64,000 nucleotides of DNA, from positions 1-64,000 of the forward strand of contig JAFGJO010000007.1 of NCBI GenBank assembly GCA_016929065.1, in the 5' to 3' direction. The notes under the pieces are model-generated. The model saw nothing but the letters and a program-made list of their open reading frames with translations, did no database searches and was not told the origin of the DNA. The stretch comes from Spirochaetales bacterium. Lineage in GTDB: Bacteria; Spirochaetota; Spirochaetia; SZUA-6; RPPD01. This document shows, in pieces, positions 1-64,000 of the stretch (positions are counted from its first letter, which is position 1; each line of letters opens with the position of its first letter). The translations under genes and the position numbers were made by a program.

Positions 1-29
1 AACAGCGCTCGGAGATGACTCGCGCTGAT

Positions 30-49
30 GGCGAAAAAAATATTTCGCC
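30..49. other. small inverted repeat near the window start
   Basis: Arms GGCGAAA (30-36) and TTTCGCC (43-49) pair perfectly across a 6-nt A/T loop. Only TTGT follows, so it is at best a weak terminator of a gene lying before the window. The rest of 1-207 is A/T-rich leader DNA for the SPFH gene, with no confident promoter. Confidence 0.35.
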
Positions 50-207
50 TTGTATGTAACTGCAGGAAAAAAAGAAAAGTCATCGGGTCGCAGCAGTGAG
101 CGGGTTATTCAAATCACATACTTTTTTTGCTTTTTTGCGGTGATTCATTTATGATATAAGAAAACAGGCATGCACACTGTTCGATGTTTGATACTCAGGA
201 GAACCAT

Positions 208-1230
208 ATGTTTGGAATTAGATTTATAAAATTTGATGCGACAACTCATGCTATTGTCTATAAAAAAGGGAAATTAAAAAGAGAGGGACGGGGGCTTGCA
301 TTTTATTTTCATGCACCAACCACCTCCATTGTTGCGGTCCCTACCGGCAGCAAGGATATCCAGTTTATTTTTCACAACACCACCGCCGACTATCAGGCAG
401 TTTCCATTCAGGGCCAGATTACCTATAAAATTGAGGACCCCCGGCAAATTGCCGAGATGCTCGATTTTTCTGTTGATGTACGAGGGAATTATAAAAGTGA
501 TGATCCGGAAAAACTCGGGCAGCGGCTCATCAATGAAGCGCAGGCATCGGTTTCCTCATATATGCAGAATCTTGAACTCCGTGAAGCGCTCAAGAAGGCG
601 AAAGAAATCGAAGAACATATTTTCACAGGACTCACTGCTTCCAGGGCGGTGAAACTGGTGGGGGTAGTGCCGCTCAGCGTCAATGTCATGGCAGTAAAAC
701 CCGCACCGGAAATGGCCAAGGCACTTGAAACAAAGACACGTGAAGACCTGTTGAAGGATGCGGATGAGGCGATTTACCGCAGAAGAAAATTCGCGGTTGA
801 AGAAGAGCAGAAGATAAAAGAAAGTGAACTCAATACCGAAATCGCTGTCGAGGAAAAAAAGAAACAAATCGCCGAAAAAAAGATGGAGTCGCAGCTGCTG
901 ACGGCGCATAACGACAGAAAGCTCCGCGAAATAAAAGTGGATGCAGATATCGCAGTGGAGCAGCAGAAGCAGGGGCTCATCGACATGCAGGCGGCGCATA
1001 TGCGCAAGGAAGCTGATGCAAAAGCCTATGTGCTCGATGCGACGCTCACCCCCTACAAGGGTTTTGACTGGAAACTTTTGATGGCGATTAATACAAAAGG
1101 CAATGACGCACAGTCAAATATCGCGCTGGCATTCCGGGAGCTCGCGGAAAAAGCAGAGAATATCAGTAATCTTTCCATCACTCCGGAACTTTTGACCTCG
1201 CTGGTGCAGCAGCAGAAAACTGCGAAGTAA
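208..1230 (+). CDS. SPFH/band-7 domain protein
   Basis: Cytosolic-looking SPFH (stomatin/prohibitin/flotillin) family protein of about 340 residues. The first ~170 residues form the band-7 fold (GKLKREGRGLAFYFHAP near the start, then a region ending PLSVNVMAVKPAPEMAKALE). Residues ~185-280 are a highly charged E/K/A coiled coil, as in flotillins, and a short helical tail follows. No membrane segment is visible, so membrane association would be peripheral. The start at 208 is preferred over the in-frame ATG at 184 because AGGAGAA lies 6-7 nt before 208. The stop is 5 nt before the next gene, an NAD-kinase-like protein, so the two are probably cotranscribed. SPFH proteins scaffold oligomeric membrane assemblies; the specific role here is unknown. 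Confidence 0.8.
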   Translation: MFGIRFIKFDATTHAIVYKKGKLKREGRGLAFYFHAPTTSIVAVPTGSKDIQFIFHNTTADYQAVSIQGQITYKIEDPRQIAEMLDFSVDVRGNYKSDDPEKLGQRLINEAQASVSSYMQNLELREALKKAKEIEEHIFTGLTASRAVKLVGVVPLSVNVMAVKPAPEMAKALETKTREDLLKDADEAIYRRRKFAVEEEQKIKESELNTEIAVEEKKKQIAEKKMESQLLTAHNDRKLREIKVDADIAVEQQKQGLIDMQAAHMRKEADAKAYVLDATLTPYKGFDWKLLMAINTKGNDAQSNIALAFRELAEKAENISNLSITPELLTSLVQQQKTAK

Positions 1231-1235
1231 CGGCC

Positions 1236-2306
1236 GTGAACACAGGAATAGATACTGCAGTCATTGTAAGAAGCAAAACCCGGTATGAACAGCTGGTCGC
1301 CCGGTTCAACACAAAGTCGCAGGCGGCATTTTATGTCACCCAGAACCAGATGCAGTTCAAGGCCAAAATGGGAAAAAAATCCGATATTCAAATGACACCG
1401 TCACAGGCGGCCTCTGGATCTGCCGCTGCTGCCCCAATGCATGCGGTTGGGCCGGTCACTCCAAAGATGAGAGCAAATAAAGAACTCAGTGAGTTTTCTG
1501 CGTATGAAGAGGAGCATGAAAAAATAACCCGGGCAATCGGCGATGTTCAGGATGCGGTCTCGAAACTGCTCAAGGTGAAACTGCTCGACCGCGATTATCT
1601 GTCGTCCTATATATTTTCGAAAAATGATGTGGTGATCGTTATCGGACAGGACGGGCTGGTGGCCAACACGGCCAAATACCTTGAAGACAATCCGCTGATC
1701 GGGATTAATCCGCTCCCGGACGGATACGATGGAATTCTGCTGCCGTTTCAGGTTGCGACTGCTTCGGCTGCAGTAGAGCGGGTGCTTGCCGGGGAGGCAA
1801 AAATTACCAGCGTCACCATGGCAGAGGCTCTGTTAAATGACAATCAGCGCCTGCTTGCGTTTAATGATCTGTTTGTCGGAATTCGCGACCATTCATCGGC
1901 CCGGTATCAAATTACCGTGCAGGGCATAACAGAGAACCATTCCTCAAGCGGCATTATCGTCTCGACCGGCGCAGGCTCCACCGGATGGCTGAGCTCTTTG
2001 TACAATATGGCAAACGGGATCAGCAGATTTGTGAAAGGTACGGATTTATGTGAAGCGGTTCCGCTCCCATGGGATACCAGTCAGCTGGTGTATGTGGTGC
2101 GCGAGCCGTTTAAAAGCAAACGGTCCCAGACAGGCCTGGCCGCGGGGATGATCGGCCAGGGCGAGGAGATTGTCATTGAATCATTGATGCCGACCAACGG
2201 GGTAATATTCAGCGACGGAGTGCAGCAGGATTTTCTGGAGTTTAATTCCGGGGCCATCGCCCGCATCAGAATCGCGGAGACCAGGGCACGGCTGGTAAGC
2301 GGCTGA
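1236..2306 (+). CDS. ATP-NAD kinase-like protein with an N-terminal extension
   Basis: The C-terminal ~225 residues resemble the NAD kinase/diacylglycerol kinase fold. A Gly-Asp-Gly motif (IGQDGLVAN) stands where GGDG is usual, NDLFVG resembles the NE/D motif, and STGAGSTGW matches the conserved glycine-rich loop. About 120 residues precede this, including an Ala/Ser-rich linker (SQAASGSAAAAP) and a helical stretch, making it longer (356 aa) than typical NAD kinases (~290). The start is GTG at 1236, 5 nt after the SPFH gene. Because GGDG is altered to GQDG, the substrate may not be NAD. A plain NadK assignment is possible but not proved; the fixed neighbour suggests a joint function with the SPFH protein. 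Confidence 0.65.
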   Translation: MNTGIDTAVIVRSKTRYEQLVARFNTKSQAAFYVTQNQMQFKAKMGKKSDIQMTPSQAASGSAAAAPMHAVGPVTPKMRANKELSEFSAYEEEHEKITRAIGDVQDAVSKLLKVKLLDRDYLSSYIFSKNDVVIVIGQDGLVANTAKYLEDNPLIGINPLPDGYDGILLPFQVATASAAVERVLAGEAKITSVTMAEALLNDNQRLLAFNDLFVGIRDHSSARYQITVQGITENHSSSGIIVSTGAGSTGWLSSLYNMANGISRFVKGTDLCEAVPLPWDTSQLVYVVREPFKSKRSQTGLAAGMIGQGEEIVIESLMPTNGVIFSDGVQQDFLEFNSGAIARIRIAETRARLVSG

Positions 2307-2312
2307 GCTCTT

Positions 2313-3056
2313 CTATAAAAACTGTTGCCGGACTTCCACGGCGATATCGGGCCGGTCGGTTATGATGCCGGATACCACTTTGGCAAAAAGCCTTTCCATG
2401 TTTTTTGGATTGTTCACAGTCCAGGGGATCACCTGATATCCGTTTTTCATGGCCTTTTTCATGAATGGTTTCATACCTGCGGGCAGCAGGAAATTCAGTA
2501 TGGCAGACCGCTGCTGTTCAAAAAAGGGATGCACGCCGTCACACCTGAAAGCTTTCATTTTTTTCAGCGAACCAGCCGGTGATTTCACCAGCAGCGCAGT
2601 GGATATATTCGGGTTGATCAGTTTAATTTTATACAGCACCTCGGGAATAAAGGAAGAAACAATCACCTGCTCTTCTGCAATAGCAACATTTTGCAGCAGA
2701 AGCTGTTCAACAACCATATGCTCACAGTCATGTTCCTTTATTTCGATGATAAACCGCATGCGATGTTTGAATCGTGCCAGCACCTCCCCCAGCAGCGGCA
2801 GGGACTCTCCACCGCCCGGGCTGGCTTCAGATAATTCTTTATGGGTATACTCCCCGATCAGGCCGGGAAGCCCCAGGGTTTCGGCAGACTCGTCATGGAT
2901 GCAGACCAGCTGATTGTCGCGTGTCTTTCGGACATCGGTCTCAATGCCGTCGGCTCCGGCCTGGAAAGCCAGACGGAATGACTGCATGGTGTTTTCCCTG
3001 ATTGAACTGTTATTGGTGAACCCGCGGTGGGCATAGATCAATGGCGTGTCTGTCAT
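2313..3056 (-). CDS. glycerophosphodiester phosphodiesterase (GDPD family)
   Basis: 247-residue GDPD-family enzyme, the usual size for cytosolic UgpQ-type proteins. The N-terminus has the hallmark YAHRG followed by RENT, then GIETDVRKTRDNQLVCIHD. These contain the catalytic His-Arg, the metal-binding Glu/Asp and the second His. A later IIEIKE supplies the third acidic ligand, and the C-terminus has VIPWTVNNP and GIITDRPD, typical of the barrel end. It hydrolyses glycerophosphodiesters from phospholipid turnover to glycerol-3-phosphate and an alcohol. No signal peptide is visible. The gene converges on the NAD-kinase-like gene with only 6 nt between stops. Confidence 0.9.
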   Translation of the reverse strand: MTDTPLIYAHRGFTNNSSIRENTMQSFRLAFQAGADGIETDVRKTRDNQLVCIHDESAETLGLPGLIGEYTHKELSEASPGGGESLPLLGEVLARFKHRMRFIIEIKEHDCEHMVVEQLLLQNVAIAEEQVIVSSFIPEVLYKIKLINPNISTALLVKSPAGSLKKMKAFRCDGVHPFFEQQRSAILNFLLPAGMKPFMKKAMKNGYQVIPWTVNNPKNMERLFAKVVSGIITDRPDIAVEVRQQFL

Positions 3057-3121
3057 GTTTCTTCAAGCATATCTGATGAAAGATAATTTAACAATCGTTT
3101 TAAATAGCAGGGAAAAGCTCC

Positions 3122-3151
3122 TCATTTCCTGAATTCTTGCTTTTCTCATAA
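3122..3151 (+). repeat. copy 1 of a dispersed intergenic pyrimidine-rich repeat
   Basis: Matches the copy at 22521 at about 24 of 30 positions, including the core TTTCCTGAATTC. It lies in the gap between the divergent GDPD and beta-barrel genes. Other copies are at 19031, 22521 and 61518 (reverse). Confidence 0.5.
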
Positions 3152-3258
3152 AACTATTTTCCTGCATTCTTTATTTGTTTCTCCAAAAAATCAGTGGTTT
3201 TTTTTATGATTTGAGGATAGAATTAATCAAAGACAGATTATCAAAAGGAGTTGGTATT

Positions 3259-3855
3259 ATGAAGAAACTTATTATAACAATAATGCTGTTGGCAGGGCTT
3301 GTTTCAATGGCAGCTGCTGATACGATTGTAACCGCTGATGTCGGATATATGGTATCGTATATGAAATTGACCGGAACAGACGAAGCGCTTACTCAGCATT
3401 CATTGAGTGTTAATTCGAGCATTTTTATCGGTGACGCGCTGAAGTTTTTTGCCAATATCTCTGCAGGGTATATTATTGCAGAAGTATATGAATACGGCGG
3501 GATTTCCGGATTTTTTGATTTGTCGCAGTATGAAACCGCGGTTTCCATGGACCTGCTTGCGGGAGTGGGATTCAGATTTTTTCTCAGCGACCAGTTTTTA
3601 ATTCTGGGCGGGGTTGGAGTTCACTCATATGTGAGTCTTCAGGAGTCCTGGAGCGGGTACAGCTGGTCGTTTCTCACTTTCGGCTTCGGCGGACTGTTCA
3701 ACGCCCTGTTCCTGATCGATGAGGAAACGGGATTCAACCTGGGTGTCAAAGTAGCCTTTGATCCGCTCATGGCAAGCGGCACAACAAGCCTGCCGGATTA
3801 TTTTGTCAGCAATCTTGTTGTATTTCCCTATATGGGATACAGCGTAAAACTATAG
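3259..3855 (+). CDS. small outer-membrane-like beta-barrel protein, unknown function
   Basis: 198 residues with a clear signal peptide (MKKLIITIMLLAGLVSMAAA, cleavage near AAA-DT). The rest alternates hydrophobic and polar residues, rich in Gly, Tyr and Phe (for example GVGFRFFLSDQFLILGGVGV), as expected of an 8- to 10-strand outer-membrane beta-barrel, and it ends in a strand-like VFPYMGYSVKL. The start at 3259 has AAAGGAG 9 nt upstream; the longer in-frame extension to 3175 lacks both an SD and a signal sequence. The last ~55 residues are repeated in degraded form immediately downstream (3852-4061), evidence of a tandem duplication. No family was recognised. Confidence 0.7.
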   Translation: MKKLIITIMLLAGLVSMAAADTIVTADVGYMVSYMKLTGTDEALTQHSLSVNSSIFIGDALKFFANISAGYIIAEVYEYGGISGFFDLSQYETAVSMDLLAGVGFRFFLSDQFLILGGVGVHSYVSLQESWSGYSWSFLTFGFGGLFNALFLIDEETGFNLGVKVAFDPLMASGTTSLPDYFVSNLVVFPYMGYSVKL

Positions 3856-4061
3856 ATGAAATTGATATTATTGAACATGGAACAGTGGGTGTCGGAGGTT
3901 TGCTGAATATTGTCTTTTTGATTGATCCAACGATGGGAATCAACGTCGGGGTAAAAGGAGCGTATGATCCTCTGCTTATTTCAGGAACCGGTGCGTTTGA
4001 AACAGATTTTCTCAGCGCCTGGGTGATAATGCCCTATGTGGGGCTCAGCGCAACATTGTAA
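3852..4061 (+). pseudogene. truncated tandem duplicate of the upstream beta-barrel gene (3' end only)
   Basis: Reading in the frame beginning at 3852 gives about 69 codons ending in TAA at 4059-4061. The translation contains GGLLNIVFLIDPTMGINVGV and ends WVIMPYVGLSATL. It aligns without gaps to the end of the preceding protein (GGLFNALFLIDEETGFNLGV ... VVFPYMGYSVKL). It has no start codon, SD or signal peptide of its own and overlaps the parent stop codon. It is therefore the 3' remnant of a second copy whose 5' two thirds were deleted. Reading-frame integrity over the fragment implies recent loss or continuing use as a recombination donor. Confidence 0.75.
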
Positions 4062-4121
4062 TTTCCATTATTCGGTTGCTGTTCAATTTTATTATCGCTC
4101 TCTACCTGTTTGGAGGCCATT

Positions 4122-5714
4122 ATGAAGAAGTTCCTGTTGAGCATTCTATTCTGCGCATTATCATTTGCAGTGTATGCGCAGGCGGGTGTGGGGCCTTCGG
4201 CAGACGCGATCTTGCCCGACGGCAGATGGTACAATGATGAATACAGCTTTGATTTCGCCAATGACCTTACCTACAAGGCCTTTTATACTTTCGGCGACAA
4301 GACAGGTTCCATGACCGGCCGGGTTGAGTATGCTCCCGGAAGCGACACTTTTTCTATTGTGAAGGGGACTGTCGAAGGAACTTTTGACATTTCATTCATG
4401 ACCGGAAACAAGGTGAAAATGGATATTTTCATTGACTCAAATGACCCCAAATCATCACGGTATATAAAAAATGCCGATGACTCGCTGATTTTATGGAACA
4501 AGAACTATTTTGTCCGGGAAGAAAAAAAAGTAGAGATAAACGGTGCTGCCGCCGTGACCATGGGCTACAAACTGCGGGCCACCACAGAAAACCTGCGGAT
4601 CCGCAAGGGGCCGTCAACGAATGACGAACATCTCACCTTTTTCTTCAAGGACACGAAATCAGGGCAAATAAAAAGCTGGGGATCGCTCCTTGCCGGAACA
4701 AACATCAGGGTCCTCGCCCGGACCGAATCAAAACAGAAAGTAGAGGACTGGAATAATTACTGGTATTATGTGGAATACAAGGAACCAAAAGGGAGCATGG
4801 TCGTGTACAAGCGGGCATGGAGCTATGCCGAGTTTATCAATACCGACAGTAATGTCGCACGGATGATCACCATCACTTCGCCGCGAAGCGACAGTGCATA
4901 CTATGGAGAGTATACTGTTGATTTTAAGGGCACAGTGACCGGCAAACCGACGCGGCTGAAAGTGCAGATCAAGAATTCCGATGGAACCGTGTCCCGGGAA
5001 ATGAGTGTTTCGGTAGCTCCTGCAACAGGTGCCTTCACCTTTGAGGCGGGCAAATCAAACAATACCCTTCATTACGGCTCCAATATTTACAATTTTATCG
5101 CTGAATATTACGACGGCAAAACAACTACAAACCAGATCACCCTCTATCTGCACGAATCCATGGGCGAAAAGGCAAAACCGGTTATCTATTTGTACCCGGA
5201 AAAAAAGATGAAGGTGGATGTCACGGTCGCGCCGAAACAGGGAATCAGTGTGTCGGACCCTGCCTACAACAACGGCTGGAGTGTTATTGCAAATCCAGAC
5301 GGCATGCTCACCAATATTGCTGACAGCCGCGTGTATCCGTATCTGTTCTGGGAATCACCCGAAGACGATCCCTCCCATCCCGACACCGGGTTTGTCGTCA
5401 AGACCAGTGATCTGGCCGGTTTTTTCACGGAAAAACTTTCATACATGGGGCTGAACAAACAGGAAATAAAGGATTTCAACGATTTCTGGCTGCCGATCCT
5501 GAATAAGGGAAACTATTATTATATCCACTTTTATTCGGCCCAGGCTATCGACGAGGCCGCTCCATTAACAGTCACCCCCAAACCTGATTCAGTGATCCGG
5601 GTGTATTTTGACTCGACACCGCTTGATGCCCCCATAAAAATACCAGCCCAGACGCTTGAAAAGGGCGTCCGCAAGGGGTTCACGGTGATTGAATGGGGCG
5701 GGAGACGCTATTAG
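4122..5714 (+). CDS. secreted protein with an SH3-like domain and a C-terminal KPVIYLYP domain
   Basis: About 530 residues with a signal peptide (MKKFLLSILFCALSFAVYAQ). After a ~120-residue lipocalin-like or beta-rich N-terminal part comes an SH3b-like module (LRATTENLRIRKGPS ... WYYVEY). Next is an Ig-like segment (ITITSPRSDSAYYGEYTVDF), then a C-terminal ~190-residue domain that begins KPVIYLYPEKKMKVDV and includes NNGWSV, PYLFWES and FTVIEWGGR. This last domain is a known but functionally unassigned module of secreted bacterial and eukaryotic proteins. The start at 4122 follows TGGAGG by 6 nt. The gene ends inside the start of the MEMO-like gene (26-nt overlap), so the pair is translationally linked. 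Confidence 0.7.
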   Translation: MKKFLLSILFCALSFAVYAQAGVGPSADAILPDGRWYNDEYSFDFANDLTYKAFYTFGDKTGSMTGRVEYAPGSDTFSIVKGTVEGTFDISFMTGNKVKMDIFIDSNDPKSSRYIKNADDSLILWNKNYFVREEKKVEINGAAAVTMGYKLRATTENLRIRKGPSTNDEHLTFFFKDTKSGQIKSWGSLLAGTNIRVLARTESKQKVEDWNNYWYYVEYKEPKGSMVVYKRAWSYAEFINTDSNVARMITITSPRSDSAYYGEYTVDFKGTVTGKPTRLKVQIKNSDGTVSREMSVSVAPATGAFTFEAGKSNNTLHYGSNIYNFIAEYYDGKTTTNQITLYLHESMGEKAKPVIYLYPEKKMKVDVTVAPKQGISVSDPAYNNGWSVIANPDGMLTNIADSRVYPYLFWESPEDDPSHPDTGFVVKTSDLAGFFTEKLSYMGLNKQEIKDFNDFWLPILNKGNYYYIHFYSAQAIDEAAPLTVTPKPDSVIRVYFDSTPLDAPIKIPAQTLEKGVRKGFTVIEWGGRRY

Positions 5715-7206
5715 TATCAGGCGTTTTTCTGTAATCGGGGTCTGCCTGCTGTCGATAGCGTTCGCTTCATGCGCTTCCCTGTTGAATGCGGGCAATCCCC
5801 TGCAGGAAATTGTCATTGAATCATATTACCCGGGCGACCTTCCCATGTGGGAGCATATCACAAACAGCGGTCCCGCAATTGAGTTTGAAGATATTCCGCT
5901 CGGTGTCATCATTCCGCATCACGCGATTACCGCCACAGTGACGGCCCGGTTTTACCAGGGTATGGCAAAAAAAATCCAGCCGCAGACTGTTTTTATTCTT
6001 GCCCCCAACCACTTTGAAAGCGGAGAGACTGATATTATCAGCACCGCGACGGTCTGCTACAATACCGTTTACGGCAGGCTTGAAACCGACATGCAGTTTC
6101 CGGGGCTGCTTGCAGCCTCACAACTCGTTTCTTTGGACAGCCGGCCGTTTAACAGTGAACACGCCATTTTTTTTCATGCTCCGTTCATAAAAAAGTTTTT
6201 TCCAGATTCCAAGATTGTTCCGGTGATCATCAAATGGGATACGCCGAAAGAGAAACTGGAAGAGCTGAGCCGTGTCCTTGAAAACATCATTCTGCCCGAT
6301 GCGCTGGTGCTCGCCAGTGTTGATTTTTCCCATTACAACCGGCGTGAAACCGCGGATTTTCATGACCGGGCGTCATTCCGCACGATCTCGAATTTTGATG
6401 TTGACTCGCTGTTCTCGTTGGAGATTGATTCTCCGGCATCGGTATATGTTTTGGAGAAAATCATGGCAGCGCGGGGGTACCGGAAGGGTGTGCGGCTGTT
6501 TGAAACAAACAGTGAGGATTTTACAAAGAAGAGGGAAGAAGAGAGTACGAGTCATCAGTATTTTACGTTTTTCAAAGGAGAGCCGGAGTATAAAAAAGGC
6601 TTGACCATTCTGCTGAGCGGAAACATAAACGGGAAAAATGATTCACTGTATCTGTTTGACAAATGGCTCTGGGACAGGGCGTATGTGCCGGAGAAGGACT
6701 ATACCATCAAGCGGTTTTTGAAAAACATCCGGGGACAGGAAGACCGTTTTTTTATGGGAACCGATCTCTACATCTTTGACTGTGAACAGGAAGAAAAAGC
6801 ATATCGGTTTCAGAAAAACAGTGTGATTATACAGGTGATAAAATTCAGGGAAGGGGAGTTGTCGGATGCCGATTATTCACGGGTTATCAAAGCGCTGTCC
6901 GCTGGCTGCGACTGTCTTGTTGTGATCTACCAGTATGATTCAGGGAAACTTGCGTTTCCCGGGCAGAAAACTGCGGAAATGTTCGTTGACAATGGCGCTG
7001 ATATATTTCTGGGACGCGGCATACATGAACCAAAAGAACCAGAGCTGTACAAAGACGGGCTTGTTATTTATTCGGCCGGTGATTTTATTGAAGAAACAGG
7101 GCCTGCGGCCGGCATGATCGTGTATGTTGACTATACACCAAAGAAACTGTCCTGTGTAAAAGTGCCTGTCCGGGTAAGAAGCGGGTACCCTGAACTGGAT
7201 GAGTAA
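5689..7206 (+). CDS. lipoprotein with an N-terminal MEMO (AmmeMemoRadiSam B) domain and a CapA-like C-terminus
   Basis: 505 residues. The N-terminal signal has a lipobox (IAFASC, Cys ~28), so it is probably a membrane-anchored lipoprotein. Residues ~60-300 are a MEMO domain: PLGVIIPHHAI, FILAPNHF, EHAIFFHAPFIKKFF and ASVDFSHYN contain the His/Asp residues conserved in the family. The last ~130 residues resemble the end of CapA-type metallophosphatase-fold proteins (VVIYQYDSGKL, FVDNGADIFLGRGIHEPK, YKDGLVIYSAGDFI), although the usual GHHPH is GRGIHEP. MEMO proteins are related to extradiol dioxygenases, but their activity is unsettled. The ATG at 5689 lies inside the previous gene with no clear SD, so expression probably depends on coupling. 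Confidence 0.7.
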   Translation: MNGAGDAISIRRFSVIGVCLLSIAFASCASLLNAGNPLQEIVIESYYPGDLPMWEHITNSGPAIEFEDIPLGVIIPHHAITATVTARFYQGMAKKIQPQTVFILAPNHFESGETDIISTATVCYNTVYGRLETDMQFPGLLAASQLVSLDSRPFNSEHAIFFHAPFIKKFFPDSKIVPVIIKWDTPKEKLEELSRVLENIILPDALVLASVDFSHYNRRETADFHDRASFRTISNFDVDSLFSLEIDSPASVYVLEKIMAARGYRKGVRLFETNSEDFTKKREEESTSHQYFTFFKGEPEYKKGLTILLSGNINGKNDSLYLFDKWLWDRAYVPEKDYTIKRFLKNIRGQEDRFFMGTDLYIFDCEQEEKAYRFQKNSVIIQVIKFREGELSDADYSRVIKALSAGCDCLVVIYQYDSGKLAFPGQKTAEMFVDNGADIFLGRGIHEPKEPELYKDGLVIYSAGDFIEETGPAAGMIVYVDYTPKKLSCVKVPVRVRSGYPELDE

Positions 7207-7239
7207 TTGAGAGTTTAAAATAATTCCTGAGTGTTACGC

Positions 7240-7437
7240 TCAATCGCAGCGCATTTCATGGCCGCAATCAGCGCAGACAAACAACAAAACAACAGCGTCG
7301 TTTACCTGAACTCTGATATTGAAGCTCGAACATGCAGGGCATTGCAAAAGCGGGGTCAGCGAGCCTTCGGGAATATCTTTTCGGTAAAAGGAATGTGACC
7401 GTGAGGTAACTTCCTTTGTATAATTATTTGTATCCAT
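7240..7437 (-). CDS. small double-CxxC zinc-ribbon protein (copy B)
   Basis: 65 residues with two CxxC pairs, CPAC and CADC, separated by a hydrophobic beta-hairpin-like stretch (VQVNDAVVLLFV), ending CGHEMRCD. This is the layout of a zinc ribbon. AAAGGAGAG lies 7 nt before the ATG, so translation is well supported despite the size. It follows a close paralogue (7473-7706) on the same strand, 35 nt downstream. The two share the C-terminal half (LL-C..C....NI...V.DD...V..C..CG.EM). No function is known; proteins of this kind can bind nucleic acid or act as small regulatory partners. Confidence 0.7.
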   Translation of the reverse strand: MDTNNYTKEVTSRSHSFYRKDIPEGSLTPLLQCPACSSFNIRVQVNDAVVLLFVCADCGHEMRCD

Positions 7438-7472
7438 GAATTCTCTCCTTTCATGCTGTCAAACCGCATGAA

Positions 7473-7706
7473 TCAGTCTCCGTAGTGCATTTCCTGTCCG
7501 CATTCAAGACAGGTGACAACAAGAATCAGGTCATCAGTGATATCAATCTTGATGTTTCCGGTTCCGCATCCCGCGCAGCATAAAAGGGTTTTCATGCCTT
7601 CCGGAAAACAGGCTGTCCCGTCAAGAGTTTCGAACCATGAACCGGTTTCGGCAGAATGATGGCCGGATTGACTGTTTTTTTTGTTTGGAATAAAAACTGC
7701 ACTCAT
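7473..7706 (-). CDS. small double-CxxC zinc-ribbon protein (copy A)
   Basis: 77 residues, first gene of a two-gene operon with its paralogue at 7240-7437. Two pairs, CAGC and CLEC, flank NIKIDITDDLILVVT, and the protein ends CGQEMHYGD, closely matching the partner. A third Cys (LLCC) precedes the first pair. AAAGGAG sits 7 nt before the start at 7706. The N-terminal ~40 residues differ from the partner's and are polar (NSQSGHHSAETGSWF), suggesting a shared metal-binding half with divergent N-terminal tails. The function was not recognised. Confidence 0.7.
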   Translation of the reverse strand: MSAVFIPNKKNSQSGHHSAETGSWFETLDGTACFPEGMKTLLCCAGCGTGNIKIDITDDLILVVTCLECGQEMHYGD

Positions 7707-8051
7707 TTTTATCTCCTTTTATTTAAAATATGGATTTTTAAATAAATACTTTTTTCATAATTATAAAGTACGTGAACAAGGAGATTTTTGACATGTGCCT
7801 TTTGGCATGAATGAAAAATGATGGAAATGAAAAGAAAATTTCATGGAGAGGATGAAGGAGCAGCTGAAGAATTTCCGGGGAGTTTTGTAAAATAATTCCA
7901 GAAAGTATAAGACATACCGGGTATTTTCATTTATATTATAGAAACGGCTTGACAATTTCCGTATTAATAGAAAAGATGCATCCTGAACGGTTTTATACCG
8001 GTATTTTGCCTTTTGCCGGTTTCGGTGAAAGGATTGTGGAGTATTTTGACG
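7707..8051. other. 345-nt divergent intergenic region with a small hairpin
   Basis: A/T-rich spacer between the zinc-ribbon operon (minus) and a glycosyltransferase (plus). It contains the hairpin TGCCTTTTGGCA (~7797-7808), whose complement TGCCAAAAGGCA recurs at 38323-38334, and a -35-like TTGACA at 7949-7954 without a good -10. A 64-codon minus-strand ORF (7761-7955) has no SD and low-complexity F/S/H-rich content, so it is not called. Confidence 0.5.
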
Positions 8052-9221
8052 ATGAATGTTGCGTTGTTTCTTGATTGTTTTTATCCCATGAAAAACGGAG
8101 TAATTACCTCTGTCATGCAGTTAAAGGAAGGCCTGGAGAAGAAGGGACACCATGCAGTGATTGCTTCCATTCAGGTCAAGGGATATGAAACCAGCGACCC
8201 CACGATAAAGCTCTTTCCCCAGATCGCGATGGATTTTGGTTCAAAGCAGGATTTTGGGCTTGCACTTGCATACCCGAACAAGGTGGTCCGATTCCTTAAA
8301 AGGCACAAAATCGATTTGATTCATACCCATACTGAATTCGGCATGGGGGTTGCGGGGCTTATTGCAGCGAAAAAGCTTGGGCTGCCCCGGGTGGCGACGT
8401 CCCATACATTATGGTATGACTATTCAAATTACAATATCCTTCTCCGCTCAAAATGGGTGGTCAGAAAATTCATGGCGCTCTATTACACGGGAGTGAATGC
8501 CATTATTGCGCCTTCCATAAAATCGAAGCGTTTTAATGAAGAAATTGTTCCGAGAGTAAAAAAATATATTGTTCCGAACGGTATTGACTTCAAGTCGTTC
8601 AAGGCAAAACCCGTAACCGACAAAGACAAAAAAGCGGAGCGCGAACGGCTCGGCATCGGTGTGGACGACAAGGTCTTTGTTTTTGTGGGACGTGTCGGCC
8701 CCGAGAAACGGATCGCAAAACTGATCGGTGCGCTTGCCCCTCTCATGGTGAAAAACAAGAGCTACAAACTCCTGGTGATCGGTGACGGCCCTGCAAAAGA
8801 ATCCATGCAGCGCAAGGCAGAAGCACTGGGTGTGGCAAAAAACGTCATTTTTACCGGTTTTATCAATTGGGAGCGCATCAGTCTCCTGTATTCTCTGTCA
8901 GATGCCTTTGTCAGTGCATCGCTTTCGGAAATGCATCCCATGACCTATATCGAGGCTGCAATGTCCGGCCTGCCGCTGGTGGTCCGCCGCGACGCGAGCT
9001 GTGAAGAACTGGTCCTCGACGGGGAAAACGGCTACATGTGCGATACCGATGACCAGATCCCGGAAAAAATCGAATTGTTTATCAATGACGAGAAAAAACT
9101 GAAAAAGTTTTCTGCCCGGAGCATGGAGATTTCAGACCGGTTCTCATCGGAAAACTTTGTGAATAATGTGCTGAACGTCTATCACGAAGTACTGAAAGAA
9201 CATGAAAATAAAAAGAAATAA
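8052..9221 (+). CDS. GT4-family glycosyltransferase
   Basis: About 389 residues with the GT-B fold pattern of family GT4 (glycosyl_transf_4 plus glycos_transf_1). The N-terminus MNVALFLDCFYPMKNGV carries the acceptor-domain NGV loop; IDLIHTHTEFGMG and VATSHTLW follow. The C-terminal half has VFVGRVGPEKRI and the E-x7-E motif (SEMHPMTYIEAAMSGLPLV) that binds the nucleotide sugar. This resembles 1,2-diacylglycerol 3-glucosyltransferases, so glycolipid synthesis at the inner membrane is the best guess. The start at 8052 is chosen because conserved family N-termini begin here; the in-frame TTG at 8013 adds an unlikely tail. A paralogue lies at 35499-36668. Confidence 0.85.
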   Translation: MNVALFLDCFYPMKNGVITSVMQLKEGLEKKGHHAVIASIQVKGYETSDPTIKLFPQIAMDFGSKQDFGLALAYPNKVVRFLKRHKIDLIHTHTEFGMGVAGLIAAKKLGLPRVATSHTLWYDYSNYNILLRSKWVVRKFMALYYTGVNAIIAPSIKSKRFNEEIVPRVKKYIVPNGIDFKSFKAKPVTDKDKKAERERLGIGVDDKVFVFVGRVGPEKRIAKLIGALAPLMVKNKSYKLLVIGDGPAKESMQRKAEALGVAKNVIFTGFINWERISLLYSLSDAFVSASLSEMHPMTYIEAAMSGLPLVVRRDASCEELVLDGENGYMCDTDDQIPEKIELFINDEKKLKKFSARSMEISDRFSSENFVNNVLNVYHEVLKEHENKKK

Positions 9222-9229
9222 CAGCACGG

Positions 9230-10120
9230 TTATTGGTGGTTCTGCCTCAGGTAGATAATGGAGAAGTTGTCGATCATGGTAAAACCAAGTTTTTCATAGA
9301 GCCGTATCGCCCCCAGGTTGCTCTTTTTTACAAACAGGCACGCCTTTTTTTGTTCCTTGAATATTCTGTTTAACAGCTCAAACATCAGCAGAAAACTGAT
9401 CCCTTTTCTGCGGTCCTGTTCACGGGTAAACACCCCGCCCAGCTGATACATATTATAGCCGCGGGCATTCGTCCCGGCCTTTCCCACAGGTGTGCCGTTG
9501 CGTTCGGCAACAAGCACCAGTTCTTTGCGCAGCGTGTTTTTCAGATTTGCATAGCAGGCCGTTTCATTGAACGCGTGCGGATTCAGATACACTTCTTCCA
9601 GTTCATAACTTTTCTGCAGTTCAAACAGACGCATCGCATCTTCTGCATCTGCCTTGTGGATGTGAATTCCCTTTATGGGGGCTGGGGGGATGAATGAAAG
9701 CGGAAAACAGTCGATTGCCATCAGAAAATAATCTACCTGGGCACGGACCCCTGCGCCGATACACTGCACCATCGTCTCAACACTTTTTGTCACCCCGATA
9801 ACTGAATTCAGCCCGATGGGAAATCCATGCATGAAATGAGAGAGCTCCGACAGATCATGAAGCCGGGCTGGCGGGCGGTGTTTTATTAACGGAAAAACAA
9901 GCCCCTGTTCGGTGACGAGTACTGCTTCCTTTATGGACGTCGCACCCAGGATATGGTTCTTGCTTCTTTTAATAAAGACGGTAAAGTCGTTGCGTATGTG
10001 GGGGGTCGATACGATTTTTTCCTTCAGCCAGGCCGAAAACCCGACGGATGATACTTCATGTTTTACGAGAAACTGACGCAGGTCATTGAAATCATCGAGC
10101 CTGGCGCGCATCCAGCTCAT
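9230..10120 (-). CDS. GNAT-family N-acetyltransferase
   Basis: 296 residues. The C-terminal ~130 residues are a GNAT domain: LVAERNGTPVGKAGTNARG is the central strand pair, QLGGVFTREQDRRKGI is the acetyl-CoA-binding motif A (a variant of Q/RxxGxG/A), and FVKKSNLGAIRLYEKLGFT is motif B. The N-terminal half has a second, poorly conserved alpha/beta region, giving a possible double-GNAT layout. Substrate unknown. It is 12 nt from the GH3 hexosaminidase gene upstream on the same strand, so they may be cotranscribed; a link to amino-sugar recycling is possible but only inferred. Confidence 0.75.
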   Translation of the reverse strand: MSWMRARLDDFNDLRQFLVKHEVSSVGFSAWLKEKIVSTPHIRNDFTVFIKRSKNHILGATSIKEAVLVTEQGLVFPLIKHRPPARLHDLSELSHFMHGFPIGLNSVIGVTKSVETMVQCIGAGVRAQVDYFLMAIDCFPLSFIPPAPIKGIHIHKADAEDAMRLFELQKSYELEEVYLNPHAFNETACYANLKNTLRKELVLVAERNGTPVGKAGTNARGYNMYQLGGVFTREQDRRKGISFLLMFELLNRIFKEQKKACLFVKKSNLGAIRLYEKLGFTMIDNFSIIYLRQNHQ

Positions 10121-10132
10121 AGCTGCTCCAAT

Positions 10133-11821
10133 CTAATCAAGAAAATCAAAAGGGAGCCGCCCCTCGGGGGTAAAATCACCTGCGAGTATTGCAAAGCCGA
10201 TTTTAAAGGCTTCACGGGATTCCCCGTACACCGCAACGGCACTCTTTACCCATGGGGTGTCTTTCAGATACACGGGAGTGAGCGCTGATACAACAATCAC
10301 TTTGTTTCCCAGACGCTCAAGCCGCTTGAGAATATCAAGACTGGCCAAAGATGACAGACACACGATCACTGTATCATACGAAGCTGCCTTTTGGGTTACC
10401 AGCCGGATTTCCTCTTCAGTCGCATAGTACAGCGATGACCATGGAATCAGGAGTGTATCAGCCTCCGGGTATCTGATTTTCCCTTCTTTAATAAAATCGG
10501 CATAATGCGCGGCAATCAATACTTTTTCTTCCGGTTTTTGGACGAATGGAATCCTGTTGTCTCCGACAATAGTGCTTCCCCGGCAAAGGCTCTGAAAGAA
10601 AAAATCCGGGGCATCGGGAGCCGGTATTTTAGCAGAAAGCGAGGGTAAATCCGGCAGAAAGGGGAAGGGTTTTTCTCCCCGGAAAACAGAAAATTTCAGG
10701 GTGAGGATGCGCTCTACAGATGTTTTGACTCTCTGCCGAAAAGCGGGGTCGGTTTTCATCAGCCCGATTAAAAGCTGCCAGGTGTGTTCCTGCTGTGCCG
10801 GCGTGTGGGAGACAAGCACCATGTCCGCGCCGGCCATAATTGCCTTGTAGCAGGCGGTCGCAGTGGAATTGCCGTTTAACAGGACCCCGTTCATTTCCAT
10901 GTCATCGGTAACGACAATTCCCTTAAATCCCAGTTTCCCTCGGAGGACATCGGTTAAAAAAAACTTTGAGAGCGTGGCAGGGGTTTTATCATGTGTTATT
11001 TGAGGAAATGCAAGATGGGCGCTCATGATTGCCGGAAGCCCCTCACGGATTGCCATGCGGTAGGGTAAAAGTTCACGTTCATACAGCGTATCAAAGGAAA
11101 TATTGATTTCGGGCAAATACCCATGGGAATCAAGATTCGTTGCACCATGGCCGGGAAAATGCTTTCCTGTTGCAATAATGCCTGAATCAATCATTCCCCT
11201 CAGGTATGCTACGCCAAACAGTCCCACCTCTTTCGGGTTCTGGGAAAAGCTGCGCGGCCCTACCGCATCGGCATCGGAATTTGAGTAGATGTCGAGGTTC
11301 GGCGCATAATTCATGTTGATGCCCATGGCTTTCAGCTCCTCGCCGATAAAAAAAGCACTGGTATAGGCATCTTTGGGTATGCCGGCTGCGCCCAATGAAA
11401 GATTGCCTCCGGTGCGCGACACGTCGCCCCGGATGTGCAGGACCCAGCCGCCCTCCTGGTCTGTTGCAACAAACATGGGGATTTTGAAGCGTGTCTGTTG
11501 GGAGGCCTGCTGCATAAAATGGATATCGCCGGCTGTCTGATACACCGTCGAGACATTGCGTGTGAATATTTTCAAGCCGCCGAGATTCCTGTTTTTGATA
11601 AAATTGAGAATCTCCGGCGAGGGGGTTTTCCCGACATATCCCAGAAAAAATACCTGGCCCAAAAGTTCGGTATCGGTCATCTCTTCGGTAATGGCGGTGA
11701 TGAGGTCATGACCGGGCTGGGCATCCCAGAAGGAGGGGGCGGTTGAGGAGAAAGTAGCCATAAAAACAAGGCATGGCAGGAAAGCCGATAGTATTGTTCT
11801 TTTTACAAGGCGTTTGTTCAT
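10133..11821 (-). CDS. beta-N-acetylhexosaminidase, glycoside hydrolase family 3 (NagZ-like)
   Basis: 562 residues. A hydrophobic N-terminus (LSAFLPCLVFMATFSS) suggests export. The GH3 barrel has VATDQEGGWV (substrate-binding D/E), the KHFPGHG loop with the DSHGYLP general-acid/base dyad, and VTDDMEM with the nucleophile Asp. A C-terminal ~200-residue alpha/beta domain follows (VIVCLSSLASL, VIVVSALTPVYL), as in two-domain family members, which makes it longer than cytosolic NagZ (~340). It would remove terminal GlcNAc from peptidoglycan fragments or chitin-like glycans in the periplasm. No SD precedes the ATG; a promoter ends only ~12 nt upstream. Confidence 0.88.
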   Translation of the reverse strand: MNKRLVKRTILSAFLPCLVFMATFSSTAPSFWDAQPGHDLITAITEEMTDTELLGQVFFLGYVGKTPSPEILNFIKNRNLGGLKIFTRNVSTVYQTAGDIHFMQQASQQTRFKIPMFVATDQEGGWVLHIRGDVSRTGGNLSLGAAGIPKDAYTSAFFIGEELKAMGINMNYAPNLDIYSNSDADAVGPRSFSQNPKEVGLFGVAYLRGMIDSGIIATGKHFPGHGATNLDSHGYLPEINISFDTLYERELLPYRMAIREGLPAIMSAHLAFPQITHDKTPATLSKFFLTDVLRGKLGFKGIVVTDDMEMNGVLLNGNSTATACYKAIMAGADMVLVSHTPAQQEHTWQLLIGLMKTDPAFRQRVKTSVERILTLKFSVFRGEKPFPFLPDLPSLSAKIPAPDAPDFFFQSLCRGSTIVGDNRIPFVQKPEEKVLIAAHYADFIKEGKIRYPEADTLLIPWSSLYYATEEEIRLVTQKAASYDTVIVCLSSLASLDILKRLERLGNKVIVVSALTPVYLKDTPWVKSAVAVYGESREAFKIGFAILAGDFTPEGRLPFDFLD

Positions 11822-11833
11822 CGCGGAGATAAC

Positions 11834-11861
11834 TATATATCATTATCACTTTCTTTTTCAA
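11834..11861 (-). promoter_or_regulatory. sigma-70-type promoter of the GH3 gene
   Basis: On the minus strand, TTGAAA (11861-11856) and TATATA (11839-11834) are separated by 16 bp. The predicted start of transcription lies only a few nt before the ATG at 11821, leaving almost no leader and no SD. Confidence 0.5.
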
Positions 11862-11991
11862 CAGCCCCGGTTATTTGAAATGGCACATTAAGTGAATCGT
11901 GCAGACAAAGAAGTGGCGGTCTGCGTACATACAGCATTGAGCGCTTGTAAAATATGTGGTACGCTGATGCATGCTTTTTCAAGGAGGGAGT

Positions 11992-12408
11992 ATGAAAAGT
12001 TATCGCAAAGAACTCTGGTTTGATATAACACACCGGCGGGAATTTATTAATATTACCCCGGACATACAAAAGTGCCTTGATGAGAGCAGCATCAAGGAGG
12101 GAATACTGCTCTGCAATGCCATGCACATTACCGCGAGCGTGTTCATCAATGATGATGAGTCCGGCCTGCATCATGATTTTGAAACCTGGCTTGAAGGCCT
12201 TGCTCCTGAAAAACCCTATTCCCGATACCACCATAACGGGTATGAAGACAATGCAGATGCTCACCTCAAACGCACGATTATGGGCAGGGAAGTTGTTGTG
12301 GCAGTAACAGGCGGCCAGCTGGACTTTGGCCCGTGGGAGCAGATTTTCTACGGCGAGTTTGACGGCAAACGCCGGAAACGTGTTCTGGTAAAAATTATCG
12401 GGGAATGA
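11992..12408 (+). CDS. YjbQ/UPF0047 family protein
   Basis: 138 residues, the normal length for YjbQ. Conserved features are [20 protein letters not shown] (a strand with the conserved NAMHITASV core), [28 protein letters not shown] (the metal- and phosphate-binding His cluster) and the terminal [13 protein letters not shown]. YjbQ proteins show thiamine-phosphate synthase activity as a secondary function; their main role is unsettled. AAGGAGGG lies 6 nt before the ATG at 11992, so this start is preferred over the ATG at 11971. The gene stands alone between two minus-strand genes. Confidence 0.9.
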
Positions 12409-12426
12409 AGCTGTTCTGAGAAAGAA

Positions 12427-14493
12427 TTACGCCAGTTCCGCTTTGAAGTTGAAAAGCGATGAATCGTGGATTTTTTCCTGATGATGATATGCTTCAAGAA
12501 TTGAGCCGGCATACTTCGCGTCCGGCTCAGTGAAGCTGAAGTCGACAATAAATGTATTGATTCCCAGCTGCTGGAGTTTTTCCCGGCGGGAAAACAGGCA
12601 GAGCGGGGAAGATCCGCACAGGACATACAGGTCATCGCGGACAGCCGTGAAAAAGCTTTTTTTATTCTGATCAGACAGTTTTGTTCCAGGCGCGAATCCG
12701 GGATTAATGCGCGAAATAAACACCGGGATATGGGAGAAAAGCGTGATCCATCCCGGGCGGCTGCCTGTATTCCGGATATTCAGAAAATCATCCTCCAGCG
12801 AATACATGAAATCCCTGCAGCCCATCGCAGCTATCCTTGACCGTGCAGGAGAGTTCAGGGAGTAGAAAAAAGTCCCGGCAATTTTATCTGCATTCCCGGG
12901 AACGAGAGCAAGATGTCCGGGATTGTTGATGACAAATCCGGCGATGCCTGCCTGAATCAGCTGCCGGGCAGTGTGTTTCCAGAATTGAACATCATGTTCG
13001 GCAACAAACAGGGGGAGGGAAATATAGACCGGTGCTGTTGCTCTGCCCCCCAGTCGTTTCATGACACCTGAAATCCCTGATTTGCTTGCAGTAACAATTA
13101 ATCCGTTCGATTTTTGTTTTGCGAGGATTTCAAACCATTCAGGGGAATCCGCAGCGAGTAAAAGTCTTGATTTTGCCTGTTTGTTTGATGGTCGGGTGGT
13201 GTTCCCGGCAGACAGGGAGGCCAGGATGCTCCCCGCATTTCGCAAACCCGTGACCTTCGCCGCAGCAGGAGCAGAAAGTTCTTTTGGGAGAACGGTGTTC
13301 CGGTTTCTATCTGCAAGATATACCTCATCCCCCGAACCCGCCTTCTGTTCTGCGGACAATTCAAGTTCGAGGAATGAATCCATTGAATGGTTTGAAATGA
13401 TTTTTACCCGCTCACCCTCGAATCCGTTTTTGGGGAGGATCCGGATCCAGTCACCGGCAGAGACAGGCGGTTCAATGGTCATTGGATTGTCAATGAGAAT
13501 GACCGGCCCGGTTTTTTTTGATATCGTTCCGATATACAGTCCGGCAGTTCTGGCGGTTTTTCCGCCCAGGATACGGCTGTCTTGACCGGATAAAAAAAAC
13601 CGGGTTTTGGGCCTGCCGAAATCAAATTTCAATTCCCCCAGCACGTCGGGGATGCTTGACGGATTATCAATTGCCCTGCGGTAGGCGGTCACGACTGTTT
13701 CCAGATACCCGGCATTTTTCATGCGGCCTTCAATTTTTAGTGAATCGATCCCCATTTCACCGAATTGCGGAACCATCTCTATTGCCTGGAGGTCAAGCGG
13801 TGAAAAAAAGATTCCCTTTCCGCTGCTCCGAATGAAGGGCCGGCGGCAGACTTGTGTGCACAGTCCCCGGTTTCCGCTTTTCCCGCCCAAAAAACTGGAT
13901 GCAAGACAATAGCCGGATAAGGAGTAGCAGAGGGCCCCGTGCACAAATACTTCCAGTTCCATAGCCGCGGCGCCTGTGCGTGTTTTGTTTCTGATGGATT
14001 TTATTTCTTCAATAGTAAGCTCCCGTGCGAGAATGACCCGTTGTATGCCCAGCTTTTTTGCAGTTTCAACCCCTGCGGTATTGTGGATGCCCATCTGGGT
14101 GCTTGCATGCAGGCACAGCGCCGGAAAGTGCTTGCGGGCAAGGGCGATCAGTCCCGGGTCTGTGATGATGAGTGCGTCCGCACCAAGTGATTCAGAAACG
14201 GCTAAAATATGCACAGCATCCTTGATTTCGCGTTCCTTGATAAGAGTATTCAGGGTGATATAGACTTTTTTGTTTTTTTTATGTGCCCACTGGATCGCGG
14301 CCTGAAGAAGCGGAGGAGTAAAGTTTCGCGCCCGAAGCCGTGCATTGAACTTGTCGAGACCCAGGTAGACTGCGTCCGCCCCGGCTTCGATAGCAATATA
14401 AAAACTTTCCATGTTGCCGGCAGGGGCCAGAAGTTCCGGCTTCTTTCCTTTTGGGATTGGGGTAATTTTATTTGGAGGGTGTTTATCCGGCAC
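12427..14493 (-). CDS. peptidase U32 family protein (RlhA-like)
   Basis: 688 residues. It starts KPELLAPAGNMESFYIAIEAGADAVYLGL, which is the U32 signature, followed by CLHASTQMGIHN and ELEVFVHGALCYSLSGYC. The region SGNRGLCTQVCRRPF contains the conserved cysteines now associated with an Fe-S cluster in U32 hydroxylases such as RlhA/YdcP and UbiU. The length and the large extra C-terminal domain match the RlhA-type branch that hydroxylates 23S rRNA, rather than short collagenase-type members. That substrate is family knowledge, not shown here. It lies 3 nt from the hypothetical gene at 14497, in the same transcript direction. Confidence 0.85.
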   Translation of the reverse strand: MPDKHPPNKITPIPKGKKPELLAPAGNMESFYIAIEAGADAVYLGLDKFNARLRARNFTPPLLQAAIQWAHKKNKKVYITLNTLIKEREIKDAVHILAVSESLGADALIITDPGLIALARKHFPALCLHASTQMGIHNTAGVETAKKLGIQRVILARELTIEEIKSIRNKTRTGAAAMELEVFVHGALCYSLSGYCLASSFLGGKSGNRGLCTQVCRRPFIRSSGKGIFFSPLDLQAIEMVPQFGEMGIDSLKIEGRMKNAGYLETVVTAYRRAIDNPSSIPDVLGELKFDFGRPKTRFFLSGQDSRILGGKTARTAGLYIGTISKKTGPVILIDNPMTIEPPVSAGDWIRILPKNGFEGERVKIISNHSMDSFLELELSAEQKAGSGDEVYLADRNRNTVLPKELSAPAAAKVTGLRNAGSILASLSAGNTTRPSNKQAKSRLLLAADSPEWFEILAKQKSNGLIVTASKSGISGVMKRLGGRATAPVYISLPLFVAEHDVQFWKHTARQLIQAGIAGFVINNPGHLALVPGNADKIAGTFFYSLNSPARSRIAAMGCRDFMYSLEDDFLNIRNTGSRPGWITLFSHIPVFISRINPGFAPGTKLSDQNKKSFFTAVRDDLYVLCGSSPLCLFSRREKLQQLGINTFIVDFSFTEPDAKYAGSILEAYHHQEKIHDSSLFNFKAELA

Positions 14494-14496
14494 CGA

Positions 14497-15120
14497 TTAT
14501 TTCTCTGCTTGTTCAAAATGCGGAAGCTGTTTGATGCCTCGTCCAAAACTGCCCTGAACAATCTTGATCAGGTCAACCGCTGTTTTTACCATATCCATGA
14601 GCGCGTTGTTTATTGTAATCTCTTCCTCTTCATCAAGAATGTCATCATCCATGAGGGATTCGGTAATCACTGAATGCAGGTTCGCGACACTGTTCAGAAA
14701 CCGGGACATTTCATGGTTAAGTTGTTTATAGGAATACGCGTGTTTTTCACGCGTCACCGACAGGATCGTATCAAAAAGGCTCACAATGTTTTTGAGTGAA
14801 TGGACCATCCGCGGATTCGGGTTTCTTTCAGTTTCCAGTTTCCAGTTTTCAAACCGGGTAGAAAGCCCGTTTATCAGGGATTGAAGTTCCGCATTGGAGA
14901 GCATGGAATGATGCGGTGCCGGTCCGGTCTTTTTTTGGGTTTTTTTATCAGTTTTCTTTGCCGTAGTTTTTTTCATACCATCCTGTCTGAGGTGAAAGTA
15001 TAGCAGGATGTGAGATTTTGGACAATAAAGCGGATTCCTTTTCGCTGTTTTGACAAGGCCTTTTACCTGCTTAATATTATTCTGTTCAAGTGCTTTAAAC
15101 AACGCTTCATTCAAATCCAT
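14497..15120 (-). CDS. hypothetical helical protein with a lysine-rich linker
   Basis: 207 residues if started at 15120, or 159 from the internal ATG at 14976. Neither start has a strong SD. The first 48 residues (LFKALEQNNIKQVKGLVK) look like an amphipathic helix pair reminiscent of an ankyrin cap. Residues 49-70 are very Lys/Thr-rich. The rest is predicted helical with a conserved-looking acidic patch (MDDDILDEEEEITINNAL). No family was recognised. It sits directly upstream of the U32 gene with a 3-nt gap, so the two are probably translated from one mRNA. Confidence 0.6.
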   Translation of the reverse strand: MDLNEALFKALEQNNIKQVKGLVKTAKRNPLYCPKSHILLYFHLRQDGMKKTTAKKTDKKTQKKTGPAPHHSMLSNAELQSLINGLSTRFENWKLETERNPNPRMVHSLKNIVSLFDTILSVTREKHAYSYKQLNHEMSRFLNSVANLHSVITESLMDDDILDEEEEITINNALMDMVKTAVDLIKIVQGSFGRGIKQLPHFEQAEK

Positions 15121-15180
15121 TATTACAATATGGCGTGTGTTTTATTTCTGTGAATGAAAAAACAATATTTCAGTTGAACA

Positions 15181-16371
15181 TTAAACTGATACAATGAAAT
15201 CTTTGTAATTTTGAAATGTTATAGTATTTCCGAATTCATCAGATCTTTTTCCTCTATAGACCAATTTCCCATTTACAGTATTAAATTGAAGCACAGAATT
15301 TGAGTTTTTTTCCAATTCAATTAATTTGATAATGTTTTCGATCATTTTATATTTGGCCGTATTGTTATTTTTTATTTCAATAAATGACAGTTCTCTTTTT
15401 TCTCTGTCTTCCATCACTAAATCAGCTTCTAAACCAAGGTTTGTTCTGAAATAATAGAGATTCATTTTTATATTTTCATGATTAATGGCTTTTTTTATTT
15501 CAGATACTATATAATTTTCAAAAACAGGACCAGCTAATGGTCCTTTTTCCAAAATATCCTTGCTTGTAACTCCGGTAAGATAGTTGATTATGCCGGTGTC
15601 ATAGAAATAAATTTTTGGACGCTTGACAATACGTTTGCCCAGATTTTTGTGATATGATGGAAGAAGAAATATGATATAGCTCGTTTCCAGTACTGAAATC
15701 CAGCTTTGTATTGTTTTTACGGTAACACCTATTTCACCTGCAAGGCGGCTGAAATTCAGTTCTTGAGACACTCTGGCAGCAAGCAGCTGAATCAATTTTT
15801 GAAAATCTCTTAAATTCCCAATATTGTACAAGGAGCGTACGTCTCTTTCAATGTAATTATTAATATACGCGGCATACCAGATACTGCTTTCATTATAATT
15901 TCTCATTACAAGTTCAGGATAGCTTCCGAATAATATCTGTTTGTCCCGATTATGCGGTTCAATTTCTTCAAACTGAAAGGGTAATAAAGATAAAAGGCCT
16001 ATTCTCCCCGCAAGTGATTCTGTTATCTGTTTTAACAATGAAAACTGGCTTGAACCGGTTAAAATATATTTTCCATAATTATCTCTGTCATTATCAACTT
16101 CAATCTTGATATAATTAAATAACTGGCCTGCTTTTTGGACTTCATCAAAAATTATGTTATTTGAATATCTTTTTAAAAATCCTCTCGGATCACTGGTAAA
16201 AAAATCTAACGTCATTGGATCATCAAAAGTTACATATTCATAAGAGTCACCAAGAGTTTTCTTTAACATGGTTGACTTCCCTGATTGTCTTGGTCCGGTT
16301 ATTCCTGTAACGGGAAAACTATTCAGGTATATGTTAAGAGTTTCTTCCATTTTTCTATGGATATATTTCAT
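15181..16371 (-). CDS. AAA_14/DUF4143 ATP-binding protein
   Basis: 396 residues. Walker A is GPRQSGKST (~26-34), and Walker B is NIIFDEVQ. ILTGSSQFSLL contains the sensor-1-like T/S, and LAGRIGLLSLLPFQFEE is characteristic of this family. A winged-helix-like segment (LAGEIGVTVKTIQSWISVL) and the DUF4143 PD-(D/E)xK-like end (NLGLEADLVMEDREK ... FIEIKN) follow. Members are widespread, often horizontally acquired and of unknown function. The gene is visibly more A+T-rich than its flanks and is a lone transcript with its own promoter and a perfect 17-bp inverted repeat just upstream, consistent with acquisition by transfer. Confidence 0.85.
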   Translation of the reverse strand: MKYIHRKMEETLNIYLNSFPVTGITGPRQSGKSTMLKKTLGDSYEYVTFDDPMTLDFFTSDPRGFLKRYSNNIIFDEVQKAGQLFNYIKIEVDNDRDNYGKYILTGSSQFSLLKQITESLAGRIGLLSLLPFQFEEIEPHNRDKQILFGSYPELVMRNYNESSIWYAAYINNYIERDVRSLYNIGNLRDFQKLIQLLAARVSQELNFSRLAGEIGVTVKTIQSWISVLETSYIIFLLPSYHKNLGKRIVKRPKIYFYDTGIINYLTGVTSKDILEKGPLAGPVFENYIVSEIKKAINHENIKMNLYYFRTNLGLEADLVMEDREKRELSFIEIKNNNTAKYKMIENIIKLIELEKNSNSVLQFNTVNGKLVYRGKRSDEFGNTITFQNYKDFIVSV

Positions 16372-16377
16372 ACGATT

Positions 16378-16406
16378 ATTTTATTCATACATATTTGGAA
16401 TGTCAA
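16378..16406 (-). promoter_or_regulatory. promoter of the AAA_14 ATPase gene, apparently leaderless
   Basis: On the minus strand, TTGACA (16406-16401), a 17-bp spacer and TAAAAT (16383-16378). Only 6 nt separate the -10 from the ATG at 16371, so transcription should begin at or within 1-2 nt of the start codon. No SD is present. Confidence 0.65.
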
Positions 16407-16425
16407 TACAAATATGTATGAATAA
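16381..16425. repeat. perfect 17-bp inverted repeat spanning the ATPase promoter
   Basis: Arms 16381-16397 and 16409-16425 are exact reverse complements, separated by an 11-nt spacer that contains the -35 hexamer. One arm fills the -35/-10 spacer. The position and perfection suggest an operator for a dimeric regulator. Confidence 0.75.
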
Positions 16426-16591
16426 TCGAATGGTAAAGAAAAAGGCCTGTTCTGTGGATTGGAATTTTCAATCTTGAGTTTGCGCGGAATATATTTACCG
16501 GTAGAGGGGAATTATTTTTTATAATTTTACCCGCCATTTCCCTGAATTATCAAGAATGAAATCAGAATAAAAATTTATAAACCGAATTATC

Positions 16592-16620
16592 CTGACAAAG
16601 TTCACAAATATGATTATACT
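16592..16620 (+). promoter_or_regulatory. sigma-70-type promoter of cvfB
   Basis: CTGACA (16592-16597), 17-bp spacer, TATACT (16615-16620). It lies ~26 nt before the TTG start at 16647, with AGGAGA in between. Confidence 0.65.
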
Positions 16621-16646
16621 GATGCAAATACGGCAGGAGATTTTTT

Positions 16647-17480
16647 TTGACAGAAATTGGAAAAATCAACACACTTACAATCCTCAAAAAGGTGAGTATC
16701 GGGTTCTATCTTGACGGCGGGGAGTTGGGAGAAATACTGATTCCGGCAAAGTATGTCCCGCCTGATTGTTCAGTCGGCGATGATATCGATGTCTTTGTCT
16801 ATCGTGATACCGATGACCGCATCATTGCAACAACCGAAACACCCGCGGCAACCGTTGGCCAGGCAGCTTTTTTAAAAGTAATCGCGGTCAATCAGTACGG
16901 CGCGTTTTGTGACTGGGGCCTGGTTAAAGACCTGTTGGTGCCCTACAGTGAACAGAAACAAAAAATGGAAGAAGGCAAATCCTACATTGTGTTTGTCTTT
17001 TTGGACAGGGAAACAAACAGAATCGCGGGCTCATCCAGGCTGGCCAAATTTATTGACATCACTCCGCCGAAGTATGAAGCGGGTGAAGAAGTAGACTTGC
17101 TGATTACAAACGAAACTGACATCGGATTCAATGCGATTATCAACAATGCTCACTGGGGGCTTTTGTATAAAACACAGATTTTCCAGGAACTGCATCGGGG
17201 ACAAAAAATAACCGGGTATATCAACAAAATGAGGGAAGACAATAAAATTGATCTTATTCTGCAAAAACCAGGGTATGGAAATATTGACGGAGTCGCTTCA
17301 TCCATTTTGGAAGCGATAAAGAAGAAAAACGGATTTCTCGATCTGACCGACAAAAGTGCTCCCGAAAAAATATATGACCTGTTCGGTGTCAGCAAAAAGG
17401 CCTTTAAAATGGCAGTCGGCGCACTCTACAAGCAGAAACTTATTAGTATAGAGAAAGATGGCCTCAGGCTTGTTCGGTGA
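16647..17480 (+). CDS. cvfB: CvfB/YitL-family S1-like RNA-binding protein
   Basis: 277 residues, the family length. Successive S1-like beta-barrels are visible: KVSIGFYLDGGELGEILIP, then GQAAFLKVIAVNQYGAFCDW (the conserved NxxGAFxDWG), then EEVDLLITNETDIGFNAII. A winged-helix C-terminus follows (DLFGVSKKAFKMAVGALYK). CvfB proteins bind RNA and influence virulence-factor expression in Staphylococcus; the molecular target is uncertain. The start is TTG at 16647 with AGGAGA 6 nt upstream. The last 17 nt overlap the convergent phosphatase gene. Confidence 0.88.
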   Translation: MTEIGKINTLTILKKVSIGFYLDGGELGEILIPAKYVPPDCSVGDDIDVFVYRDTDDRIIATTETPAATVGQAAFLKVIAVNQYGAFCDWGLVKDLLVPYSEQKQKMEEGKSYIVFVFLDRETNRIAGSSRLAKFIDITPPKYEAGEEVDLLITNETDIGFNAIINNAHWGLLYKTQIFQELHRGQKITGYINKMREDNKIDLILQKPGYGNIDGVASSILEAIKKKNGFLDLTDKSAPEKIYDLFGVSKKAFKMAVGALYKQKLISIEKDGLRLVR

Positions 17481-18807
17481 CCTGCATAATCTTTGAAACG
17501 ACCAGAGAAATATCATCATGCTGGTTTTTATTGCGTATACAATCCGAAATTTTTTCCAGAATAGCTGTTTTTATTTCCGGGGCTGATTTTCCCGCGTTCT
17601 GTTTTACAATATCATAGAGTGCCTGTTTCCCGCTCTCCTCAAGTTTTATCTCATAGCTTTCAATTAATCCATCAGTAAAACTGATGATAATATCACCGGG
17701 AGCAAGAATCAGGCCGTTATTTACATAATTTGAATCTTCAAGCAGCACACCAGCCGGAAGAGAAAACGACGGGAATTCAAGTACTGCTTCTTTTTTTGCA
17801 GAATAGTATATAAAGGGCCCAAATCCTGCATGGCAAAAAGTGACCATATTATCCGTGCTGTTAAAAATATATACCGAAAGGGTGGCAAAGATATCATCGG
17901 TTGAATCGGCCATCAATTTTCGATTGATGATACGAACCATTTCAGCAGGATCAATCCGCGCCTTTGTTATGTTATGCTGAAAAATCGAGCGTATATTCAC
18001 CATGACAAATGCTCCGGAGATTCCTTTTCCCGAAACATCGCTGATTATGACTGCAATCTTCTCACCATCAAGTTCAAAAAAATCGAAATAGTCTCCGCCT
18101 ACACCGGATGCTGCCTGATAAAAGCCGGATATTTCAATGTTTTTAAAACGATGATCATCCTGCGGAATGAGCATCCTTTGAATCCGTTCCGCGATGGCAT
18201 ACTGGTCTTTTCGCCGTTTTTCAACCAACTCATCTATCTGCCTTTTTTGTTCGGTTTTGATAAACTCGTTTTTGATTAATTGGAAGAAGTAGACAATCAA
18301 TGTAACAGCGGTGAGACTGCAGCATAAAACAACAATTTCATATAATGAATACGAAATGGCAGGAAGAACCCGGAGCTCACTTAAGGTGATCAAAATGATG
18401 GTGATACAAAACTGAACGCCAATCCAGGCAAAACCCTGCCTGCTGTTTTTTAAAAAAAGAACCAGCGGCGGGAAAGTGAAAAACCAGAAGAGTCCGGATC
18501 TGTCGGTACTCCCGAAAATCAACAGACTGCAGAACAGACATTCCATCAGAAACAGGATCACAGAACCTGCAAACTCAATATTTTTTGTCTTTCGCAAAAC
18601 CAGGATATTTATAACACATAATGTCGCCCCAAAGATGAGGAGAGTGCCGAGCGGATAAAATTGACGAAGTATATTGAATACACCGAATATGTATGCAAAG
18701 GAAACGCCGATGACTGTGAAGGCATTAATGGTCATGAACTTCAGGCGCCGAACACTGTCGCCGGACATATCCGCACCGCTTGAGAGATAGTTCTGGATAA
18801 TCCTCAT
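17464..18807 (-). CDS. membrane-anchored SpoIIE/PP2C-type serine phosphatase
   Basis: 447 residues. The N-terminal ~190 residues hold about six hydrophobic helices (for example FTVIGVSFAYIFGVFNIL, FAGSVILFLMECLFCSLLIF). After a short coiled linker (ELVEKRRKDQYAIAERIQRM) comes a SpoIIE-type phosphatase domain: GVGGDYFDFFEL with metal-binding Asp, IISDVSGKGISGA, and SFTDGLIES near the end. Such enzymes typically dephosphorylate anti-sigma-factor antagonists or other partner-switch proteins. None is encoded adjacent, so the partner is unknown. It converges on and overlaps cvfB by 17 nt. Confidence 0.88.
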   Translation of the reverse strand: MRIIQNYLSSGADMSGDSVRRLKFMTINAFTVIGVSFAYIFGVFNILRQFYPLGTLLIFGATLCVINILVLRKTKNIEFAGSVILFLMECLFCSLLIFGSTDRSGLFWFFTFPPLVLFLKNSRQGFAWIGVQFCITIILITLSELRVLPAISYSLYEIVVLCCSLTAVTLIVYFFQLIKNEFIKTEQKRQIDELVEKRRKDQYAIAERIQRMLIPQDDHRFKNIEISGFYQAASGVGGDYFDFFELDGEKIAVIISDVSGKGISGAFVMVNIRSIFQHNITKARIDPAEMVRIINRKLMADSTDDIFATLSVYIFNSTDNMVTFCHAGFGPFIYYSAKKEAVLEFPSFSLPAGVLLEDSNYVNNGLILAPGDIIISFTDGLIESYEIKLEESGKQALYDIVKQNAGKSAPEIKTAILEKISDCIRNKNQHDDISLVVSKIMQVTEQA

Positions 18808-19030
18808 AATTATGAATCAGCTCCACGCATATTACCTGGTTATGGAATCAACTATTGGTTAAATATTTTGATCATTATCCGGTTCAAACCCGGCGGCAAG
18901 GGCATGGATGAAGTCCGGTTTTTTTCATGAAATACCGGTCTTCGTTCCAATGTGCCCATTATAGCATAAAACCAGCCATGTCCGCAAGGAAAAATATCAG
19001 GGTGATACAAAAAAACTTTTTTCCTTTCTT

Positions 19031-19062
19031 GTTTTTCCTGTTTTCATGCTTTCCTTATTAAT
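19031..19062 (+). repeat. copy 2 of the dispersed intergenic repeat
   Basis: Identical to the copy at 22521-22552 at 26 of 32 positions, including the whole last 12 nt (TTCCTTATTAAT). Confidence 0.6.
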
Positions 19063-19098
19063 TCTTGTCCTTTCTCTGTTTTCCTGCTGCGGGAAGGC

Positions 19099-19126
19099 TT
19101 GACATCAAAAATCCACTCCTTATAAT
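19099..19126 (+). promoter_or_regulatory. consensus sigma-70 promoter
   Basis: TTGACA (19099-19104) and TATAAT (19121-19126), both perfect hexamers, spaced 16 bp. It drives the 64-residue protein at 19161 and probably the methyltransferase after it. Confidence 0.8.
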
Positions 19127-19160
19127 TGTTAATAGATATTGATAATAAAAGGATGCTGCC

Positions 19161-19355
19161 ATGGCGAAAAACGAAGATGAAAAAATTGGTGATGGTCTGG
19201 TAAGGATCGGCGCAATGACAAAACAACAAGTTGAAGAGATTCTGAAACTTCAGAAAGAGGGCAACCAGAGCCTGTTCGGTGTCATTGCCATTGAAATGGG
19301 GTATATTGACCCCGATGTGTTGATGCAGTATCTTGAATCCCGTGAACAAAAGTAA
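19161..19355 (+). CDS. 64-residue MshEN/GspE-N-like protein
   Basis: Small acidic/helical protein matching the repeated pattern of the N-terminal domain of type II secretion/pilus ATPases (MshEN/T2SSE_N): KIGDGLVRIGAMTKQQVEEI and LFGVIAIEMGYIDPDVLMQY resemble LGxxLVxxGxIxxxxLxxxL. That module can bind c-di-GMP in MshE, but the RLG signature is KIG/LFG here, so binding is uncertain. Here it is free-standing with no ATPase attached. AAAGGA lies ~8 nt before the ATG, and the perfect-consensus promoter implies high expression. Its 3' end overlaps the predicted start of the methyltransferase gene. Confidence 0.65.
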   Translation: MAKNEDEKIGDGLVRIGAMTKQQVEEILKLQKEGNQSLFGVIAIEMGYIDPDVLMQYLESREQK

Positions 19356-20451
19356 TCCGGAAAATCAAACAAAAGAGTTTGTTACAACGCATTCTGTGAT
19401 CAATGCCGATTCCAGAAATTTGTCTTTCCTGAAAAGCAGCAGTATTCATTGCGTGGTGACCTCCCCGCCGTATCCTATGATTGCCATGTGGGATACGTTG
19501 TTTTCCTCGCTGAATAAGGAAATCGAGTACGCGCTGGACATCAGCAATGGAAAATCAGCATTCGAGCTGATGCATCTGGAGCTCGAAAAAACCTGGCAGG
19601 AGCTGGAACGCGTTCTTGTTCCCGGAGGATTTGTGTGCATCAATATCGGTGATGCGGTTCGCACTGTCGGAGGATTGTTCCGCTTATACCCCAATCACAG
19701 CCGTATTGAAATGTGTTTTCACAGCCTGGGTTTTGAAGTGCTTCCGCGGATAATCTGGCAGAAAACAACAAACGCACCAAACAAGTTTATGGGTTCGGGA
19801 ATGCTCCCGGCCGGGGCATATGTCACCCTGGAACATGAATATATTCTGATTTTCAGAAAACCAGGGAAAAGGGAGTTTACAACGCCGCAGGAGAAATCAC
19901 GGCGGAGACAGAGCGCCGTGTTTTGGGAAGAACGCAACCGATGGTATGCTGATATATGGACCGACAGGGGAGTAAAGCAGAAGCTGGATTTTGGACAGCG
20001 GGAGCTGCGGAGCCGGAGTGCAGCGTTTCCTTTCGACATCGCGGCCAGGCTTATTCACATGTACAGTTTGACCGGAGATATGATATGTGATCCTTTTACC
20101 GGGACAGGGACAACGCAAGTGGCTGCTCTTGCTCTGGGAAGAAACAGTGTTGGAATGGAACTGGATACAGAGCTTGTACAACATGCACGGCTTTTATTAA
20201 CAGGTTCTCTTGGCAGCGCACAGCAATATGCAGAAAGCCGGATGCAAAATCATATTGATTTTATTACAGAACATTCGTCAGCCGGGAAAGAACTGAAATA
20301 TGTTAACGGTGCATATGGCTTTCCGGTAAAAACCCAACAGGAGCAGGAGCTTGTTATTCCCTGGCTGGAACGCATCGAGGAGACTGATGACAGAGTAACC
20401 GGCTCTTACGGTTGGAGAGCCAAAAGAATCAAGGAATTATTTTTGCTCTGA
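19333..20451 (+). CDS. orphan site-specific DNA methyltransferase (beta-class order)
   Basis: About 370 residues. The catalytic motif IV TSPPYP comes near the N-terminus, and the AdoMet-binding motif I region (MICDPFTGTGTT) comes near the C-terminus, followed by GRNSVGMELD. This order, with a TSPPY tetrad, is typical of beta-class N4-cytosine or N6-adenine methyltransferases. No restriction endonuclease is adjacent. The start is uncertain: TTG at 19333 or GTG at 19342, both overlapping the preceding gene and without an SD, so translation may be coupled to it. A role in epigenetic marking rather than restriction is inferred. Confidence 0.85.
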   Translation: MNPVNKSNPENQTKEFVTTHSVINADSRNLSFLKSSSIHCVVTSPPYPMIAMWDTLFSSLNKEIEYALDISNGKSAFELMHLELEKTWQELERVLVPGGFVCINIGDAVRTVGGLFRLYPNHSRIEMCFHSLGFEVLPRIIWQKTTNAPNKFMGSGMLPAGAYVTLEHEYILIFRKPGKREFTTPQEKSRRRQSAVFWEERNRWYADIWTDRGVKQKLDFGQRELRSRSAAFPFDIAARLIHMYSLTGDMICDPFTGTGTTQVAALALGRNSVGMELDTELVQHARLLLTGSLGSAQQYAESRMQNHIDFITEHSSAGKELKYVNGAYGFPVKTQQEQELVIPWLERIEETDDRVTGSYGWRAKRIKELFLL

Positions 20452-20462
20452 TTTGTTGCGCC

Positions 20463-20888
20463 TTAATCAATAAAAAAACTGATATTTGTGAAATAAGCCT
20501 TCTGGACCCAATCAACATACACTGCAGCATAAACAGAGCCGTCGGGATCTATCTGCAGTTCGCCGTAGGTAATATCCGGCTCATTGGTTTCGAGCATGAT
20601 CACCAGATGCTGTGTTTCGGACGGGCAATATTCTGCAGGCAGGGTGAATACAATCGAATTGTTTGTTGACGGTATCGGATCAACGGCAATGCCTTTAATA
20701 TATACGCAGTTGTTGTTGTCAATGCCATATTGAACCGGATTTGCGGGATCGTAATTCGTCCATCCATCTGTTCCGAATGTGGTAATGTCTGTCCATGTGA
20801 TTAATGCATCGGGTGATGATGCCGGAGTATCACAGGAGGATACAAGAAAGATACAAAGACATAGTCCGGTAATGAGTATTTTATGCAT
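20463..20888 (-). CDS. small lipoprotein of unknown function
   Basis: 141 residues with a lipoprotein signal (LCLCIFLVSSC, Cys ~19) followed by a short Ser/Pro linker. The mature part is acidic, beta-rich and has one later Cys (PAEYC). AAGGGG lies ~8 nt before the ATG. It converges on the methyltransferase gene with an 11-nt gap. No family was recognised; it is probably a surface or periplasmic protein. Confidence 0.65.
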   Translation of the reverse strand: MHKILITGLCLCIFLVSSCDTPASSPDALITWTDITTFGTDGWTNYDPANPVQYGIDNNNCVYIKGIAVDPIPSTNNSIVFTLPAEYCPSETQHLVIMLETNEPDITYGELQIDPDGSVYAAVYVDWVQKAYFTNISFFID

Positions 20889-21048
20889 ACGTAAACCCCT
20901 TCAATTCTTTTCGGTGTGCACATAATATGGGCTTTTATTTATTCTGTCAACCTTATTAATGAAATATGATTGCGGACAAAGGTAAAGCCCGAATTATGGC
21001 CTGCTGCATAAACATCGGAGCCTCTCTATTCTTTTTTTTTCACAGTTC

Positions 21049-21077
21049 TTGACAAATACGTCCCCACGCTTTACTTT
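21049..21077 (+). promoter_or_regulatory. probable promoter of argA
   Basis: TTGACA (21049-21054), 17-bp spacer, TACTTT (21072-21077). The -35 is perfect and the -10 weak. It lies 21 nt before the argA ATG, with an SD (GAGGG) between. Confidence 0.45.
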
Positions 21078-21098
21078 GCTATACAAGAGGGTAGAACC

Positions 21099-22460
21099 AT
21101 GGACATGGCCGCATTACACGACCAGGCAGACATTATCCGCACCGCGTTCAGCTATATCAACCGGTTCAAGGGGCATACGTTTGTCATCCGGGTCGAAGGA
21201 AGCCTGCTGACTCACCCCTTTGCGGGGCTCCTGTTAAAAGACATTGCGTTGCTGCAGAAAATGGGAATCCAGATTGTGCTTATTCCCGGGGCACGGTCAC
21301 GGATAGATGAAGTTTTGGCTTCAGAAAAAATTTCATGCGAAAAAATCAACAACATCAGAATCACCCCGGAAGATGCCATGCCCTATGTGGAAATGGCAAG
21401 TTTTGATGTTTCAAACCGGTTTATGACCCTGTTGGCAGAAAACAATTGTGATGCGATTATCGGAAATTTTGTAAAAGCCAGGAGAATCGGTGTCCTGGAG
21501 GGGGTTGATTATCAATGCTCGGGGATGGTCGAAAAAATCAATGCATCCCGGGTGACAAGTCTGCTTGAATCCGGCATTATTCCGATCTTTCCGAATATCG
21601 GCTGGAGCAGAACCGGCAAACCATACAATATTTCTTCAAATGAACTCGCTTTTACCCTTGCCCGGGATTTGCAGGCAACCAAATTGTTTTTTATTACCGA
21701 TTTCGGTGGCATATCTGCCAAAGGGTATGATATCCCGGAAGGTGTGTATGTCTCTTCAGATACGGTTATTTCCCAGCTGACCGCCCCCCAGGCGAGACAG
21801 TTTTTGGACCGGAACAGGGAAAAACCGGGGGCGCCGGCCTATGAACTGGTAACGCTTGCCTACCGTGCCTGTCAGGAGGGAATCGACCGCGTGCATATCA
21901 TTGACGGCCGGGTCGAGGGAATGCTGATCAAGGAAATTTTTTCGAATCGTGGACTGGGGACAATGATCTATTCTGATCCGCACGAGAATCTAAGAACAGC
22001 CTCGCATCAGGATATCCCCGACATGCTTAGGGTGATGCAGCCGCTGGTTGAAGAAGGTTTTCTGTTATTGCGGACCGGCGCTGATGTCGAGAAGGCGATC
22101 GGCGATTATATTCTCTACGAAGTTGACGGCACATTACACGGCTGCGGTGCGCTGCACGTGTTTTCAGACAAAAGCGGGGAGATTGCCGCCCTTGCAGTTG
22201 ATAAAACCTATACCAATTTCGGGATCGGAAAAAAAATAGTTGTCTACCTGATTGAACAGGCAGTCAAAAAGGGCCTTAAACGGGTGTTCCTTTTAACCAC
22301 CCAGACAGCAGACTGGTTTTTGCAGTTCGGATTTGCCGAAGTGACGGTTGCGGATTTGCCGCCGGAGAAACAGAAAACATACAATACAAAACGGAATTCC
22401 CTTATATTATGCTATGACCTGGAAATTCACCGAAAAAAGGCTGGTTTCGGCGCGGAATAA
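21099..22460 (+). CDS. argA: amino-acid N-acetyltransferase (N-acetylglutamate synthase)
   Basis: 453 residues with the classic two-domain ArgA layout. The N-terminal amino-acid-kinase fold spans ~1-290: FVIRVEGSLLTHP, IVLIPGARSRID, EMASFDVSNRFM, IFPNIGWSRTGKPYNISSNELA. The C-terminal GNAT domain spans ~300-445: ALAVDKTYTNFGIGKKIVVYL is the acetyl-CoA-binding loop and FLLTTQTADWFLQFGF follows. It acetylates glutamate, the first step of arginine synthesis. No other arg gene is adjacent, so it is regulated on its own. GAGGG precedes the ATG, with a likely promoter at 21049. Confidence 0.92.
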   Translation: MDMAALHDQADIIRTAFSYINRFKGHTFVIRVEGSLLTHPFAGLLLKDIALLQKMGIQIVLIPGARSRIDEVLASEKISCEKINNIRITPEDAMPYVEMASFDVSNRFMTLLAENNCDAIIGNFVKARRIGVLEGVDYQCSGMVEKINASRVTSLLESGIIPIFPNIGWSRTGKPYNISSNELAFTLARDLQATKLFFITDFGGISAKGYDIPEGVYVSSDTVISQLTAPQARQFLDRNREKPGAPAYELVTLAYRACQEGIDRVHIIDGRVEGMLIKEIFSNRGLGTMIYSDPHENLRTASHQDIPDMLRVMQPLVEEGFLLLRTGADVEKAIGDYILYEVDGTLHGCGALHVFSDKSGEIAALAVDKTYTNFGIGKKIVVYLIEQAVKKGLKRVFLLTTQTADWFLQFGFAEVTVADLPPEKQKTYNTKRNSLILCYDLEIHRKKAGFGAE

Positions 22461-22520
22461 ATACAATAGTATAATCACGTATTCACTATTAGGAAGTCCC
22501 GATAATGCAACTAATTTCAT

Positions 22521-22552
22521 TCTTTTCCTGAATTCCTGGTTTCCTTATTAAT
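22521..22552 (+). repeat. copy 3 (reference) of the dispersed intergenic repeat
   Basis: 32-nt pyrimidine-rich unit with core TTTTCCTGAATTCCTG, ending TTCCTTATTAAT. The first 28 nt match the inverted copy at 61518-61545 at 27 positions. It lies in the convergent gap between argA and a hypothetical gene. Confidence 0.7.
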
Positions 22553-22614
22553 AAAAACAGGAGTTGTTGTTTTTTTATTTCGTTCTTTTCGTGATATTTT
22601 CCTGTCTTTCCTTG

Positions 22615-23478
22615 TCAGAAAAACATCACCATGACATTCGGGGTTTTTGAAAAATAGCCCTTTATTTCCTCGTACGTATCGATTCGGTCACCAAAGAAAT
22701 TGGCTGTGGTTTTGTATGTCCCGACCGTGCTGATAATTGAGCGGGCGAGCATTTTTAAGTGAAAAAACGGTTCCAATGATTCGATGTTTTTATTGTGTTT
22801 GTAGGTTATTTCATAGCGGAGCTGGCGTTTCCGTTCATCAAAATATGCATAAATAAAGAAATTGTATATTGCATTTTCCAGGCGTTCCAGAACCTCTTCC
22901 TGCTTTACTTCCGTGAGGCATTTTTTGACGATTTTCTCGCTGATAATGTCGTAGTGATCGGGATTTGAAAGGTGCTGATCGATAATTTTGGTTGCCACCT
23001 TCTCGACATTTTCGCGGTGTGTCAGGCTCTGGTAAAAGTTTTTGCTCATCTGCAGTAATGTCGCGGAATCACTTTTTGCAAGTTTCGGTTCCAGAATCAG
23101 GAGGAGATTCAGCATTTCCGGCGATTTATATCGATCTTCCGGAAGAATAGAAGGGTCGGTGGCAATCTGGATGACAATTTCGAAGAATATTTTTAAAGCG
23201 ACGATGTTGGACATTTTAAAGTTGTCCATAAGGTTTTGTACCAGAAGTTTGTAGCTTTTCAGACGGTCGTAATAGGGTTTGTAATAATCGGGCTGAGTGA
23301 TATTCACCGATTTCAGCAGGCCGATTGCGGTCACCTTGGTGATATATTTATGCTGAATTGCCCCGATCGGAGAATAATTCTGGATGAGAAGATCCGCAAT
23401 AATATCAAGAGGGTCAACCATGCCTGCTTGTTTTTTTTCCTTTCCTGCCGGATCACGTACCTGCCGCGACATTATCAT
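22615..23478 (-). CDS. hypothetical helical cytosolic protein
   Basis: 287 residues without signal peptide or membrane segment. It is mostly predicted alpha-helix with regular charged and aromatic residues (YYKPYYDRLKSYKLLVQNLM, ALKIFFEIVIQIATD). It ends in a hydrophobic VMVMFF. Two start codons are near each other (23478 and 23472), with GGAG further upstream than usual. No catalytic motif or known family was seen. It is flanked by convergent argA and by a 341-nt gap, so it is probably monocistronic. Confidence 0.65.
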   Translation of the reverse strand: MIMSRQVRDPAGKEKKQAGMVDPLDIIADLLIQNYSPIGAIQHKYITKVTAIGLLKSVNITQPDYYKPYYDRLKSYKLLVQNLMDNFKMSNIVALKIFFEIVIQIATDPSILPEDRYKSPEMLNLLLILEPKLAKSDSATLLQMSKNFYQSLTHRENVEKVATKIIDQHLSNPDHYDIISEKIVKKCLTEVKQEEVLERLENAIYNFFIYAYFDERKRQLRYEITYKHNKNIESLEPFFHLKMLARSIISTVGTYKTTANFFGDRIDTYEEIKGYFSKTPNVMVMFF

Positions 23479-23819
23479 GCTGTACGGAAAGATACGCTCC
23501 GGATGTGAAATATATTTTGTGAACCGCTGTATTCATAAATAGCAATTCACTTATATATAATATTAACCTGTGCGGGCCTATAATTGCAAGAAAAAAACTT
23601 TGGAACATGATTATTTTCCGTTATACGAACGATCCTTCGACAGGGTATATGAACAGCCAGTCGAATCACCAGGGACAGGCCTTTACACATGGGACAGATA
23701 TATGTCATTATCGGGCATATATTCAAGTTACAGCACCATCGAAAACCCGTGATAAACAGCATCGTATCAATGACATTGTATGCTATACTATGTACAGGGA
23801 TGATTAAAGGAATTTTTAT
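23479..23819. other. 341-nt intergenic region between divergent genes
   Basis: Two overlapping short plus-strand ORFs (23570-23752 and 23607-23807) lack SD sequences and look random. Near its right end lies the extended -10 promoter of the PGPGW gene. Nothing else is recognised. Confidence 0.5.
23781..23789 (+). promoter_or_regulatory. extended -10 promoter of the PGPGW gene
   Basis: TGCTATACT (TGn followed by TATACT) with no good -35. It is 30 nt before the ATG at 23820, with AAAGGA between. Confidence 0.45.
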
Positions 23820-24257
23820 ATGATTGAATGGATATCCGAACTCTGGGGTTTTTTATACGTATTTGGAGAACAGCATAAGGGAATTCTCATCGGCCTTACG
23901 ATATTTTCTTTTGTCGCATTTATTGCGGGAATTGTGCTCACCCCGGTAATAATCGTCAATATGTCCGCTGATTATTTTATTGAACGCGGAAAACGGACAT
24001 TCGAGAAAATGACCGCCGGCACTTTGTTTTTGCGTATCCTGAAGAATATTGCCGGTATTATTCTCATCCCTGTGGGAATTGTGTTGTTATTTATCCCCGG
24101 CCCGGGGTGGCTGACGATCATTTTTGGAGTGACTCTTGCGGATTTTCCCTTCAAGTACAAAGTTGAGTTATGGCTCATCCGAAAGCCATGGATAAAAAAC
24201 GGGATTGATAGTCTCCGCCGGAAATACGGCCATGAGCCGCTTCAACTGCCGGAATAG
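23820..24257 (+). CDS. PGPGW-motif transmembrane protein
   Basis: 145 residues. Two or three hydrophobic helices are visible: ILIGLTIFSFVAFIAGIVL, then IAGIILIPVGIVLLF running into IPGPGWLTIIFGVTLA. The PGPGW signature defines a small family of putative membrane proteins of unknown function. A basic C-terminal tail (RKPWIKNGIDSLRRKYG) is likely cytosolic. The SD AAAGGA and an extended -10 promoter support the start. It converges on the lipoprotein gene at 24281 with a 23-nt gap. Confidence 0.8.
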   Translation: MIEWISELWGFLYVFGEQHKGILIGLTIFSFVAFIAGIVLTPVIIVNMSADYFIERGKRTFEKMTAGTLFLRILKNIAGIILIPVGIVLLFIPGPGWLTIIFGVTLADFPFKYKVELWLIRKPWIKNGIDSLRRKYGHEPLQLPE

Positions 24258-24280
24258 CCACCTGTAGAAAACGATTCTGA

Positions 24281-25213
24281 CTACATATCCTCTATCATTG
24301 ATGCATAGAACATTTGTCTGTCTATCTTTTGCAGAAAACGGTATCCCCATGGTTCAACAGTCCGTTCCAGTTCAGATTTTGAAAAATCAAAAAACGACAT
24401 GAAACCTTCCTTGAATTCTTTTTCAAGTTTTTCGATCTGTGCGATTTCAGTAAGACTGGTTTGGATCGCTGTTTCAAGAGTTGCTTCAACAGTGTCAATG
24501 TTCAGTGCAAATTCAATTAGGCCGACCTGCTTCATGCGCAGGTCATCTTCATCATCAAGGTCGATCTCATTTTTTGACAGCTTGTCGTTATAAATCTCCT
24601 CCACATCCACATACAAATACATCATGGAATTTTCAGAGAGAGAGCAATAACGACTTTGCCCGGATGCCATGGTATTGCCGTCAATAATTGATTTGATGAC
24701 CTCAACATCTCCCACAAGCAGTTTTTTATCGGTGAGTATCGCGATTGTATTTGTCATGCTGGTGGAGACAAGCGTTATCCCCTTGTATTCTTTTATCATG
24801 CCGGGGGCTGATTCTTTGCGGATATATTCAAGCAAAGCAGCCTTGTCCATTTCAACCGAGAACAGTATTGCCATTTTCTGTAAATCCCCATGCATGTTTG
24901 AAAAATCTGCACTGGTGTTGTAGAGGGTCATCCCGTGGATATAATCCAGTTTTTCATAAAACGGAATCAAATCATTGATGGAATTTCCTTCTTTGGACGC
25001 CTCTGCCAGGATTTGTTCACCGTAATCCGGATCGTGCAGCATGACATCAAAATGCCAGGCCATGATCATGGTCGGATTTTGCGGTGCGTAGCGGAACACC
25101 TCCAGGTCGTACATGGTTTCCTTTGGCCAGTCTTTGGGATTTCCTTTTATGCATGAACCTGAAAAGGAAATCAGAATTGCAGTTATGATAAATATGAGAA
25201 AAGTTTTTTTCAT
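24281..25213 (-). CDS. lipoprotein of a tandem paralogous pair (second gene)
   Basis: About 310 residues. The lipoprotein signal is MKKTFLIFIITAILISFSGSC with the lipobox Cys at ~21. The start at 25213 is chosen over 25264 because GAGGAG lies 8 nt upstream and the signal peptide begins there. The mature domain starts with an F-RYAPQNPTMIMA segment closely matching RYAPKNTSGIISM of the upstream protein. Both also share GEQIL/GEILYKA, a HGMTLY/HGITMIHT region and an EPWG/EQPWG motif near the end. The function is unknown; the pattern suggests a periplasmic or outer-membrane paralogous lipoprotein family. Confidence 0.75.
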   Translation of the reverse strand: MKKTFLIFIITAILISFSGSCIKGNPKDWPKETMYDLEVFRYAPQNPTMIMAWHFDVMLHDPDYGEQILAEASKEGNSINDLIPFYEKLDYIHGMTLYNTSADFSNMHGDLQKMAILFSVEMDKAALLEYIRKESAPGMIKEYKGITLVSTSMTNTIAILTDKKLLVGDVEVIKSIIDGNTMASGQSRYCSLSENSMMYLYVDVEEIYNDKLSKNEIDLDDEDDLRMKQVGLIEFALNIDTVEATLETAIQTSLTEIAQIEKLEKEFKEGFMSFFDFSKSELERTVEPWGYRFLQKIDRQMFYASMIEDM

Positions 25214-25263
25214 GTGAATGCTCCTCTTTTCAATCTGGAATGTGTTGTATACCATACTATACA

Positions 25264-26304
25264 CTATAAAATACTTTTCAGAAAGATGTCAGGATCAAAC
25301 GACTTGTTTTCTTTCTCCCTGTCCAGCCCCTCTTCGAGTTTCTCAATGATCCTGATTTTGTCCAGTGATGTACCAAAAACCAGCCCCCACGGTTGTTCGT
25401 GGATGTTGTATGCATTAATAATTTCTGCCATCCCCTGCGGCAGCTGGCCCATCGATCCGTCGAGGGTGCTGTTGATTTTTGTCTGAATCAGTTTTTTCTC
25501 CCCTGTATCCCCAATCATCACATCCATACGCACATTAATTGTGGTGTCAAGGATATCGGCGACAAAGCGCATTCCGGTTATACTTGACTGTGTTGTCTCG
25601 GGTTTTGGTTTTGGGTCCCGGGATTGTTTGGCTTGAAGGAACATAGAAGCTGCTTCCTGTTCAATTGCAAAAGTTGACCATAAAAGCGTTGTGCCATTAA
25701 TCGGAAGCGCTTTTGGAAGATTTGGATGGAGTACTGCCGCGGTAGTGAGTCCATCTTTTACATCAAGGATATGGGATACATTTTCTTTTGTACCGGAAAT
25801 AATGGTTTCTGCATCAGGGAACACAATATAGAATGTATTATTTCCCATAAAGCCCGATTCAAAAGAATACAGGGTGTAGGTTCTGTGTGTTGAGGTATTG
25901 ATTTTCCCCCAGTGCGCTTTTTTTACTTTATCCAGGTCCATTGTCAGTTTGGCAATAAAGGTGAGGCCGGAAAACGGCGAAGCAGCATCTTTGGACTCCT
26001 GATAATACATGGTTATTGTATGGATCATTGTTATGCCGTGAAAGGCCTCGAGCGATGATGCGGATTTTGACAGCTCTGATGTCGCTTTGTACAGTATTTC
26101 TCCAAACTTTTCATCGCGCACGAGTGATTCAAGACTCATGGAGATGATTCCGCTGGTGTTTTTGGGTGCATACCGTATCATTTCATCAGTGTCCATAAAC
26201 CGGACGGGCAGGTTTTTTATGTCCTTCAGGCTGATAAAACAGCCGCTCATGAACAGACACATACTTATGAGGATGATAATTTTTACAGGTGTACTGTTAC
26301 GCAT
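25264..26304 (-). CDS. lipoprotein of a tandem paralogous pair (first gene)
   Basis: 346 residues with a lipoprotein signal (IIILISMCLFMSGC, Cys ~22). It is a divergent paralogue of the downstream protein: RYAPKN, FGEILYKATSELSK, HGITMIHTITMYY and EQPWGLVFG line up with RYAPQN, YGEQILAEASKEG, HGMTLYNTSAD and EPWGYRFLQ. A Pro/Lys linker (SRDPKPKPETTQ) interrupts the middle and is absent from the partner. The stop lies 50 nt before the next gene's ATG, so they form one operon. No enzyme motif is visible. Confidence 0.75.
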   Translation of the reverse strand: MRNSTPVKIIILISMCLFMSGCFISLKDIKNLPVRFMDTDEMIRYAPKNTSGIISMSLESLVRDEKFGEILYKATSELSKSASSLEAFHGITMIHTITMYYQESKDAASPFSGLTFIAKLTMDLDKVKKAHWGKINTSTHRTYTLYSFESGFMGNNTFYIVFPDAETIISGTKENVSHILDVKDGLTTAAVLHPNLPKALPINGTTLLWSTFAIEQEAASMFLQAKQSRDPKPKPETTQSSITGMRFVADILDTTINVRMDVMIGDTGEKKLIQTKINSTLDGSMGQLPQGMAEIINAYNIHEQPWGLVFGTSLDKIRIIEKLEEGLDREKENKSFDPDIFLKSIL

Positions 26305-26359
26305 CTGGTTTCCATCAATTAATAGTATACTGTAATTTTACGGTTTTCACAGTAATAAT

Positions 26360-26390
26360 TTGACATCCCGGCACTCTCTGTATATATAAT
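26360..26390 (+). promoter_or_regulatory. promoter-like site facing the 3' end of pyrB
   Basis: TTGACA (26360-26365), followed by TATATA (26383-26388, 17-bp spacing) overlapping TATAAT (26385-26390, 19-bp spacing). No annotated plus-strand gene follows. It points at a tiny ORF and runs antisense into pyrB. Confidence 0.5.
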
Positions 26391-26514
26391 CTGATCCAGG
26401 GAAAAATGTTGCATGGAAAATGAAATGTTTTTTTAACCACAAAAAACACCAAAGCAAAATGTTCTTTTTTTTTGCAGTAGTCAGGTCTTTTTGTGTATTG
26501 AGGAGTGAAAAATT

Positions 26515-26592
26515 ATGAACGGTTATTTTTTTAATAACAGTGAAAGGATGGCCATGCGGACATACATGCCGTTATGCGCCTGGCGGAAATAG
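26515..26592 (+). CDS. possible 25-residue peptide antisense to the pyrB end
   Basis: ATG at 26515 with AGGAG at 26501-26505 (9-nt spacing), reading NGYFFNNSERMAMRTYMP and ending at TAG 26590-26592. It lies downstream of a promoter-like site at 26360. Most of its length is antisense to the last codons of pyrB, so coding is doubtful; the transcript might instead be a regulatory RNA. Confidence 0.25.
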   Translation: MNGYFFNNSERMAMRTYMPLCAWRK

Positions 26593-27449
26593 GCAGCACC
26601 CGGAAGGGTGTCCACATCAGGGGCAATTTCATCAATACGGGGGAGCGGATGCATGACCAGTACCCCGGGATTATGGGCTTCTATTACTGAACGGGTGAGC
26701 ACAAAACAGCCTTTCAGGGCATCGTATTCCTCCGGGTTGAGAAACCGTTCCCGCTGGATACGGGTCATATAAATGACATCAGCTTTGACGGCTTCTTCCA
26801 GGGAAGCAGTTTTTTTATACATAATTTTTGCATGATCCAGTGCAGTGCATATTTCATCCGGCATCTGCAGTGCTGCCGGCGCACAGAAAATAAATGAGGG
26901 GGCAAATGGAGCCAGTGCCCATGTCAGTGAATGAACAGTGCGGCCGTTTTTCAGGTCCCCTGTCATCGCGATGGTCAGATTGACAAGACTTTCTTTTTCA
27001 TTGCGGATCGTATATAAATCCAGCAGCGCCTGGGTTGGGTGTTCCCCTGCTCCATCGCCGGCATTGATGACCGGGATGTCCGCGGTTGCGGCAGCTTCCG
27101 CTGCGCCGCCTTTTTGCGGCTGCCGCATGACAATGCAGTCTGCATAGCCCTGCATGACACGGATCGTGTCCGAGAGCGTCTCGCCTTTTGCCACCGAAGA
27201 CCCGGATGCTTCTGCAACACTGATCGTCTTCGCCCCAAGCCGGAGAGCTGCGGCTTCAAACGAGAGACGGGTGCGGGTGGACGGTTCCAGAAACAGACAG
27301 GCAATCAGTTTGTCTGACAACTCTTGGGTAATGCCTTTTGATTTGACCATGGCTTCCATTGTTGCCGCAGTATCAAGGATGGAGATAATATCTTCCGAAC
27401 AGAGGTCCCTTGTCGAAACCAGGTCGTGTCCAAAAAGGCGGGAAGCCAT
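26523..27449 (-). CDS. pyrB: aspartate carbamoyltransferase catalytic subunit
   Basis: 308 residues, the standard length. The carbamoyl-phosphate motif FLEPSTRTRLSFE, the catalytic loop LGAKTISVAEASGSSVAKGE, HPTQALLDLYTI, the domain-linking HSLTWAL and the aspartate-binding HPLPRIDEIAPDVD are all intact. It condenses carbamoyl phosphate with aspartate in pyrimidine synthesis. No pyrI regulatory subunit is adjacent. The ATG is 3 nt after the stop of the hypothetical gene at 27453-27989, so the two are cotranscribed with the hypothetical first. Confidence 0.96.
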   Translation of the reverse strand: MASRLFGHDLVSTRDLCSEDIISILDTAATMEAMVKSKGITQELSDKLIACLFLEPSTRTRLSFEAAALRLGAKTISVAEASGSSVAKGETLSDTIRVMQGYADCIVMRQPQKGGAAEAAATADIPVINAGDGAGEHPTQALLDLYTIRNEKESLVNLTIAMTGDLKNGRTVHSLTWALAPFAPSFIFCAPAALQMPDEICTALDHAKIMYKKTASLEEAVKADVIYMTRIQRERFLNPEEYDALKGCFVLTRSVIEAHNPGVLVMHPLPRIDEIAPDVDTLPGAAYFRQAHNGMYVRMAILSLLLKK

Positions 27450-27452
27450 TAA

Positions 27453-27989
27453 TTATTCCTCGGTCACGAGATACTGGCCGATCTGCTTGAGTTCCGGGAT
27501 TTTTTCATAAACAGGCGTTTTGTTTTTGTTCATGTTCCGGTCCAGTTCGGCGACCGTAAGGTAGAGTTCATTGACCAGGTCTGAATAAATTTTCAGGTTA
27601 ACCGGAAAATTTTTAACCGCCATTTCACCCAATACCTTGTCGGTGCTGGAATCGCCGCTGCTGCGGGAAAAATATGATTCTCCGCCGCCCGATAACAGGA
27701 ACCTGAGGTTGGGGATAACGTCCTTCCGTGCGTGAAAAATAAACTGCGCTGCAGCGATAATTCTGTCATACAATTCATCAAGCTGGTATCCCTGTACTTT
27801 AAAAAAATCGGCCCGCTCGGCAATGCTGTCCAGAAGGTCCCAGGTGCTTTGCGGTATCTGCATGGTGATAAGCGCTTTTCTGAGATATCTGTTATAGATA
27901 TTCTTTGTATAATGGGTTCGCATTTTTTCAATTAAATCAAATACTTTACTTTCCTTTACGAGCATAAACCCTGCCTCCCGGCTACTCAT
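27453..27989 (-). CDS. hypothetical protein upstream of pyrB
   Basis: 178 residues, predicted mainly helical, with no signal peptide. A Gly/Ser-rich loop (LLSGGGESYFSRSSGDSST) interrupts two helical halves. Starts at 27989 or 27965 are both possible. It precedes pyrB with a 3-nt gap, so it is the first gene of a pyrimidine transcript and could have a regulatory or unrelated housekeeping role. No known family was recognised, and it does not resemble PyrI (no zinc cysteines). Confidence 0.65.
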   Translation of the reverse strand: MSSREAGFMLVKESKVFDLIEKMRTHYTKNIYNRYLRKALITMQIPQSTWDLLDSIAERADFFKVQGYQLDELYDRIIAAAQFIFHARKDVIPNLRFLLSGGGESYFSRSSGDSSTDKVLGEMAVKNFPVNLKIYSDLVNELYLTVAELDRNMNKNKTPVYEKIPELKQIGQYLVTEE

Positions 27990-28068
27990 TTTGGTCCTGT
28001 AAATCGATGTCTGTATAAATGAATAGCCGAATTTGAAGCGTAATACAACTTCGGCTGGTGGTCAAGAA

Positions 28069-29010
28069 TTATTCCGGGTTATTTTTATAATACATGCCCT
28101 GAAACAGTTTCTGTTTTGCCATTTGTTCACGCAGCAAGATGAAAAATTTTGCTTTTACCGGAAAGGTGAGCGGGGCCGCCCGTTCAGATTGGGGCGTATC
28201 AGTAGTCAGCCGGAGGATGACGGTGTCTTTGGGAATGCGGGTGAGCGTGGTGATGGTATAATCAAGATACCGGTGGACAGAGGGGACGGTTATTTCACCC
28301 TGAAGGTATTCTTCAAAAAGCGGTGTGTCCTTTGGAATGTGAAGGTTATGCAGCTTGATCCCGTCGGGTTTCAAAGCTGCGATTGTGTCGATGGTCGCCT
28401 CGATTTCCTTTTTTCCTTCTCCCGGCAGGCCGAAAATGCAGTGTACCGCCACTTTGATTCCCGCCTGTTTCAACAGATGGTATGCGGCGAAAAAGTCTTC
28501 GGCACTGTGTCCTCGATTGATACGGGATAATGTTTTGTTGTGAATTGTCTGCAGTCCCAGCTCCACCCAAACCTCCCTGGCCGGGGTGACGTAGGATGCG
28601 AGAAGCTCTGTTTTTTCCCGGTCAATACAATCCGGCCGGGTGGAAACCACCAGTTCCACGAACGGGGCAAAAGCAAGGCTCTGATCATACAATCGTTTTA
28701 GTTCGGCTGCCGGTTTGTTGGTATTGGAAAAGGCCTGAAAATACAGGATAAACTTTTCTGCATGATAGCGGTGCTGTAAAAACCTTATAGCACCGTTTAT
28801 CTGTTCATCGATGGTTGTCGCGGTATCCAGATAGGGTGCCCGGGATCCCTGTTCATGGCAGAAGGTGCATCCCGGATTTGTCCGGTTTTCGCCCCGGTTG
28901 GGGCAGGAGAATCCCGCGTCGACCGAGACACGATACACCCTGCACCCGTATTTTTGTGTAAGGTAGTCGGCATAGGAGAGAAATGGAGGTGTCGCTGTTT
29001 GTCTTGTCAT
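28069..29010 (-). CDS. TIGR01212-type radical SAM protein (YhcC)
   Basis: 313 residues, matching YhcC length. The cluster-binding cysteines lie in the family's spaced arrangement, GFSCPNRGENR then PGCTFC. Further marks are FQAFSNTN, VVSTRPDCI, WVELGLQTIHN and CIFGLPGEGKKEI, all typical of the Elp3/MiaB-like radical-SAM barrel. The activity of YhcC is unknown; a 4Fe-4S, AdoMet-dependent reaction on RNA or a cofactor is expected. It is divergent from the gene at 29128 across a 117-nt gap. Confidence 0.88.
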   Translation of the reverse strand: MTRQTATPPFLSYADYLTQKYGCRVYRVSVDAGFSCPNRGENRTNPGCTFCHEQGSRAPYLDTATTIDEQINGAIRFLQHRYHAEKFILYFQAFSNTNKPAAELKRLYDQSLAFAPFVELVVSTRPDCIDREKTELLASYVTPAREVWVELGLQTIHNKTLSRINRGHSAEDFFAAYHLLKQAGIKVAVHCIFGLPGEGKKEIEATIDTIAALKPDGIKLHNLHIPKDTPLFEEYLQGEITVPSVHRYLDYTITTLTRIPKDTVILRLTTDTPQSERAAPLTFPVKAKFFILLREQMAKQKLFQGMYYKNNPE

Positions 29011-29127
29011 TGTCGTCCCCGGTCAACTATATCATACATAGTGGAGGATGTCAGGCGGGAATGCTTTGAGTATCCCTCTTGCATTCCCCGCATCCTCCAA
29101 ACTATAATGGAATGACAAGGAGTTGCC

Positions 29128-29694
29128 ATGAATCCAACAGACATGCTTAACCCGGTTTCAACCGCCGTCTCAACTGCGTTCAAGGGTGCTGAATCATTTA
29201 TTGAACTGTTGAAAAAATGGCGGCAGTACCGCATCAGCGATATCGCCACACTCCGCATGTTGTACCTGGAGCTTGACGGATATATGGAGGTGCTGGAGCT
29301 GCTGGAGCTGAAATATTTCAGGGGCCCCAAGGCGAATGCCGGCACGATCACAAAACTCCTGTCGGGTGTACAGCTGCCGGTTACCGGATTAATTCTTGCG
29401 AATGAGGAAGAATACGGGGTGTTTCGGAAAATGATGAAACGCGGCATGCTCGATACAAAAAAACACCGCAACCGAAGGCGGGATTATGAAAATGTGCTCC
29501 AGGCATTGAGTTTTATCTATTCCAAGACTCATGCGCTGAAAACAATTGCAGAAACAGAAGACAGGGTGCTGGTGAAAGAAATAAAACTCAGGGAACGGGT
29601 GGAAAACATTGTCGAGAGCATTACCATGGTGATGAAGGTGCTGGTCACTTTCAGGGAGGTGAATATCATCGCCCGCCGCTGGCATATTGATTAA
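29128..29694 (+). CDS. hypothetical basic helical protein
   Basis: 188 residues, strongly basic and helical (KKWRQYRISDIATLRMLYLE, KRGMLDTKKHRNRRRDYENV), without signal peptide. AAGGAG lies 6 nt before the ATG, so translation is clear. The C-terminal ~50 residues could form an amphipathic or weakly membrane-associated helix (SITMVMKVLVTFREVNII). No family was recognised. It stands next to the divergent YhcC gene. Confidence 0.65.
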   Translation: MNPTDMLNPVSTAVSTAFKGAESFIELLKKWRQYRISDIATLRMLYLELDGYMEVLELLELKYFRGPKANAGTITKLLSGVQLPVTGLILANEEEYGVFRKMMKRGMLDTKKHRNRRRDYENVLQALSFIYSKTHALKTIAETEDRVLVKEIKLRERVENIVESITMVMKVLVTFREVNIIARRWHID

Positions 29695-29723
29695 TACGGG
29701 GTGAAAGACGTGAGAATCGGGTT

Positions 29724-29972
29724 TTGGGGAGACAGGCTGCTGTGCGGTTTTCCTGGCGCCTTCCGGCTCAAGCCGCTGCAGAAATAACCGTGATTATCCT
29801 GTACATTGCGGCTGCTGCGGGTGTGTTCCTTTTTCATTCATCGGACATGATTATTGTGTTCCATGAGTCTGTGCATCCTGTCCCCTGTATTGTCGTATCC
29901 AATTTTTCGATTTATTTTGCGGGATTGACCTGCCTTGATGCATCATTGTACCGGGTGCAAACAACGAAATAA
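29724..29972 (+). CDS. doubtful small membrane ORF
   Basis: 82 codons starting at a TTG, with one strongly hydrophobic segment (ITVIILYIAAAAGVFLF) and a second weaker one. It has only a poor SD, and the first 20 residues look random. It fills the 284-nt gap between two genes and ends 6 nt from the convergent stop at 29979. It may be a gene remnant or spurious. Confidence 0.25.
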   Translation: MGRQAAVRFSWRLPAQAAAEITVIILYIAAAAGVFLFHSSDMIIVFHESVHPVPCIVVSNFSIYFAGLTCLDASLYRVQTTK

Positions 29973-29978
29973 AACCCG

Positions 29979-30845
29979 TCAGCCTGTTTTTTTCAGTACA
30001 ATAATATTTTTAAAGTACAGCACGAATAGAAATATTCCTGTCAGGCAGATCAGCAGAAACGGAACTGCCTCGGCCCAGTTTGTATACCCGTCCTGAACAA
30101 GCGGGATGACAATCCAGCCGGGAATGGTGATAAACATCATCAGGCCGTGAGTGATGCCGATACCGGCCAGGAAAAAACCGGGAGGGGAATTGCGGAGAAG
30201 GAGAATGGCCGCAGATAAAGCCATCGGGACGATCATTCCCAAATCCATGGCCTGCGGCTGGAACGTGGAAAGGCCCGCGAGTTCCTTCGGAAATACTCCG
30301 CTTGTCATGACCGGGATAATTCTCCCTGTCCACAGAATGACCAGGGCGGCGCTCAATATCAGGAAATATATGGCGAATGTCTTTCTGGGAAAGCGGGGAG
30401 AGACATGGTGTAAAAAATCCCTGATGCTGATTCCCCAGAGATTGATAAAAAACGCCGCCCCTGCCAGAGCGAAGACCGCGACATAGGCCAGAAACATGAT
30501 GTTAAAGGCCATCATCACCGCATACATCAGATAAACATAAAAGAAGTAGGCGAGAAATCCGGTATGCATCAGGCGCGCGCGGAAAGATCCCCGTGCCGAA
30601 AAAACAAGGATGATGACGAATGCAGGGATGGCGATAAAAAGATTTACTGCATCCCAGATAATCCCCTCGCGTGCCAGTACCGCGGGATCGAACCGGTACA
30701 GCCCTGTTCCCGAGATTAATGCTGTTTCTCCCCGGACTGTTTCATGTTCAAATGATTTCCCGCCTGAAGTGGAAAAAATCCCCATGGATGCCGCACAAAC
30801 AACAAGGATGATGATTGCAGCAGAAAAATATATACTCAGTTTCAT
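29979..30845 (-). CDS. polytopic membrane protein, unknown function
   Basis: 288 residues with about eight hydrophobic helices (for example IYFSAAIIILVVCAASMGIF, LFIAIPAFVIILVFSA, FLLICLTGIFLFVLYF). The start at 30845 is preferred to 30899 since AAAGGAG lies ~9 nt upstream and translation of the preceding gene ends at 30868. A soluble ~30-residue loop follows the first helix (GKSFEHETVRGETALISGTG). No transporter signature was recognised. It is cotranscribed with the membrane protein gene at 30868-31341. Confidence 0.7.
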   Translation of the reverse strand: MKLSIYFSAAIIILVVCAASMGIFSTSGGKSFEHETVRGETALISGTGLYRFDPAVLAREGIIWDAVNLFIAIPAFVIILVFSARGSFRARLMHTGFLAYFFYVYLMYAVMMAFNIMFLAYVAVFALAGAAFFINLWGISIRDFLHHVSPRFPRKTFAIYFLILSAALVILWTGRIIPVMTSGVFPKELAGLSTFQPQAMDLGMIVPMALSAAILLLRNSPPGFFLAGIGITHGLMMFITIPGWIVIPLVQDGYTNWAEAVPFLLICLTGIFLFVLYFKNIIVLKKTG

Positions 30846-30867
30846 GTTGTATGCTCCTTTAAAAAAG

Positions 30868-31341
30868 TTATAAATTGATAATCCAGAAAAAAAATGCACT
30901 TGCAGCAGCTACCGGGACTTTGATCAGCCATCCGATAGTCATTTGTTTCCGGATGTGCTGTGTCATGCTCTTGACGGTTAATTCCTGTGGAATATGGAGG
31001 AACGCGGGCCTCCAGACGGCGAGCACGAAAATATCGAGTACAAATGCATCATACAAAGAGAGCAGTGAAATTAATACCAGGTTTGCAGAAAAAATATAAA
31101 GAAAACTGTTTTCGGTGTATTGCTGGAAAAAAATGAAATTAAAGACAAGAAAATACATCCCGCTGAATAAAAGAAAAATTCCCATGGATAAAAGTCCGCT
31201 TGCGGGGATTTTCTTTTTTACTGTCCCGTCCCGTTTTCTCGCTGCATGGACGATGTCGGTCCTGTATACAAAAATCAAAAGAATATTCAACAGCATGCAG
31301 CCAGTAAGAAACCAGATAAACCCCGGAACAATCATTTGCAT
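30868..31341 (-). CDS. small four-helix membrane protein
   Basis: 157 residues with about four membrane helices (IWFLTGCMLLNILLIFVY, LLSMGIFLLFSGMYFLVFNF, LVLISLLSLYDAFVLDIFVL, PVAAASAFFFWIINL). Two ATG codons are adjacent (31341 and 31335), with GGGAGCGG before them. Arg/Lys-rich loops suggest cytosolic N-proximal loops. It is the first gene of a two-gene membrane-protein operon. No family was recognised. Confidence 0.7.
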   Translation of the reverse strand: MQMIVPGFIWFLTGCMLLNILLIFVYRTDIVHAARKRDGTVKKKIPASGLLSMGIFLLFSGMYFLVFNFIFFQQYTENSFLYIFSANLVLISLLSLYDAFVLDIFVLAVWRPAFLHIPQELTVKSMTQHIRKQMTIGWLIKVPVAAASAFFFWIINL

Positions 31342-31420
31342 CCGCTCCCTGTTTTTGAAATATTTTTGATAAATCCTACTTTTTTATACTGGTAATTTCA
31401 AGGTATGATCTGCTTTTTGT

Positions 31421-31458
31421 TAAAAAAATGCTCCCTGATGAGGACGCGCAGGGAGCAT
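31421..31458 (-). terminator. rho-independent terminator of the LysM operon
   Basis: A perfect 10-bp stem (ATGCTCCCTG / CAGGGAGCAT) with an 11-nt loop at 31428-31458. On the minus strand it is followed by a run of T (31428-31422). It ends the transcript of the LysM and lipoprotein genes. Bases 31459-31571 hold nothing else recognised. Confidence 0.85.
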
Positions 31459-31571
31459 CGAAATTGATTAATAATCCAGTTTATCAGAGAACGACCTGGA
31501 AATCAGGATTCTTCTCATTGGCTTTTTTATAAAATAACATAAACCTTCGATACCATGAAATATGCGGTATC

Positions 31572-32351
31572 TTATTTTTCCATGACCGGATATTTTTTGG
31601 CCGGATCATAGGTCCCCTCCCGTTTTTCACCATGAAGACTTGGAATTTCAAGCACAAGTTTCGGGTGAATGAGGTCGGGATTGTTTGTCCGGTAGAGCTT
31701 GTTTTTATTTGCTTCATATATTTTTTCCCATTGGGTGGGGTCATTATAGATAAAGCTGTACCCGGCAATGTTCCACAGACAATCGCGATTTGGCAGAATA
31801 AGCCGTACCACATAATACTTTGGGTAAACATTATCGTCAGTGGTGGTGGTGGTCGTCGTTGTCGTTGTCGTTGTGGTAGTGTCTGTTCCAAGTGTCATGG
31901 AGTCCGGTCCGGTGAGTGAGCGCAGTATGGTAATCGCCTCATTTGAGTAGGCCAGGCTCTGCTCGTAGTTTTCGCCCTGGTATTCGGTATCCGACAAGGT
32001 GATATTCTCCAGAACTTTCTTGAAGTTGTCGGGATTTTTTTTGTCTGTGCCTTTGCGCTGAGCAGCTGCTGCCTCGTCTTTTGCATATTTCAGCATCGAG
32101 TTTGCGCGGTAACGGAGAAGTTCGGCATCAACCCATTCCTTTGCTTTTGCAAAATAGGCGTGTGCCTCCTGTGAATATTCATATGATGTGTCATACTCGC
32201 CCTGATCATAGGCATCCTTCGCCATCTGCTGGTATTCAAGTCCCTTTTGATAATCGGGGCTGTCTGCAAGCGAAACCGGCTGCGCGAAAACTGTGGCGGG
32301 AAGAAGTAATCCCAAAAGAACAATACAAAATAAAAAATATACTGATTTCAT
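31572..32351 (-). CDS. secreted LysM protein with a poly-threonine linker
   Basis: 259 residues. Signal peptide LLGLLLPATVFAQ. Residues ~25-150 are helical and resemble TPR/BamD-like repeats (YQKGLEYQQMAKDAYDQGEY, YSQEAHAYFAKAKEWVDAEL). Then comes a run of 14 consecutive threonines, followed by a LysM-like peptidoglycan-binding domain (YYVVRLILPNRDCLWNIAGY ... LIHPKLVLEIP). It is the second gene after the lipoprotein at 32383, with a 31-nt gap. The pair probably acts at the cell wall/outer membrane, tethered by the LysM. The Thr codons are mixed (ACC, ACA, ACG, ACT). Confidence 0.8.
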   Translation of the reverse strand: MKSVYFLFCIVLLGLLLPATVFAQPVSLADSPDYQKGLEYQQMAKDAYDQGEYDTSYEYSQEAHAYFAKAKEWVDAELLRYRANSMLKYAKDEAAAAQRKGTDKKNPDNFKKVLENITLSDTEYQGENYEQSLAYSNEAITILRSLTGPDSMTLGTDTTTTTTTTTTTTTTDDNVYPKYYVVRLILPNRDCLWNIAGYSFIYNDPTQWEKIYEANKNKLYRTNNPDLIHPKLVLEIPSLHGEKREGTYDPAKKYPVMEK

Positions 32352-32382
32352 AATTTCTCCTTTATAAGTTTTTTATCATTGT

Positions 32383-33003
32383 TTATTGTGCCGGAGCAGC
32401 TTCTATGGCCGGTTCGTCAGACTCATTGACTGATTTTTCAAGGTCTTCTTTCGCCGCATCCGAAGCTTTCATGGCGCTGTCTGCCTTGTTCATTTTTGAT
32501 TCTGCTTCCGAGAGAGCGGCCTGATACTGGTTCCTGGCTTGTGTATACATTACATCTGCCTCTTCCCAGTTTTCCTCTTCGGCAAACTGTTTTGCTTTTA
32601 TATATGATTCCTGTGCTGCGGTGTATTTGTCGGCGACAGCAACATTTGCTTTTATAGTGTCTGCCTTCACGATAATGGGATCTATCTCGCCCTCATTGTG
32701 CTTTCTTCGGGCTTCAATTCCTTTTCGCAGTACCGTGCGGTAGCTTTCAACAGAAATATCCAGCGCTTCTTTTGATGCTGCATTGTTTTTTGTATATTCG
32801 GCTTCGCCTTTCTGCAGATTTTCTTCGGCGGTGGCATATGCGGCTTCATCATATTCTTTGAAACCAAAGGCGTCGATACGCTTTTTCAGTTTTTGCGCAG
32901 AAGCCAGTTCAGTTTCCGGAGCCGGAACCGGCGGGGTCGTTTCGCACGCAAACATAAAGATGAGAATGAACGTGCTGATAATAATACTGATTTTTGTTTT
33001 CAT
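32383..33003 (-). CDS. coiled-coil lipoprotein upstream of the LysM gene
   Basis: About 206 residues. Lipoprotein signal (IIISTFILIFMFAC, Cys ~19) followed by a Pro linker (ETTPPVPAPE). The body is an Ala/Glu/Lys-rich set of helical hairpins (YTAAQESYIKAKQFAEEENW, ADVMYTQARNQYQAALSEAE), resembling TPR-like or DUF4398-type proteins, and ends acidic. The start at 33003 has AAGGAG 7 nt before it, unlike the longer 33069 option. It shares its helical repeat style with the LysM partner, suggesting a structural envelope complex. Confidence 0.75.
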   Translation of the reverse strand: MKTKISIIISTFILIFMFACETTPPVPAPETELASAQKLKKRIDAFGFKEYDEAAYATAEENLQKGEAEYTKNNAASKEALDISVESYRTVLRKGIEARRKHNEGEIDPIIVKADTIKANVAVADKYTAAQESYIKAKQFAEEENWEEADVMYTQARNQYQAALSEAESKMNKADSAMKASDAAKEDLEKSVNESDEPAIEAAPAQ

Positions 33004-33190
33004 AAATGCTCCTTGATGAAATAATAGGTTCATTATGGCACTGAATACATAAAAAAGCCGGTGCATCACCTGACTGAATAGTTACCGTATGTATCTGAGA
33101 ATAAATGTACCGTGCATCAAATTCTATACTACCGCTGGAAACTGCTGTCGTCAAGCATGGATAAAAAAATATTCACGGCCGGGCTCAGGA

Positions 33191-34045
33191 TTACCATATC
33201 CTGAATTCTTTATGGAAAATTCTGTTTTTTCCGCTGTGTTTGACCGTGTACATAAACTCGTCGGCTTTTTTGATGAGTGTTTCGATATCCCCGGGAATCT
33301 CTTTTGTGGTGACCATGCCGATACTGAAAGAAACCCCCATATGCAGTTCTTTTGTCTGGTTTTTCAGGGCATTGAACACCTTGCGGACAGCAGTCAGGGC
33401 GCTTTTCGCATTTTCAATACTAAAAAACACAACAAATTCATCACCGCCGAACCGGCCCAGGATATCATATTTCCTGATATTTTTTTTTATTGTCCGTACA
33501 ATCTCTCTTAACAGTTCGTCCCCTGCATCGTGTCCCATTGTATCGTTGATTTTTTTAAAGTTGTCAACATCAATGTAGGCAATAGAGACTGGATTGCCCA
33601 GTCTGCGTGCCCGGGCGATGTGCGTTTCGACTGCCGTAAAAAAACCCCTTGAGTTCAGCGCTCCGGTAAGATGATCGGTAATGGAGAGTTTTTCAAGCAT
33701 CCGCAGCCGCTTCTGCAGGGCCACCAACAGCCGGATAATGATGATAAAATATCCGAGCCGGGAGGTGATTTCCCAGATCGGGATGAGTACTGAGGGGTAG
33801 ACAGTTTGGCGAATGAGTTCAATTGCGAACCAGAGTGCAACTGAAAGGAGGGCAGCGATGTATCCCCACTGGCTGCTGGCATACCATGTGCACATGATGA
33901 TGGGGAAGGTGTAGAAAATTGAAAAGTTGAGCCCGGTGACCAGGAAATAATCCAGTGCCGTGATGAGGATGATCGATGCAAAAATAATTGCCAGAAGCAG
34001 TTTTTTATTGAGAGTCGCAATCAGTCCGGCATTTATTTGTACCAT
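33191..34045 (-). CDS. membrane-anchored diguanylate cyclase (GGDEF)
   Basis: About 284 residues. Four to five hydrophobic helices occupy the first ~115 residues (LLLAIIFASIILITALDYFL, YIAALLSVALWFAIELI). A short coiled segment (ALQKRLRMLEKLSI) leads to a complete GGDEF domain: TDHLTGALNSRGF, DVDNFKKINDTMGHDAGDEL, and the active-site FGGDEFVVFF. No RxxD inhibitory site is evident before the GGDEF. It would make c-di-GMP. The start at 34045 has AGGAAAT upstream. No EAL protein lies in the window. Confidence 0.92.
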   Translation of the reverse strand: MVQINAGLIATLNKKLLLAIIFASIILITALDYFLVTGLNFSIFYTFPIIMCTWYASSQWGYIAALLSVALWFAIELIRQTVYPSVLIPIWEITSRLGYFIIIIRLLVALQKRLRMLEKLSITDHLTGALNSRGFFTAVETHIARARRLGNPVSIAYIDVDNFKKINDTMGHDAGDELLREIVRTIKKNIRKYDILGRFGGDEFVVFFSIENAKSALTAVRKVFNALKNQTKELHMGVSFSIGMVTTKEIPGDIETLIKKADEFMYTVKHSGKNRIFHKEFRIW

Positions 34046-34226
34046 GGTTATTTCCTGGTTTGATCCTATCATGAAAACGGAATGCTTTTCCATATTCTTT
34101 TTTTTGAAAATATGTTCAGTGCATGCATTTTCCCTCTATGTATATTTTTACAGAAGCGGTATAGTAGGGGCATGAAAGACTTCCGGCCTGCATCACTTTA
34201 TTACAGCCGGAGATGGTAGAAACAGT

Positions 34227-35495
34227 ATGGGAAAAGCATATTTGGTGGGAGTGCGTCTCCCTCTTGAAACGCAGACGTGGTCTGTTGAAGAATCTCTCGA
34301 TGAGCTCGAACGGCTTGTGCAAACCGCGGGGCTTGAAGTTGGCGGCCGCGCCCGGCAACTGCTCAAGCATGTCTTTGCCTCGACTCTGGTTGGCCCGGGA
34401 AAACTGGAAGAAATCCAGACCGCGGCGCTTGCGACCGACTCGGATACCGTGGTGTTTGATGAAGAGCTTACCCCTTCGCAGCAGCGAAATCTTGAGGATT
34501 TTTTCGGCGAGGACATCATTGTAGTCGACAGGACCGCGGTGATCCTGGAAATATTCGCTGCACATGCACGGACCCGCGAAGGGCAGCTGCAGGTAGAGCT
34601 TGCGCAATATGAATACCGTCTGCCGCGGCTGACAAGGATGTGGACACATCTCGCCCGGCAGGCAGGTGGCCGTCGGGGCGGTGTGGGGGTTCGCGGTCCC
34701 GGTGAAACGCAGCTGGAAATTGACCGGCGCAGAATTCGCAGCAAAATCCGAAGGCTGAAAACCGATATTGAACATGTGCGGCTGCATCGCGAAAAACAGC
34801 GTGAACAGCGGCGGCAAAACAACATTCCGGTGGTTGCGCTTGCGGGATACACCAATGCGGGAAAAAGTACGCTGCTGAAAACCCTCAGTCACGCTGACAT
34901 CCTTGTCGAAGACCAGCTGTTTTCAACACTCGATCCCACCACCCGGCGTGTTGACCTCCCTTCCGGACGGCCAGTTCTTTTCTCTGATACAGTAGGTTTT
35001 ATCAATAAGCTGCCGCACAGCCTGATCGCCGCCTTCAAGGCGACCTTTGAGGAAATTGCCGATGCGAATCTGATTCTGCATATCGCCGACAGTACCCATC
35101 CGCAGGCGCATATGCAAAGGATGGTTGTAGAGAAGGAACTGCATTCGATCTATAAAACAACTGCACGAATACTGTTGGTCTGGAACAAAATTGACATGAA
35201 CGAAGATATTGCACGAATCCACGAGAATTCTGCTTTCGGGGAAATTGCGATCAGCGCAAAAACCGGAAAAAACATCCCGTTGTTGCTCGCCAAAGTTGAG
35301 GAAATACTGAACGATGACATGATTGCCATGGAAATATCGCTGCCCTACAGCGAGGGGAAACTGCTGCATTCCCTGCACGAACATTGTGCAATTCAATCTG
35401 CCGTGAAGGAAGAGACGGGGACACGTATAAAACTGTTTGTGCCCCGGCAGATGCATGAACGACTGAAACCATTTACTGTGTCTTCTGTACAGTGA
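34227..35495 (+). CDS. hflX: ribosome-associated GTPase HflX
   Basis: 422 residues. The HflX N-terminal domain has LVQTAGLEVGGRARQ and VFDEELTPSQQRNLEDF. The glycine-rich GRRGGVGVRGPGETQLEIDR and the helical RRIRSKIRRLKTDIEHVR follow. The G domain has G1 GYTNAGKSTL, G3 DTVGF, and G4 NKID. HflX binds the ribosome 50S subunit, can split stalled 70S ribosomes and responds to heat stress. The gene stands alone and converges on the GT4 gene with a 3-nt gap. Confidence 0.95.
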   Translation: MGKAYLVGVRLPLETQTWSVEESLDELERLVQTAGLEVGGRARQLLKHVFASTLVGPGKLEEIQTAALATDSDTVVFDEELTPSQQRNLEDFFGEDIIVVDRTAVILEIFAAHARTREGQLQVELAQYEYRLPRLTRMWTHLARQAGGRRGGVGVRGPGETQLEIDRRRIRSKIRRLKTDIEHVRLHREKQREQRRQNNIPVVALAGYTNAGKSTLLKTLSHADILVEDQLFSTLDPTTRRVDLPSGRPVLFSDTVGFINKLPHSLIAAFKATFEEIADANLILHIADSTHPQAHMQRMVVEKELHSIYKTTARILLVWNKIDMNEDIARIHENSAFGEIAISAKTGKNIPLLLAKVEEILNDDMIAMEISLPYSEGKLLHSLHEHCAIQSAVKEETGTRIKLFVPRQMHERLKPFTVSSVQ

Positions 35496-35498
35496 TTG

Positions 35499-36668
35499 TT
35501 ATTTTATTCTGGAGGAATGAAAATCGGTAAGGACATAATCGTAGAATCGTTCCACCCTGCTCCCGAATTGTGCTAATGAGAAAGATTCTGACCTTTTTTT
35601 GGCTAAAGAAGCAAGTTGTCTTTGTATAGTTGTATTTGAAATGATCTTCTCCATGGCATTTGCCAGCTCCATCTCGCTGTCAAAAAACAGGGCATTCCCG
35701 GAATCGCCCGCGACCTCTTTTTGTACCGGATCAGAGCGCAGTATCAGCGGCAGGCCTGTTGCCATCGCCTCGATGGTACTCAGCCCCTGTGTCTCTGTCG
35801 TTGATGCTGTAATAAAAAAATCAGACGCCCGGTAGGTAAGCGGAATATTCTTTTGGGGGATGTACCCCGCGAAAACAACAGCATCTTCCGCGTCAAGCGT
35901 CTTTGCCAGGGCCTTAAGTTCTTCCAGTTCCGGGCCGCCGCCCACAAGCAGTAATTTCAGTTTCGGATATTTGTGAATGAGCCGGGCGACCGCGCGGATG
36001 ACCATTTCTATGGATTTTTCTTTTCCCATACGACCGACCAAAATCCCGACAATGTCGTTGTCTTTTAACCGGAATTGTTTTCTGAAACCGCTGATATCCT
36101 GTCTGGCGTACTGTGAATCGCCAAACCGGGAAAGTTCGATACCGGTGGGAATGATTTCGATTGGATGTTCCACATGAAAAACTGTCTGAAGATATTTTTT
36201 TATTTTGATGGATGGAACGATAAAATATCGGGGCCGCCGGTAATACATCCCGAAATAATACCGGAAGATCGACAGCGGACACTTCCCCCAAAAAAAATAA
36301 TGGGTATACAGTTCCCATAATGTGTGGAGTGTGGCTACAAGCGGAATATTCAACCTGTCCGCGACTGTAGCCCCGATGCGGCCGACAGAGAATTCACTGT
36401 GTCCGTGAACAATATCCAGCTTCCATTTCCGGGCCTGGTCCAGTGCTTTATAGGGAAAGGGTGAGGCCAATGAGAATTCTTTCTGGAACACATACTGGAT
36501 TGAATTTTGCAGGAATAATGTCTGGTCATTGTGAGAGTTGTCCTGCTTTGGCGCGAATTTGTAGACCCTGTGATTTTTACCACAGAGATCGAGTTCGAGA
36601 TTCTTCATGGAGGTGATGACCCCGTTTATCTGCGGGTCCCAGCAATCTGCAAAAAATCCTATGTTCAT
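35499..36668 (-). CDS. GT4-family glycosyltransferase, paralogue of the one at 8052
   Basis: 389 residues of the same GT-B architecture and exact length as the enzyme at 8052-9221. The N-terminus is MNIGFFADCWDPQINGVITS, and LDIVHGHSEFSVGR, VATLHTLWELYTHYFF and ILVGRMGKEKSI follow. The nucleotide-sugar E-x7-E motif is ETQGLSTIEAMATGLPLI. As for its paralogue, a role in membrane glycolipid synthesis (diacylglycerol glucosylation) is the best inference. Only a weak SD (AAAAG) is present. It converges on hflX. Confidence 0.85.
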   Translation of the reverse strand: MNIGFFADCWDPQINGVITSMKNLELDLCGKNHRVYKFAPKQDNSHNDQTLFLQNSIQYVFQKEFSLASPFPYKALDQARKWKLDIVHGHSEFSVGRIGATVADRLNIPLVATLHTLWELYTHYFFWGKCPLSIFRYYFGMYYRRPRYFIVPSIKIKKYLQTVFHVEHPIEIIPTGIELSRFGDSQYARQDISGFRKQFRLKDNDIVGILVGRMGKEKSIEMVIRAVARLIHKYPKLKLLLVGGGPELEELKALAKTLDAEDAVVFAGYIPQKNIPLTYRASDFFITASTTETQGLSTIEAMATGLPLILRSDPVQKEVAGDSGNALFFDSEMELANAMEKIISNTTIQRQLASLAKKRSESFSLAQFGSRVERFYDYVLTDFHSSRIK

Positions 36669-36820
36669 TTACTGCTTTTCTTTTCCATTTTTATTCGCTA
36701 CTATTATTTTTGATAAACCGAATAACAATTGTGTATTGTACCGTACAGATGGTTTGTGTCAATAAGAAGCAGCCCTATTTTCCCTGGCCAATACAGCCTT
36801 TATAAAGGAGAACTGCAGAG

Positions 36821-37735
36821 TTGAAAAAGAGTAACACAGTGCCCGGCAAACTGCTGATCGGCGCACACCTTTCTGCTGCAGGGGGTGCCGATATTGCCTT
36901 TGACCGTGCAGAAAAACTCGGGTGCACTGCCATGCAGATTTTTCTTTCCAATGCCCGCCAGTGGAAACCGCCCGTTATCAATCAGGATACACAAACGCTG
37001 TTTCTCCGGAAACAAAAAAACACCGGAATTATGCCCATCGCACATGCAAGTTATCTCATCAATTGTGCATCACAGAACCCTGAGGTGCGCAAAAATTCTC
37101 TGCGGCTGCTTGCTGCGGAATTTGAAACCTGCGGCATGCTTGGTATTTCCCGGTATGTCCTTCATCCGGGCAACCAGGGCGGACAGGAGAAAACCCTGGC
37201 TATCCGGGCAGCCGCGGGGATTATTGATGAAGCGATAGAGATGAGCAAAAATACGAATACAACCCTTTTGCTTGAGACCACTGCTTCTCCCCAAAAATCA
37301 ATCGGCGGGACGTTTGAAGACCTAAAAGCAGTCATGGATACATGTACGCAAAAAACCCGCCTTGCAGTATGCCTTGATACCTGTCATGTGTTTCAGGCGG
37401 GATGGGATATCCGCAGTGAAGACGGCTGCCACGCAATGTTCGCTGAGTTTGACCGTATTCTGGGGCTCCCATTACTGCAATGCATACATTTGAATGATGC
37501 AAAAGCTCCTTTTGGCCGCGGCCTTGATCGTCATGAACATATTGGAGAGGGCGAGATCGGGCTGAAGGCATTTTCTTTCATTATGCGGGATGCGCGGTTT
37601 CGGAATGTTCCAAAGTGTATCGAGACGCCGAAGAGCAAGGATGATACGAATGATCTGCTGAATCTGTCGATACTCATTGCATTGTTACAAAGAAAACGTG
37701 TCCCCCGTGGTCAATTCAAGCCGAGAGACACGTAA
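36821..37735 (+). CDS. nfo: deoxyribonuclease IV (AP endonuclease)
   Basis: 304 residues, typical. All zinc ligand motifs are present: GAHLSAAGG, LHPGN, LLETTASPQKSIGGTF, CLDTCHVFQAGWDI, and HLNDAKAPFGRGLDRHEHIG near the end. It cleaves DNA at abasic sites in base-excision repair. The start is TTG at 36821 with AAAGGAGA ~10 nt upstream; no ATG fits the N-terminus better. It ends 15 nt from the convergent LURP-one gene. Confidence 0.95.
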   Translation: MKKSNTVPGKLLIGAHLSAAGGADIAFDRAEKLGCTAMQIFLSNARQWKPPVINQDTQTLFLRKQKNTGIMPIAHASYLINCASQNPEVRKNSLRLLAAEFETCGMLGISRYVLHPGNQGGQEKTLAIRAAAGIIDEAIEMSKNTNTTLLLETTASPQKSIGGTFEDLKAVMDTCTQKTRLAVCLDTCHVFQAGWDIRSEDGCHAMFAEFDRILGLPLLQCIHLNDAKAPFGRGLDRHEHIGEGEIGLKAFSFIMRDARFRNVPKCIETPKSKDDTNDLLNLSILIALLQRKRVPRGQFKPRDT

Positions 37736-37750
37736 TTCTTTAAAACAATA

Positions 37751-38233
37751 CTATTTTTGCTGGAAAAAACGCTGATCAACCGCGATCGCTGCCAAAAGAA
37801 CTGCTTCCTGCGGCATTTTTTCATCGATGTTTACCGTGAATTTGTCGCGGAATGCGAGCTCTTTCTGTATGGAAAAAATGGTTTTTCCTGAGCTGTCATT
37901 ACAGTTGAAGTTCCATGCAAACAGTGTCCCCTGTGCGGAATAGGTGTTTCCGCCCATGGTAAGGGTGAAGGATTTTTTCAAAGCAATAAACGGGAATACC
38001 AGCGTTCCCATTTCTTCACCGGTTGCATTTAAAATGGTGAATTTCGTTTTAAAGAAATTCCCTTTCAGTGAATGTGTCTTCTCGCCTTCTTTTCCCTTCT
38101 GCAGCGTCAGATTCGGGGTGAAGGTGAGTACCTTGCCGCGGACAGTGAACACGGCCTCTTTGCTGTCTCCCTCGCGAACCTCATAGGTATCGCCGATCGC
38201 GAGGATTTTTTGAAATAATGTGTATGTTTTCAT
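37751..38233 (-). CDS. LURP-one-related (Tubby-like) protein
   Basis: 160 residues with the LOR/YxjI beta-barrel pattern: YTLFQKILAIGDTYEVREGD, AVFTVRGKVLTF, LKKSFTLTMGG and ELAFRDKFTVNIDE. Family members bind membranes or act as scaffolds; no enzymatic function is known. The start codon at 38233 has no SD, but a TATACT hexamer lies only 7 nt upstream, suggesting a leaderless transcript. It is monocistronic between convergent nfo and the divergent SGNH gene. Confidence 0.8.
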   Translation of the reverse strand: MKTYTLFQKILAIGDTYEVREGDSKEAVFTVRGKVLTFTPNLTLQKGKEGEKTHSLKGNFFKTKFTILNATGEEMGTLVFPFIALKKSFTLTMGGNTYSAQGTLFAWNFNCNDSSGKTIFSIQKELAFRDKFTVNIDEKMPQEAVLLAAIAVDQRFFQQK

Positions 38234-38240
38234 ACGGTAA

Positions 38241-38246
38241 AGTATA
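38241..38246 (-). promoter_or_regulatory. -10 element just before the LURP-one gene
   Basis: TATACT on the minus strand, separated by 7 nt from the ATG at 38233. No clear -35 and no SD. The predicted transcript starts at or next to the start codon. Confidence 0.4.
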
Positions 38247-38319
38247 CATTTTGACGCTGCGAATTGCCAGTCTTTTTTTCACTTTTGATTTTCAAAAGGT
38301 TCTTGAATCCTGTTGAAAT

Positions 38320-38337
38320 CCATGCCAAAAGGCATGG
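38320..38337. other. small perfect hairpin
   Basis: CCATGCC-AAAA-GGCATGG, 7-bp arms, in the gap upstream of the SGNH gene. It shares TGCCAAAAGGCA with the complementary hairpin near 7797. No T-run follows, so it is not a typical terminator. Confidence 0.5.
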
Positions 38338-38413
38338 TGACCAAATTCAAGATTCCATATATCATTATATTCTATTCTGCCCGGATCAGCCGGGCTGCAT
38401 GTTTGGAGGAACA

Positions 38414-39232
38414 ATGTCAAAATATCATTGTAAATCATTAATATCTTTAATGGTTCTTGTCCTGTTGCCGGCAGTGTTTTCCGGTTGCATTCCGCCGATT
38501 CACCGAAGTCCGGGTGCGTTTGTCATCGATCATACTGATACAGATGCCGGACTCATTCCTGAATCGGTCATTGCAGAAATTACTGGTCTGGATGTGTATT
38601 TTGAACATGCATCAGTGGGGACCAATATGATGGACGGGGTCGCGGCATTGGAATCCGATACTCCTTCCCGTTATACAATTGACAGAACCGACAACAGTTT
38701 TTCCACGTGGTTTGTCACCGACAACGGGATCGGAGAGAATCCCCGTGGAAATCCGGGGCGGCAGGAGAAAATAGATTATTTTGTCAACAGCATGACCACA
38801 GATGATTTTGCGAATCTGGTTGATGTGGCCATGTTCAAATTTTGTTATATCGATGATGACCGGGAGGTTGTAAACGGAACAGCCGCACAGGCATTTACCG
38901 CGTACCAAACAGCCATGGAATCGCTTGAAACAGCATACCCTGATACGGCGTTTATCTGGTGGACTATGCCGATTGAGACAACCGGAAACGAATGGAAAGA
39001 CGATTATAATAATCTGGTTCGGGATTATTGTATTGATAATGGAAAAATACTGTTTGATCTGGCTGACATAGAATGTTACACCACAGCAGGAGTGCACACC
39101 ACCGACAATGGTTATGAGGCTATGGTCGGAGATTTCACTTCTGATGGAGGCCACTTGAATGCAGCCGGGAGCAGCCGGGCAGCTCAGGCATTTTGGGTGC
39201 TTTTGGCCGGCGTCTGCGGCTATGGGCTATAA
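38414..39232 (+). CDS. SGNH-hydrolase-like lipoprotein
   Basis: 272 residues with a lipoprotein signal (SLMVLVLLPAVFSGC, Cys ~24). Conserved elements suggest an SGNH-type fold: DVYFEHASVGTNMMDGV (candidate nucleophile Ser in HASVG), DVAMFKFCYID, FIWWTMPI, and near the end DGGHLNAAGSSRAAQAFW with the catalytic-type His and Asn. The GDS motif is not standard, so activity is uncertain. The start at 38414 has TTGGAGGA upstream and begins the signal peptide; the in-frame extension to 38264 is rejected. A long hairpin terminator follows. Confidence 0.7.
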   Translation: MSKYHCKSLISLMVLVLLPAVFSGCIPPIHRSPGAFVIDHTDTDAGLIPESVIAEITGLDVYFEHASVGTNMMDGVAALESDTPSRYTIDRTDNSFSTWFVTDNGIGENPRGNPGRQEKIDYFVNSMTTDDFANLVDVAMFKFCYIDDDREVVNGTAAQAFTAYQTAMESLETAYPDTAFIWWTMPIETTGNEWKDDYNNLVRDYCIDNGKILFDLADIECYTTAGVHTTDNGYEAMVGDFTSDGGHLNAAGSSRAAQAFWVLLAGVCGYGL

Positions 39233-39276
39233 GCAAGGCATGTAACTTTATTTCAGGAAGGATGTTATGTACTTTA

Positions 39277-39341
39277 CTCCGAAGAATTGAAATATTCTGT
39301 TTTTAATGGTATATTTCAATTCTTCTCGGAGCAATTTTTTT
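39277..39341 (+). terminator. long-stem terminator of the SGNH gene
   Basis: Left arm 39277-39295 and right arm 39311-39331 pair over 19 bp with a 2-nt bulge (CTCCGA...TCGGAG ends). The loop is 15 nt and T-rich, and the stem is followed by an 8-nt T run. The stem is unusually long for a terminator. Confidence 0.75.
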
Positions 39342-39397
39342 GATATTTCGATCAATTGTAAACTGTTTCCTGTATTTCCGCTTAATGTAAAATATGG

Positions 39398-39403
39398 TAT
39401 ATT
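39398..39403 (+). promoter_or_regulatory. -10 element directly before the YiaK-type gene
   Basis: TATATT ends 6 nt before the ATG at 39410. There is no SD and no obvious -35. The position implies a leaderless mRNA. Confidence 0.35.
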
Positions 39404-39409
39404 TTTTGT

Positions 39410-40426
39410 ATGAATGAATCAGTATTTCGCATTCCTTTTGATATAATGTATCAGGAATTCCTCCGTGTTTTGCTGAAAATCGGCTTTTCCTCTGGCCGGG
39501 CAGCTGTCTGTGCGCGTATTTTCGCGGAAAATTCTCTGGACGGGGTATACTCGCACGGACTCAATCGATTTTTACCCTTTGTGAAACTCTCTGCAGAGAA
39601 AAGAATCGACATCCATGCTGAACCGGAGAAGGTTGCTTCATTCGGCGTTCTGGAGCAATGGGACGGCCACTATGCACCCGGAATCATTGTTGCTCTGAAA
39701 TGTATGGATCGCGCTGTTGCGATCGCCAAAGAACAGGGAGTGGGGTGTGTGGCGGTGAGGAACAACAGCCATTGGATGCGTGCCGGAACCTATGGGCTTA
39801 AAGCCGCGGATGCCGGTTGTATTGGAATTTGTTTTACCAACACCGGCTCAATCATTCCGCCATGGGGTTCAGGTGAGCCGCGGCTGGGGAACAATCCTGT
39901 TGTTTTCGCTGTTCCCCATAAAAACGGACCCATCCTTCTTGATATTGCCCTGGCGCAGTTTTCAAACGGTAAACTCCAGCTGCACTCCCGGGCAGGCACG
40001 CCCTTACCGGCTGACGGCGGGTATGATACCAAAGGCAGGCTGACGAATAATGCCGACGAGATTAAAAAATCGAAACGGGTGCTTCCGATTGGGCTCTGGA
40101 AAGGGTCCGGGCTCGCCTTTATGCTGGAGGTGATCGCGGTATGTCTGTCCGGCGGCAAGACCACCGCTGACTTGGACAAAGAGACAACCTATGACTACGG
40201 AGTCTCCCAGGTATTTATCGCAATTGAACCCTCCGCGTTCTGGGGCGCTGATGAAATGGATCAAAAGATAGAAGAAATCTGCGCATATTATGTTTCAGCG
40301 GCTCCTCTCGATGCCGGGGAACCGGTCCATTACCCGGGACAGGGGATGAAAAAAACCCGTGAGCAAAACCTGCGGCTGGGCATTCCCTCAGACCGGCAGT
40401 TTTGGGAAAAAATCCAGCAGCTGTAA
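39410..40426 (+). CDS. Ldh2/YiaK-type NAD(P)-dependent oxidoreductase (3-dehydro-L-gulonate 2-dehydrogenase)
   Basis: 338 residues of the malate/L-sulfolactate/ureidoglycolate dehydrogenase family. DGVYSHGLNRF contains the catalytic His, VAVRNNSHWMRAGTYG the cofactor-binding turn, and WGSGEPRLGNNPVVFAVP the family signature; DIALAQFSNGKL and GGYDTKG follow. The arrangement most resembles YiaK/DlgD, which reduces 2,3-diketo-L-gulonate. A related keto-sugar acid substrate would suit an organism that also encodes a pectinesterase, but that link is inference. A leaderless-looking start codon is present. It precedes the arylsulfotransferase-like gene by 70 nt. Confidence 0.82.
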   Translation: MNESVFRIPFDIMYQEFLRVLLKIGFSSGRAAVCARIFAENSLDGVYSHGLNRFLPFVKLSAEKRIDIHAEPEKVASFGVLEQWDGHYAPGIIVALKCMDRAVAIAKEQGVGCVAVRNNSHWMRAGTYGLKAADAGCIGICFTNTGSIIPPWGSGEPRLGNNPVVFAVPHKNGPILLDIALAQFSNGKLQLHSRAGTPLPADGGYDTKGRLTNNADEIKKSKRVLPIGLWKGSGLAFMLEVIAVCLSGGKTTADLDKETTYDYGVSQVFIAIEPSAFWGADEMDQKIEEICAYYVSAAPLDAGEPVHYPGQGMKKTREQNLRLGIPSDRQFWEKIQQL

Positions 40427-40496
40427 TTTACCTTGAAAAACATTATTGATAAACAGGATTGCCTGCATCATACTGTTGTTGAAAGGGAGAAAAATA

Positions 40497-42044
40497 ATGA
40501 AAAAAACAGGAATAGGGATATTTATCGTACTGCTCTTTTTGTGTTTTTATTCAATCTGGTCCTATGAAACACTACAGGGAAAAACAGAATTACTCTTCTG
40601 GGACAGGGAGAAAGCCTTCAATGGCTATACACTGTTCGGCAGCCGCGGTGTTTCGGCACTCATCGATATGTCCGGGAGCGTTGTCCACACCTGGCCGACA
40701 GGGAAAAATCCCCGTCTGCTTGAATATAATGGCAATCTCCTGGATGCATACGAGGAACCCGATGCCGGCATGAGCGGCTTCCGCGAATATGACTGGGACG
40801 GGAACGTAGTATGGGAATATATGGAAAAAAGAAAGACATACAGGCCTCACCATGACTGGAAGAGGATCTACAATAAAAAACTGAAAGCATATACCACACT
40901 CTATATTGCAAACAAGTATGTGCCGGGTGAGCTCGTACTTGCAGCTGGAGCAGACCCGGACAAAGGACCCTATGAGAACGTTGAAGTTGATGCAGTGGTT
41001 GAAGTGGACATGAAAGGTACAATTGTCTGGGAATGGTGGTTTTTTGACCATATTGTCCAGGATCGTGATGCCAAAAAGCTGAATTTCACCGGTGAAGGAA
41101 AGACCATTGCCGATTATCCCCATAAAATTGACATCAATCTGCCGGGACGGCCGTTGAGCCGTGACTGGCTTCACTGCAATTCAATCGATTATAACCCGGG
41201 CCTGGGGCAGGTGGTGCTCAACTCGGTACAGGGAGAACTGTACATTTTTGACCATGACAATACATTTATTGCAGGAAACCCTGCAGAAAGCATCAAGCTT
41301 GCCGCAGGCTCCAAAGGAGATTTTTTATACCGTTTCGGTGATCCGGCCCGCTACAAGCAGGGGGATCCCCCGTCAGTGATGGAAGACTGGACGAAAGTCA
41401 CCACCGGTCATAAACAGATCGGCGGGGCGCACCATGTCCACTGGATTACTGAAGGGCTTCCCGGAGTGGGAAATCTTCTTATTTTCAATAACGGGCAGTA
41501 TCTTTTTGAACGGACGCCGCAGTCATACATTTTTGAATTAAACCCGTACCTGGACGGCGGCGGGAAAAACACGGGGAAATATGTGAATCCACCCGAAGCA
41601 GGGTACAACAAGGTGGAGACTTTAAACCGCGATACACATAAACTCAACAAGCTTATCTCAAAACAGGTCGTCTGGATGTATTCATCAAAAAGCAATCAGG
41701 GTTTTTTCAGCCATATCGGATCGAGCGCGCAGCGCCTTCCCAACGGCAATACATTCATCTGTGCCATGACCGAGGGCCATCTTTTTGAGGTGACCGCAGA
41801 CGGCGAGGTTGTGTGGGAATATGTCTCTCCCATTACCAATATGGGATACAAAGAGGTCATTGATGACCAGTATCCCGATTATAACTCGGTGTTCAGGGCA
41901 TACCGGTATGCCCCTGATTTTTCCGCGTTTAAAGGGCGCGAATTAAAATCTATGGGCCCTTTAACCAAGGTGAAGCCAAAACTGGGAGAACTGAAGGTTC
42001 AACCGAAGCGGGTCCGCAAGGTAAAACCAAGCGCAAAAGAGTAA
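40497..42044 (+). CDS. arylsulfotransferase (ASST)-like beta-propeller protein
   Basis: 515 residues. A signal anchor (IGIFIVLLFLCFYSIW) precedes a six-blade propeller-like sequence: GYTLFGSRGVSALIDMSGSV, WDGNVVWEYME, VDMKGTIVWEWWFFDH, DWLHCNSIDYN, GGAHHVHWITEGLPG, SHIGSSAQRLPNGNTFIC, FEVTADGEVVWEY. These match the ASST family, which transfers sulfate between phenols in the periplasm through a histidine. Several His (WLHCN, HHVHW) could supply the catalytic residue. The C-terminal tail is basic (KVQPKRVRKVKPSAK). GGGAG precedes the ATG at 40497. A terminator follows. Confidence 0.78.
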   Translation: MKKTGIGIFIVLLFLCFYSIWSYETLQGKTELLFWDREKAFNGYTLFGSRGVSALIDMSGSVVHTWPTGKNPRLLEYNGNLLDAYEEPDAGMSGFREYDWDGNVVWEYMEKRKTYRPHHDWKRIYNKKLKAYTTLYIANKYVPGELVLAAGADPDKGPYENVEVDAVVEVDMKGTIVWEWWFFDHIVQDRDAKKLNFTGEGKTIADYPHKIDINLPGRPLSRDWLHCNSIDYNPGLGQVVLNSVQGELYIFDHDNTFIAGNPAESIKLAAGSKGDFLYRFGDPARYKQGDPPSVMEDWTKVTTGHKQIGGAHHVHWITEGLPGVGNLLIFNNGQYLFERTPQSYIFELNPYLDGGGKNTGKYVNPPEAGYNKVETLNRDTHKLNKLISKQVVWMYSSKSNQGFFSHIGSSAQRLPNGNTFICAMTEGHLFEVTADGEVVWEYVSPITNMGYKEVIDDQYPDYNSVFRAYRYAPDFSAFKGRELKSMGPLTKVKPKLGELKVQPKRVRKVKPSAKE

Positions 42045-42058
42045 TAGCAGGGAACACC

Positions 42059-42094
42059 AAAAAAAGGAATCAGCTTGTTTGATTCCTTTTTTTT
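42059..42094 (+). terminator. rho-independent terminator after the ASST-like gene
   Basis: GGAATCA (42066-42072) pairs with TGATTCC (42080-42086), flanked by an A tract and an 8-nt T run; it could act in both directions. Confidence 0.85.
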
Positions 42095-42102
42095 CTCTTA
42101 TC

Positions 42103-42131
42103 TTGACAACCTTGGTGTAGTTGACTACACT
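42103..42131 (+). promoter_or_regulatory. promoter of the rrf2-metX-metW operon
   Basis: TTGACA (42103-42108), 17-bp spacer, TACACT (42126-42131). The downstream half overlaps a palindrome (42115-42130), so repression by occlusion is likely. Confidence 0.8.
42115..42130. promoter_or_regulatory. palindromic operator, probable Rrf2 binding site
   Basis: GTGTAGT-TG-ACTACAC: perfect 7-bp arms with a 2-nt centre, covering the promoter spacer and most of the -10. It lies ~50 nt before the Rrf2 gene it probably autoregulates. The match to any known Rrf2 box was not tested. Confidence 0.65.
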
Positions 42132-42182
42132 GTTAATCACTACTTTTATAATCATAAAAGTCGGGAAACGGAGATAGGGAGA

Positions 42183-42647
42183 GTGAAAATATCATATAAG
42201 GGTGATTATGCGGTGAAATCTCTGCTGTTTCTTGCTTCCCGGTACCAGGAAGAAGGGGAGCAGTATTTCCAATTGGGCGAAATTGCCCAAAAACAGGATA
42301 TTCCCGAGAAATTCCTGGAACAGATATTTCTTCTTCTGCGGAAAGCGGGCTATTTAAAGAGCCACCGCGGGATGAACGGCGGATTTGCTTTGAACCGGCC
42401 TCCGGAAAACATTCATTTGGGTGATATCGTCCGTCTTATTGACGGGCCCATCGCGCCGATCGCCTGTGTGTCAACAGAAGCGTATCAGCATTGTGATTTT
42501 GAGTCGAAATGTGTGCTCAAGCCGCTCTGGGCCGAGGTTCGCGAGGCAATTAGTTCAGTTGTTGACCATATCACGTTTCGGGACCTCGTTGACCGGGAAC
42601 ATCAGTTTCTGCGCCAGCAGGCAGAACACGTCATGTACTATATATAA
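42183..42647 (+). CDS. Rrf2-family transcriptional regulator
   Basis: About 154 residues, the family length. The Rrf2 winged helix is clear: KISYKGDYAVKSLLFLASRY, GEIAQKQDIPEKFLEQIFLL, LRKAGYLKSHRGMNGGFALN, and GDIVRLIDGPIAPIACVS. Three later cysteines (IACVS, HCDFESKCVL) are the positions that bind an Fe-S cluster in IscR/NsrR-type members. It probably senses sulfur or redox status, since metX and metW follow directly in the same operon. The start is GTG at 42183 with AGGGAGA before it; the longer ORF start adds non-homologous residues that run through the operator. Confidence 0.88.
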   Translation: MKISYKGDYAVKSLLFLASRYQEEGEQYFQLGEIAQKQDIPEKFLEQIFLLLRKAGYLKSHRGMNGGFALNRPPENIHLGDIVRLIDGPIAPIACVSTEAYQHCDFESKCVLKPLWAEVREAISSVVDHITFRDLVDREHQFLRQQAEHVMYYI

Positions 42648-42665
42648 TCAAAAAGCGGGAATTGT

Positions 42666-43820
42666 ATGGCAAAAAAAAGAGAAGCGTCAGTGGGAGTAGT
42701 TGAGCCGCAGAAATTTACATTCGCCCGGCCGCCGCACGAGCTGGTTTTGGAGAGCGGACAGAAAATCGGTCCCATTACTGTAACCTATGAAACTTATGGG
42801 ACATTGAACGCTGCAAAAGACAATGCAATTCTGGTGGTCCATGCACTTTCCGGGGATGCACACGCGGCGGGTTTTCATAAAAAAACAGACAAAAAATCCG
42901 GATGGTGGGATATCATGATCGGCCCGGGAAAACCGGTCGATACCACCAGGTTTTTTGTGGTCTGTTCAAATGTGCTGGGCGGGTGCAAGGGGACGACCGG
43001 GCCTTCATCAATCAATCCCAAAACAGGCAAACCCTATGGGATCAGCTTTCCGGTTGTCACAATCGGTGATATGGTCACCGTCCAGAAACACCTGCTTGAT
43101 CATCTGGGAATTCAAAAGCTTCATTCGGTTATCGGCGGGTCCATGGGGGGCATGCAGGTGCTTGAATGGGTATTGCAATATCCGGATATAAGTAAAAGCG
43201 CGATTGTCGTCGCGTCCTGCGCGGCACTCTCGGCACAGGCCATTGCCTTTGATGCGGTCGGCCGGAATGCCATTACTGCTGATCCAGCGTGGAAAAATGG
43301 AAAGTATGCCGGCAATGCACGCATTCCCGGCCTTGCGGTTGCACGTATGCTTGGACATATCACCTATTTAAGCGAGGCTGGAATGAGGGAACGGTTCGGC
43401 CGTACATTATATGAAAATGATGATTACTCGTATGAGTTCAAGGATGAGTTTGCCATAGAAACCTACCTTGCCTATAAAGGTTCAACATTCCTGGACCGGT
43501 TTGACGCAAACTCGTATTTGTATGTCACCAAGGCAATGGATTATTACGATGTCGCTGCCCAATACGGGAAGGGTTCGCTGGAAAAAGCATTTTCCCGGGT
43601 AAAGGCAAAAATGATGTTTGTTTCGTTTACTTCCGACTGGCTGTTTCCGCCCCGCCAATCAATCGAGATGGTTCATGCGTTCCAGAAGTCCGGGAAGGAT
43701 GCGGCCTATCTGAATATAGACACAGCATACGGACATGATTCTTTTTTATTGCCCTGCGACCGGCTGTTCCGCGGAATCAGGAACTTTCTCCTTCATGTAA
43801 AAGACAGCGGGGAGGCGTAA
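42666..43820 (+). CDS. metX: homoserine O-acetyltransferase
   Basis: 384 residues, alpha/beta hydrolase fold. VVHALSGDAHAAG and GWWDIMIGPGKPVDT occur near the start, and NVLGGCKGTTGPSSINP is the family's oxyanion region. The nucleophile Ser lies in GGSMGGMQVLEW, the acid is in SFTSDWLFPP, and the His is in YGHDSFLLP. It acylates homoserine for methionine synthesis. The gene sits 18 nt after the Rrf2 regulator and 3 nt before metW, a common metX-metW arrangement. Acetyl versus succinyl specificity cannot be read with certainty. Confidence 0.95.
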   Translation: MAKKREASVGVVEPQKFTFARPPHELVLESGQKIGPITVTYETYGTLNAAKDNAILVVHALSGDAHAAGFHKKTDKKSGWWDIMIGPGKPVDTTRFFVVCSNVLGGCKGTTGPSSINPKTGKPYGISFPVVTIGDMVTVQKHLLDHLGIQKLHSVIGGSMGGMQVLEWVLQYPDISKSAIVVASCAALSAQAIAFDAVGRNAITADPAWKNGKYAGNARIPGLAVARMLGHITYLSEAGMRERFGRTLYENDDYSYEFKDEFAIETYLAYKGSTFLDRFDANSYLYVTKAMDYYDVAAQYGKGSLEKAFSRVKAKMMFVSFTSDWLFPPRQSIEMVHAFQKSGKDAAYLNIDTAYGHDSFLLPCDRLFRGIRNFLLHVKDSGEA

Positions 43821-43823
43821 GCA

Positions 43824-44435
43824 GTGTACAAGGAACTGTATAAAACAACTACATTCACGGAAATTGCGCGAATCGTCGAACCGGGTTCCCGCGTACTGGA
43901 TCTGGGCTGTGGGGACGGAGCTCTCCTGGATCTGCTGGAAAAAGTGAAAAAAGTTTCCGGACTGGGAATTGATATTGATGAAGAGGCTGTCGTGGGGGCT
44001 TTGGAGCGGGGTATTACCGCGGTGTGCGAGGATTTTGACAGTGCGCTCACTCATTATAAAAAAAGTATGTACGACTACGTGATTCTTTCGCAAACCTTGC
44101 AGGTCGTGAAGCGGCCCGATCATCTGCTCTCTGAAATCGTACGGGTGGGGAAAAAGGCAATTGTCACCTTTCCGAACTTTGCATACTACCGTGTCCGGTT
44201 GCGGCTGATGTTCGGCGGAAGAATGCCAAAGTCCAAAATACTTCCCTGGGAATGGTTTAACACGCCGAATATTCATCTTTTGACCATAAATGATTTCCGG
44301 AATTTCTGCAGAACACACGGTATCAGAATATTGAAGGCGGTCTATTTTGGCAGTAAAGTCCGGCGCAGGGCTGTATCACTGCTTTCCAACCTGCTTTCTG
44401 AAGAAGCGCTTTTTGTGATTGAGAGGAAGAAATAG
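43824..44435 (+). CDS. metW: MetW methyltransferase-fold protein
   Basis: 203 residues. The class-I methyltransferase motif is VLDLGCGDGALLDLL. The MetW-specific sections follow: GIDIDEEAVVGALERGI, DYVILSQTLQVVKRPDHLL, TFPNFAYYRVRLRLMFGGRM, and PWEWFNTPNIHLLTINDF. MetW accompanies and is required for MetX activity in several bacteria; its catalytic role is unclear. The start is GTG at 43824 with GGAGG ~9 nt upstream, inside the end of metX's reading region. It is the last gene of the operon. Confidence 0.92.
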   Translation: MYKELYKTTTFTEIARIVEPGSRVLDLGCGDGALLDLLEKVKKVSGLGIDIDEEAVVGALERGITAVCEDFDSALTHYKKSMYDYVILSQTLQVVKRPDHLLSEIVRVGKKAIVTFPNFAYYRVRLRLMFGGRMPKSKILPWEWFNTPNIHLLTINDFRNFCRTHGIRILKAVYFGSKVRRRAVSLLSNLLSEEALFVIERKK

Positions 44436-44472
44436 CGGACAATGCGTCAGGAGACTCAGGAACAGATAATCC

Positions 44473-44835
44473 TTAATTCGAGGTTTTGTTTTTTTCTTTT
44501 CTCTTCCTTGTGAGGGCTTGAAACAGCAGGAGTCCCGCAAGTACCACGTAAAAAACGAGAAAGCAATAAACAAGTCCGATCAGATAAGGATTGATGAAAA
44601 TTGAGACAATCAACGAGACCACGATATAGGGAACGATGACAAGAAGCAGGAAACCTCTGGTGGGGAGGGCCAGTATAAATGAACACACAGCGAAACTCAC
44701 AATGGTCAGTACCGCGAAAATAATATAAATCCAGTTATTTGTATAAAAAAACACAAGAGCAAGACTTCCCGACAACCCCGGCAAGGCGGGAATCAAAAAT
44801 TGCATGAATCTGTCTGGTATGTTTTTAATACCCAT
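44473..44835 (-). CDS. small polytopic membrane protein
   Basis: About 120 residues with four hydrophobic helices (FLIPALPGLSGSLALVFFY, WIYIIFAVLTIVSFAVCSFI, GFLLLVIVPYIVVSLIVSIF, LIGLVYCFLVFYVVLAGLLL) and a basic tail (TRKRKEKNKT). The start at 44835 is selected because GGAGGG lies ~7 nt upstream. It converges on metW with a 37-nt gap. No family was recognised. Confidence 0.7.
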   Translation of the reverse strand: MGIKNIPDRFMQFLIPALPGLSGSLALVFFYTNNWIYIIFAVLTIVSFAVCSFILALPTRGFLLLVIVPYIVVSLIVSIFINPYLIGLVYCFLVFYVVLAGLLLFQALTRKRKEKNKTSN

Positions 44836-44967
44836 ATTGTTTCCCTCCATAACTTTTCCTGTTATTTACCAGTATAGCATGAGAGAAGCATATTTTCTAT
44901 CTGATGTCATGTAATAAAAAACACATCTGGCTCACCAGTGCCTCTGTGAGAAATACTTGTTCTCTCA

Positions 44968-45963
44968 TCACGGCAGGGTGATGACCAGCACTTCCTGTGT
45001 CGTGGGTTTTTTTGCCTGAAGAAGGATTTTCAAATCGCTTTTTTTTGATACAACCGATGACCGTCCCTCCCAAAAGTAGTCCAGAAAGGTTCCGGTAAGG
45101 CAGGCGGTAATGCCGTAGGTGATATGCGTTTCCGCAAGCCGTGCGGGCATAAAGCGGGAAAAGCTTTCTTCCTGCTCTTTGGTAAAGGTTCCCCCGTTTG
45201 CCTTGATGTCGATCCAGATGTCTGCCTCGGGATAATGGCTTGACCAGACGGGTTCCAGGGAATCGCGGCAGATGGTAAATACCAGCTGTCTGTTTTTATG
45301 CATTAATCCTGTTGCATTGGCGATGTCGCCCGGCGTAATCTGCAGAATGTTTGATTCAATCGGGGTGAGGAATACCTTGTCCTGGGTATAGGTTTGTTTT
45401 CCCCATTCGTCAAACACCACAAGCCGGTTGTACAGCTTGCCTTTCTCGGCGATAAAATATGTCCCGGCGACAATCATTGTATTGAATTCCAATGCGAGAT
45501 CGCCGAAGACGCTTTGGACAAGTGCTTTTGTATTTTCCGATTGTTTTATAAAGACAGACTGAACCGTTGTTATATCAGGATGGTTTTTTTTGATTTTATC
45601 AAGTGCCTCTATGGCAGAGGAAGACTGAAGAATACTGGGCATATAGGGGAACAATGCCGCGAAGACCGAGGTATATTCCGGGAAAATAATGATATCGGGC
45701 TTGCTGTCTTTGCATGCCTCCTGAATGATTGACCGGATCATTGCCCTGAACATTGTCGGAGAAGCAAATATTTCTTCACTCACTTTCATCTGTACGACCG
45801 CAGCGGTAAAAGGGCGGTCTGTTCCCGCGCGGGGTGAGGACGGGCATGCAGTAAACAGGATTCCTGTACCAGCTGCAAGCAGGCAAAAAAGAATTGTTTT
45901 TAAAGTTATTCTTTCATTAATAAATCGATGACGATGACAATGCGAGTTTTTCCTGAACAACAT
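44968..45963 (-). CDS. carbon-nitrogen hydrolase (nitrilase-like) lipoprotein
   Basis: About 330 residues. A lipobox (AGTGILFTAC) precedes the CN-hydrolase domain. The catalytic triad is visible: Glu in IIFPEYTS, Lys in QDKVFLTP, Cys in FTICRDS. A lipoprotein nitrilase is unusual except for Lnt-like membrane enzymes, which are much larger. The start is uncertain: 45963 (ATG) is used, but it overlaps the upstream dehydrogenase by 47 nt, and 46023 is also open. It is third in an operon with a sensor kinase and a dehydrogenase. Substrate unknown; an extracytoplasmic amide or nitrile is likely. Confidence 0.75.
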   Translation of the reverse strand: MLFRKNSHCHRHRFINERITLKTILFCLLAAGTGILFTACPSSPRAGTDRPFTAAVVQMKVSEEIFASPTMFRAMIRSIIQEACKDSKPDIIIFPEYTSVFAALFPYMPSILQSSSAIEALDKIKKNHPDITTVQSVFIKQSENTKALVQSVFGDLALEFNTMIVAGTYFIAEKGKLYNRLVVFDEWGKQTYTQDKVFLTPIESNILQITPGDIANATGLMHKNRQLVFTICRDSLEPVWSSHYPEADIWIDIKANGGTFTKEQEESFSRFMPARLAETHITYGITACLTGTFLDYFWEGRSSVVSKKSDLKILLQAKKPTTQEVLVITLP

Positions 45964-46945
45964 TCTGGGCAATCCTGTTAACCGGGTAGAGCGGCTTCCC
46001 TTCCTTAAAGGTTTCGACAACATTCAATGCTGCGAGAGTTTTCAACTCTATCACAGATTCGCCGCTGTGATAAGCCGTATGATCAGTCAGGACCGTATTA
46101 TCCAGAGCTTTCAGGCCGCAGTCAGCAGGCAGGGGTTCCTGTTCAAAAACATCGATTCCCGCACCGGCAATTCTGTTATTCTTCAGGGCGGTGACAAGTG
46201 CTGTTTCATCGATGATTTTTCCCCTGGATGTATTGACAATAATGGCATTGTGCTTCATCACTGATATTTCTTTTCTGCTCACCAGATATTTGCTCTGGTC
46301 GGTAAGCGGAACATGGAGTGTTATAATATCGGATTTCATGCAGAGTTCTTCAAGGGAGACGGCAGACGCACCGCATTCACTGATGACTCTCTCGTCCTGC
46401 CAGGGATCAGAGACAAGGATACGGGAAAGATTCCATCCCGACATTTTTCTGCAGACTGCCTGGCCGATTTTCCCAAACCCGATTATTCCGAGTGTTTTCC
46501 CGGCAATCCGTGTTGATTCTATTTTCTGCTCCAGTTTCCAGTTTCCGGCCCGTACCAGCCTGTCTTTTAATGCAATGTTACGGGTACACGACAGGATGAG
46601 TGCAATGGCGTGGTCTGATGTCTCTTCAATGCAGTAATCGGGAACATTGGCTACCCAGATTTTCCTGTCATCAGCTGCCTGAACATCGACATTGTCAAAT
46701 CCTGTTCCGTATCGTGAAATGACCGCGCAATGCTCCATATTCAGAATTGTTTCTGCTGAAAGCGGATGCATGTTGACGATGACTCCGTCTGCATCGAATG
46801 TGAGCCGGCGGATTTCTGCGTCACATTCGGGATTGGCAGTAACAACATTGCAGCCTGCATCGATGAGTATTTTCCGCTCTATGTCATGATCCGGAAAAAC
46901 GCTGTCAAGAATAACAATTTTTGGATTGAGAATGTTTTTTTTCAT
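45917..46945 (-). CDS. D-isomer-specific 2-hydroxyacid dehydrogenase
   Basis: 342 residues. The NAD-binding Rossmann motif is GIIGFGKIGQAV, followed by a distal acidic SDPWQ. Catalytic residues: Arg in NTSRGKIIDE, Glu in VFEQEPLP, His in LTDHTAYHS. The N-terminus (VISRYGTGFDNVDVQAA) is the substrate-domain signature. It resembles C-terminal-binding-protein/hydroxypyruvate-type enzymes, with a ~20-residue longer C-terminus. Its start overlaps the stop of the sensor kinase by 4 nt (ATGA), so translation is coupled. Confidence 0.9.
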   Translation of the reverse strand: MKKNILNPKIVILDSVFPDHDIERKILIDAGCNVVTANPECDAEIRRLTFDADGVIVNMHPLSAETILNMEHCAVISRYGTGFDNVDVQAADDRKIWVANVPDYCIEETSDHAIALILSCTRNIALKDRLVRAGNWKLEQKIESTRIAGKTLGIIGFGKIGQAVCRKMSGWNLSRILVSDPWQDERVISECGASAVSLEELCMKSDIITLHVPLTDQSKYLVSRKEISVMKHNAIIVNTSRGKIIDETALVTALKNNRIAGAGIDVFEQEPLPADCGLKALDNTVLTDHTAYHSGESVIELKTLAALNVVETFKEGKPLYPVNRIAQNVVQEKLALSSSSIY

Positions 46946-49392
46946 GGTATATGTTCCTTTGCAGTGTCGAGAATTTCTCGTACTTTGCGTTGAAGTGTAT
47001 CGTTGTCAAAGGGCTTGGTGATAAAATTTGTGCTGTAGTCATCTGCGCACCCTTTTTTCCGAAGCGTTTCATCCGAGTAACCGGAGATGAAGAGCACCGG
47101 CAGAGAGGGGCGTTTTTTCCGCATCAGCTCTGCGGTTTCCTTTCCGGTAATGCCCGGAACGATCACATCGGCGATGAATAAATCAAACGGTGTCTCCTGC
47201 TCATGCTGATTGAATAAAAGAAGCGCTTCCCGGCTGTTGGAGGCTTCCTTGACCGAATAGCCCTGCCATGCAAGCAGTTTGATCATCAGCGTTCGGACAT
47301 TTTTGTCATCCTCCAGGAGCAGAATGTGTTCAGTTCCGGCCATGGACAGCCCGGATTCTGCAACTGCTGTCCCGTTTTTCGGCAGAACTGATGCTTTTGG
47401 AAACGACAGCATAAACGAAGTCCCCCTGCCGGGAACACTCTCGACGATTATTTTTCCGCCTGCGGTCTGGACAATCGCATGAACAGTCGCCAGACCAAGC
47501 CCTGTGCCTTTCCCCTGTTCTTTGGTCGAGAAAAACGGATCAAATATATGGGCTTTCACTTCTTCGGACATCCCTGTTCCGCTGTCTGCTACCGTCAAAG
47601 TAATCCCTCCCGGGCTGTCCGCATTCCCTGAATCTGCCGGCTGCTCTGCGGTGATAATTGAAATGGTGCCTCCCCGGGGCATGGCATCGCGCGCATTAAT
47701 TACCAGGTTCATGATAACCTGCTCTATCTGGCCCTTGTCCGCAATAATCAGGGCCTGCTGCGTGTTGAATTCGGTATAGAGAATGATATTTTCGCCGAGC
47801 AGGCGCCGGAGCATCCGCTCCATCTCGGTCACACTATCATTGACATTAATTACGGACTGCCGTTCAATCTGTTTCCGGCTGAAATAACAGAGTTGTTTTG
47901 CAAGTTCAGCAGCTTTTTCTCCCGCCTGCTTGATTTCTCTGATATCGTTCTGAAAAGTTGTGTTTTTCAACGATTCAATAAGTATTTCGGAGTATCCAAG
48001 AATGACGGCAATGAGATTGTTGAAATCATGTGCAACTCCGCCTGCCAGGCGGCCAACCGCTTCCATTTTCAGGGAATGCGACAGCTCGTGTTCCAGCCTG
48101 CGTTTCTCGGTGATGTCGGCAAGAGATACATGGATCGAGAGAATGGAACTGTCGGGACGCAGCCGTGCGGTGATGCTGCCCAGTACACAGATTGTGGTAT
48201 GGTTTTTAAGGTGAATCCGCAATTCATGCTGGGATAGATGATGTTCCTGTTTCAGCTTTAAAACCAGCTTGTCCCAGGAATCAGTTGAATCCATAAACGG
48301 TGAAAATGATACATTCCCTTCAGAAAGCAGTATTCCCAGCAATGATTCGAATGCGGGATTTGCCAGGAGGATGGTGCTGTCCGGTGCTATGATTGCGTTC
48401 GCCGCCGGGGTATCCAGAAAAAACCGACGGAACTGGTTTTCCCGTTCCTGTGAAGCAAAGAGTTCCTTTAAGGTGGAAAGGATTCCCGATCCAATTGAGG
48501 CGAGCGCAGACCCCACAGCGGCATCGTGTTCTGTGAAAGATGCTTCCTTTTTGTTATGAAGGGAAATAAATCCCAATACATGATCATGATTATAGGTGAG
48601 GGGGAGTACCAGCGTTGAGTTGTCTGTATAGCCTTCCCACCCGCTGGGTTCACCGGCCTTTTCAGCGTGCAGGTCTTTTACCAGAATGAGTTCCCGCTGT
48701 TCATGCGCCTGGCCAAGCAGACTGTTTTGCGAAAGCGGCAATGTAATTTCCTCGGGTACATGTCCCGGGTCAAGTGAATACACCCGAAGCAGTTTATTGC
48801 CTTCAAGGATAAAAAAGCTTCCCCCCGATGCATTGAGCGTCTGCTGGAATTCTGTCATTAATGCCCGGCCAAAATCAGAGAGATACAGGCATTTTGCCAG
48901 TTTTTTTGGTGTCACCAGAAGAGCGGTAATGGCTTCCTGCAAAGCCGCTATACATGACTGTGTTTTTGAATGCTCCTGGTACATGGACATGTGTTCGCAA
49001 TGCCGGTCGATGAGATGTTCCAGTTCTTTTGGATTTACCGGAGTGCGGACAAGCGCGTATGCGCCTTTTGCAAGCAGTTCGCAGGCATTTGAATAGGAGT
49101 GTTCATCGGTTGCGATGATACAGGTCGCGGGATGGATGCTCTGGATTTTTTTTAACAATTCATCCGGGGGCAGGGATTTGTCGGAAATATCAAGAATATG
49201 CAGGCGGGGAAAAGCCTGGTTATCGATTGTCTTGAGGCAGTTTTCGGCATTGGTAAAAACCGGATGAAACCCCTTTTTTTCCAGCAGTGTTTTCAGCGGT
49301 GACAATGTCCCGTCTTTGGACTCGACAAGGAGGGCAGTATTTTTTTGATGGAGGTCGTGTTTTTGTGAATGCTCCTGTGCAATACTGCTCAT
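46942..49392 (-). CDS. hybrid histidine kinase with N-terminal receiver-like, GAF, PAS, kinase and receiver domains
   Basis: About 816 residues, no membrane segment, so cytosolic. The start at 49392 has GAAGGGA upstream. Domains in order: a degenerate receiver (~15-125; the acidic pair and switch Lys are missing, but HILDIS keeps the Asp); GAF (~170-310, [19 protein letters not shown]); PAS (~330-440, [20 protein letters not shown]); HisKA with [18 protein letters not shown]; and HATPase ([26 protein letters not shown]). A C-terminal receiver is intact ([29 protein letters not shown]). Phosphotransfer from the kinase His to the C-terminal receiver Asp is expected. It is translationally coupled to the dehydrogenase. 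Confidence 0.92.
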
Positions 49393-49703
49393 GATAGAAT
49401 TCCCTTCATTGATTCGTGTTTCCCGGGACAACCGGCTGCCTGCATAAACACAGTCATAGACCATGTCCCATTATATATTGTGAGACTTTTCGAGCTTCCC
49501 TATGATTATCGGGAAAATTATACGGAAGCAAAGCGTTTTTACTCTCTATTCAGGGCTGTTTTCGAACAAAAACCAGGAAAAAATCCAATCCTGGAACAGG
49601 AAATAAATTACCCGGATGGTCTGTGTACTGTAGAATTGAGGCCGAAATTTATAATGAAAATACTGTTTGCTCTTTGAAACATGTTGAATTAGAGTGATAG
49701 TGT
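49393..49703. other. 311-nt divergent intergenic region
   Basis: Lies between the hybrid kinase and the LacI-MCP gene. No promoter with good -35/-10 spacing stands out on either strand. The ORF on the plus strand (49369-49677) has no SD and is judged spurious. Confidence 0.4.
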
Positions 49704-52136
49704 ATGAAGAACGACACACGCCGCCCTCACAACAACAAACCAACCGTTGCTTTTTGTATCCGGGGTATCGGCTCCGGAGCCGGTACGGAAATATGGAAAG
49801 GCATTACCTTCGCGGTGAAGAATGCCGACGCACATTTGATAACGCTGTACGGTGGAGTGCTGGGAAAAGCACAGGGAAATGTCATCTATGACTTTATTCA
49901 GAAAGGCAATGTTGACGGGGTCATTTCCTGGGCGTCATCAGACAACAATGAGTTTACGCGGTATTATGATAAATTTAGGGGAATTCCGCTGATTACCCTC
50001 TCTCTGCATTTGCCGGGGTATCCGTCAGTGAGCATTGATTCGTACAGCGGAATGAAAGCCGCGATGGATCATCTGACAAAAGATCACGGCTATAAAAAAA
50101 TCGCTTTTATCCGGGGCCCGGAACACCACATTTATGCGGTCGAACGGTTTCAGGCATATCTGGATTCCTTGAAGGAAAACAATATCCCCTATGATGAAAC
50201 GCTTGTTACTGATTTCGGCAATTTCCGGCCGGATGACGGGGTGAAGGCATATAAACAATTTATCCGGGACCAGAAACTGCAGCCGGGCAGGGATCTGGAG
50301 GCTGTTGTGGGGGTTTCGGACCAGAGTGTCGTCGCCTTTATGGAACTGGCAAAACAAGACGGGTACGATCTTCCCCGGGAGCTTGCTTTGACAGGATGCA
50401 ATTACTCGGATGCTGCAATTTCATCGGACCCGGGGATTACCAGTGTTTCCATGCCGTTTTTTGAGCAGGGAGTAAAGGCTGTGGAGCTGACCCTTGATAT
50501 GATTCAGGGCAGGCAAATACCGGAATCAACACTCCTTCCTGCGAAACTGGTAAAACTGCAGTCATGCGGGTGTACGCTTGTCGGTTCTGTGGTGCGGAAA
50601 AACCGGGAAGGGCAGCGCCTGTCTATTCTGAAAATATCAGCTAAAACGGCGGAACAGGATCTTCTTGACGAAACACAACAGCGGGAACTGCCCCAAAGGA
50701 TTGCAGACAGGGTTGCAGACAGGATTGAAAGCGTGGATATCAACCATTCCATGATTGAACAATACAGCCGTAAACTTGTTTACGCTTTTTGCAAGGCAGA
50801 CCCGGCAGAAGGCGAGCGTGAGTTTCTTGGAGCATTGGCCGCGGTGCTGCGGGCGACACTCCGGCAGGGGGGGCGGACTGATTCGTGGCATGAGATGCTG
50901 ACAATGCTTTCGGAGGCTGTCGGTCAAAGTGAAGCCCGGGCAGAAAATATTATCGAGGGCTTGCAGCGGCTTGAAAAGGGGCGGTTAATTGTAAGCGAGT
51001 ATGTAAAGCGTGAGTATTTCTCGATGTATGCGGATGCCGACTGGCGAATCAACCGGCTGCGCGACATATCGGCACGGATGTTTGAGGCGGGTTCACTCGA
51101 ACAGCTGGAGCAGGTACTTGCTTCAAGGATTTTTCCGTTCGGAATTAACGGGTATTTTGTCTGTTTATATAAAAATCCCGTTTCATACACATTCATGGAC
51201 CCTCTGCCGGAAATATCAACTCTTGTCATGGGAAAACTCGCGGAAGGAGCATGCACTTCAGCAGAGGGAGTCGGCAGCGAGTTTTGCACCGCCATGATAC
51301 TGCCCGATGCCCTGATACAAAAAATCGGAACACTCAATATTCTTGTGCTGCCGCTTTTTCAGCAGGATGTCCAGATTGGATACATTATTCTGAAAGACAC
51401 ACCGATACGAAACCATATGTACCAGATGTTTGGAGACCTGCTTTCAAGCAGTATACACAATATCAATCTCTTTCGTGAAATCGAAGGAGTGAAACGCGAA
51501 CTGGAAAAGACATTGGTTCTTCTTAAAAACAAGGCGGGGATCATCTCTGGAAACAGCCGCGATATCAGCACCCGGGTAAATGAAATTTCCCGGGCAACCG
51601 GCGAATCAGCACTTCATATCAGCGAAATCTCGGAGAATATTTCCCGAGTATTGAGTATTACCAGGGAAGCAGTAACGCTCGGCGGCAAGGTAAACTCGCT
51701 GATTTCCACCTTGAGAGACCAGTCCCTGAAGATTGGAAGTTTCTCTGATGTCATCTTTGATATTGCCCAGCAGACTAATGTTCTTTCGATTAATGCGGCG
51801 ATCGAATCAGCACGGGCAGGGGATATGGGCCGGGGATTTGCAATCGTCGCCCGCGAGATCAAGGAGCTTTCCCGGAAAACCGTTGTTTCAACAGAGGATA
51901 TAAACCAGATGATCGCACTCATCCAGGAGAGCACAAATACAACAGTCCGGCAGCTTGAAAGCATGATAAACATAGTGGAGACCATCTCGGACCATTCGCA
52001 GACGATTACCGATGCGATTCAGAAACAGTCACAAAGCATTACCAGTATCTCGGGGCTTTTATCCGAGGCCGCAAAAGGCTCTGACGATATTGCACGGGAA
52101 ATATCCGATGTTGCACGCGTCGGCGGGGACGCGTAG
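49704..52136 (+). CDS. soluble chemoreceptor with a LacI-type sugar-binding sensor
   Basis: 810 residues with no signal peptide and no membrane helix. Residues ~10-310 are a LacI/GalR-type periplasmic-binding-like domain (KPTVAFCIRGIGSGAGTEIW, VDGVISWASSDNNEF, VSIDSYSGMKAAMDHLTKDH, LALTGCNYSDAAISSDPGIT), lacking the HTH, and it ends near LQSCGC. A helical/GAF-like region (~430-600, WRINRLRDISARMFEAGSLE) leads to an MCP signalling hairpin (~610-800) with the highly conserved tip IFDIAQQTNVLSINAAIESA, then RAGDMGRGFAIVAREIKEL. It would sense a cytosolic ligand, probably a sugar or derivative, and control CheA. The SD is weak. Confidence 0.92.
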   Translation: MKNDTRRPHNNKPTVAFCIRGIGSGAGTEIWKGITFAVKNADAHLITLYGGVLGKAQGNVIYDFIQKGNVDGVISWASSDNNEFTRYYDKFRGIPLITLSLHLPGYPSVSIDSYSGMKAAMDHLTKDHGYKKIAFIRGPEHHIYAVERFQAYLDSLKENNIPYDETLVTDFGNFRPDDGVKAYKQFIRDQKLQPGRDLEAVVGVSDQSVVAFMELAKQDGYDLPRELALTGCNYSDAAISSDPGITSVSMPFFEQGVKAVELTLDMIQGRQIPESTLLPAKLVKLQSCGCTLVGSVVRKNREGQRLSILKISAKTAEQDLLDETQQRELPQRIADRVADRIESVDINHSMIEQYSRKLVYAFCKADPAEGEREFLGALAAVLRATLRQGGRTDSWHEMLTMLSEAVGQSEARAENIIEGLQRLEKGRLIVSEYVKREYFSMYADADWRINRLRDISARMFEAGSLEQLEQVLASRIFPFGINGYFVCLYKNPVSYTFMDPLPEISTLVMGKLAEGACTSAEGVGSEFCTAMILPDALIQKIGTLNILVLPLFQQDVQIGYIILKDTPIRNHMYQMFGDLLSSSIHNINLFREIEGVKRELEKTLVLLKNKAGIISGNSRDISTRVNEISRATGESALHISEISENISRVLSITREAVTLGGKVNSLISTLRDQSLKIGSFSDVIFDIAQQTNVLSINAAIESARAGDMGRGFAIVAREIKELSRKTVVSTEDINQMIALIQESTNTTVRQLESMINIVETISDHSQTITDAIQKQSQSITSISGLLSEAAKGSDDIAREISDVARVGGDA

Positions 52137-52139
52137 ATA

Positions 52140-53369
52140 TTATTTTTTCCCCGGCACCGCTGTGATGCTCGCCAGCGCTTTTTTTACATTCTCGCGGCTG
52201 TTGAACGCACTCACGCGGAGAAAGCCTTCACCGCATTTGCCGAATCCGCTGCCGGGGGTGGTCACCACCTGTGCCTTGTACAGCAGTGTATTGAAAAACT
52301 CCCAGGAATCTGTATTGGTTTGGACCCAGATATAGGGTGAGTTTTCTCCTCCGGTGCAGGCAAACCCGAGTGAGGTAAATGTTTCGCGGATGAGCTTCGC
52401 GTTTTCAAGGTAGTAATCAGCCAGTTCCTTTATTTCTTTTTGACCGGCAGCAGAATATACTGCTTCTGCCGCGCGCTGTACCGGATAGGAGACCCCGTTA
52501 AACTTTGTGGTTTGTCTGCGGTTCCATAATCCGTGCAGCTGTATTTTTTCTCCTGTTGAAGTGTATATAAAACAATCTTTCGGGATAACCGTATAGGCGC
52601 ATCGCGTGCCGGTGAACCCGGCAGTTTTTGAATAACTGCGCAGTTCTATTGCCACTTCACGCGCGCCCTTAATTTCAAAAATGGAATGGGGGAGTGAAGG
52701 GTCGCGAATGAACTGTACATAGGCCGCATCATAGATGATAAGAGCATTATTTTCTTTTGCGTACTCAACCCATTTTTTAAGAACATCCTTGGAAATAGTC
52801 GCTCCGGTTGGATTGTTCGGAAAACACAGGTATATCAGATCGACTTTCTGATTTGGAAGATCCGGAACAAAATTATTTCCGGGAGTTGATTCAAGGTACA
52901 CAAGATTCGCATAGCGGCCGTCCGTGAAACTGCCGGTGCGGCCTGCCATGACGTTTGAGTCGACATACACCGGGTAGACCGGGTCAGGGACTGCAATCAC
53001 TATGTCGTCAGCAAAAAGTTCCTGAATATTTCCGGAATCACATTTTGCTCCATCAGAAACAAATATTTCATCAGCTGCAATATCAGCACCCCTTTTTTGA
53101 AAATCAACCTCTGCGATTTTTTCGCGGAGAAATCCGTAACCCTGTTCCGGGCCGTATCCGCGGAATGTGGCGGCATTTCCCAGTTCATCAACAGCCTTGT
53201 GAAACGCTTCCAGACATACCTTGGGGAGAGGAAGGGTAACATCGCCGATTCCCATTTTTATAATCGGGGTATCCGGATTTTCTTTCTGGAAATCGGCAAT
53301 TCGTTTGGAGATTTCCGAAAAAAGATATGAGGATTGCAGTTTTTGATAATTTTCATTGACACGGATCAT
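52140..53369 (-). CDS. dapL: LL-diaminopimelate aminotransferase
   Basis: 409 residues, canonical Dap[66 protein letters not shown]. The PLP Lys lies in [16 protein letters not shown]. It makes LL-diaminopimelate from tetrahydrodipicolinate in lysine/peptidoglycan synthesis, the route used by spirochaetes, chlamydiae and several other phyla. It ends 3 nt from the convergent chemoreceptor gene. It may share a transcript with the J-domain gene 78 nt upstream. Confidence 0.96.
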
Positions 53370-53447
53370 GATTGACAGCCTTTCGTCTATTATTATTGAA
53401 TTTTCTTGTATGTAATTGCATAAAAATAAGGAATAAATATCTTTTGG

Positions 53448-54086
53448 TCAATCCGAAAGCATGACATTTTCCATATCGCCGACAAAAAACTCAAGAAACC
53501 TTTTGGTATTTGTATAATTCTTTTCCGTTAATTGCGGAGTAATTTCGGCAAGCCATTTTTTGACCGCTGTTTTGGTAAATTTGTTTTTCAAATAATAACA
53601 GGAACAGATATTGTACAGAATAAGTTTGACTGCTCCAAACAACTGGTTCATCACGATATTCTCGCCACGGATTTCATACAGTTCTTTTTCGCAGTCACTG
53701 AACAGGTTGTCAAAAGCGTTACCGGGTTTTGAAAAGGCCTCTGTGAATTTCTCCAGCTTCCTGCAATATCCCCTGTTTGTATCACGGACAGCCCTGTCAA
53801 CCGGAAAATTGCTGGAGACAAGATCACAAAAAAGCAATGCATATTGCGGTAGATCACCCGGTTCGTGTTGTAACGGGTGCGTTGAAGCCGTGTCAATTTT
53901 TTCTGTAAGACAGCTGAAAGCTTCATCATAATGCTGTTTCAGTTTTTTGAACAGCTTTTCGCCGTTCTCAAGTTTTCCTGTATCGGGGTGACATTCCCGT
54001 GCGAGCTGCCAGAAGATTATTTTTAATTCGTGTTGGCTTGCAATTTTATTTTTATCAACAAGATTCAAAAATGGATTCATGGACAT
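53448..54086 (-). CDS. J-domain-containing protein
   Basis: 212 residues. The N-terminal ~65 residues resemble a J domain: KIIFWQLARECHPDTG contains the essential HPD, and a helix III-like LFKKLKQHYDEAFSCL follows, though helix I is weak. No Gly/Phe or zinc-finger region follows, so it is not a standard DnaJ. The remaining 145 residues are helical with several Cys (NICSCYYLK) and no recognised domain. It would stimulate a DnaK partner for a specialised client. It lies downstream of the AraC gene with a 61-nt gap. Confidence 0.75.
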   Translation of the reverse strand: MSMNPFLNLVDKNKIASQHELKIIFWQLARECHPDTGKLENGEKLFKKLKQHYDEAFSCLTEKIDTASTHPLQHEPGDLPQYALLFCDLVSSNFPVDRAVRDTNRGYCRKLEKFTEAFSKPGNAFDNLFSDCEKELYEIRGENIVMNQLFGAVKLILYNICSCYYLKNKFTKTAVKKWLAEITPQLTEKNYTNTKRFLEFFVGDMENVMLSD

Positions 54087-54147
54087 TTATTGTACCAGTA
54101 ACTTGTAATTATTGACAAGTTCAGGAATTGATACATGGAGCAAAATG

Positions 54148-54954
54148 TTATCCCTCCATTTTCCTGCGGTATTCCTGCGGAGTGCAGAGCATAATTTTTT
54201 TGAATGAACGGTTAAAGAAAGAGATATTGTTGTAACCGGAATCGTATGCGATGTCTGTGACAGACCTGCCGGTCTGCTTGAGCAGCATGCACGCATTCTG
54301 AATGCGCAGCCGGTTGACGTATTCAAAAAGGCAGGTCCCGGTTTTGTTTTTAAAAAAGCGGGAAAGATATGACGGGCTGTATCCAAGGTCATTTGCCATG
54401 TGTTCAAGCGTCACCGGCTGGAGGCAGTTGGCTTTCAGGTACTCGATGACGCTGTCAATCTGTGCAGCCGCATTCCCGATATCCGCACTGCCCGATACAG
54501 AACCTGTCAGCCGCAGGCAGCGAATGCAGAGCTCGGTGAGTTTTATTAAAATAATATCCTGATACCCGTTTGGTTTGTAACGATATTCATCCATGAGTTC
54601 GCCGGCCAGAGAAGTGAAAATGGCTAATGACTTTAAGGGAACCGGAAAAAACACAATGCCGGCTTTTCTGCCGGAAAAAATGGATGTATCACGGAGACGC
54701 TCCTGCAGATGATCAATGATGCGGCTGCCGAGGATTATGTGTGTCCCTGCTGTTTGTTTCTCCGCCCGCAGCTGGATTCCTTTTTCGGGCGGAATGAACA
54801 GCATCCCCGGCGCCTCCAGTATGGTTATACCCCCGGAATATTTATAAAACAGTTTTTCCGACTGAAGAAAAAATATCTGCCAGTTGATGTTGAGAAACAT
54901 GCCGGGAAGAGCGGTGGATGCTGGCTGTATCTCAAAGGGGAAGAGGGTATTCAT
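54148..54954 (-). CDS. AraC-family transcriptional regulator
   Basis: 268 residues. An N-terminal cupin-like sensor (~1-150; IFFLQSEKLFYKYSGGITIL) precedes the AraC DNA-binding domain: VTLEHMANDLGYSPSYLSRF (first HTH), then GRSVTDIAYDSGYNNISFFN (second HTH) and the terminal signature CTPQEYRRKMEG. GAGGG lies ~7 nt before the ATG. It follows the FliM-FliG fusion gene with only a 14-nt gap, so it is cotranscribed with the switch-like proteins and may control them. Confidence 0.92.
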   Translation of the reverse strand: MNTLFPFEIQPASTALPGMFLNINWQIFFLQSEKLFYKYSGGITILEAPGMLFIPPEKGIQLRAEKQTAGTHIILGSRIIDHLQERLRDTSIFSGRKAGIVFFPVPLKSLAIFTSLAGELMDEYRYKPNGYQDIILIKLTELCIRCLRLTGSVSGSADIGNAAAQIDSVIEYLKANCLQPVTLEHMANDLGYSPSYLSRFFKNKTGTCLFEYVNRLRIQNACMLLKQTGRSVTDIAYDSGYNNISFFNRSFKKIMLCTPQEYRRKMEG

Positions 54955-54968
54955 GAATCATCATACCC

Positions 54969-56594
54969 TCAGGATCCCTTTGTTTTTTCTGACATGTTTT
55001 TTACGACTTCCTGTAACATGACAGGATTGCTTTTTGTCATGGCATCGAGTAAATACTCTTCTGTCTTTTTCGGCATTGTCTTGAGCATCTCTGCCAGATG
55101 TCCGGGGCCGCCCTCAAATTCCATGGCAGTGGCTTTTGCCGTTTCAAACCTCCGTTTGATAACCCGTGAGACAGCCTCGATCACATTTAGCGCAACCGGT
55201 TTTATCTCGGCGATGCGGACTGCAATATCAGCCTGAAATTCTTTCGGGATAAAGGGGAGGACGCCGGCGGCAACAAGCGGGTCGATATGGGAGAGTACCA
55301 GTGCAATGATTTGGGGATGCTCATGTACCAGAAAGTTTGCCAATAGTTCCCGTTCTATTTGAGCAGCAAACTGGAGCGGCTGGCTGGTTTGAACCGGTTC
55401 TTCAATATTGTTTTGGGCAGTACCAAAGAAAAGCTGGTCGGTCAATTCGGTCTGCCGTGCCGACAATTCGCTTAATTTGTTTTCAATTTTCTGCATTGAC
55501 TCTTTGATCGTTTTCCCAAAACGGAAAAGTACTTCATCGGAAGCTGCAGTATCTTTTTGCTCAGATTTCTCATCGGCATGTTCAAAATCGGCAATTGTTT
55601 CATCCCAAATATTGGAAACAATAAACTCATTGTGCTTTCCGGTTTTTTTCGGCACAAGCGGCAATACAGTCTGATTGCCGCATTCAAGACATGCTGTCCC
55701 CGCATCCAGCCCGCTGATTGCAACAAGACTTCCTTTTTTAAGCTCCTGCAGACGCTGCAGGGAAATATCATCGGTACTGTAATACAGCGCAGCGGGTACC
55801 TTAAACCGTGTCGTCCATGCAAGATTTTTATCGAGTTCTTCCTTGTACATTTCCCTGCGCGGAGAAGAATACCAGTATTGGGCGTTCAGTTTGTAAATGA
55901 TCGGCTCGATGGTGAGAAAGGGGATACAGAAATTCATGAATCCCCTGGCATCGCCGATGATGCATTGGAAGGTGACCAGCACGATCATTTCATGGGGTGG
56001 AACAATCTGGCAGAAGGCGGGATTTGTATCCAGCGCGCCCAGCCGCGGATGCAAATCAAGGACAGTAGACCATGCATCGCGGAGATTTTTCAGGAGCCGC
56101 AGGTACACTTCTTCTATAATGCCTGATTCACAGTCGGTAAGATCTTTTTGCTGTGAGACCGGTGTGGCGGACCTGCCCCCTGCAAGAAGTTCAATAAACG
56201 CGCTGCTTAGATCCGGGTCCATCTGGAGCAGGGCGCTCCCTTTCAGCGGGTCCATATTAATAATACCCAGTGTCGAGGGAGCGGGTGTTGAACGAATCGC
56301 CTCGTCATAGGTCATTTGATCCACACTGCCGACTTTGATATGGCAATCAGTCTTGCACATGCCGGAAAGCAGAATAGTGGAGCTGCGGGCAAATGACTCA
56401 TGGATTATGGAGAGGGTTCGCAGCTGGTCGCGGGAAAACTTGTCCGGCCGGCGGAAATCATATTTCTTTACTTTTATCTCACGGTCCGCCGCGTGGTTTG
56501 AGGCGACAATATCCTTCGCCTTCCATGTCCCAATGACATACAGTCCGTCAACTTCGGGGAATATTTCATCAGTCTTTGTTTCTTTGTCGGACAT
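54969..56594 (-). CDS. FliM fused to the FliG middle domain
   Basis: 541 residues, far longer than FliM (~340). FliM part: KKYDFRRPDKFSRDQLRTLS (41-60) with HESFAR after it, IINMDPLKGSALLQMDPDL (111-129) and LLAGG, then a SpoA domain (~255-335, LAWTTRFKVPAALYYSTDDI). A charged coiled linker spans ~340-400. FliG part: ELLANFLVHEHPQIIALVLS has the EHPQ motif (425-428) that in FliG binds FliM, then FIPKEFQADIAVRIAEIKPV, and the Gly-Gly region FEGGPGHLAEMLKTMP. It stops before the FliG C-terminal torque domain. The N-terminal LSQxEIDALL CheY-docking peptide of FliM is absent. Cotranscribed with two FliN-like genes. Confidence 0.88.
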   Translation of the reverse strand: MSDKETKTDEIFPEVDGLYVIGTWKAKDIVASNHAADREIKVKKYDFRRPDKFSRDQLRTLSIIHESFARSSTILLSGMCKTDCHIKVGSVDQMTYDEAIRSTPAPSTLGIINMDPLKGSALLQMDPDLSSAFIELLAGGRSATPVSQQKDLTDCESGIIEEVYLRLLKNLRDAWSTVLDLHPRLGALDTNPAFCQIVPPHEMIVLVTFQCIIGDARGFMNFCIPFLTIEPIIYKLNAQYWYSSPRREMYKEELDKNLAWTTRFKVPAALYYSTDDISLQRLQELKKGSLVAISGLDAGTACLECGNQTVLPLVPKKTGKHNEFIVSNIWDETIADFEHADEKSEQKDTAASDEVLFRFGKTIKESMQKIENKLSELSARQTELTDQLFFGTAQNNIEEPVQTSQPLQFAAQIERELLANFLVHEHPQIIALVLSHIDPLVAAGVLPFIPKEFQADIAVRIAEIKPVALNVIEAVSRVIKRRFETAKATAMEFEGGPGHLAEMLKTMPKKTEEYLLDAMTKSNPVMLQEVVKNMSEKTKGS

Positions 56595-56607
56595 ATTTTA
56601 CTCCTTG

Positions 56608-56838
56608 CTATTTGAGCACTTTTGTAATTCGAATACCGAAATTTTCGTCGATGATGACCACTTCGCCTTTTGCGATTTTTTCGCCCGCGGCGACAAGGTC
56701 AACCGGCTCTCCTGCAAAACTTTTCAATTCGACAATAGTCCCTTCCTTGATGGTGGAAAGAGCCATCACACTTACCTCTGTTTCTCCCAGGACAACCTGT
56801 AATGGTATTTTAACATCCAAGAGCGGTCCGCTTTTCAT
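56608..56838 (-). CDS. fliN: minimal FliN-like SpoA-domain protein
   Basis: 76 residues, only the SpoA (FliN C-terminal) domain: LLDVKIPLQVVLGETEVSVM, TIKEGTIVELKSFAGEPVDL, AAGEKIAKGEVVIIDENFGI and RITKVLK. Canonical FliN has a further N-terminal segment and is ~110-130 residues. It would form the base of a flagellar-type C-ring with FliM. It starts with a 4-nt overlap with the preceding SpoA gene and is 13 nt before the FliM-FliG gene, so all three are made from one mRNA. Confidence 0.85.
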   Translation of the reverse strand: MKSGPLLDVKIPLQVVLGETEVSVMALSTIKEGTIVELKSFAGEPVDLVAAGEKIAKGEVVIIDENFGIRITKVLK

Positions 56839-57107
56839 TGTGCTGCCTCCTGTACTGTATTGCAGATTTCAGTGACTTTAAAGAAAAACCCTTTTCTCTT
56901 CTTCACAATTATCCCTCTGGCCAAAACCTTGCCGTTTACCTCAAAATCACAGGGCCCCGTATTTCCCCTTACGACATAATTTTCGTTTTTCTGGATATCA
57001 CGGATATCCGCAGAACTCATGCAGGTCCGGTGGAATACCACCCGGCCGGGAAGCTTTATTTTCTTTGCCAGTGCTGATTCTTTGAAGAATAATTCATAAT
57101 CATCCAT
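56835..57107 (-). CDS. second FliN-like SpoA protein, divergent
   Basis: 90 residues. It resembles a SpoA domain with altered core: LPGRVVFHRTCMSSADIRDI, NYVVRGNTGPCDFEVNGKVL, ARGIIVKKRKGFFFKVTEIC. The VNGKVLARG turn corresponds to the conserved V-N-G-x-x-x-A-x-G of FliN/SctQ. Three Cys are present. First gene of the operon, overlapping the next by 4 nt. It might substitute for FliY or a second FliN in a heteromeric switch, or form a separate ring. Confidence 0.75.
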   Translation of the reverse strand: MDDYELFFKESALAKKIKLPGRVVFHRTCMSSADIRDIQKNENYVVRGNTGPCDFEVNGKVLARGIIVKKRKGFFFKVTEICNTVQEAAQ

Positions 57108-57259
57108 ATATTCCTCCTTTACAGTGAAAACAGTATAACACAGATGCTTGTTTTACCGACACTATATTGTCCTGAATAAAAAAAATGCGAATTGTAATAC
57201 TATATTGCTCTCTGAATTCACTTTTAACAATTTGAAAGGGAATATCTGCTCTGTGCAAA

Positions 57260-58390
57260 TTATACCAGGGGGACGGTGAACAAGAAGCAGGTTCCCTCAT
57301 TTTCTGTTGAGGTGAACTCAATTTTTCCATTAAGATAGTGTTCGCCAAAAAATTTCATTGAATAGGTGCCGATCCCCCTGCCGGCCTGGGCTTTTGTCGA
57401 GAAGTTCCGCTGAAAAATTCTCTGCTGATATTTTTCAGGGATATATTTTTTATTCCAAACTGCAAAGGTGACCGCGTCCGGGGTTCCTGCTATTGATAAT
57501 TTTACAAAATTTCCGGGATCGCTCGCCTCAAAGGCATTGATGAGCATATTGGTCAATACCCTGAACAGCAGGGTTGAATCGGTGTGCAGGGAAATGTCAG
57601 GCATACGTTCGGGCAGTACGAAGGTTTTTTTTCTGCTTGATGTGTGATGCTGAAAGTACTGGGTAAGATAATTGCAAATATCTGTGCAATGAATATCCTG
57701 TTTGTCGGTAATATAATCTGCATGGCCGCTGTTTGTCAAGCATTCCTGAATTTTTACCTCCTGATGCAGCTGGAAAATGAGCCGATGCATCTGGTCCAGC
57801 AGTTCGGGAGCGGGCCCGTTTTGATCTTTCTGCATGATGTCGCTTGCCATGACCAGGCTTGTCAGGATATTGCGCAGATCATGAAAAAACACCCTGCCGG
57901 TCATCGCCAGATTTTGCTGTTCGGTGATATCGTGTAGAAATATCAGGATGTATTTTTTTGAGTTCAAATGGATCGGGCATGCCTTGACAGTAAATAAAAG
58001 TTCTTTCTTTTGATGAGCCAGGTCGATGGTAAGTGTGCATTTCTCTTCGGTTATGGTGTCGTTTTCAAGACTGCTGACAATGGCAATTGCTGCTCCGCAT
58101 GTCCGGCAGTATGACGATGTCCCGCAGCCGCCTTCCGTCTGGTGTGCATGAATGCAATGCAGGAATTCCCCCGGCCGCAGACCCAGCGCAGCTGCCGGAT
58201 CATCTATTCCCATCATTTTCAGCAATGTACTGTTTATGGAAATGATCTGCCGGCATTCATTCAGTACGGCAATCATTCCGCTGGCAACTGCAAGAATCTC
58301 GTTAATCACCGGATTCTCACTTGCTGTTTCAATATCAATGGCGAGCCTGTTTTTATCTGCGCGTTCGGCGGGTGCAAAATACGTATTCAT
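57260..58390 (-). CDS. PAS sensor histidine kinase with a cysteine-rich loop
   Basis: About 376 residues, soluble. A PAS domain (~30-150) contains a cysteine cluster: EFLHCIHAHQTEGGCGTSSY followed by CRTCGAA, four Cys and two His that look metal- or cofactor-binding. The kinase part has VFFHDLRNILTSLVMASDIM (H box), LFRVLTNMLINAFEA (N box) and GRGIGTYSMKFF (G box). AAGG precedes the ATG at 58390. No response regulator is adjacent. The input is unknown; redox or metal is suggested. Confidence 0.88.
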   Translation of the reverse strand: MNTYFAPAERADKNRLAIDIETASENPVINEILAVASGMIAVLNECRQIISINSTLLKMMGIDDPAAALGLRPGEFLHCIHAHQTEGGCGTSSYCRTCGAAIAIVSSLENDTITEEKCTLTIDLAHQKKELLFTVKACPIHLNSKKYILIFLHDITEQQNLAMTGRVFFHDLRNILTSLVMASDIMQKDQNGPAPELLDQMHRLIFQLHQEVKIQECLTNSGHADYITDKQDIHCTDICNYLTQYFQHHTSSRKKTFVLPERMPDISLHTDSTLLFRVLTNMLINAFEASDPGNFVKLSIAGTPDAVTFAVWNKKYIPEKYQQRIFQRNFSTKAQAGRGIGTYSMKFFGEHYLNGKIEFTSTENEGTCFLFTVPLV

Positions 58391-58455
58391 GCTATTGCCT
58401 TGCATTAAATTATAGGGGGAAAAACCGGAAAATGCAAATTTGGAGGCGTTTTCTC

Positions 58456-61428
58456 CTATACCGGGAGATGAGTCCGTTTGTATGGCATGGCGGAATTTTC
58501 TGTTTCTGCCTTCCGGATAGCCTCTTCACCTGCCAGTACGACAATTGCGCTTGAGTCAAAACGATCGAGCAGGGTCTTGCTGTGGTCCCTGATGTCCCCG
58601 GCAGTTATAGAAAGAAGAGCATCGCGCATTCCCTGCCGCATCGTGTCGTCAATTCCGAAGAGATTTCGCTTGAACTGGGTATAGCCGCGGTTCCCCGGTT
58701 TCAGCGGCGTCTCTGCATCCGCGATCACGCTGACCAGCGCACGGTGAATCGCATCCTCATCTGCATTCCCGTCTGCGAGATACTGTAATGCTGCCCGGAA
58801 TGCATTGTGCGTCATATTTACCTGCGGATCGCGGTAGCTGGAGAGTGAATACAGGTTTTCGGTGGTAAACGAGCTTGAGTATGCGCCGTATGCGCCGCCT
58901 TTCATGCGGACATGCTCCCAGAGATACCCGGTTGAAAGCAGTCTGTTTAAAATCTGCTCGGCTGCATAGGGTTTTGAGGCAAAGACAGCTCCTTCCATTG
59001 TACGGACGACGAATCCGATGCCGGTGGGCGCAATGAGCGCTTCTGCGGAAGTGTTCGGCACAAAGGCGGAATCATTGTCCCCATTCAATGAGATCGGGGA
59101 GAGCCCCTGCACCAGCGAAGAGAGCGAGCGGGTTATAATATCACGGTCATCGGTATCGCAGGAAACGTGCATGGAAACCGGACAGCGGGAAAGCAGATAT
59201 TCCCGTACCTGTTTTATCTTGTCGGCAATATCGGCTAATCCTTCATTTCCCTGTTTCGCCAAATTGTCAAGAAACAGAAACTGCGACACGCCGTGCATTC
59301 TCTCGAAAATATGGAAGGTCTCGCTGATTTGTGCCGCAGCACGAATCTGGGCAATCCATGAACCGTTCGGGATAATCCGGGATGCAAACCCGTTCCGCTT
59401 TTCCATCAATATGTCCGCGATTCGTTTTGTGTCGTTGAAATCTGCCTCGCGGATGCATTGGGACGCAAGCGGGAACGCATCGGCAGCATTGTACGCCAAA
59501 AGCTTGGTGCGGAAAAAAAGATGGGTGAGCGTGCGGCCCGTTTCTATGTGACGGGTACAGCTGAGATCGGTAAAAAATCCGCCGGTAAGTGAGGTAAGGT
59601 CACGTAATACATCTATATAACTTTTTCCGGGGATGCCGCTTGATGTCGCGGCCGAGGCAAAAAGCGGGATATAGGGGAACAGGCCTGACGGCATCCCGCT
59701 CACGTTAAACGCACAATCAATATAGGCTATTCCGAGTGTGGTCCCCGGGATATAGGTGACAGGAATTTTATTATCTGTTTTGAAATATTCCTGATCGATC
59801 GTGAGCGCTGTCACCGGGAGGTCTTTTTTGGCAAGCCGGGGAATGGTGTCGAGTGCTTCTTTGGAATCCGGCTGCGCCTGGTAGGAGTCAAGCTCCGCCA
59901 GTTTCTGCATCAGGGTATTTTTGTTTTCAGCGGTAAAATTATGCTCGGCCTGTGAAATATAATCGGAAATCGGTTTCTCGAACGTTTCGATATAGTGAGG
60001 ATCCGGGGAAACAACAACGGTAGAACGGTGTGTATTGTCAATGAGATCATGCTGGATGGCCTGTTCAAATAACTGCGGGTTTTTATCATACTCTTTTTTC
60101 ATTTCTTCAAAAAGGCGTGTAAACCGGAGTGTTTCTTCGGGAGGGGCATCATAGATCCAGCCGCGGATAACCGAAAGCACAAGATTGAGCCCTGTGGGAA
60201 GCCTTCCTGCTGTATAATCCCGTGTATGAAACTCGACTTGATTCATGGCAGCATCGATGATGTCTTTTGGAATTCCTTCTTTTACAAGACGGGAGAGTGT
60301 TGTAAACACGATCTCTTCTATTTTTTTTGCGGAATCCTTTTTTGTTCCGCGAAGTCCGACAGTGAACGTTCTTTGTTTGATGTCTGTGTTTTGCCCGCTG
60401 ACCGAGGAAAAATCCTCGCCCAGACCGGAGTCAACAAGAGCCCGGCGGAGCGGGGAGCCCGCATTCCCCAGCAGAATTTCCTCGAGCACCCACCAGATTT
60501 GCGTATTGATTGATCCGGTATTCTCTCCCAAGAGCCAGTTGATGGTGATTTCAGATTTTTTGTCATCTGCATTCTGGGCATCGGCCGGAGCGGTTTTTTC
60601 AAGCAGGACCGGTTTTTTCAGGGGCGGTTCGGGTATTATTTTTGAATCGACTGCTTGGCGTGAAAAATGTTGCAGAAAGTGGGTATCCAGAAATTCAAGC
60701 TGTTTTTCTGTGGGGATATTCCCGTGGAGAACAATCCAGCAGTTTGAAGGATGATAGTAGGTATCATGAAAGTTTTTGAATTGTTCATAGGTGAGGCTGA
60801 TGATCTCGCGCGGATCGCCGCCGGAGTCAACCCGGTAGGGGGAGACGCTGAACAGTGAGCGGTTTGACCATTCGCTTACAATACTCTGCTGCGTGGAGTA
60901 GTGCCCTTTCATTTCATTGAAAACAACGCCCTTGACCTCAAGCAGACTTTCTTGATTGTTTTTATCTTTCCATTCGAGATGATGTCCTTCCTGCATAAAC
61001 ACGATTTCTTTTAACAAGGGGAAAAAAACCGAATCACCATAAACCCGCATAATATTGAAGTAGTCGGTTTCGCTGATACTGGAGGCGGGGTACAGGGTGC
61101 GGTCGGGATAGGTCATGGCATTGAGAAAGGTGTTCATGCTTCCCTGTGCAAGGGTGATGAATGGTTCCTTGAGCGGAAAGTTTTTGCTTCCGCACAACAC
61201 GCTGTGTTCAAGGATGTGAGCGACACCGGAGGAGTCATCGGGCGGGGTGCGGAAGGTGTAACAGAAAGAGTTTTCGCGGTCATCGTTGTAAATATGATAA
61301 AGACGGCAGCCAGTTTTTTCATGTTCGCATAATATTCCGACTGAATCGAATTCCGGAAGAGGGGTAACTGTTTTTACGATAAATCCTTGGTGAGTATCTC
61401 CTCTTTTGACTGTCGTGGAAGCATTCAT
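58456..61428 (-). CDS. presequence-protease-like M16C metallopeptidase (PreP)
   Basis: 990 residues, the full family length. The inverted zinc site HILEH is at residues 71-75, with SVLCGSKNFPLKEPFITLAQ beyond it, and a distal Glu lies in NEMKGHYST. The C-terminal half has VRTMEGAVFASKPYAAE and GGAYGAYSSSFTTENLYSLS, giving the substrate-clamping domain. It degrades peptides; in spirochaetes and organelles it clears unstructured peptides. No signal peptide was seen. It is a single gene with its own intergenic regions. Confidence 0.93.
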   Translation of the reverse strand: MNASTTVKRGDTHQGFIVKTVTPLPEFDSVGILCEHEKTGCRLYHIYNDDRENSFCYTFRTPPDDSSGVAHILEHSVLCGSKNFPLKEPFITLAQGSMNTFLNAMTYPDRTLYPASSISETDYFNIMRVYGDSVFFPLLKEIVFMQEGHHLEWKDKNNQESLLEVKGVVFNEMKGHYSTQQSIVSEWSNRSLFSVSPYRVDSGGDPREIISLTYEQFKNFHDTYYHPSNCWIVLHGNIPTEKQLEFLDTHFLQHFSRQAVDSKIIPEPPLKKPVLLEKTAPADAQNADDKKSEITINWLLGENTGSINTQIWWVLEEILLGNAGSPLRRALVDSGLGEDFSSVSGQNTDIKQRTFTVGLRGTKKDSAKKIEEIVFTTLSRLVKEGIPKDIIDAAMNQVEFHTRDYTAGRLPTGLNLVLSVIRGWIYDAPPEETLRFTRLFEEMKKEYDKNPQLFEQAIQHDLIDNTHRSTVVVSPDPHYIETFEKPISDYISQAEHNFTAENKNTLMQKLAELDSYQAQPDSKEALDTIPRLAKKDLPVTALTIDQEYFKTDNKIPVTYIPGTTLGIAYIDCAFNVSGMPSGLFPYIPLFASAATSSGIPGKSYIDVLRDLTSLTGGFFTDLSCTRHIETGRTLTHLFFRTKLLAYNAADAFPLASQCIREADFNDTKRIADILMEKRNGFASRIIPNGSWIAQIRAAAQISETFHIFERMHGVSQFLFLDNLAKQGNEGLADIADKIKQVREYLLSRCPVSMHVSCDTDDRDIITRSLSSLVQGLSPISLNGDNDSAFVPNTSAEALIAPTGIGFVVRTMEGAVFASKPYAAEQILNRLLSTGYLWEHVRMKGGAYGAYSSSFTTENLYSLSSYRDPQVNMTHNAFRAALQYLADGNADEDAIHRALVSVIADAETPLKPGNRGYTQFKRNLFGIDDTMRQGMRDALLSITAGDIRDHSKTLLDRFDSSAIVVLAGEEAIRKAETENSAMPYKRTHLPV

Positions 61429-61517
61429 TGTATCCCGCCTTTATTCAAGTATGATTTATTTTTAAATGTTTTTGGGTGTTTAGACAATAGAGTATAAGGA
61501 AAGAATAAAAAGAGAAC

Positions 61518-61545
61518 ATAAGGAAAACAGGAATTCAGGAAAAGA
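61518..61545 (-). repeat. copy 4 of the dispersed intergenic repeat, inverted
   Basis: On the minus strand it matches the first 28 nt of the copy at 22521 at 27 positions (core TTTTCCTGAATTCCTG). It lies in the 236-nt gap upstream of the PreP gene, next to the pectinesterase terminator. Confidence 0.7.
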
Positions 61546-61598
61546 AGGATAATTTTTGTGTCATTCGTCCCCGACATGGCTTTTAAAGGAATTACTGC

Positions 61599-61635
61599 AA
61601 AAAAAAGGGGGCTGTCCTGTCTATGGGACAGCCCC
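61599..61635 (-). terminator. rho-independent terminator of the pectinesterase gene
   Basis: A 10-bp GC-rich stem (GGGGCTGTCC with its complement ending at 61635) and a T-run on the minus strand after it. It lies 30 nt beyond the stop codon at 61665. Confidence 0.85.
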
Positions 61636-61664
61636 GTGAAGAAGAGAACAATAAGGATGATAGC

Positions 61665-64000
61665 CTATAATCCAAAATCCGATTCAAGTGATGAAATATC
61701 CCAGGCATAGGTCGTGTCATTTTCGAAACCGAAGGTAGTACCGCCGTCCCAGGTGACATTTCTGTTGAGAATATGATCGCGTGAGTCATATTCAGTTGAT
61801 TCCGCGGCTACATTAGCCGCTGTGTTGGTGAGCGTTGTGTATGTGTCGGCACCTAGTCCGGTACATCCTTGAGCTTTCCATCCAATATGGGATGCATCGT
61901 CCAGATAATAGTAGGTGCTGCTGTTATACCAGAGTGTGGAGAGCAATGATCCCGCGCCGCTGAAGGTGACGTTTAACAAAGCCACCTGATCATAGAAACC
62001 GGAACCGCCCGGGTTTCGGCCGAAATCCGCTGTCAAGCCGCTGTCGACTGAGACGGTAGAGTCGATAAGAACATATCCTTTTCCAATTGTGTTCGGTGTC
62101 CCTGCTGTCATGGGAGTCCGTGAAACAAAGATATGGGCTTCAGAACTGAGGCCGTCGTTGACGCAGCGCAGGGAACAGTTTTCAAAAAGGGCCACGTCTG
62201 AGGTTCCCCAGATGTAGTCTGTGTTTCCTTCGATGTAACAGTTATAAAACCAGTTTTTCCCTGATGTAAGGATTGTATCCTGATTCGAAATAAATGAACA
62301 GTTGTATGCTGCCAGAGTCTTGTGGCCGTCAACATAATAATTGGCATTCGCAAAGTGGATTGTTTCCGCCTGGTTGCTTCCGCCTGACCGTATCCAGGTA
62401 TTCTGAAGAGCGACATTTTTCAGGACAAGGCTTGATGCGCTGAAGTAGAATGAAGCACGGGTGTGTGTGCTGCCGTTGAGCTGGCTCGAGTTCTTGTAGT
62501 GGATGATACAGGTGTCGCCGTGATTATTTCCGTCAGGTCCCTGAACAGTAATGGATTTTCCGCCTTTGTAGTATACCAGTTCGCGGTAGGTACCTGCTGC
62601 CACATCAATGGTCACTTCATCGTCTGATGGAAGCCCGGTTGCCAGATATGTCAAAGCGCCCTGGAGAGAACGGAAGTCCGCGGAGCTGCTTTCTGAATTA
62701 TCGACTGTAACACCTGCTGCACTGAGTGTCGGTGCTGCTGTTGTCGTGAAACTCCAGCTCGCGATGGAAGAATCATTGGTAAAACCGGTAAATGTTTGTC
62801 CATTCAGCACAGCAGTAATTGCAGTGGTCGGAATGGCAATATAATACTCTGTATTAAAATCAAGAATGCCGAAATGAGGGGTAAAGTACACACTGTTGCC
62901 CTCAACGCGTGCAAGCTGGTCGTCGACATTAATAACGGTGCTCCATGCTGTTTGCGATTCATCGGCAAATCCGATTGAATCAACTTCGGTTCCGTCTGCA
63001 GTGTATATCCGGATTGTTCCGCCTCCATTGAGTGTCGGAACATTGTCAAAGGTGATTCTTAATTCGCCGTCTGTGTAGGCACTGCCTTCATCGACCGCCG
63101 GATAAACACTTGTCAATGGCCCGTACGGGTCGCTGGTGGCAAAATCACTGACTGCAACAAGAATATTCCTGGTTTTCCCGGTATCAGCATTATTGGTAAC
63201 CGTGATGGTGGTTGTTCCCGCAGCAACCGGAGTGATGGTAATTGTCGAGGCTGACACACCATTGACTACCGATGCGGAAATAATGCCCGTATCGTATCCT
63301 GACAAAGAGACAGTTGCTACTGCGCCGCCGTCTGCAATTGCGGTGGCAGTCACATCAACCGGGCTTCCGCTCAGCGGCAGTTCTATTGTTGTGTCGCTGA
63401 GAAGCAGGGAAGACGGGATATGAGACTCAATGGTCCCTGTATCCGAATTGAAAACAACTTTACCGGCACCGTCGGCAATGACAAAGTCCGTGATGGTCGC
63501 ATCAACATTGCCGAATGCGATGCCTGCATACGCGTCGCCCGCACAGCCGTATACATTGCCCAGGCTGGTGGTTTGTTCGGTGTAGGCCAAACTCTGTGTA
63601 ACATTCGCCATATTCCAGTATACGGAACCGCTTGCACGCCGTACACTGATGGTCATTGTATCGCCGGCGGTATAGGTGACTGAACTTCCCCCTGTCCCGA
63701 CGCTTGTTAATGATGTTGTGCCTTTTGTATGATACCGCACTGCCTGATTGTTCGCATTCCGCATCAGGTTGAAAAAGTACGGCCCGTTCTGGTCAAAGTT
63801 TTCTATTATACCAACCGCAACGCCGCTTGAATTATTGGCCTGGTTCTGGGTGCCGACCGTGATCGTTGCAACGACACTGAAATCTCCGCTCATCTGAACC
63901 GGAAATACCAGAAAACAGGCATTGTTGTTCAGGTATGAATAGCTGACATCATCAACAACACCATATTTGAAAAGATCCCCGCTTGCAGTGGCGTGCGTCA
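61665..64000 (-). CDS. secreted pectinesterase with Ig-like modules, 5' truncated by window end
   Basis: At least 777 codons; the frame stays open to base 64000, so the N-terminus (and any signal peptide) lies outside. From the visible start: a ~170-residue lectin/CBM-like region (SGDFSVVATITVGTQNQ), a bacterial Ig-like domain (AGTTTITVTNNADTGKTRNI), a second Ig-like/Big_5 module (FDNVPTLNGGGTIRIYTADG), then a right-handed beta-helix pectin methylesterase (~ADFRSLQGALTYLA to the end). Catalytic motifs NQAETIHF, SNQDTI, NTDYIWG and an Arg in FGRNPGG are present. It demethylates pectin outside the cell. The usual R-P-W is R-N-P here. Confidence 0.88.
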   Translation of the reverse strand, partial: THATASGDLFKYGVVDDVSYSYLNNNACFLVFPVQMSGDFSVVATITVGTQNQANNSSGVAVGIIENFDQNGPYFFNLMRNANNQAVRYHTKGTTSLTSVGTGGSSVTYTAGDTMTISVRRASGSVYWNMANVTQSLAYTEQTTSLGNVYGCAGDAYAGIAFGNVDATITDFVIADGAGKVVFNSDTGTIESHIPSSLLLSDTTIELPLSGSPVDVTATAIADGGAVATVSLSGYDTGIISASVVNGVSASTITITPVAAGTTTITVTNNADTGKTRNILVAVSDFATSDPYGPLTSVYPAVDEGSAYTDGELRITFDNVPTLNGGGTIRIYTADGTEVDSIGFADESQTAWSTVINVDDQLARVEGNSVYFTPHFGILDFNTEYYIAIPTTAITAVLNGQTFTGFTNDSSIASWSFTTTAAPTLSAAGVTVDNSESSSADFRSLQGALTYLATGLPSDDEVTIDVAAGTYRELVYYKGGKSITVQGPDGNNHGDTCIIHYKNSSQLNGSTHTRASFYFSASSLVLKNVALQNTWIRSGGSNQAETIHFANANYYVDGHKTLAAYNCSFISNQDTILTSGKNWFYNCYIEGNTDYIWGTSDVALFENCSLRCVNDGLSSEAHIFVSRTPMTAGTPNTIGKGYVLIDSTVSVDSGLTADFGRNPGGSGFYDQVALLNVTFSGAGSLLSTLWYNSSTYYYLDDASHIGWKAQGCTGLGADTYTTLTNTAANVAAESTEYDSRDHILNRNVTWDGGTTFGFENDTTYAWDISSLESDFGL

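Follow-up and report, generated by a model that had tools for sequence, protein, structure and literature searches.

A probable soluble chemoreceptor with a LacI-type sensor domain in a Spirochaetales genome, one branch of a sensor family with many outputs

The window, by which we mean the whole 64,000-nucleotide stretch of Spirochaetales DNA analysed here, carries an intact gene whose 810-residue product consists of a LacI/GalR ligand-binding domain, a helical linker, a GAF fold and a complete MCP hairpin, in that order (Table 1). Pfam matches to this protein exceeded the gathering cut-offs for Peripla_BP_3 (residues 126-288, E 4e-18), Peripla_BP_1 (29-284, E 9e-9) and MCPsignal (PF00015, 666-805, E 3e-32, 112 bits against a cut-off of 34.6); the same scan gave no match to the LacI HTH (PF00356) and nothing between the LacI-type and MCPsignal matches. 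In NCBIfam, LacI-type repressors matched the N-terminus and MCPs the C-terminus, all with scores far under their cut-offs, so that the protein is the equivalog of neither. An in-frame TAG is the second codon before the ATG, which leaves no room for a longer N-terminus, a signal peptide or an HTH ahead of the start. Moreover, a simple hydropathy scan found zero segments over the membrane threshold in this protein, and none in any LacI-MCP fusion scored; tip scoring covered 11 non-LacI MCPs of this genome, and every one of them has such segments. The initial annotation had described a LacI/GalR-like fold that lacks its HTH, joined to a complete MCP tip in a protein with neither signal peptide nor membrane helix, and our data agree with it on each of these points: a Peripla_BP_3-type domain, an MCPsignal domain and the absence of a membrane segment are found together in the one protein.

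Table 1. Features of the LacI-MCP gene, in window coordinates
Feature	Position	Strand	Basis
Whole gene, soluble chemoreceptor	49704..52136	+	One intact ORF, ATG start, 810 aa, stop codon included
LacI/GalR-type two-lobe ligand-binding domain, residues 12-286, no HTH	49737..50561	+	Pfam Peripla_BP_1/3; AlphaFold, mostly pLDDT 85-98; Foldseek
SCGC motif, residues 287-290, end of LacI domain	50562..50573	+	Invariant in 36-sequence alignment, across outputs and phyla
Linker made up of helices, the last one long, residues 296-461	50589..51086	+	AlphaFold secondary structure
GAF fold, residues 465-564	51096..51395	+	Model pLDDT mostly 80-96; Foldseek GAF matches
Unbroken helix from GAF into descending arm of MCP hairpin, residues 572-704	51417..51815	+	AlphaFold; constant anchor-to-tip spacing
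MCP hairpin tip, residues 686-716, around NAAIESARAGDMGRGF	51759..51851	+	Motif NAAIExARAG..GRGF; Pfam MCPsignal
Ascending arm of MCP hairpin, residues 706-809, about 104 residues	51819..52130	+	AlphaFold; arm lengths compared with membrane MCPs of the genome

Several other genes of the window deserve mention. A GAF-kinase-receiver hybrid (46942-49464, minus strand) is divergent from the LacI-MCP gene, and a pectinesterase-like protein is encoded at 61665-63893 (minus strand). A 541-residue ORF (54969-56594, minus strand) contains a full FliM domain (residues 45-236, E 9e-62) and, after it, a FliG middle domain (417-487, E 4e-21), so that two flagellar switch proteins are naturally fused in it; similar but longer ORFs (611-726 residues) occur in several relatives, and the same genome also has FliM-like and FliG-like genes that are separate and of normal size.

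The full-length AlphaFold model, built on a 36-sequence alignment (mean pLDDT 80.5), places a two-lobe LacI fold, six helices, a GAF-like alpha/beta domain, the helix 572-704 and its antiparallel partner 706-809 in succession, so that structure prediction recovers the LacI fold, the GAF fold and the hairpin alike. The first strand of the ligand-binding domain begins at residue 14. In a Foldseek search with the full model, the best match was CelR with cellobiose and the next a LacI ancestor with D-fucose (TMt 0.72-0.88 for the top matches), and phmmer puts the same two proteins on top. By our own reading of the phmmer alignment, R148 occupies the position of LacI R197 and N233 that of LacI D274, both known ligand contacts in LacI. 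Indeed, R148 is invariant in all 36 family members of the alignment, as are H123, H128 and P95, and D206 is nearly so. On the strength of the invariant arginine, and with sugar-binding LacI proteins as the nearest solved folds, the ligand pocket predicted from the sequence looks competent; a sensor devoid of any plausible pocket, the weak point foreseen for the initial annotation, is not what we found. That annotation had also proposed the sensing of an intracellular sugar or metabolite, of which the cytosolic location holds, given the lack of a membrane part, and "sugar" stays a probable ligand class. The sugar assignment draws on these nearest folds and on the closest paralogue, which lies in a same-strand run with an upstream GH43 xylosidase-type gene and an aldo/keto reductase gene. 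It is rather unlikely that the LacI domain reads a non-sugar ligand instead (amino acid, nucleotide or other metabolite), a reading that would leave the remaining mechanism unchanged. LacI-fold domains bind purines too, and PurR was among the Foldseek matches; in several Treponema, moreover, the orthologue stands opposite a set of genes resembling a branched-chain amino-acid ABC transporter. However, both best-ranked ligand complexes among the structural matches contain sugars, and the transporter is not a conserved partner, because other Treponema orthologues have different neighbours. Neither the neighbours of the gene in the window nor those of its Treponema orthologues gave any pointer to a sugar, and gene neighbourhood was rejected as a guide to the ligand as no partner is conserved.

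The LacI domain ends in the SCGC motif, which is found in nearly all ORFs of the family. ORFs of plain-repressor size (336-366 residues; loci L098, L100 and L101; Bacillota and Pseudothermotoga) bear it as well, so the motif may belong to the structure of a single LacI subfamily and not be a second sensor; this suggests that it caps the LacI domain. The finding bears on another explanation, in which the LacI part would serve a structural role or bind a protein, in the way that CcpA binds HPr, while the signal would enter elsewhere, for instance at the GAF domain or at the SCGC cysteines (redox or metal). CcpA with HPr-Ser46-P does appear among the Foldseek matches, a GAF fold is present, and the cysteine motif is invariant across outputs and phyla. 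Yet R148, which occupies the ligand position of LacI, does not vary in the alignment either, and the motif in repressor-sized ORFs speaks for a cap, so that we regard this explanation as improbable and retain ligand binding by the LacI domain as the preferred reading.

Between sensor and hairpin, where the initial annotation had placed a GAF-like region, the Pfam GAF profile gave no match at E 1, but the predicted structure of residues 287-614, modelled separately (mean pLDDT 86.5), matches solved GAF domains. Foldseek against the PDB returned almost exclusively GAF domains (best E 1e-4, probability 1.0), among them 3oov, the GAF domain of a chemotaxis protein; such modest E-values are as expected for a GAF domain at 10-15% identity. 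The distance between GAF and tip, measured between the helix that follows the final GAF strand and the asparagine of the tip, is 117 residues in every member examined of the 13-sequence MCP clade described below, the 28H-like members. Short-arm fusions have 103 residues here, two further members 124 and 131, and one more 127; all values but this last one differ by multiples of seven. Such heptad-quantised spacing is the expectation for a coiled coil that keeps its register, which argues that movements of the GAF domain reach the tip.

The residues NAAIESARAGDMGRGF, canonical at the tip for contact with CheA and CheW, are kept; the contact role is known from E. coli Tsr. A histidine in place of arginine at the tip, considered as the mark of a dead tip in some relatives, was dropped as such a sign, most of the scored membrane MCPs of the same genome sharing it. 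The ascending arm has about 104 residues against 155-213 in the membrane MCPs of the same genome (the longest of which include C-terminal tails), and because the arms are shorter, the joining of the same array is not assured. Among the described MCP length classes (PMC6943060), the hairpin would fit the short, 28H-like one by its arm of about 104 residues, an estimate from length. Relatives have the methylation-like motifs ME[EQ] and AIxEQ in their two arms; with GES and IQKQ at these places, the protein studied here appears, as judged from its sequence, to have lost part of the methylation-like pairs.

The same genome carries genes for CheA, CheW, a CheW-CheR fusion, CheR, CheB and CheD. Three of its genes are of the CheA type and sister proteins of the LacI-MCP drive transcription and kinases, so the tip might conceivably work in a non-flagellar chemosensory pathway and tune another process. 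Flagellar switch genes are present, however, and our data link the tip to no particular CheA; we consider such a role unlikely, and a place in chemotaxis remains our preferred interpretation.

The sensor is not confined to this protein. All 17 Peripla_BP_3 matches of the same genome fall within ORFs of 737-1140 residues, and each of these LacI-type sensors is fused to an output: 4 to MCPs, 8 to histidine kinases (one of them degenerate), 3 to AraC and 2 to LuxR domains. The 17 ORFs are alike through the GAF domain, sharing a LacI-SCGC-helical-GAF front end, and differ in output. The LacI HTH has a single match in this genome, located elsewhere than the LacI-MCP gene. One LacI-GAF paralogue (L014, 2268-4736, plus strand) stands tail to tail with a LacI-MCP gene and has a kinase-like C-terminus that gives no Pfam match and is by eye a degenerate histidine kinase; in a genome of the same family, three short-hairpin LacI-MCP fusions lie in tandem (L052, 1763-8933, minus strand). 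A scan of 84,980 species genomes, with two peptide patterns taken from a four-sequence alignment of MCP members, found 50 relatives, whose hosts include spirochaetes, Bacillota and Chloroflexota. Outside the source genome, the outputs include GGDEF, GGDEF-EAL, HD-GYP, SpoIIE and several kinase types. Among the relatives examined, MCP fusions were seen in spirochaetes only, including Treponema berlinense ATCC BAA-909, whose deposited genome has one LacI-MCP copy; since the patterns were derived from MCP members, the absence of MCP fusions outside spirochaetes is weak evidence. Within 393 spirochaete genomes sampled, a close LacI-MCP relative was found in at least 6, a lower bound from a search of five candidates per genome at a strict threshold that undercounts diverged fusions; genomes outside this count do contain diverged fusions. 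Plasmid records had no place matching at least 80% of the 810-residue protein. With close relatives in so few of the sampled spirochaete genomes, fusion to an MCP tip is unusual, as had been supposed. The initial interpretation as a whole was right on the domains and on the cytosolic location; what it missed is that many proteins with different outputs share LacI-GAF as their front end, the MCP version being one branch of this large family.

A maximum-likelihood tree was computed from 73 front ends, 22 of them from MCP fusions; it is a quick tree, and some of its branches are long. One clade (SH-aLRT 98) unites 13 MCP fusions, the protein studied here among them, and takes in the source genome, Treponema and a further spirochaete MAG, the lineages having paralogues in common. 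Five short-arm fusions form a separate group (support 90). A single origin of all 22 LacI-MCP fusions was rejected by an AU test (p 0.007) on this quick, long-branched tree, with the group named from the output domains. The protein is closest to a paralogue, with which it shares 41% identity along the full length, and dN/dS was taken from three Treponema orthologues, where it is 0.05-0.06 overall and 0.03-0.07 in each part; these orthologues are under purifying selection. A chance architecture is excluded, since 21 more full-length proteins from this and other genomes share the layout and dN/dS of the orthologues is near 0.05. Together with the invariant pocket arginine and the heptad-quantised GAF-to-tip spacing, this low dN/dS supports a working device.

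Taken together, the gene probably encodes a soluble cytoplasmic chemoreceptor that reads an intracellular ligand via its LacI-type domain and signals through the GAF domain to a CheA/CheW-binding tip. The LacI/GalR-type domain would bind a cytosolic small molecule, with a sugar or a derivative of one as the likeliest candidate, and closure of its lobes would alter the dimer. The change might be relayed via the helical linker and the GAF domain into the one continuous helix that is the descending MCP arm, and the tip would then modify CheA activity, in either direction, in a CheA/CheW array, which may be a membrane array with the receptor as a guest or a cytoplasmic one. Through reuse of the same front end with kinase and transcription outputs, intracellular ligand levels would be coupled to gene expression as well as to motility. 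With more doubt, we tentatively propose that LacI-SCGC-helical-GAF is a general sensor of the cell interior, plugged into many outputs by several lineages in place of LacI repressors and joined to MCP tips more than once in spirochaetes, where it may allow taxis by intracellular sugar pools with two possible inputs, the LacI pocket and the GAF or cysteine site.

Each part of this device has known counterparts. The LacI/GalR repressors CelR, LacI, CcpA and PurR have the ligand-binding fold and the pocket positions in common with the LacI-MCP protein but an HTH with DNA-binding output, in place of which it has an MCP hairpin. Cytoplasmic MCPs such as TlpD, TlpT and those of the described cytoplasmic arrays likewise have no membrane helix, a complete hairpin and an expected CheA/CheW partner (PMC3964821, PMC13001251), whereas their sensors are others (CZB in TlpD, PMC9321776) than a LacI-type domain with GAF. 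LacI-GAF fusions with GGDEF, histidine kinase, AraC, LuxR, SpoIIE or HD-GYP share the whole front end and differ in the output domain, and within this family the MCP proteins of the 13-sequence clade make up a branch of their own. A further parallel is CheWS of Treponema denticola, in which an array-attached sensor reads an intracellular metabolite, SAM (PMC10653840); there a CheR-like domain is carried on CheW, and here a LacI domain on an MCP. A review of c-di-GMP lists the LacI-type domain merely as a putative sensor (PMC8846402). In the literature searched, a collection of 5.39 million papers that takes in few subscription titles, no paper names both Pfam families and none was found that describes this architecture. 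All parts belong to known families; within that literature, neither their joining to an MCP nor how wide the front-end family is appears to have been described.

Sugar chemotaxis is usually explained by periplasmic binding or by PTS uptake. A cytosolic receptor with the sensor of a repressor would tie taxis to internal ligand levels, and its paralogues would connect transcription, kinases and, in relatives, c-di-GMP turnover to a ligand of that kind. The copy in T. berlinense ATCC BAA-909 offers a route to testing this proposal, and the heptad-spaced joints between GAF and tip form a natural series of receptors for studies of signal transfer. Thus, by means of a receptor located in its interior, the cell may steer by what has been taken up.

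Follow-up and report, generated by a model that had tools for sequence, protein, structure and literature searches.

Introduction

Cryo-EM of the flagellar C-ring has given a FliG:FliM:FliN ratio of 1:1:3, with the N-terminal domain of FliG sitting on FliF and linking the two proteins (PMC11528121). The charges of FliG that interact with the stator are R281 and D288/D289 (PMC11528121; PMC7564593). In spirochaetes, chemotaxis signalling does not account for the difference in rotation between the cell ends (reviewed in PMC7225975). We found no description of a natural FliM-FliG fusion in the open-licence full text available in PMC; the term "FliMG" in PMC9665402 is the name of a mutation (fliM G297T), not of a fusion.

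We analyse here such a fusion, encoded in a stretch of 64,000 nucleotides from a Spirochaetales bacterium (contig JAFGJO010000007.1), hereafter the window. A preliminary description, made from the sequence alone, had recognised the fusion and two small genes next to it; it had missed an AraC-type gene that completes the cassette as its fourth constant member, and from the window alone it could not reveal that relatives retain the torque domain in eroded form.

A FliM-FliG fusion encoded with two small SpoA genes and an AraC-type gene

The features are as follows, all on the minus strand.

54148..54954 (-): AraC-type transcription regulator, 268 aa, fourth cassette member (HTH_18, 1.2e-23)
54969..56594 (-): FliM-FliG fusion protein, 541 aa (ORF, Pfam, TIGR, phmmer, AlphaFold2, Foldseek)
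54993..55382 (-): FliG middle domain and ARM-C segment, fusion residues 405-534 (Pfam, phmmer, TIGR00207)
55311..55322 (-): EHPQ motif, residues 425-428, the FliM-binding site of FliG (sequence, alignments)
55425..55556 (-): long linker helix, residues 347-390 (AlphaFold2 secondary structure, alignment A5)
55590..55832 (-): SpoA-like region, apparently degenerate, about residues 255-335 (partial TIGR01397, low AlphaFold2 confidence)
55887..56462 (-): FliM middle domain, residues 45-236 (Pfam FliM, AlphaFold2, Foldseek)
56608..56838 (-): SpoA2, 76-aa FliN-type SpoA protein (FliMN_C, TIGR02480)
56835..57107 (-): SpoA1, 90-aa divergent FliN/SpoA-type protein, first cassette gene (FliMN_C, relatives)

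The fusion is a single open reading frame with no internal stops. Its residues 45-236 match Pfam FliM (9e-62); the score with PF02154, the FliM middle domain, is 208.8 bits against a cut-off of 27, and that with TIGR01397 (fliM) is 221 against 219.6. The TIGR01397 match reaches residue 293 and is partial over the SpoA-like region, where Pfam FliMN_C (SpoA) gave no match. We built an AlphaFold2 model from 26 sequences (pTM 0.55 as a whole), in which the FliM middle domain has a pLDDT of mostly about 90 and the FliG helices are also confident, with low confidence across the SpoA-like region. Because FliMN_C does not match and the model is of low confidence there, this region, located at the place of the FliM SpoA domain, is best regarded as degenerate. 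Of the middle and SpoA domains first assigned to the FliM part, the middle domain thus stands and the SpoA domain does so only in part.

According to the predicted secondary structure, the long helix joins the SpoA-like region to the FliG part; its residue Q381 is invariant in the seven fusions of alignment A5, and the gap between the SpoA-like part and FliG_M is only about 65 residues. Residues 417-487 match Pfam FliG_M (4.3e-21), and comparison by phmmer with solved FliG structures (1lkv, 4fhr_B) gave a match over residues 405-534. The EHPQ motif is intact (E425-H426-P427-Q428). When the model was searched with Foldseek, its FliM middle domain matched FliM with a TM of up to 0.97 (target-normalised); its FliG middle domain resembled 4fq0_C, from an H. 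pylori FliG-FliM crystal, with a TM of 0.91. Pfam and Foldseek hence confirm that FliM and FliG_M are joined in one protein with EHPQ intact, and the possibility, raised beforehand, that the FliG_M-like part is an ordinary helical tail is excluded, as Pfam, phmmer and Foldseek all match FliG.

The FliG_C torque domain is absent from the window's fusion as judged by Pfam and by phmmer, whose match comprises FliG_M and ARM-C only; the TIGR00207 (fliG) match stops at profile position 238 of 338. Pfam did not detect the N-terminal FliF-binding domain of FliG either, the sole FliG_N match being below cut-off (E 0.039) and lying over the middle and ARM helices (residues 427-523). The N-terminal CheY-binding motif is likewise absent from this copy.

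Upstream of the fusion, SpoA2 matches FliMN_C (1.1e-19; 70.5 bits against a Pfam cut-off of 23.8) and TIGR02480 (4.9e-21; 74.4 bits, below that model's cut-off of 84.05). Its best-matching models are FliY and FliN, and it is 50-61% identical to three relatives. For SpoA1, the FliMN_C match (4e-4; 20.7 bits) is under the Pfam cut-off (23.8), and the AlphaFold2 model, of low confidence (pLDDT 56), adds little; the gene recurs 5' of SpoA2 in every relative with a complete locus. The two reading frames overlap by 4 nt (ATGA). The AraC gene starts 14 bases past the fusion stop codon, and no FliG_C remnants were found downstream of that stop in the window. A scan for promoters and terminators gave matches no more numerous than in shuffles.

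Other genes lie near the cassette. Positions 49704-52136 (+) of the window encode an 810-aa chemoreceptor-like protein that combines a ligand-binding domain of the LacI type with an MCP signalling domain. J-domain-like proteins adjoin the AraC gene in the window (53448-54086, -) and in locus L047 (4492-5313, -), both from carriers of family f1; they were not seen near the other cassettes.

Patchy conservation of the cassette among spirochaetes

A profile built from the seven fusions in A5 was run against 393 genomes from the phylum, 395 from the class and 23 from family f4, and a scan of named genome contigs supplemented this search. At least about 25 Spirochaetota genomes, spread over 11 families (f1, f4, f13, f19, f32, f36, f62, f63, f64, f69 and f70), contain full-length fusions, counts that are lower bounds, as three candidates were scored per genome in the large searches, at a strict E-value. 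Phyla beyond Spirochaetota were covered by the named-contig scan, among the matches listed. The distribution is patchy, with carriers amounting to 9 of the 23 genomes in family f4. The named carriers (JAFGRV010000203.1, JAPLSM010000212.1, JAHIWG010000027.1) are MAGs of environmental spirochaetes, and the cassette belongs to a group of free-living spirochaetes. The fusion is thus a conserved orthologue, one of the options considered beforehand, within a patchy set; that it was a known one was not borne out by open-licence papers. An assembly artefact was considered and rejected, since the same fusion occurs in about 25 genomes. Genome G502 has two diverged copies of the whole cassette, on contigs C176 and C209 (loci L201 and L209).

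The gene order SpoA1-SpoA2-fusion is kept in all 16 loci of a first set (the window and 15 relatives). The two small FliN-type genes overlapping by 4 nt, as initially reported for the window, are found throughout this set (ATGA, 16/16), and a further overlap into the fusion is usual. In each of the 14 first-set loci whose flanks are long enough, an AraC-type gene adjoins the cassette on the same strand; it stands 3' of the other genes in 4 loci and 5' of them in 10. SpoA1, SpoA2 and AraC recur in every one of ten additional unique loci, with the SpoA genes overlapping or standing up to about 10 bases apart. Overall, AraC adjacency holds for 24 of 24 copies with enough flank; the same AraC profile was found within 3 kb of canonical fliM in 0 of 66 loci. 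No other gene family is common to the cassette loci at a comparable level. As the AraC gene has switched sides and yet stayed adjacent, these data argue for a functional link between it and the cassette. Loci L196 and L198 are the same as L053 and L054 and were dropped from the counts.

Locus L053 also contains, at 6977-7720 (+) and 3.4 kb from the cassette AraC gene, a 247-aa protein that appears to combine a MotA cytoplasmic fragment (MotA models, 6e-20, residues 16-80) with FliG_C (7e-22, residues 140-241). This apparent stator-rotor hybrid is related to the Leptospira LIC10244 family.

History of the fused domains

When 16 fusions are compared with 12 FliG proteins, their FliG parts group together (support 90/99). 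The FliM parts lie mostly apart from canonical FliM, on very long branches, and do not form one clade; a single clade was rejected under the model used (p-AU 0.003), a rejection that the long branches make unsafe. The fused FliM copies of G013, L054 and L166 are placed among canonical FliM. In genome G013 (L048, L137), the fused FliM groups with the canonical FliM of its own genome (100/94), a placement that points to gene conversion or to an independent fusion. Two histories are possible: one fusion event, with rapid evolution and local gene conversion thereafter, or repeated fusion.

Contact residues of the fusions

A clear CheY-binding motif is present in one of 16 fusions (L054, LTKEDVDGLL), and a loose match in L047; with a loose pattern, 119 of 120 canonical FliM proteins have this N-terminal motif. 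Its clear retention in L054 points to an ordinary FliM as the ancestor of the fusion. A free-standing, divergent FliM paralogue of 344 aa without the usual CheY-binding N-terminus is encoded in locus L020 (genome G087; 1429-2463, +).

The FliF-binding N-domain of FliG is missing, by Pfam, from the window's fusion and from the relatives scanned. FliG_C was found in all six relatives scanned with Pfam; its absence, correctly noted before for the window copy, is peculiar to that copy. We compared the torque residues in 26 unique FliG_C-bearing fusions, two duplicate loci being excluded. Numbering follows what we take to be the E. coli FliG sequence, and the numbered residues came out right in the alignment. 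K264 is kept in 25/26 and R297 in 24/26. For the stator-contact residues the counts are 1/26 (R281), 6/26 (D288) and 8/26 (D289), and no fusion combines R281, D288 and D289 (0/26), whereas all 10 canonical FliG proteins of the same phylum do. We read these counts as erosion of the stator-contact charges in the relatives and as deletion of the whole domain in the window copy. Judged by their sequences, the fusions appear to have lost the torque-making parts.

Signature residues of FliM (in YDFxRPDK, VDQxT, IVPPxEM and others) persist in 15 or all of the 16 fusions, and E125 and Q128 of EHPQ are nearly invariant. The GGXG motif of FliM is degenerate in many fusions: GG is mostly kept alongside EHPQ and altered where EHPQ has become ERxQ, a pattern that may reflect one or two events. 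It at most hints that a FliM-FliG_M contact has been preserved. Out of the 146 FliM positions that canonical proteins conserve, the fusions keep 52-124 (91 in the window copy).

Canonical flagellar genes in the same genome

The source genome (3.49 Mb, 69 contigs, 96% complete) contains, outside the cassette, the following genes.

Contig C60, 139.7k: canonical fliM
Contig C60, 141.5k: FliY/FliN
Contig C60, 129.5k: fliG
Contig C14, 49.3k: second fliG, free-standing

The separate fliM, fliN and fliG which the preliminary description proposed to look for are thus present, and canonical fliM and fliG likewise occur in the other carriers examined. The source genome encodes one FliF (MS ring) and one FlhA (export gate); no additional MS ring or export gate for the cassette to serve was found in it. 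As canonical fliM, fliY/fliN and two fliG genes accompany a single fliF and a single flhA, the fusion module is auxiliary to a complete canonical switch and not a minimal C-ring. Of the simplified or auxiliary C-ring envisaged at the outset, the auxiliary version stands and the simplified replacement does not; a FliM/FliN ring for a second secretion machine is unlikely with only one FliF and one FlhA.

Candidate functions of the cassette

The conserved cassette suggests an add-on, regulated at the gene level, by which the motor would be modified or uncoupled. We tentatively favour an accessory C-ring module under its own AraC-type regulator, in which a self-paired FliM-FliG subunit with two FliN-like SpoA partners, CheY-blind and torque-dead, would dope or cap the C-ring. 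The regulator would control the cassette, and the tethered FliG_M would fill the FliG site of its own FliM, leaving the subunit unable to recruit normal FliG. SpoA1 and SpoA2 would complete a FliN-like base. Once expressed, the subunit would enter or cap the single C-ring as a CheY-blind, torque-dead position and lower torque, or lock or uncouple the motor, acting as a clutch or brake derived from a rotor paralogue. The loss of FliG_C in the window genome would be the end-point of the same erosion trend. As the fusions evolve fast, with 52-124 of 146 positions kept, co-assembly with canonical FliM may have been lost. More doubtful is the wider proposal that AraC-induced, self-paired FliM-FliG subunits form a dedicated, transcriptionally switched rotor-remodelling system, by which selected motors would no longer respond to CheY or take up stator torque.

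The main rival, which we hold to be somewhat unlikely, is a cytosolic FliM/FliN-type scaffold outside the flagellum that signals to the AraC regulator, or is controlled together with it, as a partner-switch or sensory complex. The AraC gene staying adjacent on either side of the operon, the loss of CheY, stator and FliF contacts alike, and the fast divergence of the fusions would all suit such a scaffold. It accords less well with the conservation of the E and Q of EHPQ at the FliM-FliG interface and of the FliM core motifs, with the canonical fliM and fliG of the carriers examined, and with the lack of any other conserved partner gene near the cassettes. A role in export or basal-body assembly unrelated to torque, with a FliN-type affinity site for FliH or substrates, is improbable: conservation is strongest in SpoA2, the FliN-type domain, and FliN-type assemblies belong to the sorting platform of flagella and injectisomes (PMC4443714), but the fused and retained FliG middle domain and the AraC linkage would be left unexplained.

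It is very unlikely that the cassette encodes a complete alternative rotor which replaces normal FliM/FliG in some condition and still drives rotation. Relatives do retain FliG_M and FliG_C with K264 and R297, and two FliN-type partners are at hand; such a rotor would nevertheless lack the FliG N-domain for FliF and the CheY site, its R281 and D288/D289 are eroded, and the window copy has no torque domain at all. We give equally little credence to a decaying paralogue, with the FliG_C loss marking a pseudogene in the making. The long branches, the patchy distribution and the confinement of that loss to the window genome could be taken in this sense; the four open reading frames are nonetheless intact, order, spacing and EHPQ are preserved, 541 codons stay open despite deep divergence, and the AraC gene follows 14 bases past the fusion stop, without any FliG_C remnant.

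Comparison with known systems

Known flagellar clutches and brakes, EpsE and YcgR, are unrelated proteins that bind the rotor. If the accessory-module reading is true, evolution would here have made a clutch or brake out of the rotor, enclosing the FliM-FliG interface in a single chain and removing both CheY input and stator output, and nature would have provided a test of the importance of individual rotor contacts. For the unequal rotation at the cell ends, a CheY-blind accessory switch is a testable candidate in carrier lineages; rotor remodelling could work like a clutch, or could make the flagellar bundles at opposite cell ends behave unequally.

The cassette shares with the canonical FliG/FliM/FliN switch the FliM middle domain, the FliG middle domain with EHPQ and FliN-type SpoA proteins. 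It differs from that switch in having FliM and FliG in one chain, without the CheY motif and the FliG N-domain, with torque charges eroded or the domain absent; moreover, it is linked to AraC and stands beside a canonical set. As with FliG1/FliG2 of spirochaetes (PMC7225975), a second, specialised switch paralogue accompanies the main one; FliG1, however, is a whole, free-standing FliG, whereas the cassette encodes a FliM-FliG fusion with its own SpoA partners. The C-ring of Campylobacter jejuni, with FliM, FliN and FliY, has likewise gained components by duplication and divided labour, and neither a FliM-FliG fusion nor an AraC cassette is reported in the abstract of that account (PMC6946799). 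SpoA1 and SpoA2 are small SpoA modules like those of FliY/FliN and SctQ (Spa33), but they are encoded by two one-domain genes, translationally coupled and tied to the fusion. The Leptospira LIC10244 family, which is up-regulated in connection with PerRA/PerRB, represents another rotor-type hybrid of spirochaetes; it contains neither FliM nor SpoA, and its relative near the cassette in L053 was not found near the cassette elsewhere.
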